A DNA stretch of 64,000 nucleotides. Source: a bacterium. Lineage in GTDB: Bacteria; CLD3; SB21. A model generated the notes under the pieces. The model worked only from the letters and a program-made list of their open reading frames with translations, had not been told where the DNA came from and made no database searches. The first letter of the stretch is position 1. Each line of letters begins with the position of its first letter. Location: assembly GCA_013360215.1 (NCBI GenBank), contig JABWCP010000007.1, positions 1-64,000 on the forward strand. Direction: 5' to 3'. This document shows positions 1-64,000 of this stretch, piece after piece. The translations under genes were made by a program, and so were the position numbers.

Positions 1-309
1 GTTCAAACGTACGTTGAACACCATGGTTTTTCAGTTGTACGCGAATTAGTCGGTCACGGGATAGGACGCGAATTACACGAAGATCCTCAGGTTCCAAATT
101 TCGGCAAAGCCGGTACCGGAGCGCGGCTCAAAGAAGGTATGGTATTTTGTGTTGAGCCGATGGTCAATGCTGGAACTTATGAAGTGTATACAGCAAAAGA
201 TAACTGGACTATCCATACGAAAGACGGAAAACCGTCAGCGCATTTTGAACATACGGTAGTAGTAACATCAAACGGACCGGAAATTTTAACACAGTCCGAT
301 TTATTTTAA
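1..309 (+). CDS. map: Methionine aminopeptidase type I, C-terminal part (5' end outside window)
   Basis: Partial gene; only the last 102 codons are present, in frame from base 1. The enzyme removes the initiator methionine from nascent proteins. The visible part has the family's GHGIG metal-site histidine segment, then [10 protein letters not shown], the glutamate stretch MVFCVEPM and the terminal HFEHTVVV segment, in the usual order for a type I enzyme. It lies directly upstream of infA and rpmJ, the standard map-infA-rpmJ-rpsM order of the bacterial ribosomal protein cluster, which supports the call. The N-terminal half cannot be judged. Confidence 0.95.
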
Positions 310-318
310 AAATATCTA

Positions 319-346
319 TTGATTTTTTAATTTTTTTTTATATATT
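319..346 (+). promoter_or_regulatory. Possible sigma-70-type promoter before infA
   Basis: TTGATT and TATATT are separated by 16 bases in an AT-rich stretch right after map. The leader that follows (about 350-403) holds two short hairpins, CCCA/TGGG at 352-363 and ATTGT/ACAAT at 364-378, before the infA ribosome site. AT-rich DNA makes chance matches likely, so this is a candidate only. Confidence 0.3.
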
Positions 347-403
347 GGTAGCCCATTTGTGGGATTGTTTTTACAATAACTTACGTTGGAACGGAGTTAA
401 AAC

Positions 404-622
404 TTGGCAAAAGAAGGATTGATCAAAGTTGACGGGACGATACTTGAGACTTTGCCTAATGCCACGTTTATTGTAAAGCTTGAAAATGGTCACCAGGTTC
501 ATGCGCACATCAGTGGAAAAATGCGTATGAATTTTATTCGGATTCTGCCCGGCGATAAGGTAACGATTGAATTATCACCGTACGACTTATCCCGCGGGCG
601 CATCACGTATCGCTATAAATAA
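404..622 (+). CDS. infA: Translation initiation factor IF-1
   Basis: A 72-residue protein, the normal IF-1 length. IF-1 is a single OB-fold protein that binds the ribosomal A site with IF-2 and IF-3 during initiation. The family signatures are all present: an N-terminal [13 protein letters not shown], the central [14 protein letters not shown] segment and the [25 protein letters not shown] tail in two pieces. The start is TTG, set by a GGAG at 393-396 at good spacing. It sits between map and rpmJ as in most bacteria. Confidence 0.97.
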
Positions 623-634
623 TGGAGTTACGAT

Positions 635-748
635 ATGAAAGTCAGATCGTCCGTTCGTAAAATTTGTGTAAAGTGTAAGATCATCCGTCGCAAAGGTGTT
701 GTTCGCGTGATTTGCGACAATAAAAAACACAAACAGCGTCAAGGTTAA
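635..748 (+). CDS. rpmJ: Ribosomal protein bL36
   Basis: A 37-residue protein beginning [15 protein letters not shown] and ending KKHKQRQG. It is the smallest large-subunit protein and binds 23S rRNA. The zinc-ribbon residues C11, C14, C27 and H32 are visible, so this is the Cys-containing (zinc, C+) form. A GGAG lies seven bases before the ATG. The gene falls between infA and rpsM, its standard position. Confidence 0.96.
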
Positions 749-773
749 TATTTAAATTTTAGGGAGAACCGCT

Positions 774-1157
774 TTGGCCCGTATAGCAGGTATAGAATTA
801 CCCAAAGACAAACGCGCATTTGTTGCGTTGACGTACATCTACGGCATCGGCCGCACTACGGCAAAAGATATTTTGAAAAAAGCCGGTGTGGATGAGATGA
901 AAAAGATCAAAGATCTTACGCCGGATGAAGAAAACAAGATCCGTACGATCATCAATGATAATATCAAAGTTGAAGGCGCACTGCGTTCAGAAAATGCGCT
1001 CAACATCAAACGTTTGATGGACATCGGTTCCTACCGCGGTCTGCGTCACCGTCGCGGTCTGCCCGCGCGTGGTCAACGTACACGTACCAATTCCCGTACG
1101 CGTAAAGGTAAACGTAAGACGATCGGCGGTCTCAAGAAAGTCGAAGCAAAGAAGTAA
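774..1157 (+). CDS. rpsM: Ribosomal protein uS13
   Basis: 127 residues, typical for bacterial S13, which sits in the 30S head and contacts the P-site tRNA and 50S bridge. [10 protein letters not shown] at the start, the helix-hairpin-helix-like [14 protein letters not shown], and the basic tail [19 protein letters not shown] are diagnostic. The start codon is TTG, preceded by AGGGAG at 761-766. It opens the rpsM-rpsK-rpsD-rpoA-rplQ order of the alpha operon. Confidence 0.97.
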
Positions 1158-1184
1158 TTGAATTTTTGATCCAAGGAGAGAACT

Positions 1185-1595
1185 TTGGCCAAGCAAAATC
1201 CGCAGCAGCAACAGGCTGCCGCATTGCCGCGTAAAAAGAAGAAACTGATCGAATCCACGGGCGTTGCCGTGATTCGTGCTACGTTTAACAACACGATCGT
1301 AACTTTGACCAACAGCCACGGTGAAGTGATTTCGTGGTGTACATCCGGAAAGATGGGTTTCCGCGGTTCCAAAAAGAGCACGCCTTTCGCCGCACAGGTT
1401 GCCGCTGAAACGGCCGCTAAAACGGCAATTGATATGGGATTGAAAAAAGTCGAAGTGCGCGTCAAAGGCCCCGGTGCCGGTCGTGAGTCAGCGATTCGTT
1501 CGCTGCAAGCGGCAGGTTTGGAGATTACGGCGATTCGCGACTTGACGCCTATCCCGCACAATGGATGCCGTCCGCCGAAGAAACGCCGCGTATAA
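1185..1595 (+). CDS. rpsK: Ribosomal protein uS11
   Basis: 136 residues; S11 lies on the 30S platform near the mRNA exit. Conserved parts include [17 protein letters not shown], the [21 protein letters not shown] region, [15 protein letters not shown] and the C-terminal [16 protein letters not shown] low-complexity N-terminal extension with four consecutive glutamines precedes the conserved core. The start is TTG, chosen because GGAGAG lies at 1173-1179 and rpsM and rpsK use the same start type. Confidence 0.97.
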
Positions 1596-1630
1596 AACAC
1601 GACTGAAGATACAATTTTAGGAGATATTTA

Positions 1631-2254
1631 ATGGCCAGATATACGGATGCCGTTTGCAAACTGTGCCGCCGCGAAGGCGAAAAGCTTTTTCTCAAAGGCA
1701 CAAAATGCTTGACGGATAAATGCCCGATCGAACGCCGCAACTACCCTCCGGGTGAGCACGGCGACAAACGTTCTAAACCCTCGGGTTACAGCATTCAGCT
1801 GCGTGAAAAACAAAAACTGCGTCGTATTTACGGCGTATTGGAACGCCAATTCCGTCGCTATTTTGAAAAAGCCGAACGTGCCAAAGGTGTAACCGGTACG
1901 GCGTTGCTTCAAATTCTTGAAACACGTCTTGACAACATGGTATATCGCTTTGGTTTTGCTTCTTCACGTTCGCAAGCACGTCAGCTCGTACTGCACCGTC
2001 ATGTCGAAGTTAACGGCAAACTCGTAACGGCGCCTTCGTATCAGGTCAAACCCGGCGACGATGTGTCTATTCGCGAGGGCAGCAAAAAAATGGCGTTGAT
2101 CCACGGATCGCTGAAACGTCAAAAAGAAACATCCCTGAACTGGATTGATGTGGATAAAGCTTCGCTCAAAGGCAAATTTTTGAATATGCCTGAACGCGAA
2201 CAGATCCCTGTGGATGTCAAAGAACAACTCATCGTTGAGTTGTACTCGAAGTAA
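1631..2254 (+). CDS. rpsD: Ribosomal protein uS4
   Basis: 207 residues. S4 is a primary 16S rRNA binder that nucleates 30S assembly and often regulates the alpha operon. The N-terminus carries C9, C12, C26 and C31, the four-cysteine zinc site of the C+ S4 type. The S4 RNA-binding domain covers about residues 97-160 (LETRLDNMVYRFGFASSRSQARQLV). The GGAG at 1620-1623 and ATG fix the start. Whether this S4 represses the operon cannot be told from sequence. Confidence 0.97.
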   Translation: MARYTDAVCKLCRREGEKLFLKGTKCLTDKCPIERRNYPPGEHGDKRSKPSGYSIQLREKQKLRRIYGVLERQFRRYFEKAERAKGVTGTALLQILETRLDNMVYRFGFASSRSQARQLVLHRHVEVNGKLVTAPSYQVKPGDDVSIREGSKKMALIHGSLKRQKETSLNWIDVDKASLKGKFLNMPEREQIPVDVKEQLIVELYSK

Positions 2255-2317
2255 TTCAATAACGAATACGACGCTTTTTATATAAAACGTCTAATCTCTA
2301 AATGAGGAGATTCTATA

Positions 2318-3310
2318 GTGCAGAACTGGGCAGGACTTCAGATGCCGGAGCGCATCGAACTCGACGAGTCGTCCTACACGACTACATACGGTAAGTTTAT
2401 TATTCAGCCTCTCGAACGCGGATTCGGCGTCACGATCGGCAATTCGCTTCGCCGTGTACTTTTGTCGTCGCTCCCGGGTGCCGCGATCACCGCCATCAAA
2501 ATCGAAGGCGTGCTTCACGAACTCTCCACAATTCCCGGCGTTGCAGAAGACGTTGCGGAAATGGTGCTTAATCTCAAGGGTGTGCGCTTTAAATTGCACA
2601 ATAAAAAACCGGATAAAGTTTCGATTCGCCTCAAAGGACCGCACAAATTTACGGCGGCTGATATCCAAAAAGCTTCCAACGGCATTGATTTTGAAGTACT
2701 CAATCCGGATCACGTCATTGCGACGCTCAGCAAAGAAGCAAATGTCGAAATGGAAATCCGTATCGGTCGCGGCAAAGGCTGGGTAACTGCGGAGGAAAAT
2801 AAATTCCCCGACATGCCTATCGGCACGGTACCGATTGATTCGATTTTCAATCCGATCAAAAATGTACGTTTTACTATCGACAGTACACGCGTCGGTCAGC
2901 ATACCGACTATGAAAAACTGACCCTCGAAGTCACGACGGACGGCAGCATTACACCGGATGATGCACTGACTATTGCCGCACGCTTATTCCGCGACCATAT
3001 TCAACTTTTCATTAACTTTGAAATGGAAGATGAAAATGCCGACGGTGAAGTCGAAGATCAAGAAGCCGCGCGCATTCGTCAGCTCCTTAAGATGAGCGTT
3101 GATGAATTGGAATTGTCGGTGCGTTCGCATAATTGTTTACGTGCAGCGGGCATCAAGACTATCGGTGATCTTGTCAGCAAAAACGAATCGGAAATGCTTA
3201 AATATCGCAATTTTGGTCGTAAGTCGCTGACCGAGTTAACCAAGATTCTCGAAGAGCGCAATATGAGTTTCGGCATGGATGTCAGCAAATACTACAACGG
3301 TGAAGAATAA
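2318..3310 (+). CDS. rpoA: RNA polymerase alpha subunit
   Basis: 330 residues, full length. Alpha dimerises through its N-terminal domain to assemble beta and beta-prime; its C-terminal domain binds UP elements and activators. The N-terminal domain runs to about residue 235 (GFGVTIGNSLRRVLLSS is diagnostic). A short acidic linker (EDENADGEVEDQE) follows, then the helix-hairpin-helix C-terminal domain with SVRSHNCLRAAGIKTIGDLV and NFGRKSLTELTKIL. The start is GTG, preceded by GAGGAG at 2304-2309. Confidence 0.98.
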   Translation: MQNWAGLQMPERIELDESSYTTTYGKFIIQPLERGFGVTIGNSLRRVLLSSLPGAAITAIKIEGVLHELSTIPGVAEDVAEMVLNLKGVRFKLHNKKPDKVSIRLKGPHKFTAADIQKASNGIDFEVLNPDHVIATLSKEANVEMEIRIGRGKGWVTAEENKFPDMPIGTVPIDSIFNPIKNVRFTIDSTRVGQHTDYEKLTLEVTTDGSITPDDALTIAARLFRDHIQLFINFEMEDENADGEVEDQEAARIRQLLKMSVDELELSVRSHNCLRAAGIKTIGDLVSKNESEMLKYRNFGRKSLTELTKILEERNMSFGMDVSKYYNGEE

Positions 3311-3334
3311 TTTTAATTTGGCATTAGAGGAACG

Positions 3335-3901
3335 ATGAGACACGGTAAGAAACAAATAAAGCTGAGCAAAACGGCAAGTCACCGTCAGGCTCTGATCAAA
3401 AGTTTGTGCAACGAACTTTTCCGTCATAAACGTATTGTGACGACTATTTCCAAGGCGAAAGCGGCTCGTATGACGGCTGAACGCTTGATCATGTTTGCCA
3501 AAAAAGGTGATCTGGCAGCGCGTCGTATATTGATTAGCCGCCTCGGTAACGCCCGATTGGTAACGGCGCATAAACATGTTACCGATAAAAAAGAACTTTC
3601 CAAGACCGTAATTCATGAACTCATCAACGAAATCGCACCGAAGATGAAGGAACTGGATGCTCAGCGTAAAGCTAAAAATGCATCTTATACCGGCGGCGGC
3701 TATACACGCGTTCTGCGTTTGGGTCTGCGTAAAGGTGATGCGACGGAAATGGCTGTTTTGGAATTAGTCGGTTATGAAACGGCTTCCATTGATAAACAAA
3801 ACAAAGCCATCGAAGCCAAGGAAGCTAAAGCTCAACGCGCCAAATCGCTGGCTGAACGTATCAAAGCAAAAAAAGAAGAAGCTCAAAAAGAATCCAAGTA
3901 A
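3335..3901 (+). CDS. rplQ: Ribosomal protein bL17 with long C-terminal tail
   Basis: 188 residues against roughly 115-130 for many L17 proteins. L17 sits near the polypeptide exit tunnel. The conserved core MRHGKKQIKLSKTASHRQAL and the GGYTRVLRLGLRKGDATEMAVLEL segment occupy about residues 1-146. The remaining 40 or so residues are an Ala/Lys/Glu-rich tail (EAKEAKAQRAKSLAERIKAK) that should be helical or disordered. The next gene starts with a similar Lys/Ala-rich stretch. The gene closes the canonical alpha operon order. Confidence 0.95.
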   Translation: MRHGKKQIKLSKTASHRQALIKSLCNELFRHKRIVTTISKAKAARMTAERLIMFAKKGDLAARRILISRLGNARLVTAHKHVTDKKELSKTVIHELINEIAPKMKELDAQRKAKNASYTGGGYTRVLRLGLRKGDATEMAVLELVGYETASIDKQNKAIEAKEAKAQRAKSLAERIKAKKEEAQKESK

Positions 3902-3920
3902 GTTTTAGATAGAGGTAAAA

Positions 3921-4247
3921 ATGCCCCGTACCAAAAAAGAAGCTGCGGACGAGAAAGAAACGAAAGCCCCGAAGAAAAAAGCGGCGGCTCCGCGTAAGAA
4001 AAAAGAAGAAGTCAAAACGGAAGCTAAAGCTACCGTAAGTAAAAAAACCGAAGCGGCTAGCGAAGTATTATTGCCTAAAATTCAATGCTTTGCACCGGGC
4101 AAAAAAACTATCTGCGCGCATCTAATGACCTCCGGTCATGCACACCAGTGCGCGGCTAAACGTTTGCCTAACGGAAAACTTTCAACTGTGCGTTCAGGTA
4201 AAAAGCGTCGTTGTGAGTTTTATCAGGAAACGGCCTACAACGGTTAA
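3921..4247 (+). CDS. Unrecognised Lys/Ala-rich protein with a C-terminal Cys/His domain
   Basis: I do not recognise this 108-residue protein. Residues 1-45 are Lys/Ala/Glu-rich and histone-H1-like in composition (KAPKKKAAAPRKKK). From about residue 50 a compact domain carries C56, C65, C77 and C98 with H67, H73 and H75, a plausible zinc site, and ends RRCEFYQETAYNG. It starts 19 bases after rplQ with AGAGGT as ribosome site and is the last gene before the operon terminator, so it is probably cotranscribed with the ribosomal genes. That suggests a ribosome-, RNA- or nucleoid-associated role, but this is inference. Confidence 0.75.
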   Translation: MPRTKKEAADEKETKAPKKKAAAPRKKKEEVKTEAKATVSKKTEAASEVLLPKIQCFAPGKKTICAHLMTSGHAHQCAAKRLPNGKLSTVRSGKKRRCEFYQETAYNG

Positions 4248-4268
4248 TTAGATCTCGGAAATTTTTAT

Positions 4269-4304
4269 AAGGCGTTCATATTTATGAACGCCTTTTTTGT
4301 TTTT
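4269..4304 (+). terminator. Intrinsic terminator of the ribosomal operon
   Basis: A perfect 12-bp stem (4269-4280 with 4283-4294, ends AAGGCGTTCAT and its complement) with a tight loop is followed by a T-rich run. It lies 22 bases after the last gene of the alpha operon. Confidence 0.9.
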
Positions 4305-4331
4305 GTAGTATGTAAAATGCATTCCAATATG

Positions 4332-4337
4332 TATAAT
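4332..4337 (+). promoter_or_regulatory. Possible -10 element before the GHL10 gene
   Basis: A consensus TATAAT lies just after the ribosomal terminator and 39 bases before the next start. No convincing -35 is seen at 16-18 bases. Confidence 0.3.
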
Positions 4338-4376
4338 AAACGATCATTGGAAATTAACCAAATAGCCGAATAGCGA

Positions 4377-5507
4377 ATGAAATTATTGAGTAAATATTTA
4401 TTTATTGGCTTTGTGCTGTTGTCATATGGATTGCCGTCCAACGTAACCGTAGCACAAGAGAAGGCGAGAATAAAAGCAATATGGGTAGTCCGAGATATTT
4501 TAAAATCTAAGATTGAAATTGATCGCATGTTGTCCTTTTGTGATCAAAACGGAATCACGGATGTTTTTTTGCAAGTACGCGGTCGCGGTGATGCATATTA
4601 TAATTCCGATTTTGTGGTTAAAGCCGAAGGCCTTGATCCGGCGTTTGATCCATTGCAGTACGTGATCGAAAAGAACAGATTAAAAAAAATAAAAATTCAT
4701 TTATGGCTGAATGTGTTTTATTTATGGTCATCCGAAAAAAATCCGGTCCATCCCGACCATCTTTTTTACACACAACCTGATTGGGCCGCTGTCAATGCTC
4801 AAGGACAGTCCATGTCGGTTGAAGGAACAAAAAAACTAATTGCCAAGCGACTCGAAGGCGTTTTTATCTCACCTGCAATCCAGGAGTTCCAAGATTATTT
4901 TTCAGCTGTAGTAAAAGAATTGATATCTAAGTATCCTGTTGACGGTATTCATTTTGACTATATCCGTTACCCTGAGGCGGACTATGATTATTCTACATCC
5001 ATGCGTAGTCGCTTTATCTTAGAATATCATTGGGATCCTTTAGCCGAAACATTAAATGCCTGGCAGGACAGTATTTGGACGCGCTTTAGGAAAGGAATTA
5101 TCGAAGATTATGTTGCCTGCTTATATACACAAATCAAAAAGGCCGATTCGTCCATTGCGGTTTCAGCGGCCGTATGGGCGTCACAAGACGATGCCCAAAA
5201 TCGTGTCCTTCAAGATTGGCCGGAATGGATAAAGTCAAACTGTTTAGATTTTGCTGTGCCTATGAATTATGCGACGGATAACGGAGAATTTGAAAAACGT
5301 ATCCGGGATGCGGTAATAAAATTAGGCGCATCCGATACCCAAAAAATCATTATGGGTGTTTCTTTGTATAATCAACCGGTAAAAAACGCCGAAGAGAAAT
5401 TGAGAATATGTCGTAAATATGGTTTTGCCGGAGTATCATTTTTTTCTTATGAGACACTCCGTACGCAGAAAGAGTATAAAGCGCTTGTCAAAAATTTTAA
5501 TCATTAA
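4377..5507 (+). CDS. Glycosyl hydrolase-like family 10 (GHL10/DUF187) protein, exported
   Basis: 376 residues with an N-terminal signal peptide (about residues 1-26, MKLLSKYLFIGFVLLSYG then a VAQ cut region). The rest is a TIM-barrel domain of the GHL10/DUF187 type: KAIWVVRDIL, FLQVRGRGDAYY, HLWLNVFYLW and DGIHFDYIRYP are family-like blocks. Members are predicted extracytoplasmic glycosidases, often acting on cell-wall sugars; the true substrate is unknown. It begins a plus-strand run after the ribosomal terminator, 11 bases before a sensor kinase gene. No clear Shine-Dalgarno precedes the ATG. Confidence 0.8.
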   Translation: MKLLSKYLFIGFVLLSYGLPSNVTVAQEKARIKAIWVVRDILKSKIEIDRMLSFCDQNGITDVFLQVRGRGDAYYNSDFVVKAEGLDPAFDPLQYVIEKNRLKKIKIHLWLNVFYLWSSEKNPVHPDHLFYTQPDWAAVNAQGQSMSVEGTKKLIAKRLEGVFISPAIQEFQDYFSAVVKELISKYPVDGIHFDYIRYPEADYDYSTSMRSRFILEYHWDPLAETLNAWQDSIWTRFRKGIIEDYVACLYTQIKKADSSIAVSAAVWASQDDAQNRVLQDWPEWIKSNCLDFAVPMNYATDNGEFEKRIRDAVIKLGASDTQKIIMGVSLYNQPVKNAEEKLRICRKYGFAGVSFFSYETLRTQKEYKALVKNFNH

Positions 5508-5518
5508 CTTATAACATC

Positions 5519-7408
5519 ATGCGCATCATTAATTCCTTATTCGTTATTACGGCTTTAATCCGGTGCGATCTTACTGCACAAGAAGTTGATGCCGATTCTT
5601 TGTTGCGCAAACTGCGCGCTTATCCAATCCGTGATTCAGCACGCGTGGAAATTTTGACAGATATCTGTGCCGCGTTGACATTCAAAGAGCCGGACAGCGT
5701 TTTGATATACGCTGAAGAGGCGCTGATCATTTCCAAAGAAATCGGATACGAGTACGGGATTGCAACAGCCATCAACTGCCGCGGTATGGCATACTATCAA
5801 AAGGGCGACCTGACGAAAGCGATGGAGAATTATTTGCAAGCGTCGGATTATGTCAAACAGCATCGCATTCGTAACCCGCGTCTGGATTACGCCGATTTTG
5901 TTATCCTAAATAACATAGCAATCGTCTACAACAATAAACAACTTGTAGACGAAGCGTTGGCTATTCACTTCCAACAGATCGAACTTTTGCCGCTGATTAG
6001 CGCTAACCCTATTCATTATGCAGCATTGTATACCAATATCGGCGGGTGTTATGGTAATAAGAAAATGTTTGCCGAAGGTATCCGTTGGTTTGAAAAGGTT
6101 GATTCGATCGCCAAGGTATATAACATACCTTATGGAACATCCATCGCCATGCTCAATATCGCAGCGAATTATAATAACATGAAATTATACAGCAAGGCGA
6201 TTACGAGCTTTCGTCAATCCCTCACCATAGCGCAAGCGTTGCGTATAGCGGATACAGAATCGGCATGTCATAACGGATTGGGTGTCGCCTACAGCGAAAC
6301 GGGTCGTTGGGCGGAAGCTGTACTAAGCTTTGAAGCCGGTGCGGAGGTAGCCAAGCGATCCGGATTATTGAGTAATGCGATGACGGCGTATCAAGGTTTG
6401 GCACGTGCCGCGGTACAAACGGGCGATTTTCGAAAGGCATATGAGGCGCAGATGCAGTATCAGCAAATCAATGACAGCCTTTTGAGTATAGAAAAAACAA
6501 AATCCCTGCAAGAGCTCATCACGCGCTATGAAACAGAGAAAAAAGAAATAACAATTCGCGAGCAGCAAGAGCGCCTGAAAGTCCAGTCGCTGGAAAGCGA
6601 TCGAAAAAATATACTGATCGTAGGAATTATATTACTGCTTGCCGTCGTCGGGGGCGCTTCATTTTTTTATATACAAACCCTACAGGCCCGCAAGAAAAAT
6701 GAAATACTCAGTATGCAGATGATCGCTGCCGAAAAAAGTAAAGCAATGGAAGTGGCTATAGCTCAATCCGAATTGAAGGGGCTTAAATCCCAAATGAATC
6801 CGCACTTCATATATAACGTACTCAATTCGATACAGAGTTTCGTATATGCCAATCAAAAAAACGAAGCCAGTGAAAATCTCAGTAAATTTTCCGATCTGAT
6901 GCGTAAAACACTGGAGAACAGCGGCCGACAATGGATAACACTGCACGAGGAGACCGAATATCTTTTCCGTTATTTGGAGTTGGAAGCGCTTTGTGCGGAT
7001 CATGCTTTTCAATATGAAATCGTTGTTGAGCCGGGATTAGATCCTTATACAGTCGAAGTTCCGGCTATGGTCATACAACCCTTTGCCGAAAATGCGATCA
7101 AACACGGCCTGCTGCACAAATCGGGTTCCAAAAAACTCAGCATTCGTTTTGAAAAAAATTTATCGGGAAACGATCTGCGTGTTGTGATCGAAGATAACGG
7201 AATCGGTCGCGCTGCGTCAGCGGAAATCAATGCGCGTAACGGCAAAAAGCCGCGCTCATTTGCCACGCAAGCCACGGCGGAACGCATCGCGTTATTGAGT
7301 CAGCTGCAATCGCGGTCCATTGAGTGTCAATTTACTGACAAGCTGTCGGAACATGGAGCCGCAGGTACACGCGTTGATATAGTCTTTCCTTTGGAGGACA
7401 GAGCATGA
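5519..7408 (+). CDS. TPR-containing LytS-type sensor histidine kinase
   Basis: 629 residues. After a short N-terminal signal-like segment come TPR-like helical repeats (about residues 40-330), a coiled coil, one membrane helix (about 363-383, ILIVGIILLLAVVGG) and a second coiled coil. The His_kinase (LytS/YehU) domain follows: SQMNPHFIYNVLNSIQSF with H429 as the likely phosphorylated histidine. The HATPase region has QPFAENAIKHG and EDNGIGR. This TPR-TM-kinase plan is common in Bacteroidota-like genomes. The stop overlaps the start of the LytTR regulator by four bases, so the pair is translationally coupled. The signal is unknown. Confidence 0.9.
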   Translation: MRIINSLFVITALIRCDLTAQEVDADSLLRKLRAYPIRDSARVEILTDICAALTFKEPDSVLIYAEEALIISKEIGYEYGIATAINCRGMAYYQKGDLTKAMENYLQASDYVKQHRIRNPRLDYADFVILNNIAIVYNNKQLVDEALAIHFQQIELLPLISANPIHYAALYTNIGGCYGNKKMFAEGIRWFEKVDSIAKVYNIPYGTSIAMLNIAANYNNMKLYSKAITSFRQSLTIAQALRIADTESACHNGLGVAYSETGRWAEAVLSFEAGAEVAKRSGLLSNAMTAYQGLARAAVQTGDFRKAYEAQMQYQQINDSLLSIEKTKSLQELITRYETEKKEITIREQQERLKVQSLESDRKNILIVGIILLLAVVGGASFFYIQTLQARKKNEILSMQMIAAEKSKAMEVAIAQSELKGLKSQMNPHFIYNVLNSIQSFVYANQKNEASENLSKFSDLMRKTLENSGRQWITLHEETEYLFRYLELEALCADHAFQYEIVVEPGLDPYTVEVPAMVIQPFAENAIKHGLLHKSGSKKLSIRFEKNLSGNDLRVVIEDNGIGRAASAEINARNGKKPRSFATQATAERIALLSQLQSRSIECQFTDKLSEHGAAGTRVDIVFPLEDRA

Positions 7409-8157
7409 GTCGCCTGCGGATAATCATCATAGATGATGCCGTCAAAGCGCGTGAAACATTGCGCCTTATGATATCGGAAAACATGACCAATATTGAAATT
7501 GTCGGTGAAGCGGGTACGCTGCCGGACGGTGTAAAGCTTATTCACAAAACGAATCCGGACGTGGTATTGCTAGATATCGAAATGCCCGGCCACAGCGGTC
7601 TAGAGATACTCGATTTTTTCTCTCCTGAACGGATGCATTTTAAAATAATTTTTGTCACGGCGTATGCCGAACATGCCGTACGTGCATTTGAACTTTCGGC
7701 CGTGGATTATATTTTAAAGCCGGTAAGTCCCAATCGCCTGAAGCAAGCACTGGATAAAGTAACCCTCGGTCAAATCAACGCAGAACAGTATCAGGTACTC
7801 AAAGAACAAACAGCAGGAACATGGAATAAAATCGCATTAAAAACCGGTGACGGTATTGTTTTTATACCGACCGATCAGATCATATATCTCAAAGCAGAAG
7901 GCGCATACACTAAATTTATATTAATGAAACAAGAGCCTATTTTAGTTTCCAAAAATCTGGCCGAATATGAAAAACTGCAATCGGCAGGCCCTTTTGTCCG
8001 TGCAGGCCGTTCCATCATCCTCAATCTGTCGCGTATCAAAAAAATAGGCAAAGCTTCTGATGGCAGTGTTACGATGGATAACGGCGATACACTGGCGATC
8101 GGCGATGAAACGTATAAACAATTAGTCGAAGCCATCAAAACCATCAAATTGGGTTAA
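7405..8157 (+). CDS. LytTR-family response regulator
   Basis: 250 residues: an N-terminal receiver domain (about 1-120) with acidic pair D10/D11, phosphoacceptor D57 in LLDIEMPG and the conserved K in ILKPVSP, then a LytTR DNA-binding domain (about 140-245, ending in the FVRAGRSIILNLSRIKKI type core). LytTR domains bind DNA through beta-strand loops and typically activate promoters of surface or export genes. It overlaps the upstream kinase by ATGA and is its evident partner. The target genes are unknown; nearby candidates are the genes from 8284 on. Confidence 0.93.
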   Translation: MSRLRIIIIDDAVKARETLRLMISENMTNIEIVGEAGTLPDGVKLIHKTNPDVVLLDIEMPGHSGLEILDFFSPERMHFKIIFVTAYAEHAVRAFELSAVDYILKPVSPNRLKQALDKVTLGQINAEQYQVLKEQTAGTWNKIALKTGDGIVFIPTDQIIYLKAEGAYTKFILMKQEPILVSKNLAEYEKLQSAGPFVRAGRSIILNLSRIKKIGKASDGSVTMDNGDTLAIGDETYKQLVEAIKTIKLG

Positions 8158-8209
8158 ACGTCCTCGGAAGAAATCTGATTTGGCGCATTAACCTCTTCGT
8201 ACAATCAAA

Positions 8210-8238
8210 TTGATAATCTCCGTTTATGCGGCTATATT
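8210..8238 (+). promoter_or_regulatory. Sigma-70-type promoter
   Basis: TTGATA (8210-8215) and TATATT (8233-8238) are spaced by exactly 17 bases in the 126-base gap between the LytTR gene and the next gene. It would give a leader of about 40 bases for the gene at 8284. Confidence 0.5.
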
Positions 8239-8283
8239 CAACATTACTTATTAACTTATGCTCAAAACGAGTCTGAAAGGGCT

Positions 8284-8970
8284 ATGAAGCGCATTGTATT
8301 AATATTAATTGCCGGGATTTTTACAACCGGATTTCAATCGGGAAGTACGTTGGTCGGTTATCATGCGAAGATACGCACGACGGTGTATGAAGACCTTTCG
8401 GTGGCGCGTGCGATCGAACTGAGTATGGATGCCGATTTGAAGGAAGCAGTCAAATACAAAAAAGATTTTTTCCGTAAAAACGGATACGAGCTGATCGAAA
8501 AAAATGAGAATGACCGCCTCACCATAGTCGCACAAAAAGTATTCCCGACGGCGTCGCATCGTATCGAAAAATACGAAGACGATCTGAGCGCGATCACGGT
8601 TGAAAAAGAAGGTCTGCGTTTTTCATACCGTGAGGATTTTTACACCAAAATGTTTAAGGAAGAAATCGAACGATCGGATCTACGAAACGATTTACCGGTG
8701 GCCAAGATGCTGATGGCGGATACGAAATTTGAGTTTTATATCACACTTCCCGGGAAAATTGATTCGTTGAATAGTGGTGAATTTGACAAAGCGACGGCAC
8801 ACTGGACATACGATATAGACGAATTGATGGAGCATAAATCCATGACGATGCGTGCGCATAGTACAGCCGATCGTGGGGACATTCAGATTTGGATGGTATT
8901 TTTGATTGGTGTTTTATTATTACTGATGGCCTATCTGCTGCGCATCAAGCTGCGGATGCGGGCATCGTGA
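8284..8970 (+). CDS. Unrecognised membrane-anchored protein with C-terminal membrane helix
   Basis: 228 residues, not recognised with confidence. A signal peptide-like N-terminus (MKRIVLILIAGIFTTGF) is followed by a soluble, charged domain of about 170 residues. One membrane helix comes near the C-terminus (about 201-220, MVFLIGVLLLLMAYLL) and a short basic cytoplasmic tail ends the protein. The topology, exported domain then C-terminal anchor, recalls LppM-type proteins, but I cannot confirm homology. It has its own candidate promoter and is followed after 9 bases by a STAS protein. Confidence 0.7.
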   Translation: MKRIVLILIAGIFTTGFQSGSTLVGYHAKIRTTVYEDLSVARAIELSMDADLKEAVKYKKDFFRKNGYELIEKNENDRLTIVAQKVFPTASHRIEKYEDDLSAITVEKEGLRFSYREDFYTKMFKEEIERSDLRNDLPVAKMLMADTKFEFYITLPGKIDSLNSGEFDKATAHWTYDIDELMEHKSMTMRAHSTADRGDIQIWMVFLIGVLLLLMAYLLRIKLRMRAS

Positions 8971-8979
8971 GCGAGGGAT

Positions 8980-9330
8980 ATGACGTTTAAAGAAGAAAAA
9001 AAAGGTGATGTAACTGTCGTGTACGTGCACGGCAAACTCATGGGCGGTATGGAAACCAGCGCCGTGCATGACCGGGTACATGTATTGGCCGAAAGCGGCG
9101 TAAAAAAGTTGGTTCTCGATCTGAGTCAGGTAAAGTGGATGAACAGCTCCGGGCTTGGTGTACTGATGTCCAGCATGACTACGATGAAACTGCACGGTGG
9201 CGACTTGCGTTTGTCGGCGGTTATCGAAAAAGTGGAGAGTCTTTTGATGATCACGCAACTTCTCAAGATTTTTAAAACCTACAAAACCGTTGAAGAAGCC
9301 GTACAAAGTTTTTCTTCGCAGGAAGTATGA
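8980..9330 (+). CDS. STAS-domain anti-sigma factor antagonist
   Basis: 116 residues, a single STAS domain. Such proteins (SpoIIAA/RsbV type) are switched by serine phosphorylation by an RsbW-like kinase and release a sigma factor or another partner when dephosphorylated. The phosphorylation loop is visible as WMNSSGLGVLM, with VTVVYVHGKLMGG at the N-terminal strand. AGGGA precedes the ATG. Its stop overlaps the next start by ATGA. An RsbW-like kinase is encoded at 14736-15191 in the same direction and could be its partner. Confidence 0.9.
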   Translation: MTFKEEKKGDVTVVYVHGKLMGGMETSAVHDRVHVLAESGVKKLVLDLSQVKWMNSSGLGVLMSSMTTMKLHGGDLRLSAVIEKVESLLMITQLLKIFKTYKTVEEAVQSFSSQEV

Positions 9331-10268
9331 AAATCGGATTTGCCTACGCGCCTGTTTTTTTAGAACACCGAATGCATGCGGGGCATCATCCGGAATGCCC
9401 CGAGCGCCTCGTAGCCATTACTCAGGCTTTCGCTGAGGCCAAATTAAGTGACATACTTGAAAACTTACACGTAAAACCTGTCGATGAATCATTATTGGCG
9501 GAAGTGCATAGTGAAGCCCATGTTGATCGAATAAAAGAAGAAGCGTCCCGCGCACCGGCGATGATCGATGGCGACACCTACGTCGCGCATGCGTCGTATG
9601 AGGCGGCGCGTATGGCCGCAGGTGCCGTTGTGGCGGCCGTAGATGCCGTTTGCTCCGGTCAACTCACCCGTGCATTTTGTGCTGTGCGCCCGCCGGGCCA
9701 TCATGCCGAAAAAGAAAAAGCGATGGGTTTTTGTTTGTTTAATAATGTAGCTGTCGGAGCGACGTATGCGCGCCGTGCCTACGGATTACAACGCATCGCG
9801 ATCGTAGATTGGGATGTGCACCATGGTAACGGTACGCAAGCCATTTTTTATGAAGACCCGTCGGTACTTTTTATAAGTACTCACGAATCGCCCTTGTATC
9901 CCGGCACAGGTCAGCGTACCGAAATCGGCAGCGGAGCCGGTCAGGGTTACACGCTTAATATACCTATGCATGCCGGTGACGGTGATATGGAGATGGAGAC
10001 CGTGTTTGATAAACAAATCATACCGGCATTGGATCAATTCAAACCGGAGCTTTTATTCATCTCTGCCGGATTTGATGCACATGACCGGGATCCCTTGGCG
10101 AATATGACGGTGACTTCGGAGGGATTTGGAAAATTAACCCGTTTAGTCGTACAGGCGGCAGAAAAACATTGTCAAGGGCGCGTGATCTCTGTATTGGAAG
10201 GTGGTTATCATCTTGAAGCATTGGGCGCATCGGTCGTCTCTCATATACGGCAGCTGACCCATGAATAA
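9327..10268 (+). CDS. Histone deacetylase-like (class II/AcuC-type) amidohydrolase
   Basis: 313 residues, the usual length for bacterial HDAC-like proteins. These Zn enzymes remove acetyl groups from lysines, polyamines or other acyl-amines. Signatures include HHPECPERL near the start, RPPGHHAE with the tandem catalytic histidines, GFCLFNNVAVGA, and the metal-binding DWDVHHGNGTQ, followed by STHESPLYPGTG and the late ISAGFDAHDRDPL metal aspartate. All key residues appear intact. It overlaps the STAS gene by four bases and the next gene by eight. The substrate is not predictable from sequence. Confidence 0.92.
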   Translation: MKIGFAYAPVFLEHRMHAGHHPECPERLVAITQAFAEAKLSDILENLHVKPVDESLLAEVHSEAHVDRIKEEASRAPAMIDGDTYVAHASYEAARMAAGAVVAAVDAVCSGQLTRAFCAVRPPGHHAEKEKAMGFCLFNNVAVGATYARRAYGLQRIAIVDWDVHHGNGTQAIFYEDPSVLFISTHESPLYPGTGQRTEIGSGAGQGYTLNIPMHAGDGDMEMETVFDKQIIPALDQFKPELLFISAGFDAHDRDPLANMTVTSEGFGKLTRLVVQAAEKHCQGRVISVLEGGYHLEALGASVVSHIRQLTHE

Positions 10269-10929
10269 GCGCGTATCGCCGCCGTGGGCATTGCTTTTGG
10301 ATGTCACTTTGTGCATATTTTTATTGTTCTTTGGCGCAACGGTATACGGTCAAACTTTAGATTCCAATGTGTCGGCTACGACCGTTTTGCCGCAGGTAAG
10401 TCGCGATTCGTTGCGGACGTTTCTTTTGGGAAAGTCGCATGGAAACGAAAAAAAATCAGTGCCGCGGATGACTTTTACGGGGGATACGTTATTCCGTTCG
10501 CCGTGGGGCGCCGTGGGGCGCAGTTTTTTGGTCAACGGCTGGGGACAGTGGTACAATGAACGGCCGATGAAAGGATTGGTTTTTCTTGGCGCCGATGCGG
10601 CGATGATCTATTTTTACCGTGTTAAAAACCGGAAAGTAGATAAAATACAAGCCCAACGAAAACGGATAGACCGTCAATTGGTAAACGATCCTTTTCTCAC
10701 GGCGGAACAGAAGTCCATTTTGCGATCAAGATTTAGCAATCTGACAAGCGATTTGGATGGTGCATTGACGGATCGCAATTTATACGGATGGTTATTTGCC
10801 ATTTCGCATTTGATGGGAATGATTGATGCGTATGTGGATGCGCACTTGTTTAATTTTGATGAAAAAATGGAACTTGCTTACGGGACGGATGGCCGGTATT
10901 TTAACGTGGCTATGCGTATAACATTTTAA
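10261..10929 (+). CDS. DUF5683-family membrane protein
   Basis: 222 residues. The N-terminus is a signal or membrane segment (LLLDVTLCIFLLFFGATVYG). The DUF5683 pattern follows: SPWGAVGRSFLVNGWGQWYN with the ERPMKGLVFLGAD extension, a charged middle stretch, and RNLYGWLFAISHLMGMIDAYVDAHL. The family is common in the Bacteroidota/Chlorobi group and of unknown function. The start overlaps the HDAC-like gene's end by eight bases. A tandem 10-bp repeat (10500-10520) encodes part of the WGAVG region. Confidence 0.8.
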   Translation: MNKRVSPPWALLLDVTLCIFLLFFGATVYGQTLDSNVSATTVLPQVSRDSLRTFLLGKSHGNEKKSVPRMTFTGDTLFRSPWGAVGRSFLVNGWGQWYNERPMKGLVFLGADAAMIYFYRVKNRKVDKIQAQRKRIDRQLVNDPFLTAEQKSILRSRFSNLTSDLDGALTDRNLYGWLFAISHLMGMIDAYVDAHLFNFDEKMELAYGTDGRYFNVAMRITF

Positions 10930-10938
10930 CGGGACATT

Positions 10939-11871
10939 GTGAAGGCCCAAAAGAAAAAAATAATGCCTGCCGCTTCCGACGCCAAAAAACGCCGGGAGCC
11001 CAAGAATGCCGAACGTATTCAGAAGATTTTGATGAATTCGGATAAAATGGCTTCACTGGGTCAACTGATAGCTGGCGTAGCGCACGAACTCAACAATCCG
11101 ATCAGCTTTATTGAGAGCAATGTTATTTTTTTAGAAAAATACTGCAACGACCTTCGCACGGTAATCACTATGCTAGAATCGTCGCAAACTATGGATGCTG
11201 ATGTGCGGGCTAAAGTCGAGGCATACAAAAAAGAAATGGAATGGGATTTTGCCATGGGCGACATGGAAAATATCCTCAAAAGTTTCAATGAAGGCGCTAC
11301 CCGCATTCGGTCCATTCTTGCCAGCTTAAGCGCATTCTCCCGGGGCAATCGCATTGCACGGGAAGAAATGAATATACACGAAGCGATCGATAACACGATC
11401 AATCTTTTGCGATACAAATCCCGTCATGTCGTAGAATTTGAAACCAAATATAAAGCCAATCCTTACATCATCGCCAATCGCGGTGAGATCAATCAAGTGC
11501 TGATGAATCTCATCATTAATGCGATACACGCCGTCCAACATAAATTCGAAAACGGCGGTAAAGGCGCGATTTACATTCATACTCATTCGGGCGAAAACTT
11601 TGTTTACATAGATATCAAAGATAACGGCGAAGGCATCCCGGATATTTATAAAAACGAAATTTTTAAAGCATTCTTTACGACGAAAAAAGAAGGCGAAGGC
11701 ACCGGTTTGGGTTTGCCGATTTCCAAAGAGATCGTCGAAAAACACGGTGGCGCGATCGAATTTGAAAGCCGTGCCGGTATCGGCACTTGTTTTACAGTAA
11801 AACTTCCTTTTGGTACGGATGAAGAAATCGACGTGCCCAAAGATACGCATAACCAAGGGAAAAAATCGTGA
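10939..11871 (+). CDS. Soluble sensor-type histidine kinase
   Basis: 310 residues with no membrane segment and no evident sensor domain. The HisKA-like box is SLGQLIAGVAHELNNP with H49 as phosphoacceptor. The N box is NQVLMNLIINAIHAV, G1 is DIKDNGEGIP, and the F/G2 region is FFTTKKEGEGTGLGL. It starts with GTG and overlaps the next gene, a receiver-kinase hybrid, by four bases (GTGA), so the two likely form one phosphorelay. The catalytic core closely resembles that of the 7TMR-DISM kinase at 29936. Confidence 0.9.
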   Translation: MKAQKKKIMPAASDAKKRREPKNAERIQKILMNSDKMASLGQLIAGVAHELNNPISFIESNVIFLEKYCNDLRTVITMLESSQTMDADVRAKVEAYKKEMEWDFAMGDMENILKSFNEGATRIRSILASLSAFSRGNRIAREEMNIHEAIDNTINLLRYKSRHVVEFETKYKANPYIIANRGEINQVLMNLIINAIHAVQHKFENGGKGAIYIHTHSGENFVYIDIKDNGEGIPDIYKNEIFKAFFTTKKEGEGTGLGLPISKEIVEKHGGAIEFESRAGIGTCFTVKLPFGTDEEIDVPKDTHNQGKKS

Positions 11872-13088
11872 GTGTAGCGACGGTTGCATCTCCGTCTATG
11901 ACGGAACCCAACAAGATCATGCATGATATTTTGGTGGTAGATGATGAGGTGGATAATCTTGATCTGCTGAAACGTACGTTTCGCCGGGAGTACAATGTGT
12001 ACTCGGCCAACAGTGCCGCGGAGGCGTTGAAACTTTTGGATGAACGCGAATTTGCCGTGATCGTCAGCGATCAGCGTATGCCGGAAATGACGGGCGTTGA
12101 AATGTTTCAGAAAGCGCGCGAAAAATATCCGCAGACCATTCGGATTTTGCTTACCGGTTATACCGACATCAATGCGCTGGTAGATGCGATCAACATGGGT
12201 CACGTGTATCGCTATGTGACCAAACCGTGGAGTCGTGAAGAAATCGTCATGACCGTCAAGCGCGCGGTCGAGCATTACGAAACGACCAAACAAAATGCGC
12301 GGCTCTTGGATGAATTGAAAATCAAAAACGAAGAACTGGATCGTAATAACAAACAACTGAAACGCTTGGATGAACTTAAAACACGGTTCATGGTTATTTC
12401 ATCGCACGAATTGCGCACACCCGCCTCCATCATTTCCGGAAATCTGGAGTTGCTTATGTCCGGTGCAATGGGTGAAGTGCCCCCGGAACATCAGGAGATC
12501 GTTACCAATGCATATAAAGGCACGACGCGTCTGATTGATTTGATCGAAGATGTTTTGTCTGTTATGCGTTCGGATTCGCATAATCTCAAACTCAATCTTT
12601 CGGCATATTCACCGCGTGAGGTGCTGGAAGAAGTCATTTCCAGTTACAGGGCTTTTTTGCATGAACGCCGGCAAACGGTACAAAACGAGTTACCGGAATT
12701 GACCATTGAGGGTGATCGTGACAGGATGTTTCATGTATTTGCCAACGCGCTCAGCAACGCGATGAAGTATTCCCGCGACGGTGAAACCATCGGGGTATCG
12801 GGGAAACTCAACGGCGATCATATGCGCATTACATTTCGCGACGCGGGTATCGGTATTCCTCCGGAAGAACTGGAGCGTATTTTTGAAAAGTTTTACCAAC
12901 TCGGTGATGCGGATCAGCATCGGACGAGTAAACATAAATTTATGGGCGGCGGCAGCGGTCTGGGACTTACTATCGTACGCGGTATCGTGGAAGAACACCA
13001 CGGTCGTGTATGGGCGGAAAGCGAAGGCAAAGATAAAGGTGCTGCACTTCAAATCGAATTACCTTTGCAACAACCGGTAGCCGGATAA
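11868..13088 (+). CDS. Receiver domain-histidine kinase hybrid
   Basis: 406 residues. A receiver domain (about 18-135) has D25/D26 and phosphoacceptor D68 in VSDQRMPEMTG. A coiled-coil linker (LLDELKIKNEELDRNNKQL) follows. The HisKA domain has H180 in SSHELRTPAS, and the HATPase_c domain shows NALSNAMKYS, FRDAGIGIPPEEL and GSGLGLTIV. The receiver-first order suggests its kinase activity is controlled by phosphotransfer, perhaps from the kinase encoded just upstream with which it overlaps. No DNA-binding domain is present. Confidence 0.9.
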   Translation: MSVATVASPSMTEPNKIMHDILVVDDEVDNLDLLKRTFRREYNVYSANSAAEALKLLDEREFAVIVSDQRMPEMTGVEMFQKAREKYPQTIRILLTGYTDINALVDAINMGHVYRYVTKPWSREEIVMTVKRAVEHYETTKQNARLLDELKIKNEELDRNNKQLKRLDELKTRFMVISSHELRTPASIISGNLELLMSGAMGEVPPEHQEIVTNAYKGTTRLIDLIEDVLSVMRSDSHNLKLNLSAYSPREVLEEVISSYRAFLHERRQTVQNELPELTIEGDRDRMFHVFANALSNAMKYSRDGETIGVSGKLNGDHMRITFRDAGIGIPPEELERIFEKFYQLGDADQHRTSKHKFMGGGSGLGLTIVRGIVEEHHGRVWAESEGKDKGAALQIELPLQQPVAG

Positions 13089-13103
13089 ACGAAAGAGCTC
13101 AAC

Positions 13104-14078
13104 GTGCCGCAAAGTTTGTCTTATGTTCATAGTGTTCATCTTGCACTCACGCGCCGATGCGGGGCCCAATGCAATTATTGTACGTTCAAGCAATCGGATT
13201 CGCCGTTGATGACGTTTGACGAAATCGAACAGGTGATTCGCAAACAAAAACCAACCGGCATTTCAACGGTGGTGTTGGGCGCTGGTCAATCGCTAGAAAG
13301 CTTGGCGGACTTACCGGCGTTGTGGAATGATCAGGGGTACGCATCGTTTATACACTACGTGCAGGATGTGTGCCGCATCGTACTGGAACATCAACTTTTG
13401 CCTGTGGTGGATATTGGTCCGCTTACATATGCCCAACTGGAGATGTTGCGTCCGTTTGTTCCTACGATTCATTTAGCTTTGGAGAATATCAATACGGACT
13501 TTCGCGCGACGGTACAACAAAATAAAAGCGCCGATGACATTATGGAAACTTTTTCCGATGCGGGCATTCTCGGCATACCGGTTACGACCGGTTTACTTTT
13601 CGGCGCGGGCGAGAGTATTGATGACGGGTTGGCGACGCTCAATGCGTTGGACGAAATTCAGAAACGTTATCACAACCTGCAGTCCGTTACCCTGCAATAT
13701 GTCTATGATACGAAACGCGGGAATGCGACACGAACCGACATAGAATATCTGGATATGTTGGTAAAATACAGCCGAAAGGTCATGCCGGATGTTGCCGTGA
13801 TCGTGCCTATACATACTCAATTGCATTGGTTTGATGAAGGCCTTTTGCCGGATGATATCGGATTTGTGTTTGAAGGTTTTGACGGAATCAATTATGATGC
13901 GCCATTTCCTAAATTAACGGAACTGGAACGGCAGTTTGCCAAAAATCATATTACGCTTGTTCCCCGTTTGCCGGTGTTTCCGGATTTTATTGATCGCATT
14001 GATGCATCGGAAAGTTTACGCAGCGTCTTAGCCGACTGGCAATCCAAACGTATGTATGTAACCTATGCAAAGGCTTGA
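13104..14078 (+). CDS. CofG-like radical SAM enzyme
   Basis: 324 residues. The radical SAM cluster motif is CGAQCNYC (Cx3Cx2C) near residue 17. The rest follows the CofG (7,8-didemethyl-8-hydroxy-5-deazariboflavin synthase subunit 1) layout: a middle DIGPLTYAQLEML block like the NxGxLxxxEM stretch of CofG, and GIPVTTGLLFGAGES like the family's IPFTTGLLxGIGET. CofG needs CofH to make the F420 chromophore, and no cofH lies in this window. It may be a true CofG with cofH elsewhere or a relative with another substrate. It starts with GTG and is 6 bases before upp. Confidence 0.75.
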   Translation: MPQSLSYVHSVHLALTRRCGAQCNYCTFKQSDSPLMTFDEIEQVIRKQKPTGISTVVLGAGQSLESLADLPALWNDQGYASFIHYVQDVCRIVLEHQLLPVVDIGPLTYAQLEMLRPFVPTIHLALENINTDFRATVQQNKSADDIMETFSDAGILGIPVTTGLLFGAGESIDDGLATLNALDEIQKRYHNLQSVTLQYVYDTKRGNATRTDIEYLDMLVKYSRKVMPDVAVIVPIHTQLHWFDEGLLPDDIGFVFEGFDGINYDAPFPKLTELERQFAKNHITLVPRLPVFPDFIDRIDASESLRSVLADWQSKRMYVTYAKA

Positions 14079-14084
14079 TCTCAT

Positions 14085-14720
14085 ATGACATCATTTGCCA
14101 ATCTTCATGTCATACGCCATCCGCTGGTTCAGCAAAAACTGACTTACCTGCGAGATAAAAATACATCCCATCGTGAATTTCGCAAATTGCTCAGTGAAAT
14201 CACGGCATTTATGATTTTTGAAATCACACAAGATCTGAAAACCAAAGATATCCAGGTCGAAACGCCGCTTGAAACTACGACGGCGCAGGTATTGGCCGAT
14301 CACGTCGTGCTTGTGCCGGTATTGCGTGCAGGTTTGGGAATGCTGGATGGCGCGCTTGATCTTATTCCGAATGCTAAAGTCGGTCACATCGGCCTTTATC
14401 GCAATGAACAAACGCTGGAGCCAGTGGAATACTATGCCAAGTTTCCGCCGACTCTGCCGGAAGCTACGGCGATCATGCTCGATCCGATGCTGGCCACCGG
14501 AGGGAGCTCTTCGGCGGCGGTGGCTTTGCTCAAACGTAAAAGAGCACGGCATATCAAATGTTTGTCTCTTGTCGCAGCACCGGAAGGTGTAGAGCGCATG
14601 CTCAAAGATCATCCCGACGTGATGATTTATACAGCCGGGCTCGATCGTCAACTCAATGAACACGGCTATATCGTACCCGGTTTGGGCGATGCCGGTGATC
14701 GTCTTTACGGAACTAAATAG
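14085..14720 (+). CDS. upp: Uracil phosphoribosyltransferase
   Basis: 211 residues, the normal length. The enzyme salvages uracil with PRPP to UMP. Diagnostic parts are [22 protein letters not shown] split over the N-terminus, [13 protein letters not shown], the PRPP loop [12 protein letters not shown] and the uracil-binding C-terminus [16 protein letters not shown]. It follows the radical SAM gene by 6 bases and precedes an anti-sigma kinase gene by 15, so it is probably part of a mixed operon. Confidence 0.96.
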
Positions 14721-14735
14721 GTTTAACGACGTATC

Positions 14736-15191
14736 TTGGATTTATCAGGAACATACATACCACCGGATCAGCAGCGATCACCTGATTTTCAGCTTACAAT
14801 ACCGAGTATGCTGGATAAGCTGAATGCGGTCGAAGAGATCACGGAGCGTGTGGCCGATGCGTTTCACCTTCGCGACGATGACCGTGATAATCTCGCCATA
14901 GCCGTGACCGAGCTAACGAACAATGCGATCATTCACGGCAATAAATTTGATCCTAAAAAGAATGTCATACTCAGTTTTTACAACGATGACGGCGTTCTTA
15001 AAGTGTATATTCGCGATTTTGGCAAGGGTTTTGATCCGGGTGCGGTGGATAATCCACTGGATCCTGAAAATTTATTGAAAGAAAGCGGAAGAGGAATCTT
15101 TATTTTGCGTTCTATTATGGACGACGTACAGTTTATGTTTGCCGGCGATGGTACAGTGGTCAAAATCGTAAAACGCTTTCTACCGAAATAA
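14736..15191 (+). CDS. RsbW-like anti-sigma regulatory kinase
   Basis: 151 residues, an HATPase_c_2 domain of the RsbW/SpoIIAB type. Such kinases bind a sigma factor or effector and phosphorylate a STAS antagonist. The N box is AVTELTNNAIIHGN, the G1 box VYIRDFGKGFDP and the G2 segment SGRGIFILRSIMD. The start is a TTG with weak ribosome site; no better in-frame start is close. The likely partner STAS protein is encoded at 8980. No dedicated sigma factor lies next to it. Confidence 0.88.
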   Translation: MDLSGTYIPPDQQRSPDFQLTIPSMLDKLNAVEEITERVADAFHLRDDDRDNLAIAVTELTNNAIIHGNKFDPKKNVILSFYNDDGVLKVYIRDFGKGFDPGAVDNPLDPENLLKESGRGIFILRSIMDDVQFMFAGDGTVVKIVKRFLPK

Positions 15192-15211
15192 TGAAAACGA
15201 AAGGGGTTCGT

Positions 15212-15844
15212 ATGAAACATATATTTTTGGGACTTTGTATTTTTACGCTGAGTTTTCCTCTTTTCGCGCAGGAGGAATTTGATGAAACCGCGTATGAATC
15301 CGGTGATGCTAAACTCGGGAACGGCTGGGGTATGAATGTTCAGGTATCCACGGTCGGCTTTGTTATCGGCGGCGTGTATAACTATAAAGTCGCACAACAT
15401 ACGTGGTTGTCCACTTCACTTGATCTTTTTTGGGTCAATGGTGAAAACGAACAACAGGTGTGGGATCCTATTACTGGACAAACCATCAGTATTAATAGTG
15501 AAACTATTCTGATGTTGCCGCTTGTTTTTCAGATGAAGCGCAGACTTTTCCCGGAGACAATGTCCAACAATCTGAGGCCGTTTATTGTCGGCGGCGGCGG
15601 TGTGGTGTATGGCTGGTTTATTGACAGTGATGTCAGCAAAAGTAAATTACCCCCACCGCAGGAGAATACCCAATATACATACACCTTGATCGGAGGTATT
15701 GGCGCAGACATTGGCAAACCGGGTTCGACAGGATACGGACTTGATGTCAAATACCAATGGCTTCGGTATTCGAATTACCTCGGCGCCCGCAAAAAATTTG
15801 ATAATATCCAGGTCGGGTTTCACGTTAACTTTCGCTCCAACTAA
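15212..15844 (+). CDS. Probable outer-membrane beta-barrel protein
   Basis: 210 residues with a clear signal peptide (MKHIFLGLCIFTLSFPLFAQ). The mature part alternates polar and hydrophobic residues with many aromatics and ends in a VGFHVNFRSN-type terminal strand, as in small OmpA/OMP_b-brl porin-like barrels. The ATG at 15212 has AAGGGG at ideal spacing; an in-frame ATG at 15191 overlapping the previous stop is the alternative. Function is unknown; it may be carried along with mnmA six bases downstream. Confidence 0.75.
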   Translation: MKHIFLGLCIFTLSFPLFAQEEFDETAYESGDAKLGNGWGMNVQVSTVGFVIGGVYNYKVAQHTWLSTSLDLFWVNGENEQQVWDPITGQTISINSETILMLPLVFQMKRRLFPETMSNNLRPFIVGGGGVVYGWFIDSDVSKSKLPPPQENTQYTYTLIGGIGADIGKPGSTGYGLDVKYQWLRYSNYLGARKKFDNIQVGFHVNFRSN

Positions 15845-15849
15845 ACAGT

Positions 15850-16992
15850 ATGGAAATACAGATCAAACAAAAAAAACGCGTCGTCGTCGCGATGAGCGGC
15901 GGTGTGGATAGTACGGCTTCTGCCGCCTTGCTCAAGGAGCAGGGATACGAAGTCATCGGCGTAACGATGAAGTTGTGGAATTACGATGAGGTAGGCGGCG
16001 GCGAGATCAATCGGGAAAGCGGGTGTTGCTCCATTGACACCATGCACGATGCGCGTGTGGTATGCGAACAGTTAGGCGTACCGCATTATGTGTGGGATTT
16101 GAGCGACGAATTTGGTCGCGCCGTGATTGATAACTTTGTCAATGAATACCTTGAAGGTCGTACGCCCAATCCCTGTGTGATGTGCAATAAACATATCAAA
16201 TGGGGAACGTTTCTCACCAAAGCTTTACATCTCGGCGCCGATTTTGTAGCAACCGGGCATTACGCGCGATCAGTTTACGATCCCGTCAGCGGCAAATATA
16301 CTTTGCGTAAAAGTTACAACCGCAAAAAAGATCAATCCTATGCTTTATGGGGTATTCGTCAAAAGGCGCTGGCGATGACACTTTTTCCCGTCGGTGAAAT
16401 GTCGGACAAAGAAGAGGTTCGCGAAGTCGCATCACGCCTACATTTGCGAACGGCGAAGAAAAAAGAAAGTCAGGAAATTTGTTTTATCACGGATAATAAT
16501 TACAACCGTTTTCTCAAAGAGAAAATAAGCGGCCTTTCTGAGAAACTCGCACACGGAATGATCAAAACCCATGACGGGCAAGTCGTCGGTGAACACGACG
16601 GATATGCTTTTTATACGATCGGTCAGCGTCGTGGTGTGGGTGTCGCGATGAATGAACCTGTGTATGTCACGGAGATCAGCGCCAAAGATAACACCATTTA
16701 CGTCGGTCGTAAGGATGATCTTTTGGCAACGGGGCTTACTGCGACACAAGTCAATCTTTGTCGGCATGAAGCGATCACGGAAGCCATGCCTATTACGGCC
16801 AAAATCCGATATAACGACGTCGGCCACGAAGGCGTTCTCACACTCAACGAAATCGGCGAAACCCAGGTGATTTTTAATCAACCCCAACGCGCCATTACAC
16901 CGGGCCAATCGGTCGTATTTTATGACGGTGATGAAGTGATCGGCGGCGGGATCATAGATCGTGTACTCAAAGAAACACTGCAACCGGTTTAA
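15850..16992 (+). CDS. mnmA: tRNA-specific 2-thiouridylase MnmA
   Basis: 380 residues. MnmA thiolates U34 of tRNA Lys, Glu and Gln using ATP and a persulfide. The PP-loop SGGVDS is near residue 16, followed by GVTMKLWNYDE. The first catalytic cysteine is in NPCVMCN and the second in KESQEICFI, and the FYTIGQRRGVGV block is family-typical. All key residues are present. panB follows after 6 bases. Confidence 0.97.
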   Translation: MEIQIKQKKRVVVAMSGGVDSTASAALLKEQGYEVIGVTMKLWNYDEVGGGEINRESGCCSIDTMHDARVVCEQLGVPHYVWDLSDEFGRAVIDNFVNEYLEGRTPNPCVMCNKHIKWGTFLTKALHLGADFVATGHYARSVYDPVSGKYTLRKSYNRKKDQSYALWGIRQKALAMTLFPVGEMSDKEEVREVASRLHLRTAKKKESQEICFITDNNYNRFLKEKISGLSEKLAHGMIKTHDGQVVGEHDGYAFYTIGQRRGVGVAMNEPVYVTEISAKDNTIYVGRKDDLLATGLTATQVNLCRHEAITEAMPITAKIRYNDVGHEGVLTLNEIGETQVIFNQPQRAITPGQSVVFYDGDEVIGGGIIDRVLKETLQPV

Positions 16993-16998
16993 GATAGC

Positions 16999-17817
16999 AT
17001 GTCCACCCATCATACCATAACCAAAGTCACGACAGAACAGCTGCGCCGCATGAAACAAAGCGGCGAAAAAATCAGTGCATTGACGGCTTACGACGCGATC
17101 ATGGCTTCGCTTTTGGATGAATCGGGAATTGATATGATCTTAGTCGGCGACTCCGCCAGTACGGTATTTGCCGGCAATGATACGACATTGCCTATGACGG
17201 TGGAGCAGATGCTATACCATGTGCGTGTCGTTACCAAGTCGGTCAAACGCGCATTGGTCGTAGCCGATATGCCGTTTATGAGTTACCATGTGAGCGTCGA
17301 AGAAGCTATTCGTAATGCGGGTCGTTTTATGCAGGAAGGCCACGCGGAGGCCATCAAACTGGAAGGTGGGATCGAATTTTTACCAACGATACAACGATTG
17401 GTCGAAATCGGCATACCCGTGATGGGTCACCTCGGGCTTACGCCGCAGTCTATTCATAAATTTGGCACGTATCGTACGCGCGGCAAACAACCGGATGAAG
17501 CTAAAAAAATCATCAGTGACGCCAAAGCGCTGGAAAAAGCCGGCGTGTTTGCGCTTGTTCTCGAAAAAGTTCCAGTTACTTTAGCCAAAAAAATATCGGC
17601 ATCTATTACTATACCGACCATAGGTATCGGCGCCGGGCCGCATTGTGACGGACAGATATTGGTCACGCATGATATGCTTGGGCTGTATGAAAAATTTCAT
17701 CCGCGGTTTGTGCGCCGCTATGCCGAGCTTGGTAAAGCTATGCGCAAAGCCTTTGCTTCCTATCATCAGGATGTAAAGAGTAACCGATTTCCCACTGACA
17801 AAGAAAGCTATTCGTAG
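16999..17817 (+). CDS. panB: 3-methyl-2-oxobutanoate hydroxymethyltransferase
   Basis: 272 residues. PanB makes ketopantoate from ketoisovalerate and methylene-tetrahydrofolate, the first step to pantothenate. Visible blocks are KISALTAYDAIMASLLDESG, DMILVGDSASTVFAG, the metal-binding ADMPFMSYHVS, IKLEGG, MGHLGLTPQSIHKFG and the C-terminal IPTIGIGAGPHCDGQ. Another pantothenate gene, panC, is at 53538-54389, so the pathway is split in this genome. Confidence 0.97.
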   Translation: MSTHHTITKVTTEQLRRMKQSGEKISALTAYDAIMASLLDESGIDMILVGDSASTVFAGNDTTLPMTVEQMLYHVRVVTKSVKRALVVADMPFMSYHVSVEEAIRNAGRFMQEGHAEAIKLEGGIEFLPTIQRLVEIGIPVMGHLGLTPQSIHKFGTYRTRGKQPDEAKKIISDAKALEKAGVFALVLEKVPVTLAKKISASITIPTIGIGAGPHCDGQILVTHDMLGLYEKFHPRFVRRYAELGKAMRKAFASYHQDVKSNRFPTDKESYS

Positions 17818-17844
17818 TAGTTTTTTTAAATCCGTTATTTTTTT

Positions 17845-17880
17845 CAAAAAAAAGAGTGAAAACGATTAATTTTCACTCTG
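17845..17880 (-). terminator. Intrinsic terminator for the DUF5686 gene
   Basis: A 10-bp stem (17853-17862 with 17870-17879, AGAGTGAAAA and its complement) is followed on the minus strand by a run of T. It sits between the convergent panB and DUF5686 genes. Confidence 0.75.
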
Positions 17881-17905
17881 CTAATTTTTGTTATGTATTG
17901 ATTGT

Positions 17906-20281
17906 TTAAAACAAGCGCGCCATGCTCATCCCAAGATAAAAGTTCTTTTTATCCAAACGTTGTGCGGCATCTATGCGGAATAAACCGAATAAGCCGTTGA
18001 TTGAAGCGCCGACTTCCTGATGCCAACGCGTCGTATAAACCGGTGCATAGCCCAATCCTGCTAAACGATTTTTATCAATCCATGTGCGGCCGGCTGATCC
18101 GAAAACGGCGATCCCTATATTTTTACGAGCAAACCAATCCAATCCTATCAATTCAAACGGTAGTGAGCGAAAATTATGTTCCGCAAAAACAGCAGCGTAT
18201 TTTTCACCTTCGTATCCGCGTGTGCGTAATGTTTTGAACGTACCAAATGGGGTAAAATATCCGAGCGACCCGTCAACCACACCAAACCGTTGAACGGGAA
18301 GTTTGCCGGTGTAGGTACCTGCGGTAGCATATACATCCAGCGTATTGGGGATGAAACGGCGGCGGAGAAACGTTTTAATGCGTGCGTTTCCGGAAACTTT
18401 ATACGTAGTAAAACCGAAATCACTGGAGAGTATTTTTTTATCCGAATGTTCGATGGAGAGCGTAAGTCCGTTGTTTCCGACTACGCCCATGGGCACATAT
18501 TTTTCACCCCAGGTACCTGTAAAAATAAAACTGCGCAGTGTGCCGTTATCAATGGCAGGATTTTTTCGTTGATCGTATTTCCGTCCGATGATGTCCCAAT
18601 CCGTGGTTTTGGAAACGGATTTTTGGAAATCCTGCAGTAATCCTGCAGAAAAATCCAAATCCTGAAAAGCAAAATTGTAACCACCGGTGACTTTGACGCG
18701 GTGTGACTTGTAGTAATCAAAATAATCGCGATATCCGAAGAGCGGTTGCCCGCTGGTCATCAGGAGATTATAGTTTTCCGAGTTTTGGCGCATATCTACA
18801 CCGTTATAATATTCGGCTTCGAGGTGACCGCGGCGGCGATAACCAAAGCGGTGTTCACCACCGGCGCCATAGAACGCTTTTTCCAATGTTGTCGTATAGC
18901 CGCCTTTGATGTATGCCGACCAATGTTTGGAAAATTCATGTTCGTATTTCACGCCAAGCCGTCCGCCTTCGACACGATCAAAACCGACAACGGGTGAAAG
19001 ATCGCTAAGGAATTTTTGGAACGCTGTTTTTTTCTTTTTCTCCGTATCCACGCTGTCATTGTAATCATCTTCCATTTTGACGTATCGCGCCAACGCACCT
19101 TTGGGTTTGAATGCTTTGGTGAAGGAGTCCCCGCGTTTGATATTGGTGAATGCTGAATCTTCCGCTTCGGTACGGGGAATAATAATAGCGGAGGAATCAA
19201 ATTGATTGGGTTTTGCCAACGCGACGGAATCTACAAAAAAAGATTTACGCGATTTGTAGAGTGAATCCGGTAATTCGATGTTGATCTGATAATTATTAAC
19301 GCCCATCAGGCTGCTGTATATGATTTTTGGAAATTCCAAACCGGGCATTGCGACTTTAATATTGCCGTGCATACGAATATCCACCGGTAACCAGTAGGCT
19401 TGACCGAAATTGGAGAATTGCTGTTTATAGTTTACATTCCATTGCTGAATGGGGATAGGAAAAATCACATGCTCCGTCGGTTTGAGATCTACGGCTACCA
19501 TCGCAGAGTCTTCCTCGATAACGGAAATACTGCCGACGAAGGTAGGTTGTAATTTAGTTTTGGAACGTACGGCAATGTCGTAAACAAGATAATCGTCCAG
19601 ATAGCGACGTCCGGTGATTTTGAAATCATAGTAGTCCAATGCATCGGGGTGCGTAGGTCCGACAAAACGCGATCCTTGGATTTCGATATCATCGTCATAA
19701 AAATTAACCATGCCTTCTTCGCCCACGAAAATATTATCCTGCGGTCGGACGTTTTTGGTCATACGTTTGGATTTGATGACAACTTTGAGTCCTTTGTCTC
19801 TGTCCCAGTAGGTATCGGCTAAAGATTCGGAAATCATCACGATACCTGAATCGTTTTCCATGACCATCCTATTATACCCGTCGGCTTTAAAATTATTGAT
19901 CAGTTTATGCCAGCGTTTTTTCTTGGCGATGACATTGCGCATGATACGAATGCCGGGATCTTCCCCGATGACGACCATTTCCTCCATCTGAACCGAGGAG
20001 GGTGTCAGGCTGATGTTTTGTTCGGTAGGGCTGTTTTCCGTAATGACTAATTTTTGAGACTCATAACCGATATAACGTACGACGATCGTAGCAGGTAGGG
20101 ATTCGATCCGCAATGCGTATCGTCCTTCGACACTGGCGACAACCCCGCGCAGCGTGCCCTCGATTTGTATATTGGCCGATGGTAAAGGTTCACCGTTACT
20201 TTTGTCGGTGATCGTTCCGGTGATATTTTTTTGTGCATAGGAAAAGGAACCCAACAGCAGAAGGAAAATCAATCTATACAT
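17906..20281 (-). CDS. DUF5686 outer-membrane protein with CarboxypepD-like domain
   Basis: 791 residues. A signal peptide (MYRLIFLLLLGSFSYAQ) precedes a carboxypeptidase-regulatory-like beta-sandwich (about 19-95: GTITDKSNGEPLPSANIQIEG), as in TonB-dependent systems. A large DUF5686 domain follows, ending in a predicted beta-barrel whose last residues are KNFYLGMSMARLF. The family is characteristic of Bacteroidota relatives and of unknown function; surface assembly or transport roles are guessed. It is preceded by a leader with a hairpin (20312-20342) and closed by a terminator. Confidence 0.88.
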   Translation of the reverse strand: MYRLIFLLLLGSFSYAQKNITGTITDKSNGEPLPSANIQIEGTLRGVVASVEGRYALRIESLPATIVVRYIGYESQKLVITENSPTEQNISLTPSSVQMEEMVVIGEDPGIRIMRNVIAKKKRWHKLINNFKADGYNRMVMENDSGIVMISESLADTYWDRDKGLKVVIKSKRMTKNVRPQDNIFVGEEGMVNFYDDDIEIQGSRFVGPTHPDALDYYDFKITGRRYLDDYLVYDIAVRSKTKLQPTFVGSISVIEEDSAMVAVDLKPTEHVIFPIPIQQWNVNYKQQFSNFGQAYWLPVDIRMHGNIKVAMPGLEFPKIIYSSLMGVNNYQINIELPDSLYKSRKSFFVDSVALAKPNQFDSSAIIIPRTEAEDSAFTNIKRGDSFTKAFKPKGALARYVKMEDDYNDSVDTEKKKKTAFQKFLSDLSPVVGFDRVEGGRLGVKYEHEFSKHWSAYIKGGYTTTLEKAFYGAGGEHRFGYRRRGHLEAEYYNGVDMRQNSENYNLLMTSGQPLFGYRDYFDYYKSHRVKVTGGYNFAFQDLDFSAGLLQDFQKSVSKTTDWDIIGRKYDQRKNPAIDNGTLRSFIFTGTWGEKYVPMGVVGNNGLTLSIEHSDKKILSSDFGFTTYKVSGNARIKTFLRRRFIPNTLDVYATAGTYTGKLPVQRFGVVDGSLGYFTPFGTFKTLRTRGYEGEKYAAVFAEHNFRSLPFELIGLDWFARKNIGIAVFGSAGRTWIDKNRLAGLGYAPVYTTRWHQEVGASINGLFGLFRIDAAQRLDKKNFYLGMSMARLF

Positions 20282-20311
20282 GTAATAAACCCCTCATAAT
20301 AAGTAATACAA

Positions 20312-20342
20312 ACGCCGACCCCATGTACGTGCAAGTCGGCGT
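20312..20342 (-). other. Hairpin in the leader of the DUF5686 gene
   Basis: An 8-bp perfect stem (ACGCCGAC with GTCGGCGT) encloses 15 bases. On the minus strand it lies after the SSSS-repeat gene and 31 bases before the DUF5686 start. It lacks a clean T run, so it could be an RNA stabiliser, attenuator or weak terminator. Confidence 0.4.
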
Positions 20343-20419
20343 GAAGTTTCCAATACGAAGTTTTATAAATCAAAAGAAATCACAAATAAGCACTTCTTTT
20401 TATTTTGAGTGATGGATAC

Positions 20420-21679
20420 TTATTCCATCAAGCGATCACGTACCAAACCTTCGATATAACGTTGGACGGAAGAACTCGAAACCGAATTATCCACGCATTG
20501 TAAAGTGCGCTTGAGAACGGATTTGCTCAAGCCCTGACGACGCAGCATGGCGGAAAGAGCGGTTTCTTGGGCGGAACTTGAGCTTACGGTTCCGACGGTT
20601 TCAAGAAAAGTAAACCAAATCATATCATCGTTAGGGCAGACTTCTGCGCTACGGCTTAGCACACGCGCTTGTGCGCTGGACGAACTGACCGATTCGGTTA
20701 CTTTAAAAAGCTGAATCCACGCGTCGCGAGTAAGTGTGCGTTGTGTAAGCGCGAGTAACGCTTCGGATTGTGCGCTGGATGAACTTACCGCGCGTACGGC
20801 ATGCAGGTATGCCAAAAACGCTTCTTCATGCGGAGGCGCTAATTCGGCAAGCGTTTCCAATGCATTTTTTTGCGCCGAACTGGAGCTGATATCTTCGATC
20901 GTGCGGGCCATCTCGATAGCCGATTCACGATCTAAGCCACGGCGGCGCGCTATCGTGATAGCTGTCTCACTTTGACGTGAACTGGAGGATATTTCCCGAA
21001 CGGCACGCATCAGCGTTAACGTAAAGGTTGAATCTTGCGGAAATTTAGTCGTGGCGTCCGTTAATAAATCACCGAGGCGCGAACTGCTTGAGATTTCTTT
21101 GGCCGTCACAATAACGGTGCGCTGAAGCTGAGCAGAGGTCAAATTTTCATGTGCCATAATGGACTCACAAAAAATCTGCCGCGCGTAATTATTTTCCTGA
21201 AATTCGATTTCATTGATTGCCGCATCAACGCCGCGCTGAGCGATAAGCCGCTGGACCCGACCCGCAGCGCCGAGTCCTGTTTTTCGTGCAATTTCAGGCA
21301 ACTCGGCAGCGAGCCATGATTGGCCGTATTCATTCCAATCCATCTCGCGGCCATTAGCATAAAAAGTTCTTTCCAACTGACCGTCACGTAACCCGCGAAC
21401 CCGGACTTCGCGATACGTAAACCAATTGCGGGTTTTGATCTGTACCGTAGCATTTTCTGCTAGAAATTTGAAATCACGGTCATCATCGGATAATTCGACC
21501 ACACCGATAGCTTTGACCTCAAGACTGTGCAGCATGTCATTGTAATAAGCATCAATATGGTTGAGGCGGCTATTATTGTTTTGAACAAAACCGATATGGA
21601 AATTGTTCTGTGCTGTCAATTGCGAATTTTGAATTAGAGAAAAGAAACTTACTATTAAAAGGGTAATAAATGTTTTCAT
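20420..21679 (-). CDS. Exported alpha-repeat protein with seven SSSS motifs
   Basis: 419 residues. A signal peptide (residues 1-24, ending LTAQ) precedes an N-terminal domain (about 40-150) with VELSDDDRDFKFL and ANGREMDWNEYGQSWLAAELP. This resembles the domain found before the ISSDYEK-type helical repeats of some peptidase M56-linked and stand-alone bacterial proteins. From residue 195 seven units of 33-35 residues each begin (E/D/x)(I/V)SSSS(A/R)Q. A preceding degenerate unit (EIEFQENNYARQIF) keeps the Tyr/Arg form. The repeats should form a helical solenoid. The function is unknown; it is probably periplasmic or on the surface. Confidence 0.85.
   Translation of the reverse strand: MKTFITLLIVSFFSLIQNSQLTAQNNFHIGFVQNNNSRLNHIDAYYNDMLHSLEVKAIGVVELSDDDRDFKFLAENATVQIKTRNWFTYREVRVRGLRDGQLERTFYANGREMDWNEYGQSWLAAELPEIARKTGLGAAGRVQRLIAQRGVDAAINEIEFQENNYARQIFCESIMAHENLTSAQLQRTVIVTAKEISSSSRLGDLLTDATTKFPQDSTFTLTLMRAVREISSSSRQSETAITIARRRGLDRESAIEMARTIEDISSSSAQKNALETLAELAPPHEEAFLAYLHAVRAVSSSSAQSEALLALTQRTLTRDAWIQLFKVTESVSSSSAQARVLSRSAEVCPNDDMIWFTFLETVGTVSSSSAQETALSAMLRRQGLSKSVLKRTLQCVDNSVSSSSVQRYIEGLVRDRLME
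20423..21097 (-). repeat. Seven tandem coding repeats of about 34 residues, each with SSSS
   Basis: SSSS tracts fall at residues 197-200, 231-234, 265-268, 299-302, 332-335, 366-369 and 401-404 of the 419-residue protein. The four serine codons differ from unit to unit and mix AGY with TCN, for example TCA AGC AGT TCG in unit 1 and AGC TCA AGT TCC in unit 6, so the tracts are kept at protein level rather than by DNA slippage. Confidence 0.95.
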
Positions 21680-21762
21680 ATATTTTCCATAATTTAGAAT
21701 ATCACATATCTCAAGACTTGGTTTCTAAACAAATCTCCAGTATGGTAAACATTTCCCGATGA

Positions 21763-22437
21763 TTAATGATCGGCTTCTGGTGCAGATCGTTTATTCATCC
21801 GAATTGCGATTCCTATCATGCGTACGTGAATAGCTATCATGAACAAGCCACAAAACGGTCCGACATCAAATAATCCCATTTCCGAAGGAGGCCACGGAAA
21901 TGTTGCGGCGTTCAACACGATCAGCAGAATGGCCAACAACCCAAAGGGCAATGTCCAAATCCAGCCGAAATAGGGATGACGTCGCATCACTATAGCGTAA
22001 CATAAAAAACTTGTACCGATGAACATATCCCATACTACATCGAGGCCCATGTCGATCAGTCGTACCGCACGTTGGACAAGTCGGGAAGTATTTGGATCTA
22101 CGGACAGTTCTTTGATAAACGAATCTTCAAATCCGGCCTGAATAGCAATTTGTGCCGCTAGAAAGACAGCTAATACCAAAAAGGCCAATGCGCCCATATA
22201 AAACCCAATTACCGAGAGATGGTCGTCCATGTCTCCTTTAAGGAGAATATGTAAAGCGTACCAACTTATGATTCCTAAAATTGAGAATAACATCACACCG
22301 ACAAAGGTCAGTGCCGGGTTTAGCGAAACGGTAATGATACACAAATAGGATATAACCGACAGGACACCCGCAATGCCGCCGTAAAGAAAAAGTTTTTTGA
22401 ATTGAGAATACACGCGATGATCCATGATTAAGTTCAT
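21763..22437 (-). CDS. Multi-pass membrane protein (DUF4386-like)
   Basis: 224 residues from the start chosen here. Six hydrophobic segments are visible, including YGGIAGVLSVISYLCII, MLFSILGIISWYALHIL, MGALAFLVLAVFLAAQIAI and PFGLLAILLIVLNAATF. The hydropathy and length suit the DUF4386 membrane family, but the match is by eye. An ATG at 22422 (MDHRVYSQ) or an upstream one at 22488 are alternatives; the latter would overlap the preceding gene by 35 bases. The gene lies just behind the DUF6249 gene and so probably under the same ECF-type promoter. Confidence 0.7.
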   Translation of the reverse strand: MNLIMDHRVYSQFKKLFLYGGIAGVLSVISYLCIITVSLNPALTFVGVMLFSILGIISWYALHILLKGDMDDHLSVIGFYMGALAFLVLAVFLAAQIAIQAGFEDSFIKELSVDPNTSRLVQRAVRLIDMGLDVVWDMFIGTSFLCYAIVMRRHPYFGWIWTLPFGLLAILLIVLNAATFPWPPSEMGLFDVGPFCGLFMIAIHVRMIGIAIRMNKRSAPEADH

Positions 22438-22453
22438 TCCTATGTTTTTCTTA

Positions 22454-22789
22454 TTATTCTTGTGGTGTTTGTTTTTTAGCAAGGACATAATAGATCACGA
22501 AAGCGATACCGGCGAAAATAAACATCAGACCCATCAGCGCGGGGCCTTCCATCATCGGGAAAATCTGGCCGATGGCCAATGCAATACCGATACCGACAAG
22601 AACAATGCCCCATTTGAGCGATTGCAGCGGGTTTTCTCGGAGATCACGGGCATAAAGATATTTTACTTTTTCATCGACTAGCCCTTTGTCTATCAGTTTT
22701 TGGCGCGTACGATTGTCCGTGACGATTTTTACGATCATGGCAACCATCCAAAAAAATGCGATAGGAATGATGAATTCGAGGTTTTGCAT
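22454..22789 (-). CDS. DUF6249 small membrane protein
   Basis: 111 residues. One N-terminal membrane helix (FIIPIAFFWMVAMIVKIV) precedes a charged stretch (DNRTRQKLIDKGLVDEKV), and two further helices close the protein. This arrangement, membrane helix then RxKLIxKG segment, is the DUF6249 pattern, whose members often lie beside ECF sigma/anti-sigma genes in Bacteroidota-like genomes. AAGGAACC precedes the start. The divergent sigma factor gene and the shared promoter motif suggest it belongs to that regulon. Confidence 0.8.
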   Translation of the reverse strand: MQNLEFIIPIAFFWMVAMIVKIVTDNRTRQKLIDKGLVDEKVKYLYARDLRENPLQSLKWGIVLVGIGIALAIGQIFPMMEGPALMGLMFIFAGIAFVIYYVLAKKQTPQE

Positions 22790-22847
22790 AATCTGGTTCC
22801 TTTCAATATGGTGTAATACGTGTTTTTGATTTCATAAGTTCTACCCG

Positions 22848-22876
22848 ATAAGACCGGTCAAAAAGCAAAAGGTTGC
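22848..22876 (-). promoter_or_regulatory. ECF-type promoter of the DUF6249 gene
   Basis: On the minus strand GCAAC (22872-22876) and GGTCTTAT (22848-22855) are 16 bases apart. AAC in the -35 and GTC in the -10 are hallmarks of ECF sigma promoters. The same motif at the same spacing is found divergently at 22900-22928. Confidence 0.6.
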
Positions 22877-22899
22877 ACTTGTTAGCTAATTATTTTATT

Positions 22900-22928
22900 G
22901 CAACATTTGTTCGCTTCGTCGGTCTAAT
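22900..22928 (+). promoter_or_regulatory. ECF-type autoregulated promoter of the sigma factor gene
   Basis: GCAAC (22900-22904) and GGTCTAAT (22921-22928) are 16 bases apart, upstream of the sigma factor start at 22951. It matches the divergent promoter at 22848-22876 in both elements and spacing. Confidence 0.6.
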
Positions 22929-22950
22929 ACCCTGTATGATAAGACCATTT

Positions 22951-23553
22951 ATGGAAAATGAGCGCTTAACTATAGAAAAAATAATTGCCGGCGATGCTAA
23001 GGCATTTAAGCAGTTAGTCGAAGACCACCAAAAATTGGTCGCGCATATCGTATTTAAAATGGTATCCAATCCATCCGATCAACAGGAGATTTGTCAGGAA
23101 GTTTTTATCAAAGTGTATGAAAATCTCCGGACCTTTCAGTTTAATGCTAAACTTTCGACATGGATTGCCCGCATCGCTTATAATACGACGCTAAATCACA
23201 TCGCGAAGAAAAAAACGCCGCTGTATGAAGATTATCTAACCTCGCCGACGGAGGAAGAAAATTACGAATCGGCCGATCAGAATCTTTCGGAAAGCCTGTG
23301 GGACGAACCCGACATGCCGGATGCCGTAACACAAAACCGGGAAACAGCGAGAGTTTTAAAAGAAGCGATCCAATCATTAGCGCCGCAGTATCGGACCATC
23401 GTAACGCTTTTTCATATGGACGACATGTCGTATGTGGAAATCAGTGAAATCATGCAGATGCCGGAGGGTACGGTAAAAAGTTACCTTTTCCGGGCGCGCA
23501 AAATGCTCAAAGCGCGGTTACTTGAAAATTTTAGTACGGAGGAATTAATATGA
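22951..23553 (+). CDS. ECF-type RNA polymerase sigma factor
   Basis: 200 residues with sigma-70 region 2 (AFKQLVEDHQKLVAHIVFKMV, then DQQEICQEVFIKVYENL and the STWIARIAYNTTLNHI stretch) and region 4 (YRTIVTLFHMDDMSYVEISEIMQ, EGTVKSYLFRARKML). The start at 22951 is preferred because longer in-frame forms begin inside the promoter region; ATG 22936 is possible. It overlaps the anti-sigma gene by four bases. A sequence matching an ECF promoter lies just upstream, so autoregulation is likely. Confidence 0.93.
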   Translation: MENERLTIEKIIAGDAKAFKQLVEDHQKLVAHIVFKMVSNPSDQQEICQEVFIKVYENLRTFQFNAKLSTWIARIAYNTTLNHIAKKKTPLYEDYLTSPTEEENYESADQNLSESLWDEPDMPDAVTQNRETARVLKEAIQSLAPQYRTIVTLFHMDDMSYVEISEIMQMPEGTVKSYLFRARKMLKARLLENFSTEELI

Positions 23554-24050
23554 ATCATCTCAGTGATGCGATGATGCAGGCGTATCTGGACGGGACCGCC
23601 GGTATAACCAAACAAAACATGGAAACGCATCTGTCGGTATGCGAGGAATGCCGCGAGTCTATGGCTATATATCGGATGATGCACCACACCATACGTCAGG
23701 AAGAATTTATATTACCGGCACATTTTGCGGATATAGTGGCGGAAAAAGTGGGTTTGGTTTCCGCTGATGAGTCGGAAACATCTGTTTTACGTGAGTGGTG
23801 GTGGCTGTTGCCGGTCGTCGTAGCGGGCATCGGCATCTCCGCGTATTATTTGCCTTCTACGATGACCGGAGCACCGGTAGAGCGCGTTTTACAGGAAAAT
23901 ATCCGGCAGACGCAAACTTATTTTACGATAGCTGAACAAATGGGCGGTTGGATCGGTTCCAATTTTCAGTATCTTATTTTTGGGTTATTTCTCGTATTGC
24001 TTTTTGATATGATCGAGCGGAAATTTTTGAGATTGAGGGTGCAGCACTAA
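23550..24050 (+). CDS. Membrane-bound anti-sigma factor with HxxxCxxC zinc motif
   Basis: 166 residues. The cytoplasmic N-terminus holds the ZAS/zf-HC2 motif HLSVCEEC (HxxxCxxC). A membrane helix follows (LLPVVVAGIGISAYYL, about 90-107) and a second hydrophobic segment lies near the C-terminus (YLIFGLFLVLLFDMI). Such proteins hold the ECF sigma factor at the membrane until a signal arrives. It overlaps the sigma gene by ATGA, and its end overlaps the convergent AraC gene by four bases. Confidence 0.88.
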   Translation: MNHLSDAMMQAYLDGTAGITKQNMETHLSVCEECRESMAIYRMMHHTIRQEEFILPAHFADIVAEKVGLVSADESETSVLREWWWLLPVVVAGIGISAYYLPSTMTGAPVERVLQENIRQTQTYFTIAEQMGGWIGSNFQYLIFGLFLVLLFDMIERKFLRLRVQH

Positions 24051-24862
24051 ACGGTTTTGCCCGTCGCATTTCGTAAAAAATGTGACGGTGTCATGCCGAT
24101 TAGCGCTTTAAAATCACGGATGAAATGTGCCTGATCATGATATCCCAGATCCAAGGCCAGTTTGGTCAATGAAATTTCTGCGTTAGATTTTATCATTTCT
24201 ACAGCCTCGTGTAAGCGGTAACGTTGAATCACCCACTTCGGTGTCACACCAATATAATTTTCAAACAATCTTTCAAGCGAACGAGCGGTTATATTAAACC
24301 GCGCTAAAAGCTGGCGCACGTGAACGATATCACGTTCAATCATGATCGTTGCCACGATGGTTTGTGCAAGGATAGCACGCGGGTCATGTTTGATCGGTAT
24401 GGATGTAAAAAATGACTCAGCGGCTTTTTCCATTGCATCAAATCGCGTCATGCGCAGTATCGAATGTTCTAATTGCAGAATGGATTCACCGAAAACGGAT
24501 TCGATGTTTACTTTGTGATTGGCCAGGTTAGCTATAGACGGTTTATAAAATGCCGAAAAAGCACCGGGAAGAAATTTAACACCAAAAACAAAACCTTTAC
24601 CATTCAGCGTTCGTTTAAATTTTCCGGTAACCGGTCCGCCAATCGAGGAGCCATCTTTCTCGAAAACCAAATGCACAGAAGGATGCGGCAGAGTTTCAGC
24701 TATATACGGGCGGTTTTTCGGAAAATCCCATCGTACCATCCAAAAATGTTCGATCGTAGATTGGAGCGTTTTCGTAGGTTTGTCACGGTAATAACGAATA
24801 CGGGGATTTGGAATAGAACTTAAAATGCCTCGCGGTTTACCGGCGCTATTTGTCTTCGTCAT
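24047..24862 (-). CDS. AraC-family transcriptional regulator (DUF6597-like N-terminus)
   Basis: 271 residues. The N-terminal half resembles DUF6597 (TIEHFWMVRWDFP, PHPSVHLVFEKDG, FVFGVKFLPGAFSAFY). The C-terminal AraC DNA-binding domain (about 165-265) has two helix-turn-helices: VRQLLARFNITARSLERLF and ISLTKLALDLGYHDQAHFIRDFK. It is divergent to an SRPBCC gene with a gap of 88 bases; AraC/DUF6597 regulators commonly pair with SRPBCC or other small enzymes, so it may regulate that gene and itself. Confidence 0.9.
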   Translation of the reverse strand: MTKTNSAGKPRGILSSIPNPRIRYYRDKPTKTLQSTIEHFWMVRWDFPKNRPYIAETLPHPSVHLVFEKDGSSIGGPVTGKFKRTLNGKGFVFGVKFLPGAFSAFYKPSIANLANHKVNIESVFGESILQLEHSILRMTRFDAMEKAAESFFTSIPIKHDPRAILAQTIVATIMIERDIVHVRQLLARFNITARSLERLFENYIGVTPKWVIQRYRLHEAVEMIKSNAEISLTKLALDLGYHDQAHFIRDFKALIGMTPSHFLRNATGKTV

Positions 24863-24950
24863 TTGTCGTGTTTTTACAATTATGATGAGTTTCTTATGAG
24901 TATATTGGCCGCGAACGAAAATTGAAACAAAGAAATTGAAGGATCAATTT

Positions 24951-25391
24951 ATGTCGGCTAAAACAATTACTTCAGAAATAACGATATATGCCCAAGCCGA
25001 GCGGGTGTGGGCAGTATTGACTGAACCGTCGTTGACGCGGCAGTACATGTTTGACTGCGAAGCGCAGAGCGATTGGAAACCGGGCAGTCGTTTAGAATGG
25101 AAAAGCGCAAAGGACGGCGTCGTATATGTGCGCGGTCATATCGTTCGTAATGAATATCCTCGTATTTTGGAGTACACGGTTTTCGATCCATTTGGAGGAT
25201 ATGCGGATATCCCTGCAAATTATCTGACGGTGAGCATCACACTGAGTGAAAAAGAATTCGCAACCGACGTGTCCGTCGTACAAGGGGATTTTTCGACGGT
25301 CGCTAACGGTGAAAAGCGTTATCAGGATTCCCACGGGGGTTGGTCGTATATTTTAGAAAAAATAAAAACGCTGGCCGAAGCCGGCGCGTGA
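24951..25391 (+). CDS. SRPBCC (AHSA1-like) domain protein
   Basis: 146 residues with the START/AHSA1 helix-grip fold pattern: ITIYAQAERVWAVLTEPSLTRQYMF at the start, WKPGSRLEWKS in the middle and a C-terminal helix GGWSYILEKIKTLAE. These proteins bind hydrophobic ligands; function is rarely known. AAGGA at ideal distance selects the ATG at 24951 over an in-frame TTG at 24936. It is divergent to an AraC-type regulator that probably controls it. Confidence 0.88.
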   Translation: MSAKTITSEITIYAQAERVWAVLTEPSLTRQYMFDCEAQSDWKPGSRLEWKSAKDGVVYVRGHIVRNEYPRILEYTVFDPFGGYADIPANYLTVSITLSEKEFATDVSVVQGDFSTVANGEKRYQDSHGGWSYILEKIKTLAEAGA

Positions 25392-25397
25392 ATACGT

Positions 25398-25426
25398 TTG
25401 ATTATCATTTCGTTTTTCAGTAAAAT
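25398..25426 (+). promoter_or_regulatory. Candidate sigma-70-type promoter
   Basis: TTGATT (25398-25403) and TAAAAT (25421-25426) are 17 bases apart, about 38 bases before the phosphatase gene start. Confidence 0.4.
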
Positions 25427-25464
25427 CAACGCGTAAAATCGTTCATTTTTCAGCGTTGTTCTCC

Positions 25465-26253
25465 ATGTCTTCCGAAATCCGTGAGTTGCTTCAGGCGGCT
25501 ACACATGCCGCGTATGAAGCAGGAAAACTCACACTGCGTTATTATCAGACAGCCTCCTTGGATGTGATCGCCAAGCCGGACGCCTCGCCCGTCACGATCG
25601 CCGACCGTTCTGCGGAGGAATGGTTGCGCGCATTCATCAGTAAAGAATTTCCGGATCATGGGATTTTGGGAGAAGAATTCGGCGAAACTATCGGTAGCGG
25701 CCGGTATCGCTGGATATTGGATCCTATTGACGGCACCAAATCATTTATTCACGGTGTACCTTTTTACGGGACAATGGTTGCTATCGAAGATGTGCAAAAA
25801 AAAGATGCCATCGTCGGTGTGATACATTTTCCGGCACTGGGCGAAATCCTTTCCGCGGCTACTAATGAAGGTGCCACTATCAACGGTCGCAGAGTCAAAG
25901 CGCGCACAACGGAATATCTGGCTGAAGCGACGCTTCTCACTACGGATATGAAAAGTTCTCACCAAGGAGACTACGCACCCATTCTTCAAACACTCATCAA
26001 AGAAACTAAAATCGTTCGCACGTGGGGCGATTGTTATGGGCATGCTTTGGTGGCGTGCGGTCGGGCCGATATTATGGTGGACCCTAAGCTCAATCTTTGG
26101 GATATCGCCGCACTCAAACCGATCATCGAAGAATCCGGCGCTGTGATTTTTGATCGAAATGGCGTTACGTCTATGTATATTGACAACGCGATTGCGTGCG
26201 GACCGGCGCTCCAAAAGGAAATATGGACGAAACTGAATATATCCCATGCGTAA
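25465..26253 (+). CDS. Inositol monophosphatase family, histidinol-phosphatase (HisN)-like
   Basis: 262 residues. Mg-dependent phosphatase of the IMPase superfamily; closest in feel to HisN-type histidinol-phosphatases. Motifs: ADRSAEEWLRAFI, GILGEEFGE with metal glutamate, DPIDGTKSFIHGVPFYGTMVA and the late NLWDIAALKPIIEESGA. The exact substrate (histidinol phosphate or inositol phosphate) cannot be settled from sequence. No strong ribosome site precedes either ATG 25465 or TTG 25456. It has a candidate promoter just upstream and appears monocistronic. Confidence 0.85.
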   Translation: MSSEIRELLQAATHAAYEAGKLTLRYYQTASLDVIAKPDASPVTIADRSAEEWLRAFISKEFPDHGILGEEFGETIGSGRYRWILDPIDGTKSFIHGVPFYGTMVAIEDVQKKDAIVGVIHFPALGEILSAATNEGATINGRRVKARTTEYLAEATLLTTDMKSSHQGDYAPILQTLIKETKIVRTWGDCYGHALVACGRADIMVDPKLNLWDIAALKPIIEESGAVIFDRNGVTSMYIDNAIACGPALQKEIWTKLNISHA

Positions 26254-26383
26254 GCCCTTGAATCGCAATGCTTGAGCGAAAACGCCTCCGGGTTTGATCT
26301 CGTCATGACTATTCGCATGAATTCTCAGTTGATCCGTGTAATAAAGAAAAAATAGTTTTCTAATGTTCTTATATTGAGGTCAT

Positions 26384-27745
26384 ATGTCATTTGAAATTCA
26401 AGAAATTTTAGAAACCATCCGCATGACGGAGGTAGAGCATTTTGATATTCGCACGACGACGATGGGTATCAGTTTACGGGATTGCGGACGCGGCAATGCG
26501 CCGGCGACGATCCAGGCGATCTACGATAAAATCTGTCGTTACGCGGAGCGTCATGTAGCGACGGCGCGTGAGGTCGAACAAAAATACGGGATAGCCATTG
26601 CCAATAAACGTATTTCCATCACACCGGCATCCATTGCTTGTGACGGATTTACGCGCAGTGAATTTGTTCAGTTGGCGAAAAAATTAGATGAAGCGGCCGA
26701 ACGGGTCGGTGTAGATTTTTTGGCCGGATTTTCAGCGCTCGTACAAAAGGGTTTTACCAAAGGTGATCGGGCATTGATCGAATCCATTCCCGAAGCCATA
26801 GGTAGTACCAAACGCGTATGTTCGTCCATCAATGTCGGTTCTACCAAAGCCGGTATCAATATGGATGCCATTATTGCGGTATCCAAAGTCATCAAAGATT
26901 TGGCGCAGGTCACGGCGTCCGAGGGCGCGATCGGTTGTGCTAAGTTTGTCGTGTTTTGTAATGCGGTTGAAGACAATCCGTTTGTAGCCGGGGCATTTCA
27001 CGGAGTGACGGAAGCCGAATGTACGATCAATGTCGGAATCAGCGGACCGGGTGTCGTACTGCACGCGATCAAACAAGCGCCGGATGCGGATCTTGGCGAA
27101 CTCTCGGAAATCATCAAACGTATGACGTTTAAAATTACCCGTGCGGGGGAATTGATCGGCCGAGAAGTGGCGCGTCAGCAGAATATTGATTTCGGTATTG
27201 TTGATTTGTCTTTGGCTCCTACACCAGCGCCGGGCGACAGTATCGCGGATATTCTTGTTGCGATGGGACTTGAAGATGTCGGCGCATGCGGTACGACAGC
27301 GGCACTGGCGATGCTCAACGACGCCGTTAAAAAAGGCGGTCTCATGGCGTCGTCGTATGTCGGCGGTTTGAGCGGCGCTTTTATCCCGGTGAGCGAAGAT
27401 CAAGGTATGATCGCTGCCGTAGAAAAAGGAAATTTGTCGTTGGAAAAATTAGAAGCGATGACCTGTGTGTGTTCGGTCGGTTTGGATATGGTTGCCGTGC
27501 CCGGTGATACGACGTGGGAAACAATCGCCGGTCTGATTGCGGACGAATCAGCTATCGGAATGATCAACAGCAAAACGACGGCAGTTCGCATCATTCCCGT
27601 ACCCGGAAAAAAAGTCGGCGAATCCGTTGATTATGGCGGACTGCTGGGCAAAGCGCCGATCATGCCGATTCGTAATTTATCACCTAAAAAATTTATCGGG
27701 CGCGGAGGCCGCATTCCTGCACCTACGGTAGCCCTTTCAAACTAA
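26384..27745 (+). CDS. UPF0210/DUF711 (PFL family) protein
   Basis: 453 residues, the usual size. The family is conserved in bacteria and archaea and its fold resembles pyruvate formate-lyase, but it lacks a known reaction. Blocks seen: [57 protein letters not shown] and GVSGPGVV-like [17 protein letters not shown] precedes the ATG. DedA follows 18 bases later. Confidence 0.9.
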
Positions 27746-27763
27746 CAAACGAGGACCGATACA

Positions 27764-28417
27764 TTGGAATTGATTGCGCAGTTTATAGATTTTTTTATTC
27801 ATCTGGATGTCCACTTAGGCGAACTCATTCAGAATTACGGTACATGGACATATCTGATTTTATTTCTCATCATTTTTGCAGAGACCGGATTGGTGGTCAC
27901 ACCGATTTTACCGGGTGATTCGCTTCTTTTTGCGGCGGGTGCATTTGCCGGCTTGGGTTATCTTGATCCGTGGTGGTTATTTATTTTACTCACGGTAGCC
28001 GGCATTATCGGTGATTCGGTCAATTATGCCGTGGGTTTACGCATCGGACCTAAAATTTTTCATAAAGAAAATGTACGTTTTCTCAATAAAGAATATTTAC
28101 AACAAGCGCATATGTTTTACGAAAAACATGGCGGTAAAACGATTATTTTTGCGCGCTTTATTCCCATCATTCGCACGTTTGCTCCTTTTGTTGCCGGTAT
28201 TGGTCAAATGACGTACCGTCACTTCATTTTTTATAATATCATCGGTTCTATCGTGTGGGTCGGACTGTTCATTTCAAGCGGTTATTTTTTCGGTAATATC
28301 CCGACCGTGCGTGAAAATTTTACCCTCGTGATTGTGGCGATCATCATCATATCGGTGATTCCTGCCGTGATCGAATTCATTCGTGCCCGTCGCAAGTCCG
28401 GTATAAACGAAGCATAA
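27764..28417 (+). CDS. DedA-family membrane protein
   Basis: 217 residues. DedA/Tvp38 proteins are inner-membrane transporters thought to recycle undecaprenyl or other phospholipid carriers and to affect membrane potential. The signature E-x(3)-P block is [19 protein letters not shown], and the R-x(2)-P region is [19 protein letters not shown]. Four to five membrane helices are evident. The start is TTG with GAGGA upstream; a short gap follows UPF0210, so the two may be cotranscribed. Confidence 0.93.
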
Positions 28418-28468
28418 TTTTAGCTATATATTTTAGAGAACGCAAAGCACGCCGTGCAAGGAGGTTGT

Positions 28469-29614
28469 ATGAAATCTTCACGTTCAAAAAATTCGCCCGT
28501 AACTTTGCTTATCGGTACGCGTAAGGGTGCGTTTACGCTCAAAAGCGATGCGCGGCGTCGCACGTGGAAAGTATCGGCACCGATTTTTTTGGGGCATATC
28601 GTACATCATCTGATGCAGGATCCGCGCGAATCCAAACGTTGGCTGATGGCTTGCAAAACAGGGCATCTCGGGCCTACGGTATTTCAATCTGATGATCGCG
28701 GTAAAACCTGGAAAGAATCCAAACAACCGCCGGCGTTTCATAAAACAGATTCTGCCAAACGTGCGCGCGCGGTAGATCATGTCTTTTGGTTGACGCCCGG
28801 CCATGCCAGTGAACCCGGGGTGTGGTATGCCGGTACATCGCCTCAGGGTTTATTTCGCAGCGAAGATCATGGTGTGACGTGGAAAAATGTAGACGGCTTC
28901 AATGAAAATCCGATGTATGAAAAATGGACTGGTGGTGATAAAGACGGCACCCCGGACGGCCCCAAACTTCATTCGATTATTGTGGATCCGCGTAATGCAC
29001 GTCATATGTATCTTGGTTGCTCCAGCGGAGGCGTTTTTGAAACCGCAGATCAAGGCAAAACGTGGACGCCTTTGAATAAAGGATGTGATGCAGAATTTTT
29101 ACCGCAACCTGATCCGGAGTACGGTCACGATCCGCACTGCATACAACTTCATCCGCTCATGCCGGACCGCTTGTATCAGCAGAATCATTGCGGAGTGTAT
29201 CGTATGGATCGCACGGAGGGTCGCTGGCATCGGATTGGGAAAAATTTGCCCAAACATATCGGCGATATCGGTTTTTCGATTACGCTGCATCCTACGGATC
29301 CGGACGTGGCCTGGGTTTTTCCGATGGACGGGACGTCGGTTTGGCCGCGAACTTCACCCGGCGGTAAACCGGCAGTCTATGCAACGTACAATGCGGGAAA
29401 AACGTGGAAACGTTTAGATAAAGGATTTCCGAAAAAAGATGCTTACTGGACGGTGTTTCGTCAAGCGATGGCATGCGACCAGAAAAGTAAAGTCGGTTTA
29501 TATCTTGGAACGACCTCCGGAGAGGTGTGGGGCAGTACCGATGAAGGGCGATCCTGGTCGTGTTTAGTTCGGCACTTGCCGGAGATTTTTTCACTTGAAG
29601 TTTTAACCCGGTGA
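28469..29614 (+). CDS. BNR/Asp-box beta-propeller protein (sialidase or VPS10-like fold)
   Basis: 381 residues, no signal peptide. At least five Asp-box motifs of the SxDxGxTW type are visible: SDDRGKTWK, SEDHGVTWKN, TADQGKTWTP, TYNAGKTWKR and STDEGRSWSC. They mark a beta-propeller. Sialidase catalytic residues cannot be assigned, so exo-alpha-sialidase would be an overcall. AAGGAGGT at ideal spacing sets the start at 28469. It is followed 6 bases later by a MoaD/ThiS-like gene, a pair I recall from other genomes, which suggests a shared unknown role. Confidence 0.85.
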   Translation: MKSSRSKNSPVTLLIGTRKGAFTLKSDARRRTWKVSAPIFLGHIVHHLMQDPRESKRWLMACKTGHLGPTVFQSDDRGKTWKESKQPPAFHKTDSAKRARAVDHVFWLTPGHASEPGVWYAGTSPQGLFRSEDHGVTWKNVDGFNENPMYEKWTGGDKDGTPDGPKLHSIIVDPRNARHMYLGCSSGGVFETADQGKTWTPLNKGCDAEFLPQPDPEYGHDPHCIQLHPLMPDRLYQQNHCGVYRMDRTEGRWHRIGKNLPKHIGDIGFSITLHPTDPDVAWVFPMDGTSVWPRTSPGGKPAVYATYNAGKTWKRLDKGFPKKDAYWTVFRQAMACDQKSKVGLYLGTTSGEVWGSTDEGRSWSCLVRHLPEIFSLEVLTR

Positions 29615-29620
29615 TGATGT

Positions 29621-29878
29621 ATGGTAATACACATTCCCAATCCTTTGCGTTCATATACATCGGACGAAAAAGTTCAAGCTGAAGGTCATACGATAGCGGA
29701 AGTTCTAAAGAATTTGGATGCACAATTTCCGGGAATACGTTTTCGCGTGATAGACGAACAAGACCGTATACGAAGGCACATCAAAATTTTTCTTAATGAA
29801 GAGATGGTAGATAACCTTAAAGAACCGATTGAATCCAAAGATACATTGCACATCATTTGCGCGTTAAGCGGAGGTTAA
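29621..29878 (+). CDS. MoaD/ThiS-like ubiquitin-fold protein
   Basis: 85 residues. The beta-grasp sulfur-carrier family hallmark is the C-terminal Gly-Gly, here CALSGG, preceded by VDNLKEPIESKDTLHIICAL as in MoaD. The terminal glycine can become a thiocarboxylate after adenylation. No MoeB/ThiF-like activating enzyme and no moa or thi gene is nearby, so its acceptor is unknown. It is coupled to the beta-propeller gene upstream. Confidence 0.88.
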   Translation: MVIHIPNPLRSYTSDEKVQAEGHTIAEVLKNLDAQFPGIRFRVIDEQDRIRRHIKIFLNEEMVDNLKEPIESKDTLHIICALSGG

Positions 29879-29935
29879 CAGCTCTACTGTTAGCCCAGGC
29901 ATTATAAAACGCATCATTTAATCTTAATCTTACTC

Positions 29936-32092
29936 ATGCGACAATTATTTTTATGGCAGCGCATTACGCTATGTGTATTTGTTTTGCATATCGCATGTTC
30001 TGATCTAAAAGCACAAAGCTCTCTGCCGGTCATTGAGTTGACAGCACAATCCACGGTAATGGATGTGACCACAAAGATGGAGATTTTTGAAGATGCGAGC
30101 GGACAAAGTCAAATTGAGGATGTTATCCGTGATGATGTTTTGTTTAAAATAAACGATCAGGCTATGCCTAATTTTGGATTTACAAAATCCGCTTATTGGG
30201 TTCGTTTTGTCGTCCGGTCATCATCGGAGGCACATTGGTTTTTGCATCTCGATTTTCCTCTGATGGATGAATTGGTGATATACAGATTATCGAACGGGTT
30301 GCCGGAACCAATCCGAATAACCGGAAGAATGCGTGAATTTTCTTCGCGTGCTATTCCGCATCGTACCTTTGCAGTTCATTTACCTCTGCATGCAGGTTCG
30401 ACGGATACCTTGTACGCGCGGTTTCGTACGGATGATACGATGACGTTGCCCTTGTATCTTATTCGGGCGGATGTTTTCCGCGAAAGAGACCATACGCAGC
30501 AGTTTGGTTTCGGTTTGTACTACGGTATTATGCTCGTGATGGCATTGTATAATGTTTTTATTTTTTTCAAACTTCGCGATCGATCCTACCTCTATTATGT
30601 TTTATATATTGTCAGTTTTGGGATGCTCCTGATGTATCAAAACGGCATTAGCTATGAACTTTTTCCGTGGGCTCAATGGCGAATGGATCCGTTTTGGAGT
30701 TCGATGGCAAGTTTGTGGGGCATTCAGTTTTCGAGGCATTACCTGCTTAGTCATCGTTTTACGCCGCGCCTGGATCGCGTGCTAAAGATTTTGCTAATGA
30801 TGTCTGTCGTATCCGTTGTGATTTCTGTTGTCGCTCCTTATCGGTTTTCGATTTGGCCCGGTGTAGTGATCGGGATACTGATTTTTCCTTTAATGATTTC
30901 TACAGCGATTATAGCGATTCGTAAAAATTATACGCCCGGAAAGATATTTCTCACGGCATGGATTGTTTTACTTACAGGTATTGTTCTTAACGCTTTTATG
31001 AGCATGGGATTGCTTCCGGCCAACGATATCACTCTTTACGGCATTCAGGTGGGTTCAGCGTTAGAAACGGTTTTACTTTCACTCGGCCTTGCCAACCGTA
31101 TCAGTGTACTCAAACATGAAAAAGAGGAAGCTGAAAAAAAATTATTCGAAACGGAACTTCGTATGAAAGCCGCAGTCGTTCAACAACTTGAAGAAAAAGT
31201 GCGTGAACGAACGGCCCTTTTGGAAGCGCAAAAACAAGAACTGGCGCAGACACTAGAAGTTCTCAAAAACACGGAAGTCCAATTGGTACAAAGCGCTAAG
31301 ATGTCGGCTTTGGGTCAGCTTATTGCCGGAGTGGCACATGAGATCAATAATCCGATAACCTTTATTTACTCCAATCTGTACCCTCTGGAAGATTATATCG
31401 AACAGTTCAAACAACTTGCCAAAGCGGCGATTCAGCACGGACTGCACACGCAATTGCAAGATGAAGGTGTAAACAAAAAACTAAATAATCTGGATGAATT
31501 ATTTGATGATTCGGATCGCATACTCAAAAGTTTTCGTTTAGGTACGCAGCGCATACGAAACATCGTGCAGGATTTACAAAAATTTGAACATGCGGATGAG
31601 AGTGAAAAAATACCGGTTGATATGAACGATGAGATCCGCAGCGTTCTGAAGCTCATAACACCGCAATACCGCGATCAGATAGAAATCAACACGCAATGGG
31701 GTCCTATTCCTGAGTTCTATTGCACGCCTTCGCATTTTCATCAGATCTTTATGGATATTTTTATTAATGCGGCCCAGGCCATCATCCAGCGTAATAAAGA
31801 CGATAAAAGACCTAAGGGCAATCTTCACGTTGCTACGTATGTAGATGAAAGCCAGGCATGGATCGGAATAGATATCCGTGATGACGGAACAGGTGTCGCG
31901 CAGGAGCATATTACAAAAATTTTCGATCCTTTTTTTACGACCAAACCGGTCGGGGAGGGAACAGGGCTGGGTTTGGCCATAGCGTACCGATTGATCGAAA
32001 AAAATCGAGGCACGATTCAAGTGCAATCCAAAGTAAGGGACTTTACTCAATTTACTATTCGATTACCTATCAACTCATTAATAAAGGAGTGA
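29936..32092 (+). CDS. 7TMR-DISM sensor histidine kinase
   Basis: 718 residues. A signal peptide (residues 1-27) leads into an extracellular 7TMR-DISMED2-like beta-sandwich (about 30-180; NFGFTKSAYWVRF is typical). A seven-helix 7TMR-DISM domain (about 190-390) follows, then a long coiled coil (about 390-445) and the kinase core. H468 lies in GQLIAGVAHEINNP; the N box is FMDIFINAAQAII and G1 is DIRDDGTGVAQEHI, with FDPFFTTKPVGEGTGLGLAIAY. The core is very similar to the kinase at 10939. No response regulator is adjacent. Confidence 0.93.
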   Translation: MRQLFLWQRITLCVFVLHIACSDLKAQSSLPVIELTAQSTVMDVTTKMEIFEDASGQSQIEDVIRDDVLFKINDQAMPNFGFTKSAYWVRFVVRSSSEAHWFLHLDFPLMDELVIYRLSNGLPEPIRITGRMREFSSRAIPHRTFAVHLPLHAGSTDTLYARFRTDDTMTLPLYLIRADVFRERDHTQQFGFGLYYGIMLVMALYNVFIFFKLRDRSYLYYVLYIVSFGMLLMYQNGISYELFPWAQWRMDPFWSSMASLWGIQFSRHYLLSHRFTPRLDRVLKILLMMSVVSVVISVVAPYRFSIWPGVVIGILIFPLMISTAIIAIRKNYTPGKIFLTAWIVLLTGIVLNAFMSMGLLPANDITLYGIQVGSALETVLLSLGLANRISVLKHEKEEAEKKLFETELRMKAAVVQQLEEKVRERTALLEAQKQELAQTLEVLKNTEVQLVQSAKMSALGQLIAGVAHEINNPITFIYSNLYPLEDYIEQFKQLAKAAIQHGLHTQLQDEGVNKKLNNLDELFDDSDRILKSFRLGTQRIRNIVQDLQKFEHADESEKIPVDMNDEIRSVLKLITPQYRDQIEINTQWGPIPEFYCTPSHFHQIFMDIFINAAQAIIQRNKDDKRPKGNLHVATYVDESQAWIGIDIRDDGTGVAQEHITKIFDPFFTTKPVGEGTGLGLAIAYRLIEKNRGTIQVQSKVRDFTQFTIRLPINSLIKE

Positions 32093-32093
32093 C

Positions 32094-33008
32094 GTGAAAC
32101 GCTATCGTTGGCTGGTGATAACAGGGTCGGTTATTTTAAGTTTGGCGGCGTGTGAAGTAATGGTGCGGTACACTTTTTTACCTCTTTCAAGTCTGCACAA
32201 TGGCGCTGTCAATGTTCCGGATGCAAGGGGTTATGCGTTGCGTCCCGGGGCTTCCGTCGAATTTCGCGGTATACACGAGCCGTTGCCACAACCGGTGCAA
32301 TGGATCATTAATAAACAAGGTTTGCGTGCTGATCGTACGGACTCACTGCCGCGGATATCCGCCAAAAAACGTATTGCCGTATTTGGTGACAGTGAAGTAT
32401 TCGGTTGGTCGGTAAATTACGAAAATACATTTGAATCGATAATGATGCATGAGGAGCCGTCGCTGGAGGTGCTCAATTTCGGTGTGCCCGGATACAACGC
32501 TGAAAATATAGCGGATCATGTGGAACGCATGGCGCCGGGTTTTTCGTTAGACGGTATGATTTATTTGATCAATCCCAATGATCTTGATCCGCCATTGGCT
32601 TACCGTGAAGCAACGATTGATTCGGAATTATTGCGTCGGATTGCATTTGCCTATATGAGTCTGACGGAAACGGACTATGTAGAACACCGAAAATCCGACA
32701 GCGTTCGCATCGGATTTCTCAAACAGGTAGATCGCATCGCGCAATATGCTCAAACGCATCACATTCCTTTGATGTTAGTTTGTATGAATGAAGATGAGCT
32801 TCGTTTATTATCGGATAAACGGCCTTTGACCGGAGCAGCCGCGGTGACGGCGATTTCCGTGCACGATGTATTTACCCAATCGCCGAAATGGGATGTTCAT
32901 CTTTCAGTGAGCGGTCATCATACATTGGGTCAACGCATGCTTAGCGAATGGCGAAATTTTGCATCCGGATTACCGATGAAAGATTCAAAGACATTAGCGA
33001 ACAACTAA
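32094..33008 (+). CDS. SGNH/GDSL-like hydrolase, membrane-anchored
   Basis: 304 residues with an N-terminal membrane or lipoprotein-like segment (LVITGSVILSLAACEVMV). The SGNH fold shows the block I serine in VFGDSEVFGWS, block II glycine in LNFGVPGYNAENI, and the block V histidine in HLSVSGHHTLGQ. Substrates of this family range from lipids to acetylated sugars. The start is GTG with AAGGAG at 32083-32088, one base after the preceding kinase stop, so the two are probably cotranscribed. Confidence 0.82.
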   Translation: MKRYRWLVITGSVILSLAACEVMVRYTFLPLSSLHNGAVNVPDARGYALRPGASVEFRGIHEPLPQPVQWIINKQGLRADRTDSLPRISAKKRIAVFGDSEVFGWSVNYENTFESIMMHEEPSLEVLNFGVPGYNAENIADHVERMAPGFSLDGMIYLINPNDLDPPLAYREATIDSELLRRIAFAYMSLTETDYVEHRKSDSVRIGFLKQVDRIAQYAQTHHIPLMLVCMNEDELRLLSDKRPLTGAAAVTAISVHDVFTQSPKWDVHLSVSGHHTLGQRMLSEWRNFASGLPMKDSKTLANN

Positions 33009-33128
33009 AAGCAGAATCGAATGGTTTTTAGTGCCATGTGCGGAACATGTTTCATTATTTCTTCGTTCTCAAGTATACGATAAGTTTTTTGTATATATAA
33101 CATTTCAACTATCAGGGATGTGAAAATT

Positions 33129-34787
33129 ATGAGAACACATCGGTTTGTTTTAAAGGCCATACTCATGGCGTTGTGCGCGTCATCCTACGTTTTTGCCCAA
33201 TCTAAAGTCAAGTTACAATACAACGATCTTCAAAATATTCTTACGGAACTTCGATCGCTGGAGCGTATCGAAACACCGGAGGGTGTGCCGGACCATTCCG
33301 CTTCGTCGGTAGCGCATTCTTTGGAGCGATTGAGCGCGTTGCGTCTGCGGTATTCGAAAATAGATACGACCGGGTGGCCGATCGAACAGCGTATTGATCA
33401 TGCCTTGTTCGGTGCCGAAATCAACGGCCTGGAGTTTCATCTGCGGGTTCTTCGTCCCTGGTCACGCGACCCGGCGTATTATGCATTGATCTGGATGGAA
33501 GAAAGTGATACACCGGACCACGAAGGCCCGCTGTGCCATGCGTCGATTGATGTGTGGCGTTACACTTTTCCGCTGTCGTCAATGGATGAAAAAAAACTCA
33601 CTCGCCAACTGCAAGTCATTCCGCCGCTGTTGCGGCAAGCTCAATCCAATCTGACTGAAAATGCGCGTGATCTCTGGATCGCCGGTACGGCACAAGTACG
33701 CGAACAAATCAGCTTTCTGGATGAAATCAAATCGCAATCGCAAACCGCCGGTGCGGAACTCCATACCGCCATCAGCAATGCTACCGGTGCATATCGTGAT
33801 TTTGTATCATGGCTCGAAAAAGAAGCACCCTCTAAAAACGGACCATCGGGCATCGGTAAAGAAAATTATACGTGGTATTTACGCCACGTTTTGATGGTGC
33901 CGCTGTCGTGGGAGGAAGAGGTGACACTGCTCAAACGCGAATTGGATCGGGCGTATGCTTCGCTGGCTTTGGAACGGCAGCGTAATCGCGATCTTCCGGA
34001 GATTATTCCTTTTGGGGATGCGGCGTCGTTTCAAAAAGGTACCGATGCGGCCGTAAAAAAATTAGTACGCTTTCTGGAAGAGAAGAAAATATTGCATGTA
34101 AAACCGTACATGGAAAAAGAATTGCGTAAACATACGGGGCGATTCCAACCTGAATCGCAACGTCATTTTTTTGCAAATATCGTTCATCGTGCACCGAATG
34201 TTTTGTATTCGCATCTCACCCATTGGTTTGAGACAGCATGGCTTCGTGAAGAGCCGCATGCCAGCGCATTTCGTAAAACGGCACTGCCATACAATATCTG
34301 GGTTAGCCGTTCCGAAGGCATGGCTACGGGAATGGAAGAACTTCTGATGCATGCCGGTTTGTACGACGATGAGCCGCGTGCCCGTGAACTGGTGTGGATC
34401 ATGCTGGCCCAACGTTGTGCGCGGGGCTTGGCTTCGCTGTATGCCCATGCCAATATGATAGACTACGATGCCGCACGGCAATTTCAGGTAACGTGGACGC
34501 CGCAAGGCTGGACGGGTGATCCTGCGTTGGTAGGATTTGAACAGCATCTGTATCTGCGCATGCCGGGTTATGGTACAAGTTATGTAAGCGGAAAGTATAT
34601 GTTGGAGCGCCTTATGATGGAGCGCAGCCGTCAGGTCGGTTCATCCTATAGTGTCTATCAGTATTTTACAGAACTGTACTCCGCCGGTATGATCCCCGTG
34701 TCATTGATACGATGGCAATTGACAGGATTAGATGATGAAGTGCGGGGTCTGATGATGATATCAAACGAAAAAAATCAGGGGAAATGA
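33129..34787 (+). CDS. DUF885-family exported protein, metal motif not visible
   Basis: 552 residues with a signal peptide (about residues 1-23, LMALCASSYVFAQ). DUF885 proteins are large helical, peptidase-like proteins. The family's later blocks are seen: SRSEGMATGMEELLMHAGLYDD, the RARELVWIMLAQRCARGLASL helix and MPGYGTSYVSGKYMLERL. The usual HExxxGH metal motif is not evident; the corresponding spot reads SHLTHWFETAW. It may be inactive or use other ligands. ATG 33129 is chosen over GTG 33120 on spacing to AGGGA. Confidence 0.75.
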   Translation: MRTHRFVLKAILMALCASSYVFAQSKVKLQYNDLQNILTELRSLERIETPEGVPDHSASSVAHSLERLSALRLRYSKIDTTGWPIEQRIDHALFGAEINGLEFHLRVLRPWSRDPAYYALIWMEESDTPDHEGPLCHASIDVWRYTFPLSSMDEKKLTRQLQVIPPLLRQAQSNLTENARDLWIAGTAQVREQISFLDEIKSQSQTAGAELHTAISNATGAYRDFVSWLEKEAPSKNGPSGIGKENYTWYLRHVLMVPLSWEEEVTLLKRELDRAYASLALERQRNRDLPEIIPFGDAASFQKGTDAAVKKLVRFLEEKKILHVKPYMEKELRKHTGRFQPESQRHFFANIVHRAPNVLYSHLTHWFETAWLREEPHASAFRKTALPYNIWVSRSEGMATGMEELLMHAGLYDDEPRARELVWIMLAQRCARGLASLYAHANMIDYDAARQFQVTWTPQGWTGDPALVGFEQHLYLRMPGYGTSYVSGKYMLERLMMERSRQVGSSYSVYQYFTELYSAGMIPVSLIRWQLTGLDDEVRGLMMISNEKNQGK

Positions 34788-34796
34788 TTTTTATAA

Positions 34797-36410
34797 TTAG
34801 CTTTTTAGAGGCAAACCGAAATCGGTCACTGCGCGAACGATCTCGTCAAATGAAACAGGTTTAGGTAGGATACGCTGAATGCCCGTTTGTTCTGCTTTTT
34901 CTTTATCGAGCTGAGAGCCCCAGCCGGTGATCATAACGATATTCGTTTGTGGTGCACGTTTCTTAATTTCTTGCGAAACTTCCCAACCCGACATACCCGG
35001 CATACCCAGATCGGTAAAGACAATATCAAAACTGCGCTCTTCGATCATGCGAATGGCTTCTTTACCGGAACTGGCTTGGTGTACTTCATGGTCCTGTATC
35101 TCAAGCATTTCAACCAACGTAGTGCGCACGGCCTCGTCGTCATCTACTACAAGTACAGATAGAGGTTTCGGCGGGCCGACTTCTTTAGCCCGCGCGACAT
35201 CCGGTGCAAGTTGCTGTACAAAAAGAGCCGCCATGAGCTTGACATAAAATGTCGTACCTTCTCCCGGCGTGCTTTTAAATGAAAGATGTCCGCGATGCCG
35301 CTGTACGATACCGTAAGCGGTGCTCATACCCAAGCCGCTGCCATGCTGATTTTTGGTCGTAAAGAAAGGATCAAAAACTTTGGATTGAATATTTTCAGGA
35401 ATCCCGCAGCCCGTATCGCTTAATTCCGTCACGACCCACAACGTGTTTTCGATCTGTTCGGTGTAGGTACGAATCGAAAGCGTACCGCCTTCGCGCATCG
35501 CGTCAACGGAATTGAAAATGATATTAATAAAAACGTCTTTGAGTTCCGAAGCGTCGCCTGAAACGAGCGGTACATCGCCGAATTGACTTTGCAAATTGAT
35601 CGTAACACCCAAACTGTTGGATTCATCCTGCCAACGTGTTTTGGTCATTTCGATCACTTCTTCCAGCATGCTATTGAGCGCTATGGATTCGAAACGTTCA
35701 TCTTTACGAATGCGTGTGTAATCCTGCATGCGTTTGATCGTGGCTGATCCTTTGAGCGCCGATCGCGTAATCATATCCAGATCTTTGGACACATCCGTAT
35801 CGTGGATTTTCTGAGAGAGCAGTTGCGAACGTCCCAATATGACAGCGAGGATATTATTAAAATCGTGAGCGACACCACTGGTGATGACACCCAACGAACG
35901 CAAACGTTCGGATTGAACCAACTGGTCCTGCGTCGCTTTCAGTTCTTGCGTCCGCTCATCCACCATTTGTTCAAGGTGAGTCTGGTAGTCAAATATTTTT
36001 TTCTGAAGTTTGGCGCGTTCAAGAGCACGTCGGATACGGATGATAAATTCGTCCCGCTCGCGGTCACCGCTGGCTTTAAAAATATAATCTTCCGCGCCTT
36101 CTTTGAGCGCCTGGATGGCTGATTCACGATCGCCGAATGCCGTCATAATCACGACCGGCATGGTGGGGCGTTTGGATTTGGAAACGCGCAGTAATCCGAT
36201 ACCGTCCATATCGGGCATGATAAGATCGCACAGCAAAAGGTCGTAACCTTTTTGCTCGATCATGTTTTTTGCGGTAAGCGGTTCGTGCGTACTCTCGACA
36301 TCAAAGCCTTCTTTTTTGAGCATCGTGCTCATCGCAAAAAGTTGAACTTTACTGTCGTCGACTACCAAGATACGCTCGCCGGATGAGATAGTGGCGGCTG
36401 GTTCACTCAT
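34797..36410 (-). CDS. REC-HisKA-HATPase-REC hybrid histidine kinase
   Basis: 537 residues, cytoplasmic. The N-terminal receiver domain (about 12-128) has D18/D19 and D62 in LLCDLIMPDMDG. After a coiled coil the HisKA box has H182 in GVAHDFNNIL. HATPase_c follows (NIIFNSVDAM, ELSDTGCGIPENI, GSGLGMSTAYGIV), then a second receiver domain at the C-terminus (VLVVDDDEAV, VFTDLGMPGMSG). A start at 36473 would prepend a signal-like stretch unsuited to a receiver domain, so 36410 is preferred. It is divergent to ridA and convergent with the DUF885 gene. Confidence 0.92.
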   Translation of the reverse strand: MSEPAATISSGERILVVDDSKVQLFAMSTMLKKEGFDVESTHEPLTAKNMIEQKGYDLLLCDLIMPDMDGIGLLRVSKSKRPTMPVVIMTAFGDRESAIQALKEGAEDYIFKASGDRERDEFIIRIRRALERAKLQKKIFDYQTHLEQMVDERTQELKATQDQLVQSERLRSLGVITSGVAHDFNNILAVILGRSQLLSQKIHDTDVSKDLDMITRSALKGSATIKRMQDYTRIRKDERFESIALNSMLEEVIEMTKTRWQDESNSLGVTINLQSQFGDVPLVSGDASELKDVFINIIFNSVDAMREGGTLSIRTYTEQIENTLWVVTELSDTGCGIPENIQSKVFDPFFTTKNQHGSGLGMSTAYGIVQRHRGHLSFKSTPGEGTTFYVKLMAALFVQQLAPDVARAKEVGPPKPLSVLVVDDDEAVRTTLVEMLEIQDHEVHQASSGKEAIRMIEERSFDIVFTDLGMPGMSGWEVSQEIKKRAPQTNIVMITGWGSQLDKEKAEQTGIQRILPKPVSFDEIVRAVTDFGLPLKS

Positions 36411-36492
36411 AGCGCTTGTAATGTATAAAAAACATACTGGAATAGAAAATAAAAAAATTGTTCTTTGTCTCACATAAGATCAAGGAAACGCT

Positions 36493-36879
36493 ATGGAAAA
36501 ACAACGCTTCAGTTCAGGTGCACCGTGGGAACCGATTGTCGGTTATTCGCGGGTCGTTCGCGCCGGTCAATTCATCTATGTATCCGGTACCACCGCGACG
36601 GATGAAAACGGTAAGCTGATCGGAAAAAATGACGCGCATGCACAAACTGTGCAAACGATCATTAATATCGAAAAAGCATTGCACAAAGCCGGCGCCAATC
36701 TTACCGATGTCGTGCGAACACGTATCTATGTTGTCCATATTGAGCGCGATTGGGAAATCATCGGGCGGGTGCATGGCGAATTTTTTAAAAACATTCGCCC
36801 GGCTACAGCGATGATTGAAGTGCGGAAATTGATAGATCCGGACATGTTGGTGGAAATCGAAGCAGAAGCAGTAGTGTGA
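36493..36879 (+). CDS. RidA-family reactive intermediate deaminase
   Basis: 128 residues. RidA/YjgF proteins hydrolyse reactive enamines and imines from PLP enzymes. Signatures: [18 protein letters not shown] near residue 28 and the C-terminal [25 protein letters not shown], with the conserved arginine in the DVVRTRIYV segment. It may be one of the wider Rid subfamilies (Rid4-7) given TTATDE in place of the canonical motif. Its stop is immediately next to the thiolase stop on the opposite strand. Confidence 0.9.
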
Positions 36880-38088
36880 TCAAAGCGTAATGCGCTCCCA
36901 AACCGTAGCCATGCCTTGCCCCAGACCGACGCACATCGTTGCCAATCCGTAACGCGATTGACGGCGTTTCATCTCGTTGGTAAGTGAACCGATGATGCGT
37001 GCACCCGAACAGCCCAACGGGTGCCCCAAAGCGATCGCGCCGCCATTGACATTGACGCGGGCATCGTCCAATCCCAAAGCCTGCATACAAGCCAAAACTT
37101 GGATTGCAAAGGCTTCATTGATTTCGATCAAATCTATATCGTTGAGAGATACATGAGCGTATTGCAAAGCGCGACGTGTTGCTTCGACCGGTCCTAATCC
37201 CATGATGTCGGGATGAATCCCCGTGACCGCATATCCGCGCAGTACAAATCCTTCGCGATGCCCGTTTTCCCTCGCTACGTCAGGCGAAACAAGCAGAAGC
37301 AGTGACGCGCCGTCGTTCATCGGACAGCTGTTTCCTGCCGTGACAGTACCGTCATCCCGAAATGCCGGTTTAAGTTTGGATAATGTTTCCATAGAAGCGT
37401 CTTCGCGCGGGCATTCATCGGTATCTATGAGGACTTCGTTTTTTCCTTGGCGTACGCGTAGCGCGATGATTTCTTCTTTCCACGACCCCTTATTCCGTGC
37501 CGCGATAGCTTTGCGATGACTGGCTACGGCAAAAGCGTCCTGCGTTTCACGAGTGATGGCAAATTGTTTGATAATTTCCTCGGCCGTTTCGCCCATAGAC
37601 AAAGGGCGCACACGTTTGGTAATACGCGGATTGATAAATCGCCAACCCAGCGCGGTATCGTGCATCGTCATCGACCCGTTGGGAAAAGCTTTTTCGGCTT
37701 TGGCGACAGCGTAGGGCGCTCGGGACATGCTCTCAACGCCGCCGGCCAATAGCGTGCGGGCAAATCCGCTTTGGATCGTCATTGCGGCCGAAGCGACGGC
37801 CTGCATGGATGAACTGCATAAGCGGTTGATCGTTTGCCCGGGTATTTCAAAAGGTAAGTTCGAACTCAAAATAGCCATACGTGCGATATTGCGTCCGTCT
37901 TCGCCAGCCTGATTGGCGCAGCCGACGATCACGTCATCGCATTGGTGGGTCAGCCACGGATGCCGATCGGACATAGCATTGAGCAAATTTCCCATCATGT
38001 CGTCGGGACGAACTGAGGATAAATATCCACCTATTTTTCCGATGGGTGTACGAATCGCATCAATAAGTACGGCTTGGGGTGCATTCAT
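36880..38088 (-). CDS. Thiolase (acetyl-CoA acyltransferase) at the end of the benzoyl-CoA operon
   Basis: 402 residues. Thiolase N-terminal block [12 protein letters not shown], nucleophile C in [12 protein letters not shown], the [12 protein letters not shown] His/Glu-region, [18 protein letters not shown] and the second cysteine in TMCVGLGQG are all present, so it should be active. In this operon it would cleave 3-oxopimeloyl-CoA or a similar beta-oxidation product after ring opening. The start at 38088 overlaps the small Cys protein by ATGA; a longer form from 38148 is unlikely. No terminator is seen; the stop abuts the convergent ridA. Confidence 0.9.
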
Positions 38089-38354
38089 AACGATTTGCGG
38101 GTATAAATGATTTGGTGTTTTTCGATGGCTGCACGGCAACCGTTGCATTCAGCGCTTACGGACTGTACATCAATCGGCAGCAACTGCACTTCAAAACCCA
38201 TTTCTTCATAATTGAGTTTAGCTTCCTGAGCCGCACGCGGATCAGCGACATAGCGGCGTTGCCAACCATGACCGATCAGACGGGTTTCATCCGCGTTGAT
38301 GCACCCGCCGTTGGAACTGATCTGAATGACGGTCAATGGTTTGAAATCAGACAT
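38085..38354 (-). CDS. Unrecognised small Cys protein of the benzoyl-CoA operon
   Basis: 89 residues, not recognised. Three cysteines stand out: one in SSNGGCINADE and a CxxC pair in SAECNGCRAAIEK near the C-terminus. They could bind a metal or an iron-sulfur cluster, or act as a redox pair. It overlaps the hemerythrin-like gene by eight bases and the thiolase start by four, so it is almost certainly translated with them. A role as electron carrier or cofactor-assembly aid for the reductase is a guess from context. Confidence 0.75.
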   Translation of the reverse strand: MSDFKPLTVIQISSNGGCINADETRLIGHGWQRRYVADPRAAQEAKLNYEEMGFEVQLLPIDVQSVSAECNGCRAAIEKHQIIYTRKSL

Positions 38355-38949
38355 GATTGTTATAGATAAAAGTCTTGGATAGTTCGGGAATAATGGAGAC
38401 ATCAAAATCCGGCATATTCATCTGATGGCCGATATCCTTCGCCAGAGCCAACGCTTTTTGATGGCGTCGCCCGTCGCGCTCCGTGATCAAATAATCCCCA
38501 ATCAACCGTACATCATCCGCCGCTTCGATGTGTGCCTCCGCCATAGCGAAAACGCCGTGATCTTCTTTGTGGATATGGTCACGTAGCATAACGACAAAGG
38601 TATTAGCATCATCTGCAAAAGAACCGGTCGTTTTATTTCTATCAAAATCATCCAACGCACGTTGCATACGTCCGACGAGATCACGTCCGGTGACGTGTTC
38701 ATCTTCGAGCATTGCGACAGCATCCATGCCAATATGGCGCGCGTTTAGCCATTTGAATAAAATAGCTTCCTCTTTGCCGTGGTGACATTGATCGGCAAAC
38801 TCGCGTAAAAACGTAATCACTTTGCGACCGATCTCTACATCTACGGTATGGTCCTTAGCGGCTTTATTGGCCATACGTTCTAATGCGTTCAAGACGTATT
38901 CGATGATGCGGTGCTCTTCGGTTAAGATGGCAATATTGCGTGCGATCAT
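38347..38949 (-). CDS. Hemerythrin-like domain protein in the benzoyl-CoA reductase operon
   Basis: 200 residues. A four-helix hemerythrin pattern is visible: EEHRIIEYVLNALER, FADQCHHGKEEAILFKW, EDEHVTGRDLVGRM and HIHKEDHGVFAMAEAHIE. These supply the His/Glu ligands of a diiron centre that binds O2 or NO. The ATG overlaps the stop of the reductase ATPase subunit by four bases; a longer reading frame to 39105 runs inside that gene and is not credible. Close coupling to an oxygen-sensitive enzyme suggests O2 scavenging or sensing, an inference. Confidence 0.9.
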   Translation of the reverse strand: MIARNIAILTEEHRIIEYVLNALERMANKAAKDHTVDVEIGRKVITFLREFADQCHHGKEEAILFKWLNARHIGMDAVAMLEDEHVTGRDLVGRMQRALDDFDRNKTTGSFADDANTFVVMLRDHIHKEDHGVFAMAEAHIEAADDVRLIGDYLITERDGRRHQKALALAKDIGHQMNMPDFDVSIIPELSKTFIYNNHV

Positions 38950-39764
38950 GCCGTCACCGAAGCTGAACGTTCCCGTGTCTGACTCTGACGAATGTGCGCT
39001 AATAATGCACATCCGAGTGCGGCTGTAAATTGCGGCATATCGCCTTCCGGAACATTGACTGTACCGGTAAGCTTTTCGCGGATACTGCTCACCATTTTTT
39101 CCCAACGTAAAATGCCACCGATGAGCGTAAATTCACTCTCGGCTTTGATGCGTTTCAAAAGTTGTACGGAACGATCGGTAAGTGAAAGGATGGCGCCGAA
39201 CATAATGTCTTCCGGAGGAACGCCTTCCGACAAGTGGCTGATCACTTCCGATTCTGCAAAAACGGCACACACACCAGAGATACCAACTTCGGAACGGGAT
39301 AAATTGAGCAATGATCCGATATCCGTGGTGCTATAGCCCATATAGCGTGCGGTTTTTTCGATGAATGCGCCCGTACCTGCCGCACATTTATCGTTGAGGC
39401 GAAAGGTAAGCACTTTGGAGCGATCATCTACGCGACTGGCTTTCATTGTTTGTCCACCGATATCAAGTATGGTGCGCGTTTTCGGATATAAGAATTGCGC
39501 GCCGCGTGCAGCGGCCGTAAGGTCAGTAACTTGCATATCCCGCGTATCTACGAGATGACGACCATATCCCGTAGTCATTGTGTAGTGAATATTTTCTCTT
39601 AGAATACCGCCATCCCTACAGGCTTGAGTGATGACTTCCTCGGCCACTTCATTGAGCCGGGAGCCTGTTGCCGCCATATATTTACCGCGAATTTTTTTCT
39701 CATCATCGAGGATGATAGCTTTGGTGTAGGTAGAGCCTACGTCGAGTCCGAGTGTGCAGTTCAT
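38946..39764 (-). CDS. bzdP: Benzoyl-CoA reductase ATPase subunit (BzdP/BadG/BcrA-D family)
   Basis: 272 residues of the BadF/BadG/BcrA/BcrD ASKHA-fold family. It shows [15 protein letters not shown] (phosphate-1), [13 protein letters not shown] (phosphate-2) and the adenosine motif TLIGGILRW. Two cysteines, in [12 protein letters not shown] and [11 protein letters not shown], bridge a [4Fe-4S] cluster between the two ATPase subunits. ATP hydrolysis here drives electrons to the catalytic subunits. The usual Asp after GGQ is Thr. Whether this is the P or Q orthologue is not certain; class I reductase identity is. It overlaps the partner ATPase gene by ATGA. Confidence 0.85.
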
Positions 39765-40573
39765 GCGACAGCCTCCTTTTGCGGTTGACGGGCGGCGACG
39801 ATATGATCCATCGCAAAAAGTGCTGCACCGAGTGCGCCCATGAAGTGGGAATCGGCGCCGACATTGATTTTACGTTGCAGCGAATCTTCAAGCGCCTTGA
39901 TCATGCCAACATTGCGGGCAACACCGCCGGTAAAAGTGATTTCATCTTCGATACCGACACGACGCAAAAGGCCGATGGATCGCGCCGCGATAGATTGATG
40001 TACACCCCAGAGTATATCTTCGACTTTTTTTCCTTTGCCCAACCATGATAAAATTTCCGATTCCGCAAAAACGGTGCACGTCGTTGTGATACGAACGGCC
40101 TTCATCGCTTCGAGCGCCGTTTGTCCGAGGTTGTCCAACGGGATGTGCAATGTCATTGCCGCCGCGCCAAGAAAACGTCCTGTGCCGGCGGCACATTTAT
40201 CATTCATACAAAAATCAATGATCTCACCTTTATCGCTCACGCGAATCGCTTTGCTGTCTTGCCCGCCCATATCAAGCACCGTGCGCGTTTTGGGAAACAT
40301 GTGCACTGCGCCGCGCCCATGGCAACTGATTTCAGTGATTTGTTTATTGCCGAATGTCACTTTATAACGACCGTATCCGGTACCGATGACGTATTCGATT
40401 TCTTCTTCGGAAACCTGAGCGGCTTCGGCCGCTTGTCGAAATGCTTTTTGCGCCGCTAAAGTTACATTGGCGCCGGTATCGATCAGTGCGCGTTGTACAA
40501 TCTGGCGTTGTTCGTTGATGATCACGGCTTTGGTTTGGGTGGAACCTACATCCACGCCTGCAGAATAAGCCAT
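39761..40573 (-). CDS. bzdQ: Benzoyl-CoA reductase ATPase subunit (BzdQ-like)
   Basis: 270 residues. Same ASKHA family as its neighbour, with [31 protein letters not shown] and [10 protein letters not shown]. The [4Fe-4S] cysteines are in [13 protein letters not shown] and [13 protein letters not shown]. The wording [15 protein letters not shown] is the pattern I associate with BzdQ of Azoarcus-type reductases. AAGGAG at good spacing precedes the ATG, 23 bases after the BzdO-like gene. It pairs with the downstream subunit to form the ATP-hydrolysing electron activase. Confidence 0.88.
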
Positions 40574-40596
40574 AAGGATTCTCCTTGGTTATTTTG

Positions 40597-41877
40597 TCAT
40601 ACCGCGGCCGCCGCTATCTGGCGCCGTGAAATGAGTCCTTCAAAAAAAGCATCTACACGATTTTTCATTTGGGCTTCGGACACGACACGTTTGTCCATCA
40701 TATCCGATTCTAAAAATAAAGTGGCTACGTCGGAATGAGCCATTAGATGTTTGCGCCCGTCGGCCAATCCGGTGGATACGGTACGGCAGCTTTTGATCGG
40801 ATGGTACACTACGCCCTCGATCGCATAATCATCAATCATCGAAAGCAGCACCTGATCCTGATGAAACATGCTGTCCATCGCATCGCGTACGCTGAAAAGC
40901 ACGCCTTCCGCCAAACTATCAATCGGATTTTGCAGATCATATTGGAAGCCGAGATTGGCGCCGCCGGCAGCAAAATACAGATAAGTTGACTGAACAAACG
41001 TACCGCCCCAATCAGAAAAGAAATCGTTAAAACGACGGAAAATCGGATAACACGGCACACCGACAAAAGCTAAGCGAAATTTTTCATCCGTTACGGTGCC
41101 GATGCCGTTGGCGGTTTTGTATTTCATTTCTTCTTCGAGTTCTTTGAAATACACGCTGCCTTCTTTACTGCCGCGGAAACCGTTAGCTACGCCGAGATAA
41201 ATCGTTCCGTCGGTGAGTGCGTTGAGCACCGAGGGTTTGGATTTATTGCAATCGAGAATATTTTTCCATGACACCGACATGTCATTGGCATACTGCATCG
41301 TTTCGCGCAGCTTATCGATATCAAATTTTTTTCCGGTGATCTGTTCGCATGTCGTGATCAATTCTTTGAGTTGCGCCGCGATATATTTGCGGTCATTTTC
41401 AAAGTGGCTGCCTTTAGCGAAAGGGTCTTCGCGACGACCGCGCGTTCCTGGTACATCAATCGTGACGACCGGTATTTTGTACATGCGTTCCCATATTTCA
41501 GCCCATTTGATATAGGTATTACAGGCGTTGGTAAGAACGGCTACCGAAGGCTGGGGAATGCGCCCCATCGGGTGCTGACCTTTGCGCAGTTGGACGGTGA
41601 CATCCGCTTTGACGTAGCCGCAGATATCGGGTGAATAACCGTAATCTTCGGCTTCGGCCAAAAACTCCGGTGCGACGCGGCGAACGGCGGTTTGTAGCGA
41701 ATTGATTTCCGGAAAAACCACCGGCATATCAAAGGATTTTAAAATTTCATTGAGGCTGCCCATGACAAAAACATAGGCCGAAGGTTTTCCCGTCTCGGCT
41801 GCGTGTCCGAGTTCGTCAAACCACTCGCGAAAGAGAGCGGCTCCGCGTTGCGTGCCTCTACCGACTAATGTATCCAT
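40597..41877 (-). CDS. bzdO: Benzoyl-CoA reductase large catalytic subunit (BzdO/BcrB-like)
   Basis: 426 residues, HgdB (2-hydroxyacyl-CoA dehydratase) superfamily. Cysteines likely to ligate the active-site iron-sulfur cluster are in VLTNACNTYIKW, VGVPCYPIFRRF and HPIKSCRTVSTG. With the BzdN-like subunit it performs the two-electron Birch-like reduction of benzoyl-CoA to the 1,5-diene. GGAAGG six to seven bases ahead favours the ATG at 41877 over the one at 41883. It lies between the N and Q subunit genes with short gaps. Confidence 0.93.
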   Translation of the reverse strand: MDTLVGRGTQRGAALFREWFDELGHAAETGKPSAYVFVMGSLNEILKSFDMPVVFPEINSLQTAVRRVAPEFLAEAEDYGYSPDICGYVKADVTVQLRKGQHPMGRIPQPSVAVLTNACNTYIKWAEIWERMYKIPVVTIDVPGTRGRREDPFAKGSHFENDRKYIAAQLKELITTCEQITGKKFDIDKLRETMQYANDMSVSWKNILDCNKSKPSVLNALTDGTIYLGVANGFRGSKEGSVYFKELEEEMKYKTANGIGTVTDEKFRLAFVGVPCYPIFRRFNDFFSDWGGTFVQSTYLYFAAGGANLGFQYDLQNPIDSLAEGVLFSVRDAMDSMFHQDQVLLSMIDDYAIEGVVYHPIKSCRTVSTGLADGRKHLMAHSDVATLFLESDMMDKRVVSEAQMKNRVDAFFEGLISRRQIAAAAV

Positions 41878-41896
41878 AGCCATTCCTTCCGATGGG

Positions 41897-43054
41897 TTAC
41901 TGGAAAATAAGATTTTCTACAAAGGTCTCGAGTTGTATGCCGATGTGATCAAACGTCGTTTGATTCTCTTCAAATTCACTGACGAAATACGGTACGCCGG
42001 CCTGATCCAGCGCTTTGGTATAAGCCACTTGTTCTTCTAAACCCGGTTCGCACATTTTAGCCGCCGTGATGATGGCCGCTTCCGCGCGGGAGTGGCGAAT
42101 GCGCTCCAAGAGCATTTCTTCTTTGGGTTTACGAAGATCGTGTTGTACCGGAGAGTAGGATGATCGTTCGATATACGATTCTGCGAGGTTGGCCAAAGGA
42201 TCGCCAGTCGAGGGGACGTCCTCTAGGATGTAACGAAGTCCGATCAAAAGATCGTCGTCCACGATGTAACAAGACTGACCGATCACCTGAATGAGATCCA
42301 GCGGCGGCTGTTCGCAAAATCCGCCTTCAAATACGATGCGCATTTTATCTTTGGGTTGTAAACGGCGTTCGCGAATCTGCGGTAAAACGCGTTGCATTAA
42401 GGCGTTGTACGTGTCGCGCGGGAGGCAACCGGCAATCGCGATCAGCGCATACGCATCTTCTGCAGCGATAAGCCATGGCGTTTCGCGTTTGATGTCGTAC
42501 AGTTCGCGCATCAGACGACGGCTTTCATTGTATACCCCGATCGCATTGGCGATATCTTCATCACGGACTTTATGCCCGACAATAGTTTCGATATCCGTGA
42601 GTAAACGATGGTATTCACCGCGCAGATATTCCGCCGAATGGCGTGAATTGGGATTTTGTGGCAGATATAAAATCTGGCAAGGGTATGAAAAATTACGCCC
42701 CCATATAGCCGCAAGATTACGTGCGGCATCGCAGATCGGATGCGTTACAAACATGTCCAGCGTGATCTGTTTGGTGAGCGCCAGTTCGAGCGAAGTTTTG
42801 ATAACGGAGCAAAGGTATGAACCGAAATGCGATTCGGCTTCCATGCCTTCGACTTGCGCACCACAAACTTTAAAAGGCAACATCCCTGCGGCATACGCAA
42901 GTTCTTCCGGAAAATATACCTGAAAATGGCCGAGTACTTTTCCGCCGTTCTCCCGCCATGCTTTGACTGTAGGAAATGACGGATCTTCCGCAAGTTCGCG
43001 GCAGTTATAAAGTGTTTCTTCGAGCGTTTTTCCTTCAAGGGGGACGTGGATCAT
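41897..43054 (-). CDS. bzdN: Benzoyl-CoA reductase catalytic subunit (BzdN/BcrC-like)
   Basis: 385 residues, HgdB family. The N-terminal [20 protein letters not shown] block, [18 protein letters not shown] and [17 protein letters not shown] hold conserved cysteines typical of this subunit, and the late [18 protein letters not shown] is family-typical. It binds benzoyl-CoA together with the BzdO-like partner. The start at 43054 is fixed by GGAGG nine bases upstream; an extended frame to 43093 is not supported. It follows the SDR gene by 13 bases. Confidence 0.94.
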
Positions 43055-43067
43055 AATTTCCTCCGGA

Positions 43068-43790
43068 TTACATGTATTGGCCGCCGTCCACACGCAGCGT
43101 TTCGCCTGTGATGTGACGTGCCCATTCGGATGATAAAAAAAGTACGGCGTAGGCGATGTCTTCAGGTTTCCCCGGATGACCTAAGCAAATTTCCTGTACG
43201 GATTGTTTGAGTGATTCGGGCGGCATTTTTTCGACCATCGGTGTGCCAATGAGCCCGGGTGCGATGGCGTTGACCGTCACCTGATGCTTCGCCAATTCAC
43301 GCGCGACACTTTTTGTAAGCGCGATCAGACCGGCTTTACTGGCAGCATAATTAGATTGGCCAAATTTTCCGCGCATGCCGTTGATGGACGTGATATTGAT
43401 AATGCGTCCCGCGTTTTGATGACGCATCGTAGGGGATATGTGATGAATCAAGTTAAATGCACCTTTGAGGTTGATGCGCATAACGTCATCCCAAGCCGAT
43501 TCGTTCATTTTCCAGATAACGGCGTCCCGTGTAATACCGGCGTTATTGATCAGAATGTCAATGCGGCTTGCCTCTTTCAAAATCTCTTCGACGCATCGGT
43601 CGCTTTCATCAAAACTTCCGACATCGGTTTTTTTCCAAGTGCCATGCGGAGGCTGCATCATATCTATGGCATAAACTTTTGCGCCGGCTTTCTCAAGCTG
43701 TTGCGCAATGACCGAGCCGATACCTCCCGCCGCTCCAGTGAGTACGGCGATTTTATTTGATAGATCAATTCCGATCATCGGTTTTGCCAT
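43068..43790 (-). CDS. SDR-family oxidoreductase of the benzoyl-CoA operon
   Basis: 240 residues, classical short-chain dehydrogenase (FabG-like). The NAD(P) motif is [12 protein letters not shown] is present, and the catalytic set is S in NITSINGM with YAASK. The C-terminus [12 protein letters not shown] is typical. In this setting it may oxidise 3-hydroxypimeloyl-CoA to the 3-oxo ester, a role proposed for similar genes (bzdZ) in Azoarcus clusters. It overlaps dch: by 16 bases from ATG 43790, or by four (ATGA) from ATG 43778. Confidence 0.88.
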
Positions 43791-44536
43791 TCCGGTTTTC
43801 GTTTTTGCATGAACGCGTTGATTCCCTCATTGGCGTCATGCGTGCCCATCAGTTCCTGCAAATACATCGCTTCCAAAGCATCAATGTGTTTCAAAAATTG
43901 TTCGTGATAGATGCGTCGGCTGGCGGCCGTAGCGATACGCAAAGAAGAAGCGCTTTTGGGGATAATGTGCTGGCGAATAAATTCCGACGCGGCCGTATCG
44001 GGATCGTCGGAAATATGTTGTACCAATCCGATGCGATAGGCTTCTTCTGCACCGATGCTTCTTCCGGTAAGATTGATATCGTCAGACATCGGTTGACCGA
44101 TACGCAGCGGCAAAGCCAGTGAAGCGACCGGAGGAAATACGGCTAACTGAATTTCCGGTTGACCGAATTGCGCTTTTTCGTGAGCGAATATCCAATGACA
44201 AAACGCAGCTAATTCCATTCCCCCGCCGAGACATTGGCCGCGCACGATCGCGACCGTTGGGCGTGAAAAAGAAATCAAGGTACGGAAAAGTTTATGAAAC
44301 GAAGCGAGCATCTCCGCGACGCGATCTTTCTGATGTTCCGGCACACTGGCGCCAAACGAAAAATGATCGCCTTCGCCGCGAAATGTGATGGTTTTGATGT
44401 GTGGATCGCGGGTTGCTCCCTCGATCGCCGAGGTGATTTCACCCATCATTTCCCCGTCCAAAATGTTTCCGCGCGTATTGCAAAGCGTCAGATGGAGAAT
44501 ACCGTCTGTGATTTGTTCTTTTATTTTATTGGGCAT
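43775..44536 (-). CDS. dch: Cyclohexa-1,5-diene-1-carbonyl-CoA hydratase
   Basis: 253 residues, crotonase superfamily. The product hydrates the dienoyl-CoA made by benzoyl-CoA reductase to 6-hydroxycyclohex-1-ene-1-carbonyl-CoA. The stretch FSFGASVPEHQKDRVAEML is characteristic of Dch, BzdW and BamR, and the oxyanion-hole region GQCLGGGMELAAFCHW and FGQPEIQLAVFPPVAS follow the same family. The ATG at 44536 is preferred; upstream in-frame codons run into oah. It follows oah by 17 bases. Confidence 0.93.
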   Translation of the reverse strand: MPNKIKEQITDGILHLTLCNTRGNILDGEMMGEITSAIEGATRDPHIKTITFRGEGDHFSFGASVPEHQKDRVAEMLASFHKLFRTLISFSRPTVAIVRGQCLGGGMELAAFCHWIFAHEKAQFGQPEIQLAVFPPVASLALPLRIGQPMSDDINLTGRSIGAEEAYRIGLVQHISDDPDTAASEFIRQHIIPKSASSLRIATAASRRIYHEQFLKHIDALEAMYLQELMGTHDANEGINAFMQKRKPEWQNR

Positions 44537-44553
44537 GGATTGTCGTGTGTAAA

Positions 44554-45642
44554 TTAATTTTTGTTTTTGGGATGAATTTTTTCGATCAGTTCGTCGGACC
44601 ATTTTTCTCCGGCGGCCAAAAGCTGGCGCATTTTGATGAAGTCCACCTCGCGGCTTTCTTTGGTACCTTCGTTGAATGCGCGGAAACCTGCTTTAGCTTC
44701 GGTCATCATATTGAGACCCAGCCATGAACGGTTGGTCTCACGGTTTTTATCCCAATGCGACAGTTTGTGTTTACGCAACGACTCAATCGTCTTGCTTACG
44801 CAACCCGGGAACATCATGAGCAGTGACGTGATCAGTTGGTCAACTGTCGCATCCAGTTTGGAAAAATCGGTTGCGCAGGATTTCATGATCTCTTTGGCTT
44901 TATCTTTTTCCGAACCGATGTGAAATTCACCATGCACGATACGTCCCATGCTGTCGGCGTAACGATCCGTGATCACAAGGGGATTGGGTATAAATTGCCC
45001 GTCCTTTTTCAAAACAGGAACGATGTCGGTTAAAATGCCAAGGCGCAAGGCCTTGTGAGCAGACCATAGTTGACACAAGGTTCCGGAGATCATGGCGTTT
45101 TCTATGCCGACGAAAAGCGGAAGAAAATCGGTGGAACCGCCGTCCGGTGCGGAGCCGTGTTTGGGACCGGCCTGACCGAATACGGCAAGATCGCTGGCGA
45201 TGGAAAAATCACAGGCCATGCCGATTTCCTGACCGCCTGCAACTCGCATACCGTTAACACGGCAGATCACCGGTTTATCACAGTGAAGGATGGATGTCAC
45301 CATGTCATTAAACAAACGCATATATTGTTTGTACTCTTCGGGTTGACCGGAATAATACTCGGCGTATTCTTTGGTATTGCCGCCCGTACAAAATGCGCGA
45401 TCGCCTTCACCCGTAAATACGGCAGCGATGACATTACGGGAATTGGAAGCTTTGCGAAAGGCTAGGATCACTTCTTTGACCATCGTGGTCGTGTAGGAAT
45501 TAAGCTGCGACGGATTATTGAGTGTAATCCATGCACTGAAAAGATCCGGCAAAACATGCCCCGAAGGATCTTTGCAAGGTTTCAATTCATATCGGATTTC
45601 TTTGAACTCATAATCCGGGACAAGGTCATGATTTTTGAACAT
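44554..45642 (-). CDS. oah: 6-oxocyclohex-1-ene-1-carbonyl-CoA hydrolase (ring opening)
   Basis: 362 residues, crotonase superfamily, and the most diagnostic marker of anaerobic benzoyl-CoA metabolism (BamA/BzdY/Oah). It adds water and opens the ring to 3-hydroxypimeloyl-CoA. Long conserved blocks include WITLNNPSQLNSYTT, FTGEGDRAFCTGGNTKEYA, RVNGMRVAGGQEIGMACD and GPKHGSAPDGGSTDFLP. GAGAT precedes the ATG. The gene sits 12 bases after had. Confidence 0.97.
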   Translation of the reverse strand: MFKNHDLVPDYEFKEIRYELKPCKDPSGHVLPDLFSAWITLNNPSQLNSYTTTMVKEVILAFRKASNSRNVIAAVFTGEGDRAFCTGGNTKEYAEYYSGQPEEYKQYMRLFNDMVTSILHCDKPVICRVNGMRVAGGQEIGMACDFSIASDLAVFGQAGPKHGSAPDGGSTDFLPLFVGIENAMISGTLCQLWSAHKALRLGILTDIVPVLKKDGQFIPNPLVITDRYADSMGRIVHGEFHIGSEKDKAKEIMKSCATDFSKLDATVDQLITSLLMMFPGCVSKTIESLRKHKLSHWDKNRETNRSWLGLNMMTEAKAGFRAFNEGTKESREVDFIKMRQLLAAGEKWSDELIEKIHPKNKN

Positions 45643-45654
45643 GGAATCTCCTGA

Positions 45655-46743
45655 TTAACTAAAGTCGGGTATAAGTATCGGCCGCCTGTCAATCTGACGA
45701 TGATGTAAGCGATCAAATACAGAATTGATTTCACTCATTGGAAATTTTTGCACGAAGGGTGCGATCTGAATGCGTCCCTCTTTGACCCATTGCAGTACTT
45801 CGGGATACAGACCCGGTTCGCAGCCCCAGTTACCGATAGCTTTGGCATCAAACGCCATCAGATTGCTGAGTCGGAGTTGGACCGCATCCAGCGTAAATCC
45901 GATTACCCCCATCACGGAGCCGAAGGTGAGTAGTCCGAACGCAAGTTCCTGACCTTTGGCTGTACCTGACGTTTCGTAGATTTTCCATCCGTAGGAGCGG
46001 TATTTTTTTTGTTGAATCCACGCCTGAATACTTTTGCGCATTTCTTTAGGTTCGACGGTTTTTGGATTAAATGTCAGTTCCGCGCCGAAATTTTTATAAG
46101 TTTCTAATTTTTTGTCGTCCACGTCGATGACGACGACATGCGCACCTATAGATTGGGCGATCTGAATACCAAATCCACCCACGCCGCCCGCACCCACAAA
46201 AATAGCCACATCATCTTTGATCAAACCCGTTTGTTTGATGGATTGAAAAGGTGTCGTGATCGCATCTGCGATGGCGCACAATTCACGCAAGGTGACTCCG
46301 GATTTCCCAAAGAGTTCATCCGCTCCGCCGACTTCGATCGGACATAAAAATTGCGCCGGTACGACGATGTGTGAAGCAAAACCGCCGTGGATGTGGTTGC
46401 CCGGCATTTTTTGATGACGGCAGATGCGTGTTTGACCGGCTTGGCACATTTCGCAAGTTCCGCACGGAAGTACGGCCGGAATAAGAACGAATTTGTTTTT
46501 CCATACTGTCGCTGATAAACCGGTATCCACGACCTGCCCGCTGATTTCATGGCCGAGCGTCAAAGGCAAGGGACTGACTGTGCGGACGCCGTCGTAATAA
46601 AAGCCCAAGTCCGTATGACATACGCCGCATGCGGCGACCCGAATCAGGGCCTCGTCCGAACCTAAAGAAGGTATGGCCGATGCGACGCGGTTCATCGGTT
46701 GCCCCGAAGTCGTCATTTGCCATGCGTCTATTTGTGTTGACAT
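45655..46743 (-). CDS. had: 6-hydroxycyclohex-1-ene-1-carbonyl-CoA dehydrogenase
   Basis: 362 residues, zinc-dependent medium-chain dehydrogenase. It oxidises the hydroxy-ester from Dch with NAD+. The catalytic zinc site is ACGVCHTD with LGHE; structural zinc cysteines are CGTCEMCQAGQTRIC. The nucleotide fold is FVGAGGVGGFGIQIAQ. Operon context and the MPGNHIHGGFASH block separate it from generic alcohol dehydrogenases. It is the first gene of the operon, with the inverted repeat at 46770-46787 immediately upstream. Confidence 0.93.
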   Translation of the reverse strand: MSTQIDAWQMTTSGQPMNRVASAIPSLGSDEALIRVAACGVCHTDLGFYYDGVRTVSPLPLTLGHEISGQVVDTGLSATVWKNKFVLIPAVLPCGTCEMCQAGQTRICRHQKMPGNHIHGGFASHIVVPAQFLCPIEVGGADELFGKSGVTLRELCAIADAITTPFQSIKQTGLIKDDVAIFVGAGGVGGFGIQIAQSIGAHVVVIDVDDKKLETYKNFGAELTFNPKTVEPKEMRKSIQAWIQQKKYRSYGWKIYETSGTAKGQELAFGLLTFGSVMGVIGFTLDAVQLRLSNLMAFDAKAIGNWGCEPGLYPEVLQWVKEGRIQIAPFVQKFPMSEINSVFDRLHHRQIDRRPILIPDFS

Positions 46744-46769
46744 AGTCCAATGCCTCTCGTAAGAGATTT

Positions 46770-46787
46770 TTCGAACGTTCGTTCGAA
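46770..46787. promoter_or_regulatory. TetR-like inverted repeat upstream of had
   Basis: TTCGAAC-N4-GTTCGAA forms a perfect 7-4-7 inverted repeat starting 27 bases upstream of the first operon codon. The size and base pattern resemble TetR-family operators. No regulator gene is adjacent, so the protein that binds it is unknown. Confidence 0.5.
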
Positions 46788-47078
46788 TACCGGTGTAAAA
46801 AAATAAGCCGAATCGGCTGTTCAGAAATGAAAAAGAAAACAGAACAAATGTTAAGATAAACGTAGCGGCTGGAAAGATAGGGGAGGTATGGTTATCTCAA
46901 AATGACTGTAGTCAATGGATTGATGTTATGCCATACAGGATGTTGCTATGCATACGGTGACTTTCATGTTTCAAAAAAGCATTCAAATCTCATAAATGTA
47001 AATAGATAACAAACCTCAAGTTTTATCTAAAACATGAGTAAGGTCATATTAATGTCGGTTATTTATTTTCGGATTAAC

Positions 47079-47110
47079 AAAAAAAAGAACAGTTTTTTTG
47101 AACTGCTCTT
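47079..47110 (-). terminator. Intrinsic terminator of the MBL-rhodanese operon
   Basis: A 10-bp stem (47085-47094 with 47101-47110, one G-U pair on the minus strand) and 6-base loop are followed by a run of T on the minus strand, 50 bases after the last gene. Confidence 0.8.
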
Positions 47111-47159
47111 TAAAAAAGAAAATGTATTTTAAATTTTTACTTTTGACGGTCGAGTCAAA

Positions 47160-47357
47160 TTAGGATTTTTCGGGTAGAGTACGTAGGGTGTCGGCGATCG
47201 TATAACCGATCAAAGCGCCAATCAAAAGATTGACCCACAAGCTGGATTGCAGCGGGCACGCACCGGAAAGACAACCGACGTATTTCCAATAAAAGAATCC
47301 CGCGATAATTCCTGCCAACGGCCCGATCCAAAAACGATGTTTTTTTATATATTCCAT
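47160..47357 (-). CDS. DUF6132-like small membrane protein
   Basis: 65 residues with two membrane helices (WIGPLAGIIAGFFYWKYV and LWVNLLIGALIGYTIADTL). Between them lies GCLSGACPLQSS, the paired-cysteine loop typical of DUF6132 proteins and of related small membrane proteins in sulfur operons. The start at 47357 is chosen; a longer frame runs into the rhodanese gene. As the last gene of the MBL-rhodanese operon it may help move or bind sulfane sulfur, which is speculative. Confidence 0.8.
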   Translation of the reverse strand: MEYIKKHRFWIGPLAGIIAGFFYWKYVGCLSGACPLQSSLWVNLLIGALIGYTIADTLRTLPEKS

Positions 47358-47358
47358 A

Positions 47359-47745
47359 TTAACGCTCGACCGGCCCGTTCCAACCCATGATGCCATTGTC
47401 TAAATTGAAAACCTGAAACCCGCGGCTGGCCATGATTTCGCAAGCGCCGCGTGAACGACTGCCGCTACGGCAATATACGAGGTATGTTTTAGATTTATCC
47501 AAAGCATCCACTTTGCCGCTGAAACTTGCATCCATTACGTTGATAAGTTTGGCTTTGGGCAGGTGACCCGAGGCGTATTCGGCATCGGTGCGTACATCCA
47601 AGACCACATGATCAGCATTTTTCATTTTTTCACTAAATGCGTCATTACCTAGATTTTGAAACATAGCATTTTTTCCTGATTTAAATTTTTTATATAAAAA
47701 CCATAAAATGGCGCCAGTAAGTAACCAAAGCATCCACGTCGGCAT
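47359..47745 (-). CDS. Membrane-anchored rhodanese
   Basis: 128 residues. An N-terminal helix (WMLWLLTGAILWFLYKKF) anchors a single rhodanese domain with active-site cysteine in LVYCRSGSRSRGACEIM and the usual VVLDVRTDAEYASGHLPKA entry. Rhodaneses carry sulfur as a cysteine persulfide. AGGAG selects the start at 47745. It follows the MBL-rhodanese fusion by 11 bases and precedes DUF6132 by one, so all three are one operon. Confidence 0.93.
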   Translation of the reverse strand: MPTWMLWLLTGAILWFLYKKFKSGKNAMFQNLGNDAFSEKMKNADHVVLDVRTDAEYASGHLPKAKLINVMDASFSGKVDALDKSKTYLVYCRSGSRSRGACEIMASRGFQVFNLDNGIMGWNGPVER

Positions 47746-47756
47746 TTTCTGCTCCT

Positions 47757-49160
47757 TTATTTTTCTTTGACAACCGGCAAACCGGCTTTTTGCCATGCGG
47801 CTATTCCGCCGATCAGGTTATAAATATTACTAAATCCATTTTTGAGCAAAAGGCTGGTAGCGGTACTGGAGCGGTCCCCGCCCTGGCATTGGATAATTAG
47901 CGTTTTGTTTTTTGGAAGATCGGCAAGCCGTCGCGACAAATGACCGCCATGGATATGTACGGCTCCTGCGATATGACCGGTCTCGTATTCCGATACGCCA
48001 CGAACATCAATGACGGCAACATTCGGGTCCGATAATTTCGCAGATAAATCCGTAGCAGAAATTTGCCGGAGACTGTGGAGCGTGCCGCCGCGTTCTTCCC
48101 AGAAACGATTTTCGGTGATATAGCCGGTGCAGTGATCAAGGCCAATGCGAATTAATTTATGGTATACATCCTGCGCATCATTTTCCGACACAAGAATCAG
48201 AAACGGTTTATCGTAAGACAATATCCATCCGGCCCATGTTGAAAAGGAATTGTTGTTTTGAATGTTGATAGCGCCGGATATATGTTTTTCAGCAAACGCG
48301 GTTTTGGGGCGCGTGTCGATCAGAGTTTGACCGTTGCGTATAGCCTGCGTTGCGTCGTCAGTTGTCAGGTGTTTTAACCCGGAGGAAGTGCCTAAAATCG
48401 GAGGGCCTTCCTTATTCAGTTTTTTCATCATCGCAAAATAATACGGCGGTTCCGGTTGTCCGCTAAGGAGTTCTTTGACAAATTCATTTTCGTCGGTATA
48501 ACGCAACGCCCAATTGACCAGTTTTTCGTAACCGACCGTAGTACCCGGAACTGCGCCCAGTGCTTTACCACAGGCCGAACCGGCGCCGTGACCGGGCCAC
48601 ACCTGAACGTGGTCGGGAAGGGATTTGAATTTTTTTAACGAATGAAACATTTGTTGCGCACCGCGTTCCATCGTACCCGTAACACCCGCGGCTTTTTCTA
48701 GTAAGTCCGGACGACCGATGTCGCCTACAAAAACAAAATCGCCTGAAAAAAACATAATCGGGTAGTCGCCGGCCGGCACGTCCGTGAGTACGAAGGCGAT
48801 ATGCTCCGGCGTATGTCCCGGCGTATGCATGACTTCAAATTTCAGATTGCCAACTTTAAAAACCGAACCGTCGCGAAGACCAGTATGCGGAAAAGCATAT
48901 TGCCAATCTGCACCGCCTTCGTCCGACAATAACAGCTCAGCGCCTGTCGCAGCCGCCAATTCGCGCGCGCCGCTCAGAAAGTCAGCATGGATGTGTGTTT
49001 CGGTGACGTGCGTGATTGTAAATTTTTCACGCGCAGCAGCTTCCAGATAAACATGGATATCCCGGCGCGGATCAATGACGATCGCTGTTCCCGTTGCCTG
49101 ACAGCCGATGAGATAACTGGCCTGTGCGAGCCCTTTTTCATAAATATTCTGGAAGTACAT
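47757..49160 (-). CDS. MBL-fold hydrolase fused to two rhodanese domains (persulfide dioxygenase-like)
   Basis: 467 residues. The metallo-beta-lactamase domain (about 1-245) has ETHIHADFLSGA, HTPGHTPEH and GDFVFVGDIGRPDL, the ETHE1-like pattern; the last position of HxHxDH is Phe here. Two rhodanese domains follow. The first (about 265-355) lacks the catalytic cysteine; the second has it in LIIQCQGGDRSS. Relatives oxidise glutathione persulfide or process sulfane sulfur. A strong promoter lies upstream and a divergent ArsR gene probably regulates it. Confidence 0.92.
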   Translation of the reverse strand: MYFQNIYEKGLAQASYLIGCQATGTAIVIDPRRDIHVYLEAAAREKFTITHVTETHIHADFLSGARELAAATGAELLLSDEGGADWQYAFPHTGLRDGSVFKVGNLKFEVMHTPGHTPEHIAFVLTDVPAGDYPIMFFSGDFVFVGDIGRPDLLEKAAGVTGTMERGAQQMFHSLKKFKSLPDHVQVWPGHGAGSACGKALGAVPGTTVGYEKLVNWALRYTDENEFVKELLSGQPEPPYYFAMMKKLNKEGPPILGTSSGLKHLTTDDATQAIRNGQTLIDTRPKTAFAEKHISGAINIQNNNSFSTWAGWILSYDKPFLILVSENDAQDVYHKLIRIGLDHCTGYITENRFWEERGGTLHSLRQISATDLSAKLSDPNVAVIDVRGVSEYETGHIAGAVHIHGGHLSRRLADLPKNKTLIIQCQGGDRSSTATSLLLKNGFSNIYNLIGGIAAWQKAGLPVVKEK

Positions 49161-49177
49161 GCTTCACTCCAAACCGA

Positions 49178-49206
49178 TTGACTTTTAGTTGGAATATCAT
49201 TATATA
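49178..49206 (+). promoter_or_regulatory. Promoter of the ArsR-rhodanese genes
   Basis: TTGACT (49178-49183) and TATATA (49201-49206) are 17 bases apart. The dyad at 49207-49219 begins immediately after the -10. Confidence 0.65.
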
Positions 49207-49219
49207 ACTACATAGTAGT
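49207..49219. promoter_or_regulatory. Candidate ArsR operator between two promoters
   Basis: ACTAC-ATA-GTAGT is a perfect 5-3-5 inverted repeat. It touches the -10 of the plus-strand promoter and overlaps the -10 of the minus-strand promoter, so one bound dimer could block both. Confidence 0.5.
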
Positions 49220-49245
49220 ATAGAGATATTTTAATAGGAAGTCAA
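49217..49245 (-). promoter_or_regulatory. Promoter of the MBL-rhodanese operon
   Basis: On the minus strand TTGACT (49240-49245) and TATACT (49217-49222) are 17 bases apart. Its start site would fall near 49210, inside the dyad. Confidence 0.65.
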
Positions 49246-49301
49246 GTATTTTGGCATTTTGACTTTATTTTGAGTAACCATTTTACGAAGTTAACCAACC
49301 T

Positions 49302-49643
49302 ATGGCAAAAAAATTATTTGATAAAGAAAAAATGAGCGAAGAATCGCTGGCTTTGATAGCCAAGCGTTTCAAAGCGCTATCAGAGCCCATGCGGCTTAAA
49401 ATCATACAAACGATTTGGCACAGCGAAATGAGCGTTCAAGATATTGTGGCAAAAGTGCAGACCAGCCAAGTCAATGTTTCCAAACATCTCGCCGTTTTGC
49501 ATGAATGCGGCTTTCTCAAACGCCGGAAAGAAGGATTGTTCACATTTTACAGTGTGGCCGATACGTCCGTATTTACGTTGTGTGACATGATGTGTTCCGT
49601 CGTCAAAGACAAACTCAACGATCAAATCAGGAGTTTTTCATAA
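49302..49643 (+). CDS. ArsR-family transcriptional regulator
   Basis: 113 residues, winged helix-turn-helix. The recognition region is QVNVSKHLAVLHECGFLKRRKEG, with the FKALSEPMRLKIIQTI entry helix. Cysteines in LHECGF and TLCDMMC could sense persulfide, as in BigR/SqrR-type ArsR repressors, though their spacing differs. It is divergent to the MBL-rhodanese operon and directly upstream of a rhodanese lipoprotein, strongly suggesting it controls both. Confidence 0.92.
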   Translation: MAKKLFDKEKMSEESLALIAKRFKALSEPMRLKIIQTIWHSEMSVQDIVAKVQTSQVNVSKHLAVLHECGFLKRRKEGLFTFYSVADTSVFTLCDMMCSVVKDKLNDQIRSFS

Positions 49644-50023
49644 TGATGTATCGCGTCGGTATTATCATTTTCATGCTAGCAACGGCGTGCGGAGCGCAGG
49701 ATAGTTTTCGTTCTGTCAATTCGGATACGCTCAACCAATTGCTAAAAGACAAACCGGGCGTTTTGCTGGATGTGCGCACAGCCGGTGAATTCTCAGCCGG
49801 CCATTTGAAGGAGGCTGTGTTATTGGACTTTATGAAGCCGGAATTTGAATCCGAATTGGAAAAATTGGATAAATCCGCGACGTATTATGTGTATTGCCGG
49901 AGCGGAAACCGCAGCGCTAAAGCGGCTTTGCTTATGAATCAAAAAGGATTTCAATCGGTATATAATGTCGCTGACGGAATGATCGGTATTGTGAAAACGA
50001 TGCCGGATCAGGTTGTTCGTTGA
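49643..50023 (+). CDS. Rhodanese-domain lipoprotein
   Basis: 126 residues. The lipobox LATAC at about residues 13-17 predicts a lipoprotein exposed in the periplasm. The rhodanese domain has LLDVRTAGEFSAGHLKEA and active-site cysteine in YVYCRSGNRSAKAA. The ATG overlaps the ArsR stop by one base, with AGGAG at 49629-49633, so the two are coupled. Confidence 0.9.
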   Translation: MMYRVGIIIFMLATACGAQDSFRSVNSDTLNQLLKDKPGVLLDVRTAGEFSAGHLKEAVLLDFMKPEFESELEKLDKSATYYVYCRSGNRSAKAALLMNQKGFQSVYNVADGMIGIVKTMPDQVVR

Positions 50024-50168
50024 ATCCGGGTATAAAAATTTAGACTGCACAGTTCTCAAAAAAGATAGTTTTGATATTTTCTTTCGATTTAATTTTGGCT
50101 TCGTGTAACACGTCAGACAAGTCCGTTTTTTATTTTAAACATTATCTCTTAACACGGAGAAGTTTTCT

Positions 50169-50609
50169 TTGGCCGGATATTCAGGTACGCCTTTAGTAAA
50201 AAAAATAGGTATCAAAGAAGGCTATTCAGTTGCCTGGGTTGATGCGCCTGCGACATTGAAGACGTTAATTGAACCGCTTCCGGAAAAAGTTCGCCTGACA
50301 CGTAAAGTCGTAGCGGACCATGATTGCGTCCATTGGTTTACCAAGTCGGCCGATAGTTTGGAGATTGAACTTCCAAAGCTTAAGAAAAAAATCAAAGATT
50401 CGGGGATGATATGGGTTTCTTGGCCTAAAAAATCATCCGGTGTTCGTACCGATATTACGGAGGATATGATTCGTGAATGTGCACGCCGCAACGGATTGGT
50501 CGATGTCAAAGTGTGCGCGGTGGACGATGTGTGGTCCGGTCTGAAATTGGTCATTCCGGTGAAAGACAGAACGTCGCTGACGAAAAAAAACAAATCACCT
50601 AAATTGTAA
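50169..50609 (+). CDS. DUF3052-family protein
   Basis: 146 residues. The DUF3052 pattern is clear: GYSGTPLVKKIGIKEG at the start, HWFTKSADSLEIELPKLKK, MIWVSWPKKSSGVRTDITED and NGLVDVKVCAVDDVWSGLK. The family is of unknown function. The start is TTG after ACGGAG. A 145-base gap separates it from the rhodanese gene, so it probably begins its own transcript with the cytochrome gene 20 bases downstream. Confidence 0.85.
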   Translation: MAGYSGTPLVKKIGIKEGYSVAWVDAPATLKTLIEPLPEKVRLTRKVVADHDCVHWFTKSADSLEIELPKLKKKIKDSGMIWVSWPKKSSGVRTDITEDMIRECARRNGLVDVKVCAVDDVWSGLKLVIPVKDRTSLTKKNKSPKL

Positions 50610-50629
50610 ACCCATTTTCGGAGAAAGCC

Positions 50630-51616
50630 ATGAAACTTGTATTGCGTATTGTCGCCGGTTTGTTTGGGCTATTTATTTTGGCAATCATTGGCGGATATGT
50701 ATATCTCAAAACTGCGCTGCCGAATGCGGGTCCCGTGCCGCAGATCACGATCGCATCGTCATCGGAGCAAATTGAACGCGGAAAATATTTAGCCAATCAC
50801 GTAGCGGTATGTACGGATTGCCATTCGCAACGCGACTATTCATTTTTCGCAGGGCCGCTCAAACCGGAAACATTTGGCGCCGGCGGCGAAGAATTTCCCG
50901 AATCTATGGGTTTTCCCGGTACATTATACGCGCACAATATTACGCCGGCCGGTTTAAAAAGTTGGACGGACGGAGAAATCTTTCATGCGCTCACGACAGG
51001 TATTCGGAAAAACGGAGAACCGATTTTTCCGCTAATGCCGTGGCATCGTTATGCGACGAGCGATAAAGAAGATATTCTTTCGATCATTGCGTACATCAAA
51101 ACATTGAAGCCGATCGAAAATCAAGTGCCGGAAACGCGGCTCAACTTCCCTCTCAACCTGATCGTTCGCACCATGCCCAAAGCACCTGCATTCGTGACGC
51201 GTCCGGACACGACAGATGAAGTCGCATACGGTAAGTATTTGGCCAATATGGCAGCCTGCGCGGATTGTCATACGATGACCAAAAAAGGTGAACCGTTGCC
51301 CGGAATGGATTTCGCGGGCGGATTTCAATTTAAAATGCCGCAAGGAGTTTTGCGTTCTGCCAATATCACGCCCGACGAAAAAACAGGCATAGGTTCATGG
51401 ACGCGGGAACAATTCATTAATCGTTTTAAAACGTATACTCAGGAATCAGCCCAACGTATTCCGGTACCTGAGCCTTATACGGAAACCCAGTTTCAAACGA
51501 TCATGCCGTGGATCATGTATGCCGGGATGACGGAAAAAGATTTGGGTGCAATTTATGCATATCTTCGCTCGGTCAAAGCGGTTGATCATCCCGTGAAGAA
51601 ATTTACGGTGAACTAA
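50630..51616 (+). CDS. Membrane-anchored diheme cytochrome c
   Basis: 328 residues. An N-terminal membrane helix (IVAGLFGLFILAIIGGYVYL) holds two c-type heme domains in the periplasm. Heme sites are C61-T-D-C64-H65 and C210-A-D-C213-H214; each is preceded by RGKYLAN or YGKYLAN. Possible axial methionines lie in FPLMPWHRY and IMPWIMYAGM. It resembles the cytochrome subunits of periplasmic alcohol, aldehyde or gluconate dehydrogenases, but no such enzyme is adjacent. GGAGA precedes the ATG. Confidence 0.9.
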   Translation: MKLVLRIVAGLFGLFILAIIGGYVYLKTALPNAGPVPQITIASSSEQIERGKYLANHVAVCTDCHSQRDYSFFAGPLKPETFGAGGEEFPESMGFPGTLYAHNITPAGLKSWTDGEIFHALTTGIRKNGEPIFPLMPWHRYATSDKEDILSIIAYIKTLKPIENQVPETRLNFPLNLIVRTMPKAPAFVTRPDTTDEVAYGKYLANMAACADCHTMTKKGEPLPGMDFAGGFQFKMPQGVLRSANITPDEKTGIGSWTREQFINRFKTYTQESAQRIPVPEPYTETQFQTIMPWIMYAGMTEKDLGAIYAYLRSVKAVDHPVKKFTVN

Positions 51617-51665
51617 CGAAGGGGCAATCGTTTCTAAAAATTGATTGATCGCTGAGACGACGAAA

Positions 51666-51711
51666 CAAAAAACCGGAAAAGATTTATTCTTTTCCGGTTT
51701 ATTTTTTTTAT
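51666..51711. terminator. Bidirectional intrinsic terminator
   Basis: A perfect 12-bp stem (51671-51682 with 51688-51699, AACCGGAAAAGA and its complement) has T runs on both strands. It separates the convergent cytochrome and isocitrate-dehydrogenase-like genes. Confidence 0.9.
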
Positions 51712-51742
51712 TTGAGATCAGTAAAGTATTAAAACATCGAAA

Positions 51743-52762
51743 CTACCCGCGCACGCGTCGCGCCACTTCTTTTCCAAATTCTTTTGTGCCGTATGTCGTA
51801 TCTTTGCGAATGTCCGGCGTGACGATTTTTCCTTCTTTGATCACGTTTTTGACGGCCGTTTCCACGCGGCGTGCGGCCTCAAATTCGCCCAGATATTCCA
51901 GCATCATCATACCGGCCATGATCACGGCCGTCGGATTGGCGATATTTTTTCCGGCGATGTCCGGAGCGCTACCGTGCACGGCTTCAAAGATGGCGGCGCT
52001 TTTTCCGATATTGGCACCGGGGGTCAGGCCCAGTCCGCCCACGAGACCTGCGGCGAGATCGGAGAGAATATCACCGAAAAGGTTAGTCGTCACGAACACA
52101 TCGAATTGCGTCGGATCCATCACCATTTTCATCGCGCATGCGTCAATAATCACATCATTAAATTCGACATCGGGATATTCTTTGGCGATTTCTTTTCCGA
52201 TTTCAAGAAATAAACCCGTCGTTGCTTTGAGGATGTTGGCTTTATGAACGAGCGTGACACGTTTGCGTTTGTTTTTTCGTGCGTATTCGAATGCATAACG
52301 AATACAACGCTCCGATTCGTGACGGGTAATAATAGCCGTACTTTCTGCGGCAATCACTTTGCCGTCCACCTTGATGGAGTGCTCGACACCGGCGTAGAGA
52401 CCTTCGGTGTTTTCACGCACCATGAGGATATTGACATTCTGATAGCGGGTTTCAATGCCTTCGAAAGATACTGCCGGGCGAACGTTGGCGTAGAGTTCAA
52501 ATTCCTGACGCATAGCCACATTGACGCTGCGATAACCGCCGCCGACGGGTGTGGTGAGCGGACCTTTGAAAGCAACGCGATTTTTGCGAATGGAATCCAG
52601 CGTTTCAAACGGAATGGGCGAATCAAATTTTTCTACGGCCGCCATGCCGGCAAGGCGCGTATCCCAATTAAATTTAACGCCCGTCGCTTCGACGACTTCA
52701 ACGGCGGCTTCCATGATCGACGGGCCGATGCCATCGCCCGGAATAAGTGTCACATGATACAT
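51743..52762 (-). CDS. Isocitrate/isopropylmalate dehydrogenase family, probably NAD-dependent isocitrate dehydrogenase
   Basis: 339 residues. Motifs: LIPGDGIGPSIMEAAVEV, GGGYRSVNVAMRQEFELYANVRP with substrate arginines, VRENTEGLYAGVEH, the metal aspartates in NLFGDILSDLAAGLVGGLGL, and HGSAPDIAGKNIANPTA. The length and the RENTEGxYAGxEH form fit the NAD-type IDH3-like enzymes better than LeuB, but homoisocitrate or tartrate activity is not excluded. AGGAGA precedes the ATG. It is the last gene of a four-gene minus-strand operon. Confidence 0.85.
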   Translation of the reverse strand: MYHVTLIPGDGIGPSIMEAAVEVVEATGVKFNWDTRLAGMAAVEKFDSPIPFETLDSIRKNRVAFKGPLTTPVGGGYRSVNVAMRQEFELYANVRPAVSFEGIETRYQNVNILMVRENTEGLYAGVEHSIKVDGKVIAAESTAIITRHESERCIRYAFEYARKNKRKRVTLVHKANILKATTGLFLEIGKEIAKEYPDVEFNDVIIDACAMKMVMDPTQFDVFVTTNLFGDILSDLAAGLVGGLGLTPGANIGKSAAIFEAVHGSAPDIAGKNIANPTAVIMAGMMMLEYLGEFEAARRVETAVKNVIKEGKIVTPDIRKDTTYGTKEFGKEVARRVRG

Positions 52763-52790
52763 TTATAATTCTCCTGATTTATGATAGGTT

Positions 52791-53531
52791 TTAAGATTGG
52801 GGCTGCATGATCGCTTCGGCTTCACGCAGTTGTTCGATGGTGTTAATCCCGGAAATTTCACGAAAATTATCCGTCGGATAAGCGCAGACTTTTTGCCCTG
52901 CATCAATAAAAATTTTGATTACATCCGGAAGATAATATTCGTTTTGCGCATTACTATTGGTGATTTTTTTGAGCGCGGCAAAGAGTGCCTGCGACTGGAA
53001 CATATATATACCGGAGTTGATTTCGTTGATGCGTCGCTCTTCGTCCGATGCATCTTTGTGTTCGACGATTTTACGAACGCGACCATCTTCGTGACGGAGC
53101 ACACGTCCGTATCCCGTCGGATCGGGCATGGTCGCGGTGAGCACGGAAGCCACCGCACTTTCGGATTGGTGCAATCGGATCAGTTTTCGCATCGTCGCTT
53201 CGGTCAAAACAGGGACATCACCGGACAAAACTAAAACATCGCCGTGATCATTTTGCAGTAACGATTCCGTTTGCATCACGGCATGACCCGTACCAAGTTG
53301 CGGCTCCTGCACCGCAAATTCGATCTTTTCATCCGCGAGCGCTTCGCGCACCCGTTCTTTTTGATGTCCGATGATGGCGATCACGCGATCGGAGCCCAAG
53401 GTACGCGCTAAAGCGATCACATAATGAATCATCGGCCGACCGTGCAAGGGGTGCAACACTTTGGCAAGATCGGATTTCATGCGTGTGCCTTTTCCCGCGG
53501 CCATAATAACGGTTGTAAATCGGCTGTTCAT
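52791..53531 (-). CDS. GlmU N-terminal-like nucleotidyltransferase, without acetyltransferase domain
   Basis: 246 residues. It covers only the pyrophosphorylase domain of GlmU: VIMAAGKGTRMKSDLAKVLHPLHGRPM, QEPQLGTGHAVMQ, LSGDVPVL with metal aspartate, TGYGRVLRHEDG, VEHKDASDEE and EINSGIYMF. The left-handed beta-helix acetyltransferase half (about 200 residues in full GlmU) is absent and the gene ends cleanly, so it is a natural one-domain form. It may make UDP-GlcNAc from GlcNAc-1-P. It follows panC by six bases. Confidence 0.87.
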   Translation of the reverse strand: MNSRFTTVIMAAGKGTRMKSDLAKVLHPLHGRPMIHYVIALARTLGSDRVIAIIGHQKERVREALADEKIEFAVQEPQLGTGHAVMQTESLLQNDHGDVLVLSGDVPVLTEATMRKLIRLHQSESAVASVLTATMPDPTGYGRVLRHEDGRVRKIVEHKDASDEERRINEINSGIYMFQSQALFAALKKITNSNAQNEYYLPDVIKIFIDAGQKVCAYPTDNFREISGINTIEQLREAEAIMQPQS

Positions 53532-53537
53532 AATTCC

Positions 53538-54389
53538 TTATACGGTAATAATGATATTATCAATCAGTCTTGTTTTACCAAGGTACGCGGCCACGGCGAT
53601 CAATGTACGACCTTGGATAACCTCACGTTTAGCGAGCGACCCCGCCTCGACCATGGCGATATAATCTTTTCGCACCAGAGGATAACGTGCAAAAATGGAT
53701 TCCATATGCGTACGGATAACATCCACATTTCTTTCACCGTTACGAATCAAGGATTCGGCTTCGCGTAAGGCTTCATTCAGAGCCAAAGCCTGACGGCGTT
53801 CATCGGCGTTGAGGTAAACATTGCGGCTGCTCATCGCAAGGCCGTCTTGTTCACGGCGTATTGGCGCCATGATCAGAGCGACATCCATGTGGAGATCGCG
53901 CGTCATTCGCTCAATGATAAAAAATTGTTGTGCGTCTTTCTGACCAAAGACGGCCGTATCGGGTCGTACGATCGAAAAAAGTTTTGCTACGACGGTCGTC
54001 ACTCCGCGAAAATGAGTAGGGCGAGAAATGCCACACATAACCGTACCCATCGCGCCGACATCCACCATCGTCGTCGCGTCCGCGGAATACATAGCATCGA
54101 CCGATGGAAAAAATAATACATCCACGCCGGCCGTTTCGGCCATCGCTCGGTCGCGTTCCAGATCGCGCGGGTATTTTTCAAAATCTTCGTTGGGACCAAA
54201 TTGGGTAGGATTGACAAAAATACTCATGACCACGCGATCGCATTTTCCTTCGGTGCGTGCCAGCGAGACCAAACTTAAATGCCCTTGGTGCAGATAACCC
54301 ATCGTCGGCACAAAACCGACGCGGTGATTTTCTGATTTTTGTTGAGCTGTCCATGCGCGCATGGCCGACGGTGATGTAATGATCGTCAT
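53538..54389 (-). CDS. panC: Pantothenate synthetase
   Basis: 283 residues. PanC joins pantoate and beta-alanine with ATP. Signatures are FVPTMGYLHQGHLSLV with the HxGH motif, SIFVNPTQFGPNEDFEKYPR, FGQKDAQQFFIIERM, and RREQDGLAMSSRNVYL. The start overlaps the asparaginase stop by ATGA. The matching panB is at 16999-17817; panD is not in the window. Confidence 0.97.
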   Translation of the reverse strand: MTIITSPSAMRAWTAQQKSENHRVGFVPTMGYLHQGHLSLVSLARTEGKCDRVVMSIFVNPTQFGPNEDFEKYPRDLERDRAMAETAGVDVLFFPSVDAMYSADATTMVDVGAMGTVMCGISRPTHFRGVTTVVAKLFSIVRPDTAVFGQKDAQQFFIIERMTRDLHMDVALIMAPIRREQDGLAMSSRNVYLNADERRQALALNEALREAESLIRNGERNVDVIRTHMESIFARYPLVRKDYIAMVEAGSLAKREVIQGRTLIAVAAYLGKTRLIDNIIITV

Positions 54390-55396
54390 GAGTTGGAATC
54401 GGATTCCGTGATTTCACCGGCAATGGACGTATTAAAATTACTCCGTACACGTCCGACATGACCGTCAAATTGGCCGAGCAAATACATTGCTTTGATAATA
54501 GCGGCTTCCGATGTCATATCGCCGCACGAAACGGCGCCGGCCATCAACGCTTCTTTACCGCAATCATAAAGATTGAGATCTATACCGCCGCTGATGCATT
54601 GACTTGCGATGGCTACCATTTTACCGGTTTCGGTTGTTTTTTTAATAAAGGGGATGACGGAATTTTCGAGCGTAGGTACGTTACCGGAACCAAAGGCTTC
54701 GAGAATAAATACTTTCGCTGATGTTTGAGCCAATCCGTCCAAAAGTGCTGCATTCATACCCGGAAAGAGGCGGATACTGATCACGTCCCGGCCAAAAGCC
54801 GTATCAAATCGTAACATACCTGAAGGTGAACGTAAAAGGTTTTCATGAATTTCGATATGAAGGCCTACGTCCGCCAACGTACCAAAGTTCGGAGAAACGA
54901 AAGCATCGAATTCATCAATTGAAATTTTTTTAGATCGGTTACCGCGAAAAAGTTTGTAATCAAAAAAAACGCATACTTCGGGGATAGGATAGGTTGCCAA
55001 TTCAATCGCATTGATCAGATTGTTTTTGGCGTCCGTGCGAATGGCGGATAACGGGCGCTGGGATCCCGTGAGTATCACGGGTTTGGCAAGATTGGACAGC
55101 ATATAGGACAAAGCGCTGGCCGTATAACTCATGGTATCCGTGCCGTGAATAATGACGAACCCGTCGTACGCGTCCATGTTGTCCCAAATAATGCGACCGA
55201 GCGTCACCCAATGTTCCGGTGAAAGATTGGAACTGTCCATGCTAAAGGAGCTGAAAAAATCTACATCAGCGATGTCCCGTACGCCGGGGATATGCCGAAA
55301 TACTTCATCCGCAAATTGTTCGTGCGGCAACGGAGCGGGATATCCGAATTTCATTCCCATCGTTCCGCCGGTATGTATTAATAATATCTTTTTCAT
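54386..55396 (-). CDS. L-asparaginase (type I-like)
   Basis: 336 residues without signal peptide. The first catalytic threonine is in LIHTGGTMGM, the second in HGTDTMSYTASALSYML, and the VILTGSQRPLSAIRTDAKNN stretch completes the family pattern. It forms aspartate from asparagine in the cytoplasm. ATG 55396 is preferred over upstream frames that add a non-conserved N-terminus. The four-base overlap with panC hints at supply of aspartate for beta-alanine. Confidence 0.92.
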   Translation of the reverse strand: MKKILLIHTGGTMGMKFGYPAPLPHEQFADEVFRHIPGVRDIADVDFFSSFSMDSSNLSPEHWVTLGRIIWDNMDAYDGFVIIHGTDTMSYTASALSYMLSNLAKPVILTGSQRPLSAIRTDAKNNLINAIELATYPIPEVCVFFDYKLFRGNRSKKISIDEFDAFVSPNFGTLADVGLHIEIHENLLRSPSGMLRFDTAFGRDVISIRLFPGMNAALLDGLAQTSAKVFILEAFGSGNVPTLENSVIPFIKKTTETGKMVAIASQCISGGIDLNLYDCGKEALMAGAVSCGDMTSEAAIIKAMYLLGQFDGHVGRVRSNFNTSIAGEITESDSNS

Positions 55397-55528
55397 AAAA
55401 GCCCGCGAATCTAAGTGAAATCGGAGACTTTGGCAAACGAATTTGAGCATGTGATCCAAAAAAAGCGGTTAGCCCATGCTGCCGGATTTGGCGGAAAAAG
55501 GGTATGTAAAAAAATATTAAGTTTTTCC

Positions 55529-55557
55529 TTGCATTTACTTGCCATTTTGTATAGTAT
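55529..55557 (+). promoter_or_regulatory. Candidate promoter of rpmB
   Basis: TTGCAT (55529-55534) and TAGTAT (55552-55557) are 17 bases apart, 58 bases before the rpmB start and in the 218-base divergent gap with asparaginase. Confidence 0.45.
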
Positions 55558-55614
55558 CGCTGCGCTTAAAGAAGAAATTGTTTTTAATACGATTGAGCCA
55601 TAAAGGAGCGAGTC

Positions 55615-55806
55615 ATGAAACGTTGTGATGTGTGCGGCAAAAGCCCGATGTACGGCAACAATGTGAGCCATGCCAATAACCGTACCAAACGCCGTTGGCT
55701 TCCGAATCTTCAGGAAGTACGCGCTAAAATGAATAACGGTGCTGTTAAACGCGTTAAAGTTTGCACCCAATGCATCAAATCAGGAAAAGTAGCTAAAGCA
55801 GCGTAA
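55615..55806 (+). CDS. rpmB: Ribosomal protein bL28
   Basis: 63 residues. L28 is a basic 50S protein. It has the four-cysteine zinc type: [11 protein letters not shown] at the start and [12 protein letters not shown] at the end, with [19 protein letters not shown] between. GGAG precedes the ATG. The gene stands alone with its own terminator. Confidence 0.95.
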
Positions 55807-55839
55807 TTTTCTCGATTTCGGGTTTATCCCAAAAAATGT

Positions 55840-55872
55840 AAAAGCGTCGTCCCCATCACGGCGCTTTTTTAT
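55840..55872 (+). terminator. Intrinsic terminator of rpmB
   Basis: An 11-bp stem (55840-55850 with 55858-55868, one G-T pair) with a 7-base loop is followed by a T run, 33 bases after the rpmB stop. Confidence 0.8.
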
Positions 55873-56048
55873 TTTTATTGAAAAAAAACGTTTCATCGTT
55901 TAGTTTCGTCACGTTCATTATCAAGTTTTCATAGTAACCCTTTCATAAAAATTTACTTCATTGTGCCGTCATACTCGGTTCGGTGTGTCGGTGCGAAAAA
56001 TCGTCTGTCAGTTACATAAATTATCAATTCAATCGAAGGGAGTGCCTG

Positions 56049-57179
56049 ATGTACCGATGGCTCTTTTTGTTGGTGTGGTGTGCGCCGATGGCGGCTTTCA
56101 CACAAGCTTTTGTGCCGGTCACCCGTATGCCCCAAACATGGATCAATACGCTATCGCTATCAAGCGGGTTTGAATACAATACGTGGAGCCCCTATAAAGC
56201 GGACGAACTTCGTTATACGATTGAAGGCTTTCAAATCGGATACTTGCGCGGCGAGATAGATCATAATGTGCCGATGGTGCCAAATCTGAATTTTTCGTGG
56301 GAAACCAATTTTGGCGGAAAAAAACAAAATGAGCTGATGCAGGCTCAGAATAGCACGTCCAAGCTGGAGCAAGGGTATGAGAAATTGCACACGGCATTGG
56401 AATTTGGAAAAAAGAAAATCTACAACGATGCCGGCCAAGTTATCAATACAATGGCTAATTGGGAGTTGACCTATACTAAAGAAACATTTTACATAGCTGT
56501 CAGCCCCAAGTCGTCGGATTTGAGATATGCGGCGTACTACTCCGATGCTGTTTATAATTTTCCTCAGGGTACGAAGTATTCGATGTTTACCAAATTTCAG
56601 GAAATTGGTTTGACGGCGTACACCGGCGGAGAATCGTATTTTATGATGATATTTACCGGTCTATTTGGCGGCGGCTCCGGCAGTGTGCAGAAATTTGGTA
56701 AAGACACGGAGACGCGTTTTGGTTTTTATTACGCCACATTTCAAAAGCCGTATATGGTTTCTCAAGTTCTTTCCGGGGGTACGAATAACGGAGAATCGGC
56801 GACGGTTTATAATACGCGGTTTAAGTCGTATGGTATTAAAGAAGAAATAAAGTTTGACGGCAAAGGGGGGTATTTTAATTTCACACAAAAATTGGGACTG
56901 GTGACAGTCAATCTCCGTAAGGGAACGGAATTGGAAGATTCGGAGAGTCCGTTGTTTTTCCATTATGCGATCGGTTTGGAAGGCGGGCTACGCATACAGA
57001 TGGATCGTTTTCACCTGTTGTTGGGTGCGTCGGGGGAATACGGGTTCATGCTTGGCGGTACGTACAATGAAGAAGAGGAAAATGATACCACCGGAGAAGA
57101 GGGCAAAATAAAAACGACAAGTTTTATTAATAACGATCTTCTGATCAAATACCGCGGCGTAATACAATATTATTTCTAA
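56049..57179 (+). CDS. Probable outer-membrane protein, function unknown
   Basis: 376 residues with a signal peptide (MYRWLFLLVWCAPMAAFTQA). The mature sequence is rich in Tyr, Phe, Gly and alternating strands and ends LIKYRGVIQYYF, an aromatic C-terminal residue as in outer-membrane beta-barrels. An acidic stretch (NEEEENDTTGEEG) near the end may be a surface loop. I do not recognise the family. AAGGGAG favours ATG 56049 over the in-frame start at 55983. A small lipoprotein gene follows 10 bases later. Confidence 0.75.
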   Translation: MYRWLFLLVWCAPMAAFTQAFVPVTRMPQTWINTLSLSSGFEYNTWSPYKADELRYTIEGFQIGYLRGEIDHNVPMVPNLNFSWETNFGGKKQNELMQAQNSTSKLEQGYEKLHTALEFGKKKIYNDAGQVINTMANWELTYTKETFYIAVSPKSSDLRYAAYYSDAVYNFPQGTKYSMFTKFQEIGLTAYTGGESYFMMIFTGLFGGGSGSVQKFGKDTETRFGFYYATFQKPYMVSQVLSGGTNNGESATVYNTRFKSYGIKEEIKFDGKGGYFNFTQKLGLVTVNLRKGTELEDSESPLFFHYAIGLEGGLRIQMDRFHLLLGASGEYGFMLGGTYNEEEENDTTGEEGKIKTTSFINNDLLIKYRGVIQYYF

Positions 57180-57189
57180 AGGATCCTTT

Positions 57190-57585
57190 ATGATAGTACG
57201 CACAGCATATATGTTGATATGGTTTAGCATGATGACGCTAACGGCGTGTGATATAGGTGAGATGTTTTCGGATGAAGGAACGGATGATTTTTTAGAATCG
57301 CAGCTTGGCGGCGGTTCCGGCGGAGACGGATCGGCAACATTTTATACGGAGATCAATTATTCCAGCTATATCTATATTTATGTGGACAATAATTATGTTG
57401 GTATGTTGACCCAATATTATAATTCAGGAAATTCACCGTCTTGTGGTGCGAATTCCGGTGGCGCAGTGACAATCACCAATGTCAGTTCGGGATCGCACAA
57501 CTGGTCAGCGTCGGATGGCTCTTACTCTTGGTCAGGAACCTTTTACGTGTCCGATAACACGTGCTCAAAAATTAAGATACAATAA
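57190..57585 (+). CDS. Small lipoprotein, function unknown
   Basis: 131 residues. The lipobox LTAC occurs at about residue 17-20, after MIVRTAYMLIWFSMMT. A Gly/Ser linker (LGGGSGGDGS) leads to a small beta domain rich in Tyr, Ser and Gly (NYSSYIYIYVDNNYVGML) with two cysteines, C83 and C126, that could pair. The strand pattern recalls PEGA-like domains. AGGAT precedes the ATG. It is likely cotranscribed with the outer-membrane protein. Confidence 0.75.
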   Translation: MIVRTAYMLIWFSMMTLTACDIGEMFSDEGTDDFLESQLGGGSGGDGSATFYTEINYSSYIYIYVDNNYVGMLTQYYNSGNSPSCGANSGGAVTITNVSSGSHNWSASDGSYSWSGTFYVSDNTCSKIKIQ

Positions 57586-57620
57586 ACGTTAACTAAGTAT
57601 TTTTACGTAATTCTAGTTTG

Positions 57621-57638
57621 GTGTGATAGTCGTCACAC
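57621..57638. promoter_or_regulatory. CRP/FNR-family binding site
   Basis: TGTGA (57622-57626), six bases, then TCACA (57633-57637) reproduces the CRP half-site arrangement; the outer bases extend the symmetry by one. It lies 86 bases before the start of the lipoprotein gene. No crp/fnr gene is in the window. Confidence 0.5.
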
Positions 57639-57723
57639 TAAGTATTTTATTAACGCATACCTTGTAATTGGTTACTCGTTATTATCATTCGGTTCATCCA
57701 TTTGAATTACTAAGGAACTCCTC

Positions 57724-58440
57724 ATGCGTCTTGCGATGAAGACCTCGATTGTTTCAGCACTAATCATGATGTCAATTTTAGCTTTGTCTTGTGCCGATGA
57801 CCAATCTGTCGATAATAATGTATCGGTAAGTTTTGCGGGTGATATACCGCCGCTATTGACTAAAGGATTAAAAAAATCCGCTTCGCATGTTACAATTGAC
57901 ACAGCCAAAATTCTTATCAAATCTATCAAATTAGGCGGTTCGGGGCCCAGCGATTCGTCTGATTTTAAAACAGGTCCTTATGTTCTTTTTATGACCGAAG
58001 GTGCATCGCTTAAAACATTAAGCGCAGCAAATGTGCCGGAAGGCGAATACGATCAGGTTAAATTTGAAATTCACCTGCCTTCACAAAACGAATCTGTTCC
58101 GGATCCGGATTTTCGCGACGGTTCGGGAGGAAATGAAAGGTATTCTGCAGTGATTATCGGTCATTATAACGGCATTCGTTTTGTTTTCAAATCAAAAAGC
58201 ACAGTCAATGTTCAGTCCGATATTTCACCTTCCGTTATCGTTGCCGACAGCGTGGGCACAGCTAATTTGACGTTGGGAGTGAGTACGTCAATTTGGTTTA
58301 CTGACGGTGAAGTCAATCTTGATCCAACGAATACCAACGCCAGCAATGTGGCAAAGATCGAACAAAGCATCCGTAATTCGTTTTATGGATTTCGAGATAA
58401 CAATAAGGACGGTGATGCCGATGTACAGATTGAGAGGTAG
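57724..58440 (+). CDS. DUF4382-like lipoprotein (first of a tandem pair)
   Basis: 238 residues. A lipobox at LALSC follows a hydrophobic start. The beta-rich domain contains VTIDTAKILIKSIKLGG, DFKTGPYVLFM, AANVPEGEYDQVKFEIH and YNGIRFVFKSK, the pattern of DUF4382 proteins. It ends with RDNNKDGDADVQIER, a dockerin- or calcium-loop-like Asp/Asn stretch. The gene at 58582 is a paralogue of the same length and block order. The CRP-like site upstream suggests regulation. Confidence 0.75.
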   Translation: MRLAMKTSIVSALIMMSILALSCADDQSVDNNVSVSFAGDIPPLLTKGLKKSASHVTIDTAKILIKSIKLGGSGPSDSSDFKTGPYVLFMTEGASLKTLSAANVPEGEYDQVKFEIHLPSQNESVPDPDFRDGSGGNERYSAVIIGHYNGIRFVFKSKSTVNVQSDISPSVIVADSVGTANLTLGVSTSIWFTDGEVNLDPTNTNASNVAKIEQSIRNSFYGFRDNNKDGDADVQIER

Positions 58441-58524
58441 AATTTGTCTGCTGTATTGCTAACGCGCAGCATTCGTATTATTATGATGCATCGTAAGTAA
58501 GTGTGTTGATAGGATCGGGGGTTT

Positions 58525-58555
58525 ACCTGTTTACACGCAGGTGAATGTATTTCAC
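58525..58555. promoter_or_regulatory. Overlapping inverted repeats before the second DUF4382-like gene
   Basis: ACCTG-N8-CAGGT (58525-58542) overlaps GTGAA-N5-TTCAC (58541-58555), ending 26 bases before the next start. The second resembles a CRP half-site pair but its spacing is one base too long. Role unknown. Confidence 0.3.
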
Positions 58556-58581
58556 GCTATTAAAAATGAAAAGGAGTTTGT

Positions 58582-59322
58582 ATGAAAGCGTTTCGTTTGT
58601 ACTTGTTCACCACAGTGTTTGCAGCGTTTGTTGTTTCGTGTGGTGACTCTTCATCGAAATCGTCACAAAAAGAGGGAACGACGTTGAGCATGAAAGCCGA
58701 CATGAGTATTCCTTTAGCCAAATCGGCCGCCGGTGACACAGTGACATTAGATTCGGCGAAAGTTCTGTTAAAACGTATGAAGTTTGAAAGCACTACGGAT
58801 GAAGATTCCGCTGATTTTAAAATTGGACCGTTTATCGTGCGTATTGATTTGACGGGTGGTGTAACCAATATTACCACAAGTAAAATCCCTAACGGAACGT
58901 ACGATAAAATCAAATTCAAAATTCACAAACCCGAAGACGATGAAGACATCGCCGATCCTGATTTTAAGACAGGAACATCGGATGACGAGCGCTTTTCGAT
59001 TGTGGTTTTTGGTAAATACAACAATGTTCCTTTCGTCTACAAAAGTAAAAAAGACGTAGAACAAAAATTGGACATTAATCCGCCGCTGGTAGTTTCAGAC
59101 AGTACGACAAATACCAATGCCACGTTACTTGTGACGCCGGCGGTTTGGTTTTTGAAAGACGGTCAATACCTGAATCCGAACGCCGAAAGCGATCGTGATG
59201 ATATCGATGACAATATCAAAAAGAGCTTTAAAAAAGTGTTTAAAGATAACGATCATGACGGCGATGAACACGATGATGACGATGACCACGATGATCATGA
59301 TGACGATCACGGCAATGATTAG
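58582..59322 (+). CDS. DUF4382-like lipoprotein with Asp/His-rich tail (second of the pair)
   Basis: 246 residues, paralogue of the preceding gene: LDSAKVLLKRMKFES, DFKIGPFIVRI, IPNGTYDKIKFKIH and FGKYNNVPFVYKSKKDV match it block by block. The lipobox is VVSC. The C-terminus, about residues 215-246, is dominated by Asp and His (HDGDEHDDDDDHDDHDDDHG) and could bind divalent metal. AAGGAG precedes the ATG. It is followed by a strong terminator. Confidence 0.75.
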   Translation: MKAFRLYLFTTVFAAFVVSCGDSSSKSSQKEGTTLSMKADMSIPLAKSAAGDTVTLDSAKVLLKRMKFESTTDEDSADFKIGPFIVRIDLTGGVTNITTSKIPNGTYDKIKFKIHKPEDDEDIADPDFKTGTSDDERFSIVVFGKYNNVPFVYKSKKDVEQKLDINPPLVVSDSTTNTNATLLVTPAVWFLKDGQYLNPNAESDRDDIDDNIKKSFKKVFKDNDHDGDEHDDDDDHDDHDDDHGND

Positions 59323-59351
59323 TAATTGTTGATCGATATTTTTCCAGGTCT

Positions 59352-59384
59352 AAGCGAGTATTTTAAATAATACTCGCTTTTTTG
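59352..59384 (+). terminator. Intrinsic terminator
   Basis: A perfect 11-bp stem (59352-59362 with 59369-59379, AAGCGAGTATT and its complement) with a 6-base loop is followed by six T, 30 bases after the Asp/His-rich lipoprotein gene. Confidence 0.9.
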
Positions 59385-59489
59385 TTTTATAGCGGGGATT
59401 TCAGTAGAAGCGTCGGCGTATGCTTTTATATTTTGAATAAATCCGTCTTTGTAGCTATACTGGCCTTCCAAAAAATAGAGAAACAGGTA

Positions 59490-62129
59490 ATGTCCGCTCC
59501 CAAAGATTCGACGCCGCTCATGCGGCAATATTTTGAGATCAAAGCCAAGTATCGCGATACGATTCTTTTGTATCGCATGGGAGACTTTTACGAAACGTTT
59601 GACGAAGATGCGCGTACAGTGCATAAAGTTCTCGGTATCACTCTGACCAAACGCTCCAACGGCAAAGCGTCCGAAGTAGCGCTGGCAGGTTTTCCTTATC
59701 ATGCGCTGGATAGTTATCTGCCTAAATTGATACGTGCAGGATTTCGGGTCGCCGTGTGTGAACAAATGGAAGATCCGAAAGCGGCTAAAGGCATAGTCAA
59801 ACGTGATGTGACGGAAATCGTCACGCCGGGTACAACGCTTTCCGAAAAAATATTAGACCAAAAGACCAATAATTTTCTCGCTACGGTCGTCACCGAACGT
59901 CGCGACGACCAAACAATATTTGGCTTGGCGTTAGCTGACGCTTCGACGGGGGAGTTTTTTGTCGGAGAATTTCGTGAAAAGGAATTTCTGGATCAGCTTA
60001 ATTTGTTTATTCCGGCAGAAATGGTTGTTCCTTTTTCTCTGTATGAAAACATGCGCATGTTGCTCAACCGCATCAAACATCGTAGTGTTCTCACGCGTCA
60101 GGAAGATTGGTTATTTTCTTTTCAATATGCGCACGACGTTTTGATGGCGCATTTTAAGACGCATTCGCTCAAAGGGTTCGGCGTGCAGGATTTTACGGTC
60201 GGCCTCTGTGCCGCCGGAGCCGGACTGCATTACCTGCGTGAAACTCAACGTACCGATGTCGGTAATGTTCGTCACATTGGTCGATTGGATGATGCAACCT
60301 ACATGACCTTGGATGCGGTCACTCTGCGTAATTTGGAAATACTGCAAGCTACTGCAGACGGTTACACGCACGGAGGGCTTTTTTCCGTACTCGATCATAC
60401 CGAAACGGCCATGGGTGGCCGCATGCTCAAACAATGGGTAGTGCGTCCTCTGAAACATACCGAAAATATTCGGAAAAGATTGGATGCGGTAGAAGAATTG
60501 ACCGCCGAGCATGGCGCACGGGACAAAGTGCGACAAACGTTGTCGCGCATCATGGACCTCGAAAGAATCATCGCCAAGGTGTGTGCCGGGCGCGTCAATC
60601 CGCGCGAAATTCGTGCGTTGTGCGAATCGCTCAAGCAGATTCCCGAATTGATAAATAACCTATCCAATTTTAAATCCGACGCGATACGCGGTGCAGTGCA
60701 GGCGATACATGTATTAGACCAACTGACGGATCATATTGATAACGCCTTGGTGAACGAACCCTCGGTACAAATCAAAGACGGACAGGTTATTCGTGAAGGG
60801 TACAATGAAGAATTGGACGTGTTGCGTCGAATGGCTTTTGACGGGAAAAGTTATATAGCCGGTATTCAGCAACGCGAACGCGAACGTACAGGGATCGCAT
60901 CGTTGAAAGTACAATTTAATAATGTCTTCGGTTATTACATAGAAATCACCCACACGCATAAAGACAAAGTGCCGCCGGATTATATCCGTAAGCAAACGAT
61001 GACGAATGCGGAACGATTTATCACACCGGAGCTGAAAGAATACGAAGAAAAAATTCTTACCGCGGAAGATAAAATAATTCGCATCGAAACGGAATTATTT
61101 GATGCAATACGCAAAACCGTGGCGCAAACGGCAGCAGAAATTCAAATCAATGCACAACGGATTGCAGAACTGGATTGTTATGCTTCGCTGGCCGAAGCGG
61201 CGGTACAAAATAAATATGTCAAGCCTGTCGTTGACGATAGCGCAGCACTTGTCATCAAAGCGGGACGTCATCCTGTAGTCGAACGTATTCTTCCCCCGGA
61301 TGCGCCTTTTGTTCCCAACGATCTGCAGATGAATGAAGAAGAGCAAATACATCTGATAACCGGCCCTAACATGGCAGGAAAAAGCTGTTATCTGAGGCAA
61401 GTAGGATTGATCGTATTACTGGCGCAGGTTGGAAGTTTTGTGCCGGCACAGTCGGCGGAGATCGGCATTACGGATAAAATCTTTACGCGCGTCGGGGCTT
61501 CGGATAATTTACTCGGCGGTGAAAGTACGTTCCTTGTCGAAATGAATGAAACGGCGAATATCCTGAATAATGCCACGTCGCGCAGTCTTATTCTTTTAGA
61601 TGAAATAGGTCGCGGTACAAGCACTTTTGACGGGTTGTCCATTGCTTGGGCCATTACCGAATATTTGCATCAACACCCGGCCATACGTCCGAAAACCCTG
61701 TTTGCAACCCATTATCATGAATTGATAGAACTCGAAGAGCTTCTCCCGCGCGTAAAAAATTACAATATGATGGTAAAAAAATACGATGATAAAATTGTTT
61801 TCGTGCGTAAAATCGTCCGCGGCGGAAGTGACCATTCATATGGCATTGAGGTAGCCAAACTCGCGGGGTTGCCGGCATCGGTGATTACCCGTGCACGAGA
61901 AGTCATGGGTAATTTGGAATCGCACAACATTTCGGCGCACAAAGATAAATCCGAACTCGCGGGCACATCCGGCGATCAGAGTACGCAGGCTCAATTTACG
62001 TTATTTGAAGATGGTATGGGTTTACGTTTAAAAACCGCATTAGAAAATCTGGATGTTAACAGTCTCACGCCGCTGGATGCGCTCAATCATCTGAACAAGC
62101 TCAAAGCCATTCTTACTGAACAACCTTAG
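59490..62129 (+). CDS. mutS: DNA mismatch repair protein MutS
   Basis: 879 residues. Domain I holds the mismatch-reading MGDFYETF (Phe-x-Glu). The clamp and lever domains fill the middle (about 250-560). The ATPase domain shows Walker A GPNMAGKSCYLRQ, then DNLLGGESTFLVEM, Walker B LILLDEIGRGTSTFDG and ATHYHELIELE. The C-terminal HTH dimerisation region is near DHSYGIEVAKLAGLP. ATG 59490 follows AGG and the family's conserved start; a longer frame from 59382 overlaps the terminator. Confidence 0.97.
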   Translation: MSAPKDSTPLMRQYFEIKAKYRDTILLYRMGDFYETFDEDARTVHKVLGITLTKRSNGKASEVALAGFPYHALDSYLPKLIRAGFRVAVCEQMEDPKAAKGIVKRDVTEIVTPGTTLSEKILDQKTNNFLATVVTERRDDQTIFGLALADASTGEFFVGEFREKEFLDQLNLFIPAEMVVPFSLYENMRMLLNRIKHRSVLTRQEDWLFSFQYAHDVLMAHFKTHSLKGFGVQDFTVGLCAAGAGLHYLRETQRTDVGNVRHIGRLDDATYMTLDAVTLRNLEILQATADGYTHGGLFSVLDHTETAMGGRMLKQWVVRPLKHTENIRKRLDAVEELTAEHGARDKVRQTLSRIMDLERIIAKVCAGRVNPREIRALCESLKQIPELINNLSNFKSDAIRGAVQAIHVLDQLTDHIDNALVNEPSVQIKDGQVIREGYNEELDVLRRMAFDGKSYIAGIQQRERERTGIASLKVQFNNVFGYYIEITHTHKDKVPPDYIRKQTMTNAERFITPELKEYEEKILTAEDKIIRIETELFDAIRKTVAQTAAEIQINAQRIAELDCYASLAEAAVQNKYVKPVVDDSAALVIKAGRHPVVERILPPDAPFVPNDLQMNEEEQIHLITGPNMAGKSCYLRQVGLIVLLAQVGSFVPAQSAEIGITDKIFTRVGASDNLLGGESTFLVEMNETANILNNATSRSLILLDEIGRGTSTFDGLSIAWAITEYLHQHPAIRPKTLFATHYHELIELEELLPRVKNYNMMVKKYDDKIVFVRKIVRGGSDHSYGIEVAKLAGLPASVITRAREVMGNLESHNISAHKDKSELAGTSGDQSTQAQFTLFEDGMGLRLKTALENLDVNSLTPLDALNHLNKLKAILTEQP

Positions 62130-64000
62130 CCGATCTGACTCAAATCCATCCGATCACGGTACGCCTCCAAAAATTTTTTCCGAACGGTTTTATGGGTAGC
62201 GCTACGCAGTTGCGGATCAAGATTTACTATCGTAAAGGCGGCCTCTTTGGCAAGCGCCATCAATTCGCGATCTTCCACAATATTGGCTAAACGCAGTTCC
62301 GGCATGCCGGATTGTTTGGTTCCAAAAAATTCACCCGGTCCTCGCAGTCGCAAATCTTCTTCCGCTATTTTAAATCCATCCGTCGTTTCTTCCATGATAC
62401 GCAGTCGTTGTTCGGTTTCTTCCATCAGGTGATGTTTGCCGACCATCAGTATGCAGTACGATTGATCGGCGCCGCGACCTACACGTCCGCGCAACTGGTG
62501 CATTTGGGTAAGCCCAAAGCGTTCGGCATGTTCGATGACCATGATCGTCGCGTTGGGGACGTTGACACCGACTTCGATCACCGTGGTGCTCACGAGTATG
62601 TCCATAGCTTTCTTTTTGAAGTCGGCCATGACAGCTTGCTTTTCAGCGCTGCTCATTTTGCCGTGCAGCAATCCCAATTTCAGGTCGGGAAATTCGTCGG
62701 TTTGCAAGTGTTCAAAATTTTCGGTGGCCGCCTTCAAATCTAATTTTTCTGATTCTTCGATGAGCGGATAGACAATATAACATTGCCGCCCGTTGCGGAT
62801 TTCCTGGCGTATGAATTCGTAAATTTTCTTTCGCGCATCTTCGCGACGAATCGCCGTTTTGATGGGTTTACGTCCGGTGGGCAGTTCGCCGATCACGGAA
62901 ATGTCCAGATCGCCGTACATCGCCATGGCCAAGGTGCGGGGAATCGGTGTGGCCGTCATGACCAGTACATCGGGGATAATGCCTTTATCCAGAGCTTTGG
63001 CACGAATTTCTGCTCGTTGCATGACACCGAATCGGTGCTGTTCGTCAATTACGACCAACCCTAATTTGGCAAACTCCACATGTTCCTGAAAAATCGCATG
63101 CGTACCGACAACGATATCAACCTGGCGTGTTCGGATGTCTTCGATGATTTTATTGCGCTCTGATTTTTTCTGCCCGCCTTTGATCAGCACCGCCTGGATA
63201 CCCATACCCCATAGATAATCCTGAATGACATAGTAGTGTTGCTCGGCGAGAATTTCCGTCGGCGCCATAAAAGCGGCCTGGTAACCGCTTTCGACGGCCG
63301 ATACGATGGCCAATAACGCTACGACGGTCTTACCGCTGCCGACGTCACCTTGGATCAATCGGTGCATCGGTTTGTCGGAGCGCATATCGGCATAAATTTC
63401 CTTGAGTACTTTGCGCTGTTCGTCGGTGAGTTTAAATGGTAATTTTTCGGCGAGCATTTTGGCTTTATCACCGGAATTAATAAATGGAATGCCGATTTGT
63501 GCATGGATGATCTGGCTTTTGCGGAAAGCCATCATGAGTTGAAGGTAAAATAATTCCTCAAATTTTATACGACGGACAGCGTCGGCAAGATCCTCGTGCG
63601 TGGAAGGATAATGAATATGGCGTAATGTTTTATCCAGCGGGGCAAGGGATAAATTATGAAGAAGTGATGCCGGTAACGTGTCTTCGACAAGGGATGCACA
63701 GTCCAGTACGGTAAAAATCAATCGCCGAAAACCGCGGCTGTCAAAACCCATACGCTTGAGCGATTCGGATGAAGGGTACTGCGGGATAATCGAGCCCGTA
63801 TGCATGAAGTTAACATTTTCATCGGCGTCCAGGCGATCAATTTCCGGATGTGCGATTTGTATTTCCCGATTGTAATAATCAATCTTGCCGTACACCGCTA
63901 ATGTTTCGCCGACTTCAAATGCTTTTTCGAAATACTGTGCTCCACGAAACCATACCAAGCTGATGGAGCCGGTCGGATCACTAAGAATGAGCCTAAAACG
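62126..64000 (-). CDS. recG: ATP-dependent DNA helicase RecG (5' end outside window)
   Basis: 624 residues visible, with the N-terminus cut by the window edge; the frame stays open to base 64000, reading LILSDPTGSISLVWFRG of the wedge/OB domain. RecG reverses stalled forks and remodels branched DNA. Helicase motifs: Walker A GDVGSGKTVVALL, DEQHRFGVMQR, VMTATPIPRTLA, STTVIEVGVNVPNA and QLRGRVGRG. The LKFGxxxG-like terminal stretch GPGEFFGTKQSG is family-typical. The stop overlaps the mutS stop convergently by four bases. Confidence 0.95.
   Translation of the reverse strand, partial: RFRLILSDPTGSISLVWFRGAQYFEKAFEVGETLAVYGKIDYYNREIQIAHPEIDRLDADENVNFMHTGSIIPQYPSSESLKRMGFDSRGFRRLIFTVLDCASLVEDTLPASLLHNLSLAPLDKTLRHIHYPSTHEDLADAVRRIKFEELFYLQLMMAFRKSQIIHAQIGIPFINSGDKAKMLAEKLPFKLTDEQRKVLKEIYADMRSDKPMHRLIQGDVGSGKTVVALLAIVSAVESGYQAAFMAPTEILAEQHYYVIQDYLWGMGIQAVLIKGGQKKSERNKIIEDIRTRQVDIVVGTHAIFQEHVEFAKLGLVVIDEQHRFGVMQRAEIRAKALDKGIIPDVLVMTATPIPRTLAMAMYGDLDISVIGELPTGRKPIKTAIRREDARKKIYEFIRQEIRNGRQCYIVYPLIEESEKLDLKAATENFEHLQTDEFPDLKLGLLHGKMSSAEKQAVMADFKKKAMDILVSTTVIEVGVNVPNATIMVIEHAERFGLTQMHQLRGRVGRGADQSYCILMVGKHHLMEETEQRLRIMEETTDGFKIAEEDLRLRGPGEFFGTKQSGMPELRLANIVEDRELMALAKEAAFTIVNLDPQLRSATHKTVRKKFLEAYRDRMDLSQIG

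Follow-up and report, generated by a model that had tools for sequence, protein, structure and literature searches.

A predicted secreted solenoid protein with seven conserved tetraserine corners, a candidate extracytoplasmic sensor from a family with one corner motif per protein

The receptor BlaR1 carries its sensor domain at the C-terminus, outside the cell (PMC9834060), and the same place is taken by helical repeats in a set of relatives fused to an M56 peptidase. These M56 sensor-transducers, whose C-terminal half is built of IxSDYE repeats, share with the protein described here a homologous β-domain, 34-residue repeats and the same serine capping the second helix (helix B) of the unit. 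For the sensor half of these BlaR1-like relatives we found no Pfam or NCBIfam model and no ligand. A repeated polar row on a solenoid is also known from the TPR superhelices of SPINDLY and OGT, in which an asparagine ladder binds substrate (PMC9715652).

In this study we focus on a protein encoded in a stretch of 64,000 nucleotides of a bacterial contig (JABWCP010000007.1, assembly GCA_013360215.1, positions 1 to 64,000), referred to as the window. Unlike the M56-fused relatives, the window protein is stand-alone and predicted to be secreted, shows no match to PF05569 (M56), bears SSSS in place of SDYE, and has genes for an ECF sigma factor and a putative anti-sigma factor adjoining its own.

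The gene, present as a single copy in its genome, appears in the list of open reading frames at 20420..21679 on the minus strand and encodes 419 residues; all parts of the protein mentioned below lie on that strand. A Sec-type signal peptide is read from the sequence at residues 1 to about 24 (MKTFITLLIVSFFSLIQNSQLTAQ, 21608..21679), together with the signal-like N-termini of the orthologues. The AF2 model, run with four sequences (mean pLDDT 88), contains a signal peptide-like helix of low confidence at residues 2-18, a β-domain at residues 36-113 (21341..21574), and helices over residues 117-418 (20426..21331), which are predicted with pLDDT mostly above 90 to form an α-solenoid. The model thus agrees with the helical-repeat solenoid expected in the preliminary description of this DNA, which was made from the letters alone. 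Foldseek retrieved only generic TPR/HAT superhelices for the protein, with a TMq of at most 0.32, and no match at E≤0.001 for the β-domain alone against the PDB. OGT is among these weak matches. The TPR/HAT solenoids of OGT and SPINDLY, like the solenoid predicted here, have one repeated polar row on a helical superhelix, theirs being used for binding (PMC9715652), but they have no detectable sequence kinship with the window protein, the TM-score is 0.32 at best, and in the family of the window protein the row lies at the start of helix B with a residue type specific to each protein. Sequence searches of Pfam, NCBIfam and the PDB with the window protein gave no family; there was no match to a penicillin-binding sensor domain in Pfam or NCBIfam, and none to a TPR profile.

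Seven SSSS tracts are found at residues 197-200 (unit 1, 21080..21091, codons TCA AGC AGT TCG), 231-234 (unit 2, 20978..20989, TCC TCC AGT TCA), 265-268 (unit 3, 20876..20887, AGC TCC AGT TCG), 299-302 (unit 4, 20774..20785, AGT TCA TCC AGC), 332-335 (unit 5, 20675..20686, AGT TCG TCC AGC), 366-369 (unit 6, 20573..20584, AGC TCA AGT TCC) and 401-404 (unit 7, 20468..20479, TCG AGT TCT TCC). Their starts are spaced by 34, 34, 34, 33, 34 and 35 residues, and these positions confirm the seven in-register tracts with a 33-35 residue period that had been reported. Shuffling the protein 20,000 times gave a mean of 0.056 SSSS and at most 2, register being ignored. The preliminary description had assigned to every unit the start (I/V)SSSS(A/R)Q, of which SSSS holds in all seven and (A/R)Q does not hold in units 1 and 7, the two residues after the tract being RL, RQ, AQ, AQ, AQ, AQ and VQ in units 1 to 7. 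A degenerate eighth unit (unit 0) lies 34 residues upstream of unit 1; its corner reads QENNYA in the window protein (residues 161-166, 21182..21199), VNSNYA in two orthologues and VETNGA in one.

With AGY codons written A and TCN codons written T, the tracts of units 1 to 7 read TAAT, TTAT, ATAT, ATTA, ATTA, ATAT and TATT. These patterns bear out the earlier claim on the codon mix. Between orthologues the codon class agrees in 79% of comparisons of the same unit and in 56% of comparisons of different units, a result reached by none of 5000 permutations. Moreover, when the motif is left out, units match best the orthologue unit of the same number in 68 of 72 cases. Since the AGY/TCN mix differs by unit yet is inherited per unit, and the units are orthologous by position, the four serines are held at the protein level, as first proposed. 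The units of the window protein are old: they are 15-41% identical in amino acids and 19-45% in nucleotides, and a search over the SSSS region found no tandem DNA repeat.

Nine genomes of the class and phylum were searched, and SSSS-protein matches came from the genome of the window and from four others of its family. In a sixth genome (G002), the DUF6249 gene that lies upstream elsewhere is at the contig end, so that the contig probably stops short of the SSSS gene. The orthologues are 40-45% identical to the window protein and keep SSSS in units 2-6. Over units 1-6, the four serines are conserved at 100, 100, 100 and 92%, and the glutamine at +6 (positions being counted from the hydrophobic residue preceding SSSS) at 92%, whereas most other positions of the unit reach 25-80%; unit 7 reads SSRS or SSRA outside the window protein. 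Lack of conservation of the tract among orthologues had been named beforehand as grounds for rejecting the proposal; this objection fails, since no other part of the unit is conserved as well as the tract.

SSSS is also carried by relatives of another phylum (G983 and G1153) at about 30% identity, the G983 protein matching the window protein in BLASTP at 29% identity and E 1e-32. These proteins share the β-domain and the SSSS solenoid, have no M56, and that of G983 has a signal peptide-like start. They differ in that Glu often follows SSSS, in two more units in G983, and in that no sigma gene was recognised nearby, in the case of G983 within a 9 kb contig stretch where one neighbour was scanned. 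An SSSS version fused to M56 is found in G209. SSSS may have arisen once or more often: a single clade of the window group with L023/L052 is not rejected (AU p 0.65) in a weak tree of 145 columns.

At the structural level, DSSP applied to the model places the beginning of helix B at Ser3 in units 2-7 and after the tract in unit 1. Ser2 is therefore the predicted N-cap, with Ser3 at N1 and Ser4 at N2, and since Ser2 caps helix B in six of the seven units, the tetraserine would link helix A to helix B as a turn and continue into the opening turn of helix B. On a helical wheel, +4, +5 and +8 are turned 116-178 degrees away from the hydrophobic side of helix B, whereas +3 and +6 face that side. 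Eight units, each of two helices and about 34 residues, would stack so that the corners are aligned in a single row on the edge of the solenoid, with +4 predicted to point outward.

Both in the window and at the loci of the orthologues, a gene for a DUF6249 membrane protein (22454..22789, minus strand; PF19762, 7.5e-16) lies upstream of the SSSS gene, which faces a divergent ECF sigma factor gene (22873..23553, plus strand; PF08281 and PF04542), which overlaps a gene for a putative membrane-anchored zf-HC2 anti-sigma factor (23550..24050, plus strand; PF13490 at 3.1e-4, just under the gathering score). A gene for an outer-membrane-type DUF5686/CarboxypepD_reg protein lies downstream (17906..20281, minus strand), as it does in the orthologue loci that reach far enough. 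A literature search on DUF6249, or on proteins of Gemmatimonadetes resembling BlaR1, turned up nothing of use. Between the DUF6249 and SSSS genes, the window also contains a gene for a 241-residue membrane protein with no Pfam match (21763-22488), which is missing from orthologue loci L008, L095, L096 and L097. In L008, the SSSS gene is separated from the DUF5686 gene by genes for an ABC ATPase and for a large protein that resembles an ABC permease and has an M1-peptidase-like part (L008:11194-15733, functions read from the sequence).

The homologous β-domain followed by the repeats occurs in at least four phylum-level groups, three of them beyond that of the window; viral and plasmid collections yielded no relatives, and no Pfam or NCBIfam model covers the family. 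Its members usually sit behind a BlaR1-type M56 peptidase in one fused protein, and several of the M56-fused genes directly adjoin a Penicillinase_R (BlaI) gene. The window protein has the homologous β-domain, helical units of 34 residues in which Ser at +2 follows a hydrophobic residue, and a corner motif that is uniform within the protein, with SSSS where the literal SDYE is absent. Sequence searches recovered the kinship with ISSDYE-type repeats behind a similar N-terminal domain that had been stated beforehand, and SSSS is indeed a distinct variant, the corners of other members reading SDYE, SDFE, SDHE, SDHY, SDGD and others. In another phylum-level group, a stand-alone, probably secreted SDFE relative (G887; L121:4771-7151), with a signal-peptide-like start, is encoded downstream of an ECF sigma gene. 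Taken together, the M56 fusions and BlaI neighbours of the relatives and the sigma neighbours here and in G887 put the same module where M56/BlaI systems have their sensor and also beside sigma systems.

The uniformity of the corner goes beyond what the preliminary description had seen, holds as a rule throughout the family, and is the more interesting result. In 253 units of 37 proteins, the residue is most strongly tied to the protein, by mutual information, at +1, +3, +4 and +5 (z 21, 20, 31 and 22), with z below 10 at all other positions; +2 is uninformative, as the unit filter imposes Ser there. At +4, 75% of unit pairs within a protein are identical against 16% between proteins (36 proteins). 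Where motif residues are identical, the same-codon rate between units is 0.523, against 0.493 expected from the codon usage of the protein, so between-unit codons are near random and conversion is not the general cause of the uniformity. Furthermore, the units of L030, L051 and L049 are orthologous by position (Z 3.5-4.1) and 45-51% identical outside the motif but 0-20% at +4, where every unit of L030 has Y, every unit of L051 has H, and 7 of the 10 units of L049 have F. Positionally orthologous units with differing +4 imply that the residue changed in step across many units. Mixed or alternating proteins exist as well: L029, which belongs to the same set, reads HHYHFHFHFHF at +4; L076 has blocks, YFFFFYYY.

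We favour the possibility that the window protein is an extracytoplasmic sensor, periplasmic or on the surface, whose corner row serves as one ligand-binding strip feeding signalling, a tentative reading to which we give a probability of about 0.42. The row would bind a ligand with a matching repeat, such as an extended peptide or an envelope polymer, so that each corner makes the same contact, and protein-level selection would keep each protein's own motif alike in most units, even through changes. Many relatives could signal binding through BlaI and the M56 peptidase of BlaR1 type to which they are fused; for the window protein, the gene order suggests the adjacent ECF sigma/anti-sigma pair as the route. 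The mixed or alternating proteins such as L029 count against this reading, as does the G983 SSSS gene, beside which no sigma gene was recognised in the stretch covered. It is the occurrence of the module at sensor places, together with the known precedent of a polar row that binds, that makes a ligand-binding strip the favoured explanation.

Corners might also be alike because neighbouring ones touch directly or through water and must match for packing, with no ligand involved. Agreement at +4 is indeed higher between adjacent units than between units further apart (0.80 vs 0.73, p 0.01), and likewise at +5 (0.72 vs 0.59, p<0.001), which fits such direct contact, and the block pattern of L076 also speaks for contact. 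However, the effect of adjacency is small and probably comes in part from end units, and neighbouring corners of α-solenoids are expected to lie roughly 10 Å apart, a gap that the short side chains of Ser and Gly would not span; we consider this account possible but unlikely. Less likely again is slow inheritance, in which a single ancestral unit gave rise to all units of a protein by amplification, and purifying selection for helix capping kept the corner while the rest diverged, without any coupling. Taken alone, the SSSS clade fits it, given the positional best matches between orthologues and an age of the tract sufficient to span two phylum-level groups; but Y, H or F at +4 across nearly all of the orthologous units of L030, L051 and L049 means that the switch came after amplification and took in many units, and the SNY of unit 0 in two orthologue sequences suggests a change from an SDY-like ancestor. 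The strip could instead pair with the same strip of another molecule, differing motifs keeping paralogues apart, as the neighbouring paralogue genes with different motifs in G462 (SDHE and SDGD) and G541 (SDSD/SDRE and SDGD) would allow; two paralogues sharing SDGD in G596 count against such self-association, which we hold to be quite improbable.

Four adjacent serines, seven times over and strongly conserved, had also suggested a ladder of phosphorylation or O-glycosylation sites. Such a free serine tract is not favoured and appears very improbable, given that the protein is predicted to be secreted, that six of the seven tracts are predicted to form the N-cap and first turn of helix B and not a flexible linker, and that in relatives this slot is taken by D, Y, F, H or G. 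As for slippage or gene conversion between repeats equalising the tracts, shared codons between units are in excess in a few relatives (L076, 0.77 vs 0.55; L034, 0.73 vs 0.47). In the window protein, however, the same-codon rate is 0.16 against 0.19 expected, and the unit-specific AGY/TCN patterns, inherited per unit, and the absence of a tandem DNA repeat in the region searched argue the same way; the codon data rule out a DNA-level artefact there, and we leave it practically no weight as an explanation. The earlier interpretation as a whole, which had allowed for modification or ligand binding, is thus partly supported.

On a wider view, which we regard as doubtful, the family would consist of programmable extracytoplasmic receptors, in which the uniform motif sets the specificity for a periodic ligand, can switch in concert with no conversion at the DNA level, and is coupled either to BlaR1/BlaI proteolysis or to an ECF sigma factor, SSSS being one class among them. 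The corner residues would then be the likeliest determinants of specificity in the sensor half, and one motif per protein could serve as a rule for sorting its members. The family also provides a clear case in which selection has shifted numerous codons together, and could serve as a test bed for coupling between repeats.

As to the origin of the tetraserine, we considered whether its codons could be fossils of an earlier motif, with Ser3 derived from Asp via Asn (giving AGY) and Ser4 from Tyr (giving TCN). This idea was set aside, as it fits only partly: AGY is found in 15 of 25 cases at position 3 and in 4 of 26 at position 4. An M56-fused relative (L120:4509-7148) has SNYD units beside SSYD units, intermediate between Asp and Ser at +3; its SNY and SSY units show that intermediate residues exist, but both SSY units use TCG. 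Finally, a two-unit superperiod is seen in two relatives, L029 alternating H and F at +4 and L006 alternating L and R/H at +6.

Follow-up and report, generated by a model that had tools for sequence, protein, structure and literature searches.

What controls the genes that diverge from positions 22848-22928 of the 64,000-nucleotide stretch of bacterial DNA analysed here (referred to in its entirety as the window)? This short segment lies between a minus-strand run of genes beginning with DUF6249 and the genes for an ECF sigma factor and its putative anti-sigma factor, and an earlier note had proposed that the sigma factor controls both transcripts through a matched pair of promoters. The motif GCAAC-N16-GGTCT(T/A)AT indeed occurs here twice in divergent orientation, with coordinates correct to the base and both copies exact, and Pfam searches bear out the flanking genes: an ECF sigma factor (Sigma70_r2, Sigma70_r4_2), a zf-HC2 anti-sigma factor, and DUF6249 (Table 1). 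The -35 boxes are innermost, with 23 bases between them, and the -10 boxes are outermost. ECF sigma factors classically use AAC/CGT promoters, are encoded beside an anti-sigma factor, and activate themselves (PMC8103513). It is highly probable (roughly 0.88) that both sites are promoters read by the ECF sigma factor of 22951-23553, operating within the stress-release scheme outlined below; what the sequence itself shows is that the boxes are present, evenly spaced, oriented as expected, and conserved.

Table 1. Predicted promoters and neighbouring features of the window.
Feature	Position	Strand	Details
DUF6249-ward ECF-type promoter (predicted)	22848..22876	-	-35 GCAAC 22872-22876, spacer 16, -10 GGTCTTAT 22848-22855; exact match
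ECF-ward promoter (autoregulatory, predicted)	22900..22928	+	-35 GCAAC 22900-22904, spacer 16, -10 GGTCTAAT 22921-22928; exact match
ECF sigma factor, 200 aa	22951..23553	+	PF04542 5.3e-15, PF08281 3.7e-18
Anti-sigma factor, 166 aa	23550..24050	+	zf-HC2 0.00031; HxxxCxxC zinc motif; C-terminal membrane segment
DUF6249 small membrane protein, 111 aa	22454..22789	-	PF19762 7.5e-16; first gene behind DUF6249-ward promoter
MP224, 224-aa membrane protein	21763..22437	-	Five predicted membrane segments (hydropathy); no Pfam family
Predicted exported repeat protein, 419 aa	20420..21679	-	No Pfam family over cut-off
DUF5686 / CarboxypepD_reg outer-membrane-type protein	17906..20281	-	PF18939 7.3e-30
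Terminator-like stem (11 pairs) and T-run	17853..17879	.	Directly past the last gene of the minus-strand run

Dinucleotide shuffling of the window, repeated 100 times, produced no exact match to the motif, and the genome scan that had been suggested as a check returned two exact matches in 3.72 Mb, both at this locus (the backwards-pattern control gave one). When one mismatch was allowed, the same genome yielded 9 matches vs 10 for the control, and the window contains 13 instances of the relaxed form GNAAC-N17/18-GTC. Because the relaxed motif is common by chance, the reality of the pair rests on conservation and comparison. A scan of 17500-24300 for housekeeping promoters detected none above chance.

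Within the family, the comparison set consisted of six genomes with DUF6249 (the window genome and G002-G006). Both sites are kept in all six, each of which carries the module, with much of the remaining DUF6249-ECF gap diverged around them; in three genomes of one genus (G003, G005, and G006), the DUF6249-ward site is duplicated in tandem, making three copies in all. To widen the comparison, named genomes were searched with a DUF6249 alignment, which gave 29 loci, whose host titles read Zixibacteria, KSB1, Caldithrix, Chlorobi, Bacteroidetes/Bacteroidales (metagenome-assembled genomes), or just 'bacterium'. An ECF gene lies divergently beside DUF6249 in 26/29, and AAC-N17/18-GTC faces both ways in all 26 of the corresponding gaps; three of these loci (L028-L030) are identical to the G004-G006 loci, and the 26 therefore overlap in part with the family set. 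Among the three loci without a divergent ECF gene, L046, whose sequence begins just 244 bases ahead of DUF6249, nonetheless has sites both ways, L048 has the DUF6249-ward site, and L055 has a weak site at most.

Adding the gaps of the window, G002, G003, L020, and L025 to the 26 gave a set of 31, of which 30 contain GNAAC-N17/18-GTC in both directions, against a mean of 0.01 and a maximum of 1 over 200 rounds of dinucleotide shuffling; in the exception, L043, the sigma-side box reads ATAAC. Pairs in both directions occur at spacings of 17-18, with zero gaps containing such pairs at 12-16 or 19-21. Although AAC and GTC are invariant in this set by selection, the best site per gap having been used, the unselected positions are also strongly biased: T precedes the box in 31/31 gaps in both directions, G is found in 30 and 31 of 31, C in 27 and 28 of 31, and a T-run follows the box. 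Autoregulation alone is common for ECF sigma factors and the relaxed motif is frequent by chance, so that the ECF-ward site could in principle be the sole promoter and the DUF6249-ward match an accident; however, DUF6249-ward sites are present in 31/31 gaps, and such a site also precedes DUF6249 at L046 and L048, two loci with no visible ECF gene, leaving this explanation exceedingly improbable.

The inverted arrangement could also be read as an operator, GTTGCA...TGCAAC, for a dimeric repressor or activator, and not as two -35 boxes. The boxes do constitute inverted repeats, mostly 18-25 bases apart, and the DUF6249-ward -10 box additionally falls within a GACCGGTC palindrome in four of the six family genomes. 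Yet the boxes stand anywhere between 9 and 42 bases apart, and at two loci as far as 73 and 438, whereas each box is always 17-18 bases from its own GTC, and the same box and GTC stand singly before tolC and other genes. An operator is thus very unlikely, and two divergent promoters remain the preferred reading. The palindrome itself, at 22848-22861, could be the site of a second regulator.

The genes to the right of the pair correspond well to an ECF module. Only sigma2 (PF04542, residues 22-88) and sigma4 (PF08281, 135-186) domains are present in the sigma factor, consistent with an ECF (group IV) protein. Its best NCBIfam equivalog models are SigW and RpoE, both under cut-off (135.3 vs 209 bits and 118.8 vs 236.15 bits, respectively), so that neither equivalog identity is supported. 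The sigma and anti-sigma genes share 4 bases (ATGA), the stop of the one overlapping the start of the other, and at 27/27 loci examined the sigma gene is followed by an ORF that overlaps it, with HxxxCxxC encoded in 24. Although the zf-HC2 score of the window protein (21.2 bits) is slightly under the 22.2 cut-off, the Hx3Cx2C motif followed by a membrane segment identifies it as a class I (zinc type) anti-sigma factor; hydropathy places one segment over threshold (134-152), while most relatives have two. This protein would inhibit the adjacent sigma factor. The zinc ligands are missing in three of the 27 anti-sigma proteins (L038, L041, and L049, all KSB1), which keep the rest of the module. 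On the sigma side, a ribosome-binding site is not obvious before the ATG at 22951 (22929-22953), while relatives have purine-rich, GGAG/GAGG-like leaders. An alternative in-frame ATG at 22936, 7 bases past the end of the -10 box, would be nearly leaderless, and a leaderless start is possible for this gene.

Another ECF sigma factor of the cell might be the main reader of these sites, with the window sigma factor being one of several. The genome encodes at least six other sigma factors, at 25-31% identity, and one of them (L209) has a related upstream site, TAAAC-N17-GTCTAAT, so that cross-talk is possible. Against this, the motif follows the ECF-DUF6249 module across phyla. Three relatives lack DUF6249 (G001 from within the family, plus G007 and G008, which share its class) but keep other ECF genes, with best sigma matches at most 35% identical, and they show no motif excess (8 matches vs 14 for the control); for G001, an assembly no more than 85% complete, the missing module could be a gap. 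Among 14 inspected loci of the 18 with a sigma region-4 match in the window genome, GCAAC-GTCTAAT lies upstream only of the window sigma gene. A different principal reader is therefore unlikely, and the window sigma factor stands as the probable user of both promoters.

On the minus strand, DUF6249 scores 58.4 bits against a Pfam gathering score of 33. Hydropathy predicts three membrane helices, and a structure model (mean pLDDT 80.8) places helices at residues 3-34, 56-76, and 83-107; a fold search of this model against the PDB found no match at E <= 0.001, and none of 25 matches up to E 10 was convincing. The small membrane proteins had been put forward together as targets, a claim that stands for the conserved DUF6249 but not for MP224, for which no match was found at the locus in five family relatives; DUF6249 is consequently the only conserved small-membrane-protein target. 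A homologue of the 419-aa protein lies directly 3' of DUF6249 in four of the same five relatives (tblastn), and the fifth contig stops there. This protein contains repeats around an SSSSAQ/SSSSRQ signature. The DUF5686 gene is probably the last of the DUF6249 operon: the gaps between the genes of the run contain no terminator-like site, and one lies immediately beyond the run, although such matches overall are not above chance (9 found vs 7.9 expected).

To identify further targets, the six family genomes were scanned with the pattern GCAACNTTT-N13/14-GTCW, its backwards version serving as control. The pattern matched 44 times vs 25 for the control, and 8 times vs 1 in the window genome. After exclusion of 14 at-locus matches, 13 of 30 off-locus matches lay outside long ORFs with a gene start within 250 bases, compared with 4/25 in the control. 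Exported or membrane proteins are encoded downstream of 10 of these 13 sites: OEP/TolC, an Omp85-superfamily protein, an M1 peptidase, three beta-lactamase-family serine hydrolases, two MacB-type permeases, and two DUF5686 proteins (the products of L069, L075, and L109 being named by resemblance). The other three sites precede a small ORF (L107) and a pair of genes (L064, L114) that, from their sequences, we take to be PLP-enzyme-like. In the family, the motif leads to further envelope genes, in line with its use as a search motif in the earlier note, but two mismatches swamp it. The two-mismatch scan (68 matches vs 99 for the control in six genomes) was rejected as a regulon list, as was the one-mismatch scan of the window genome for its lack of excess over the control. 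Matches were kept if outside long ORFs and either with few mismatches or recurring in relatives; those in coding regions (e.g. L059, L060/L062/L085, L071, and L105) were dropped as chance, even though L060/L062/L085 recur in three genomes of one genus.

The TolC operon is the strongest predicted target. A tolC site is found in 6/6 family genomes, with GCAAC in three and GAAAC in three, and the boxes are kept while the flanks have strongly diverged between genera. In the window genome, tolC is followed by genes for an HlyD-type adaptor and an ABC ATPase, forming a TolC-MacA-MacB operon. All six family genomes encode the Omp85 orthologue, and a site precedes it in four; no good site was found for those of G002 and G004. 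DUF5686 lies within the DUF6249 run in the window, and related proteins of G002 and G004, whether orthologues or paralogues, are encoded elsewhere with their own motif copy.

In 14 records from other phyla, the motif was not enriched (53 matches vs 55 for the control), and the regulon outside the family is therefore only suggestive, a lead. Among the 30 of these 53 matches whose loci were inspected, three show homology to genes of the family: L154 to the Omp85 protein (42%), L165 to a MacB-type permease (34%), and L178, in a Caldithrix relative, where the motif precedes a homologue of the ABC ATPase in the DUF6249 operons of L030 and L035. The other off-locus loci inspected showed no homology to family targets. 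The ABC ATPase is 73% identical between L035 (KSB1) and L030 (a family genome), lying 3' of the DUF6249 operon in each.

These predictions can be assembled into a mechanism. In the unstressed cell, the membrane-bound anti-sigma factor (23550-24050) would hold the sigma factor until an envelope signal frees it. Rightward, free sigma factor would transcribe its own sigma/anti-sigma operon, giving positive autoregulation with a built-in shut-off; leftward, it would transcribe DUF6249, MP224, the 419-aa exported protein, and probably DUF5686. Elsewhere in the genome, the motif would drive the TolC-MacA-MacB efflux operon and the Omp85-superfamily outer-membrane protein, targets that point to remodelling and export at the cell envelope as the output. 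The near-constancy of DUF6249 as a target suggests a role in inner membrane protection or in feedback on the anti-sigma factor. Very probably, then, one stress-response switch turns on both itself and neighbouring membrane and exported proteins.

Autoregulation combined with a neighbouring target is textbook ECF behaviour. Judged from its sequence, the window module fits the classical plan in its gene overlap, the membrane segment of the anti-sigma factor, the matched promoter of its neighbour, and the sigma factor's own promoter, which is present, conserved, and of the AAC/GTC type. The consensus of E. coli sigma-E is nearly identical to the window motif. Like E. coli sigma-E (RpoE)-RseA and B. 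subtilis SigW-RsiW, the module has a two-domain sigma factor (with SigW and RpoE as best models), an adjacent membrane-bound anti-sigma factor, and AAC/GTC promoters, with autoregulation and envelope targets predicted from sequence. Unlike RpoE and SigW, whose equivalog cut-offs lie far above its scores, it has DUF6249 as its constant neighbouring target, and its other targets are TolC-MacAB, an Omp85-superfamily protein, DUF5686, and serine hydrolases.

EcfO-Reo and Das-Dma (ECF21) of Bacteroidales are tied to outer-membrane stress and vesiculation (PMC13114119, PMC13088901). These are likewise ECF/anti-sigma pairs from the same broad bacterial grouping; however, their anti-sigma factors span both membranes, Dma having a C-terminal beta barrel, whereas the window anti-sigma factor, with its zinc finger, is too short for such a two-membrane plan. 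NigD targets were not seen for the window module. CirY-CirZ of Phocaeicola vulgatus also combines a sigma/anti-sigma pair with a co-regulated envelope gene next to it, but that gene encodes a Spy-like periplasmic chaperone and belongs to the sigma factor's own operon (PMC13114119), in place of a divergent DUF6249. Class I anti-sigma factors are reported as uncommon in Bacteroidetes, with 6% of ECFs (PMC7406223), and the class I arrangement seen here thus falls in a region of the tree from which few are reported. In the literature searched, mostly non-subscription papers, DUF6249 (PF19762) had no described function and no mention in an ECF setting; the same body of literature held no report of an ECF regulon with TolC/Omp85/MacB or of a divergent small membrane protein target, and nothing on topic for Bacteroidota envelope stress with MacB/TolC.

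What is known is thus the kind of system; what is new is the DUF6249 linkage, of unusual phylogenetic depth, and the regulon. The same promoter-gene arrangement recurs in several distant bacterial groups, and this near-constant link of one gene and its promoter to one ECF type across several phyla offers a testable role for DUF6249, while the motif and predicted regulon are provided for bacteria so far ungrown. More tentatively, and with considerable doubt, the sigma factor, anti-sigma factor, and DUF6249 might form a single signalling unit of ancient origin, an envelope-stress system so far without a name that Zixibacteria, KSB1, Caldithrix, Chlorobi, Bacteroidetes, and the window lineage would share. 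DUF6249 would be its third component, produced solely while the sigma factor is released and either feeding back on the anti-sigma factor or reporting membrane state, and TolC-MacAB export and the Omp85-superfamily protein would be its family-level output.

At farther DUF6249 loci, an ECF match was found in 10 of 11 outside the family (not at L016, and on the other side at L027). The promoter pair is present in three of nine gaps examined (L019, L020, and L025) and missing in six (L017, L018, and L021-L024), whose ECF genes are only 25-37% identical. These six gaps and their dissimilar ECF genes indicate that DUF6249 can also accompany ECF types of a different kind, which rely on promoters unlike this one. 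The L022 gap contains several GGTTGCA-like repeats, and that of L023 an inverted pair around AAAGTTCCG/CGGAA.
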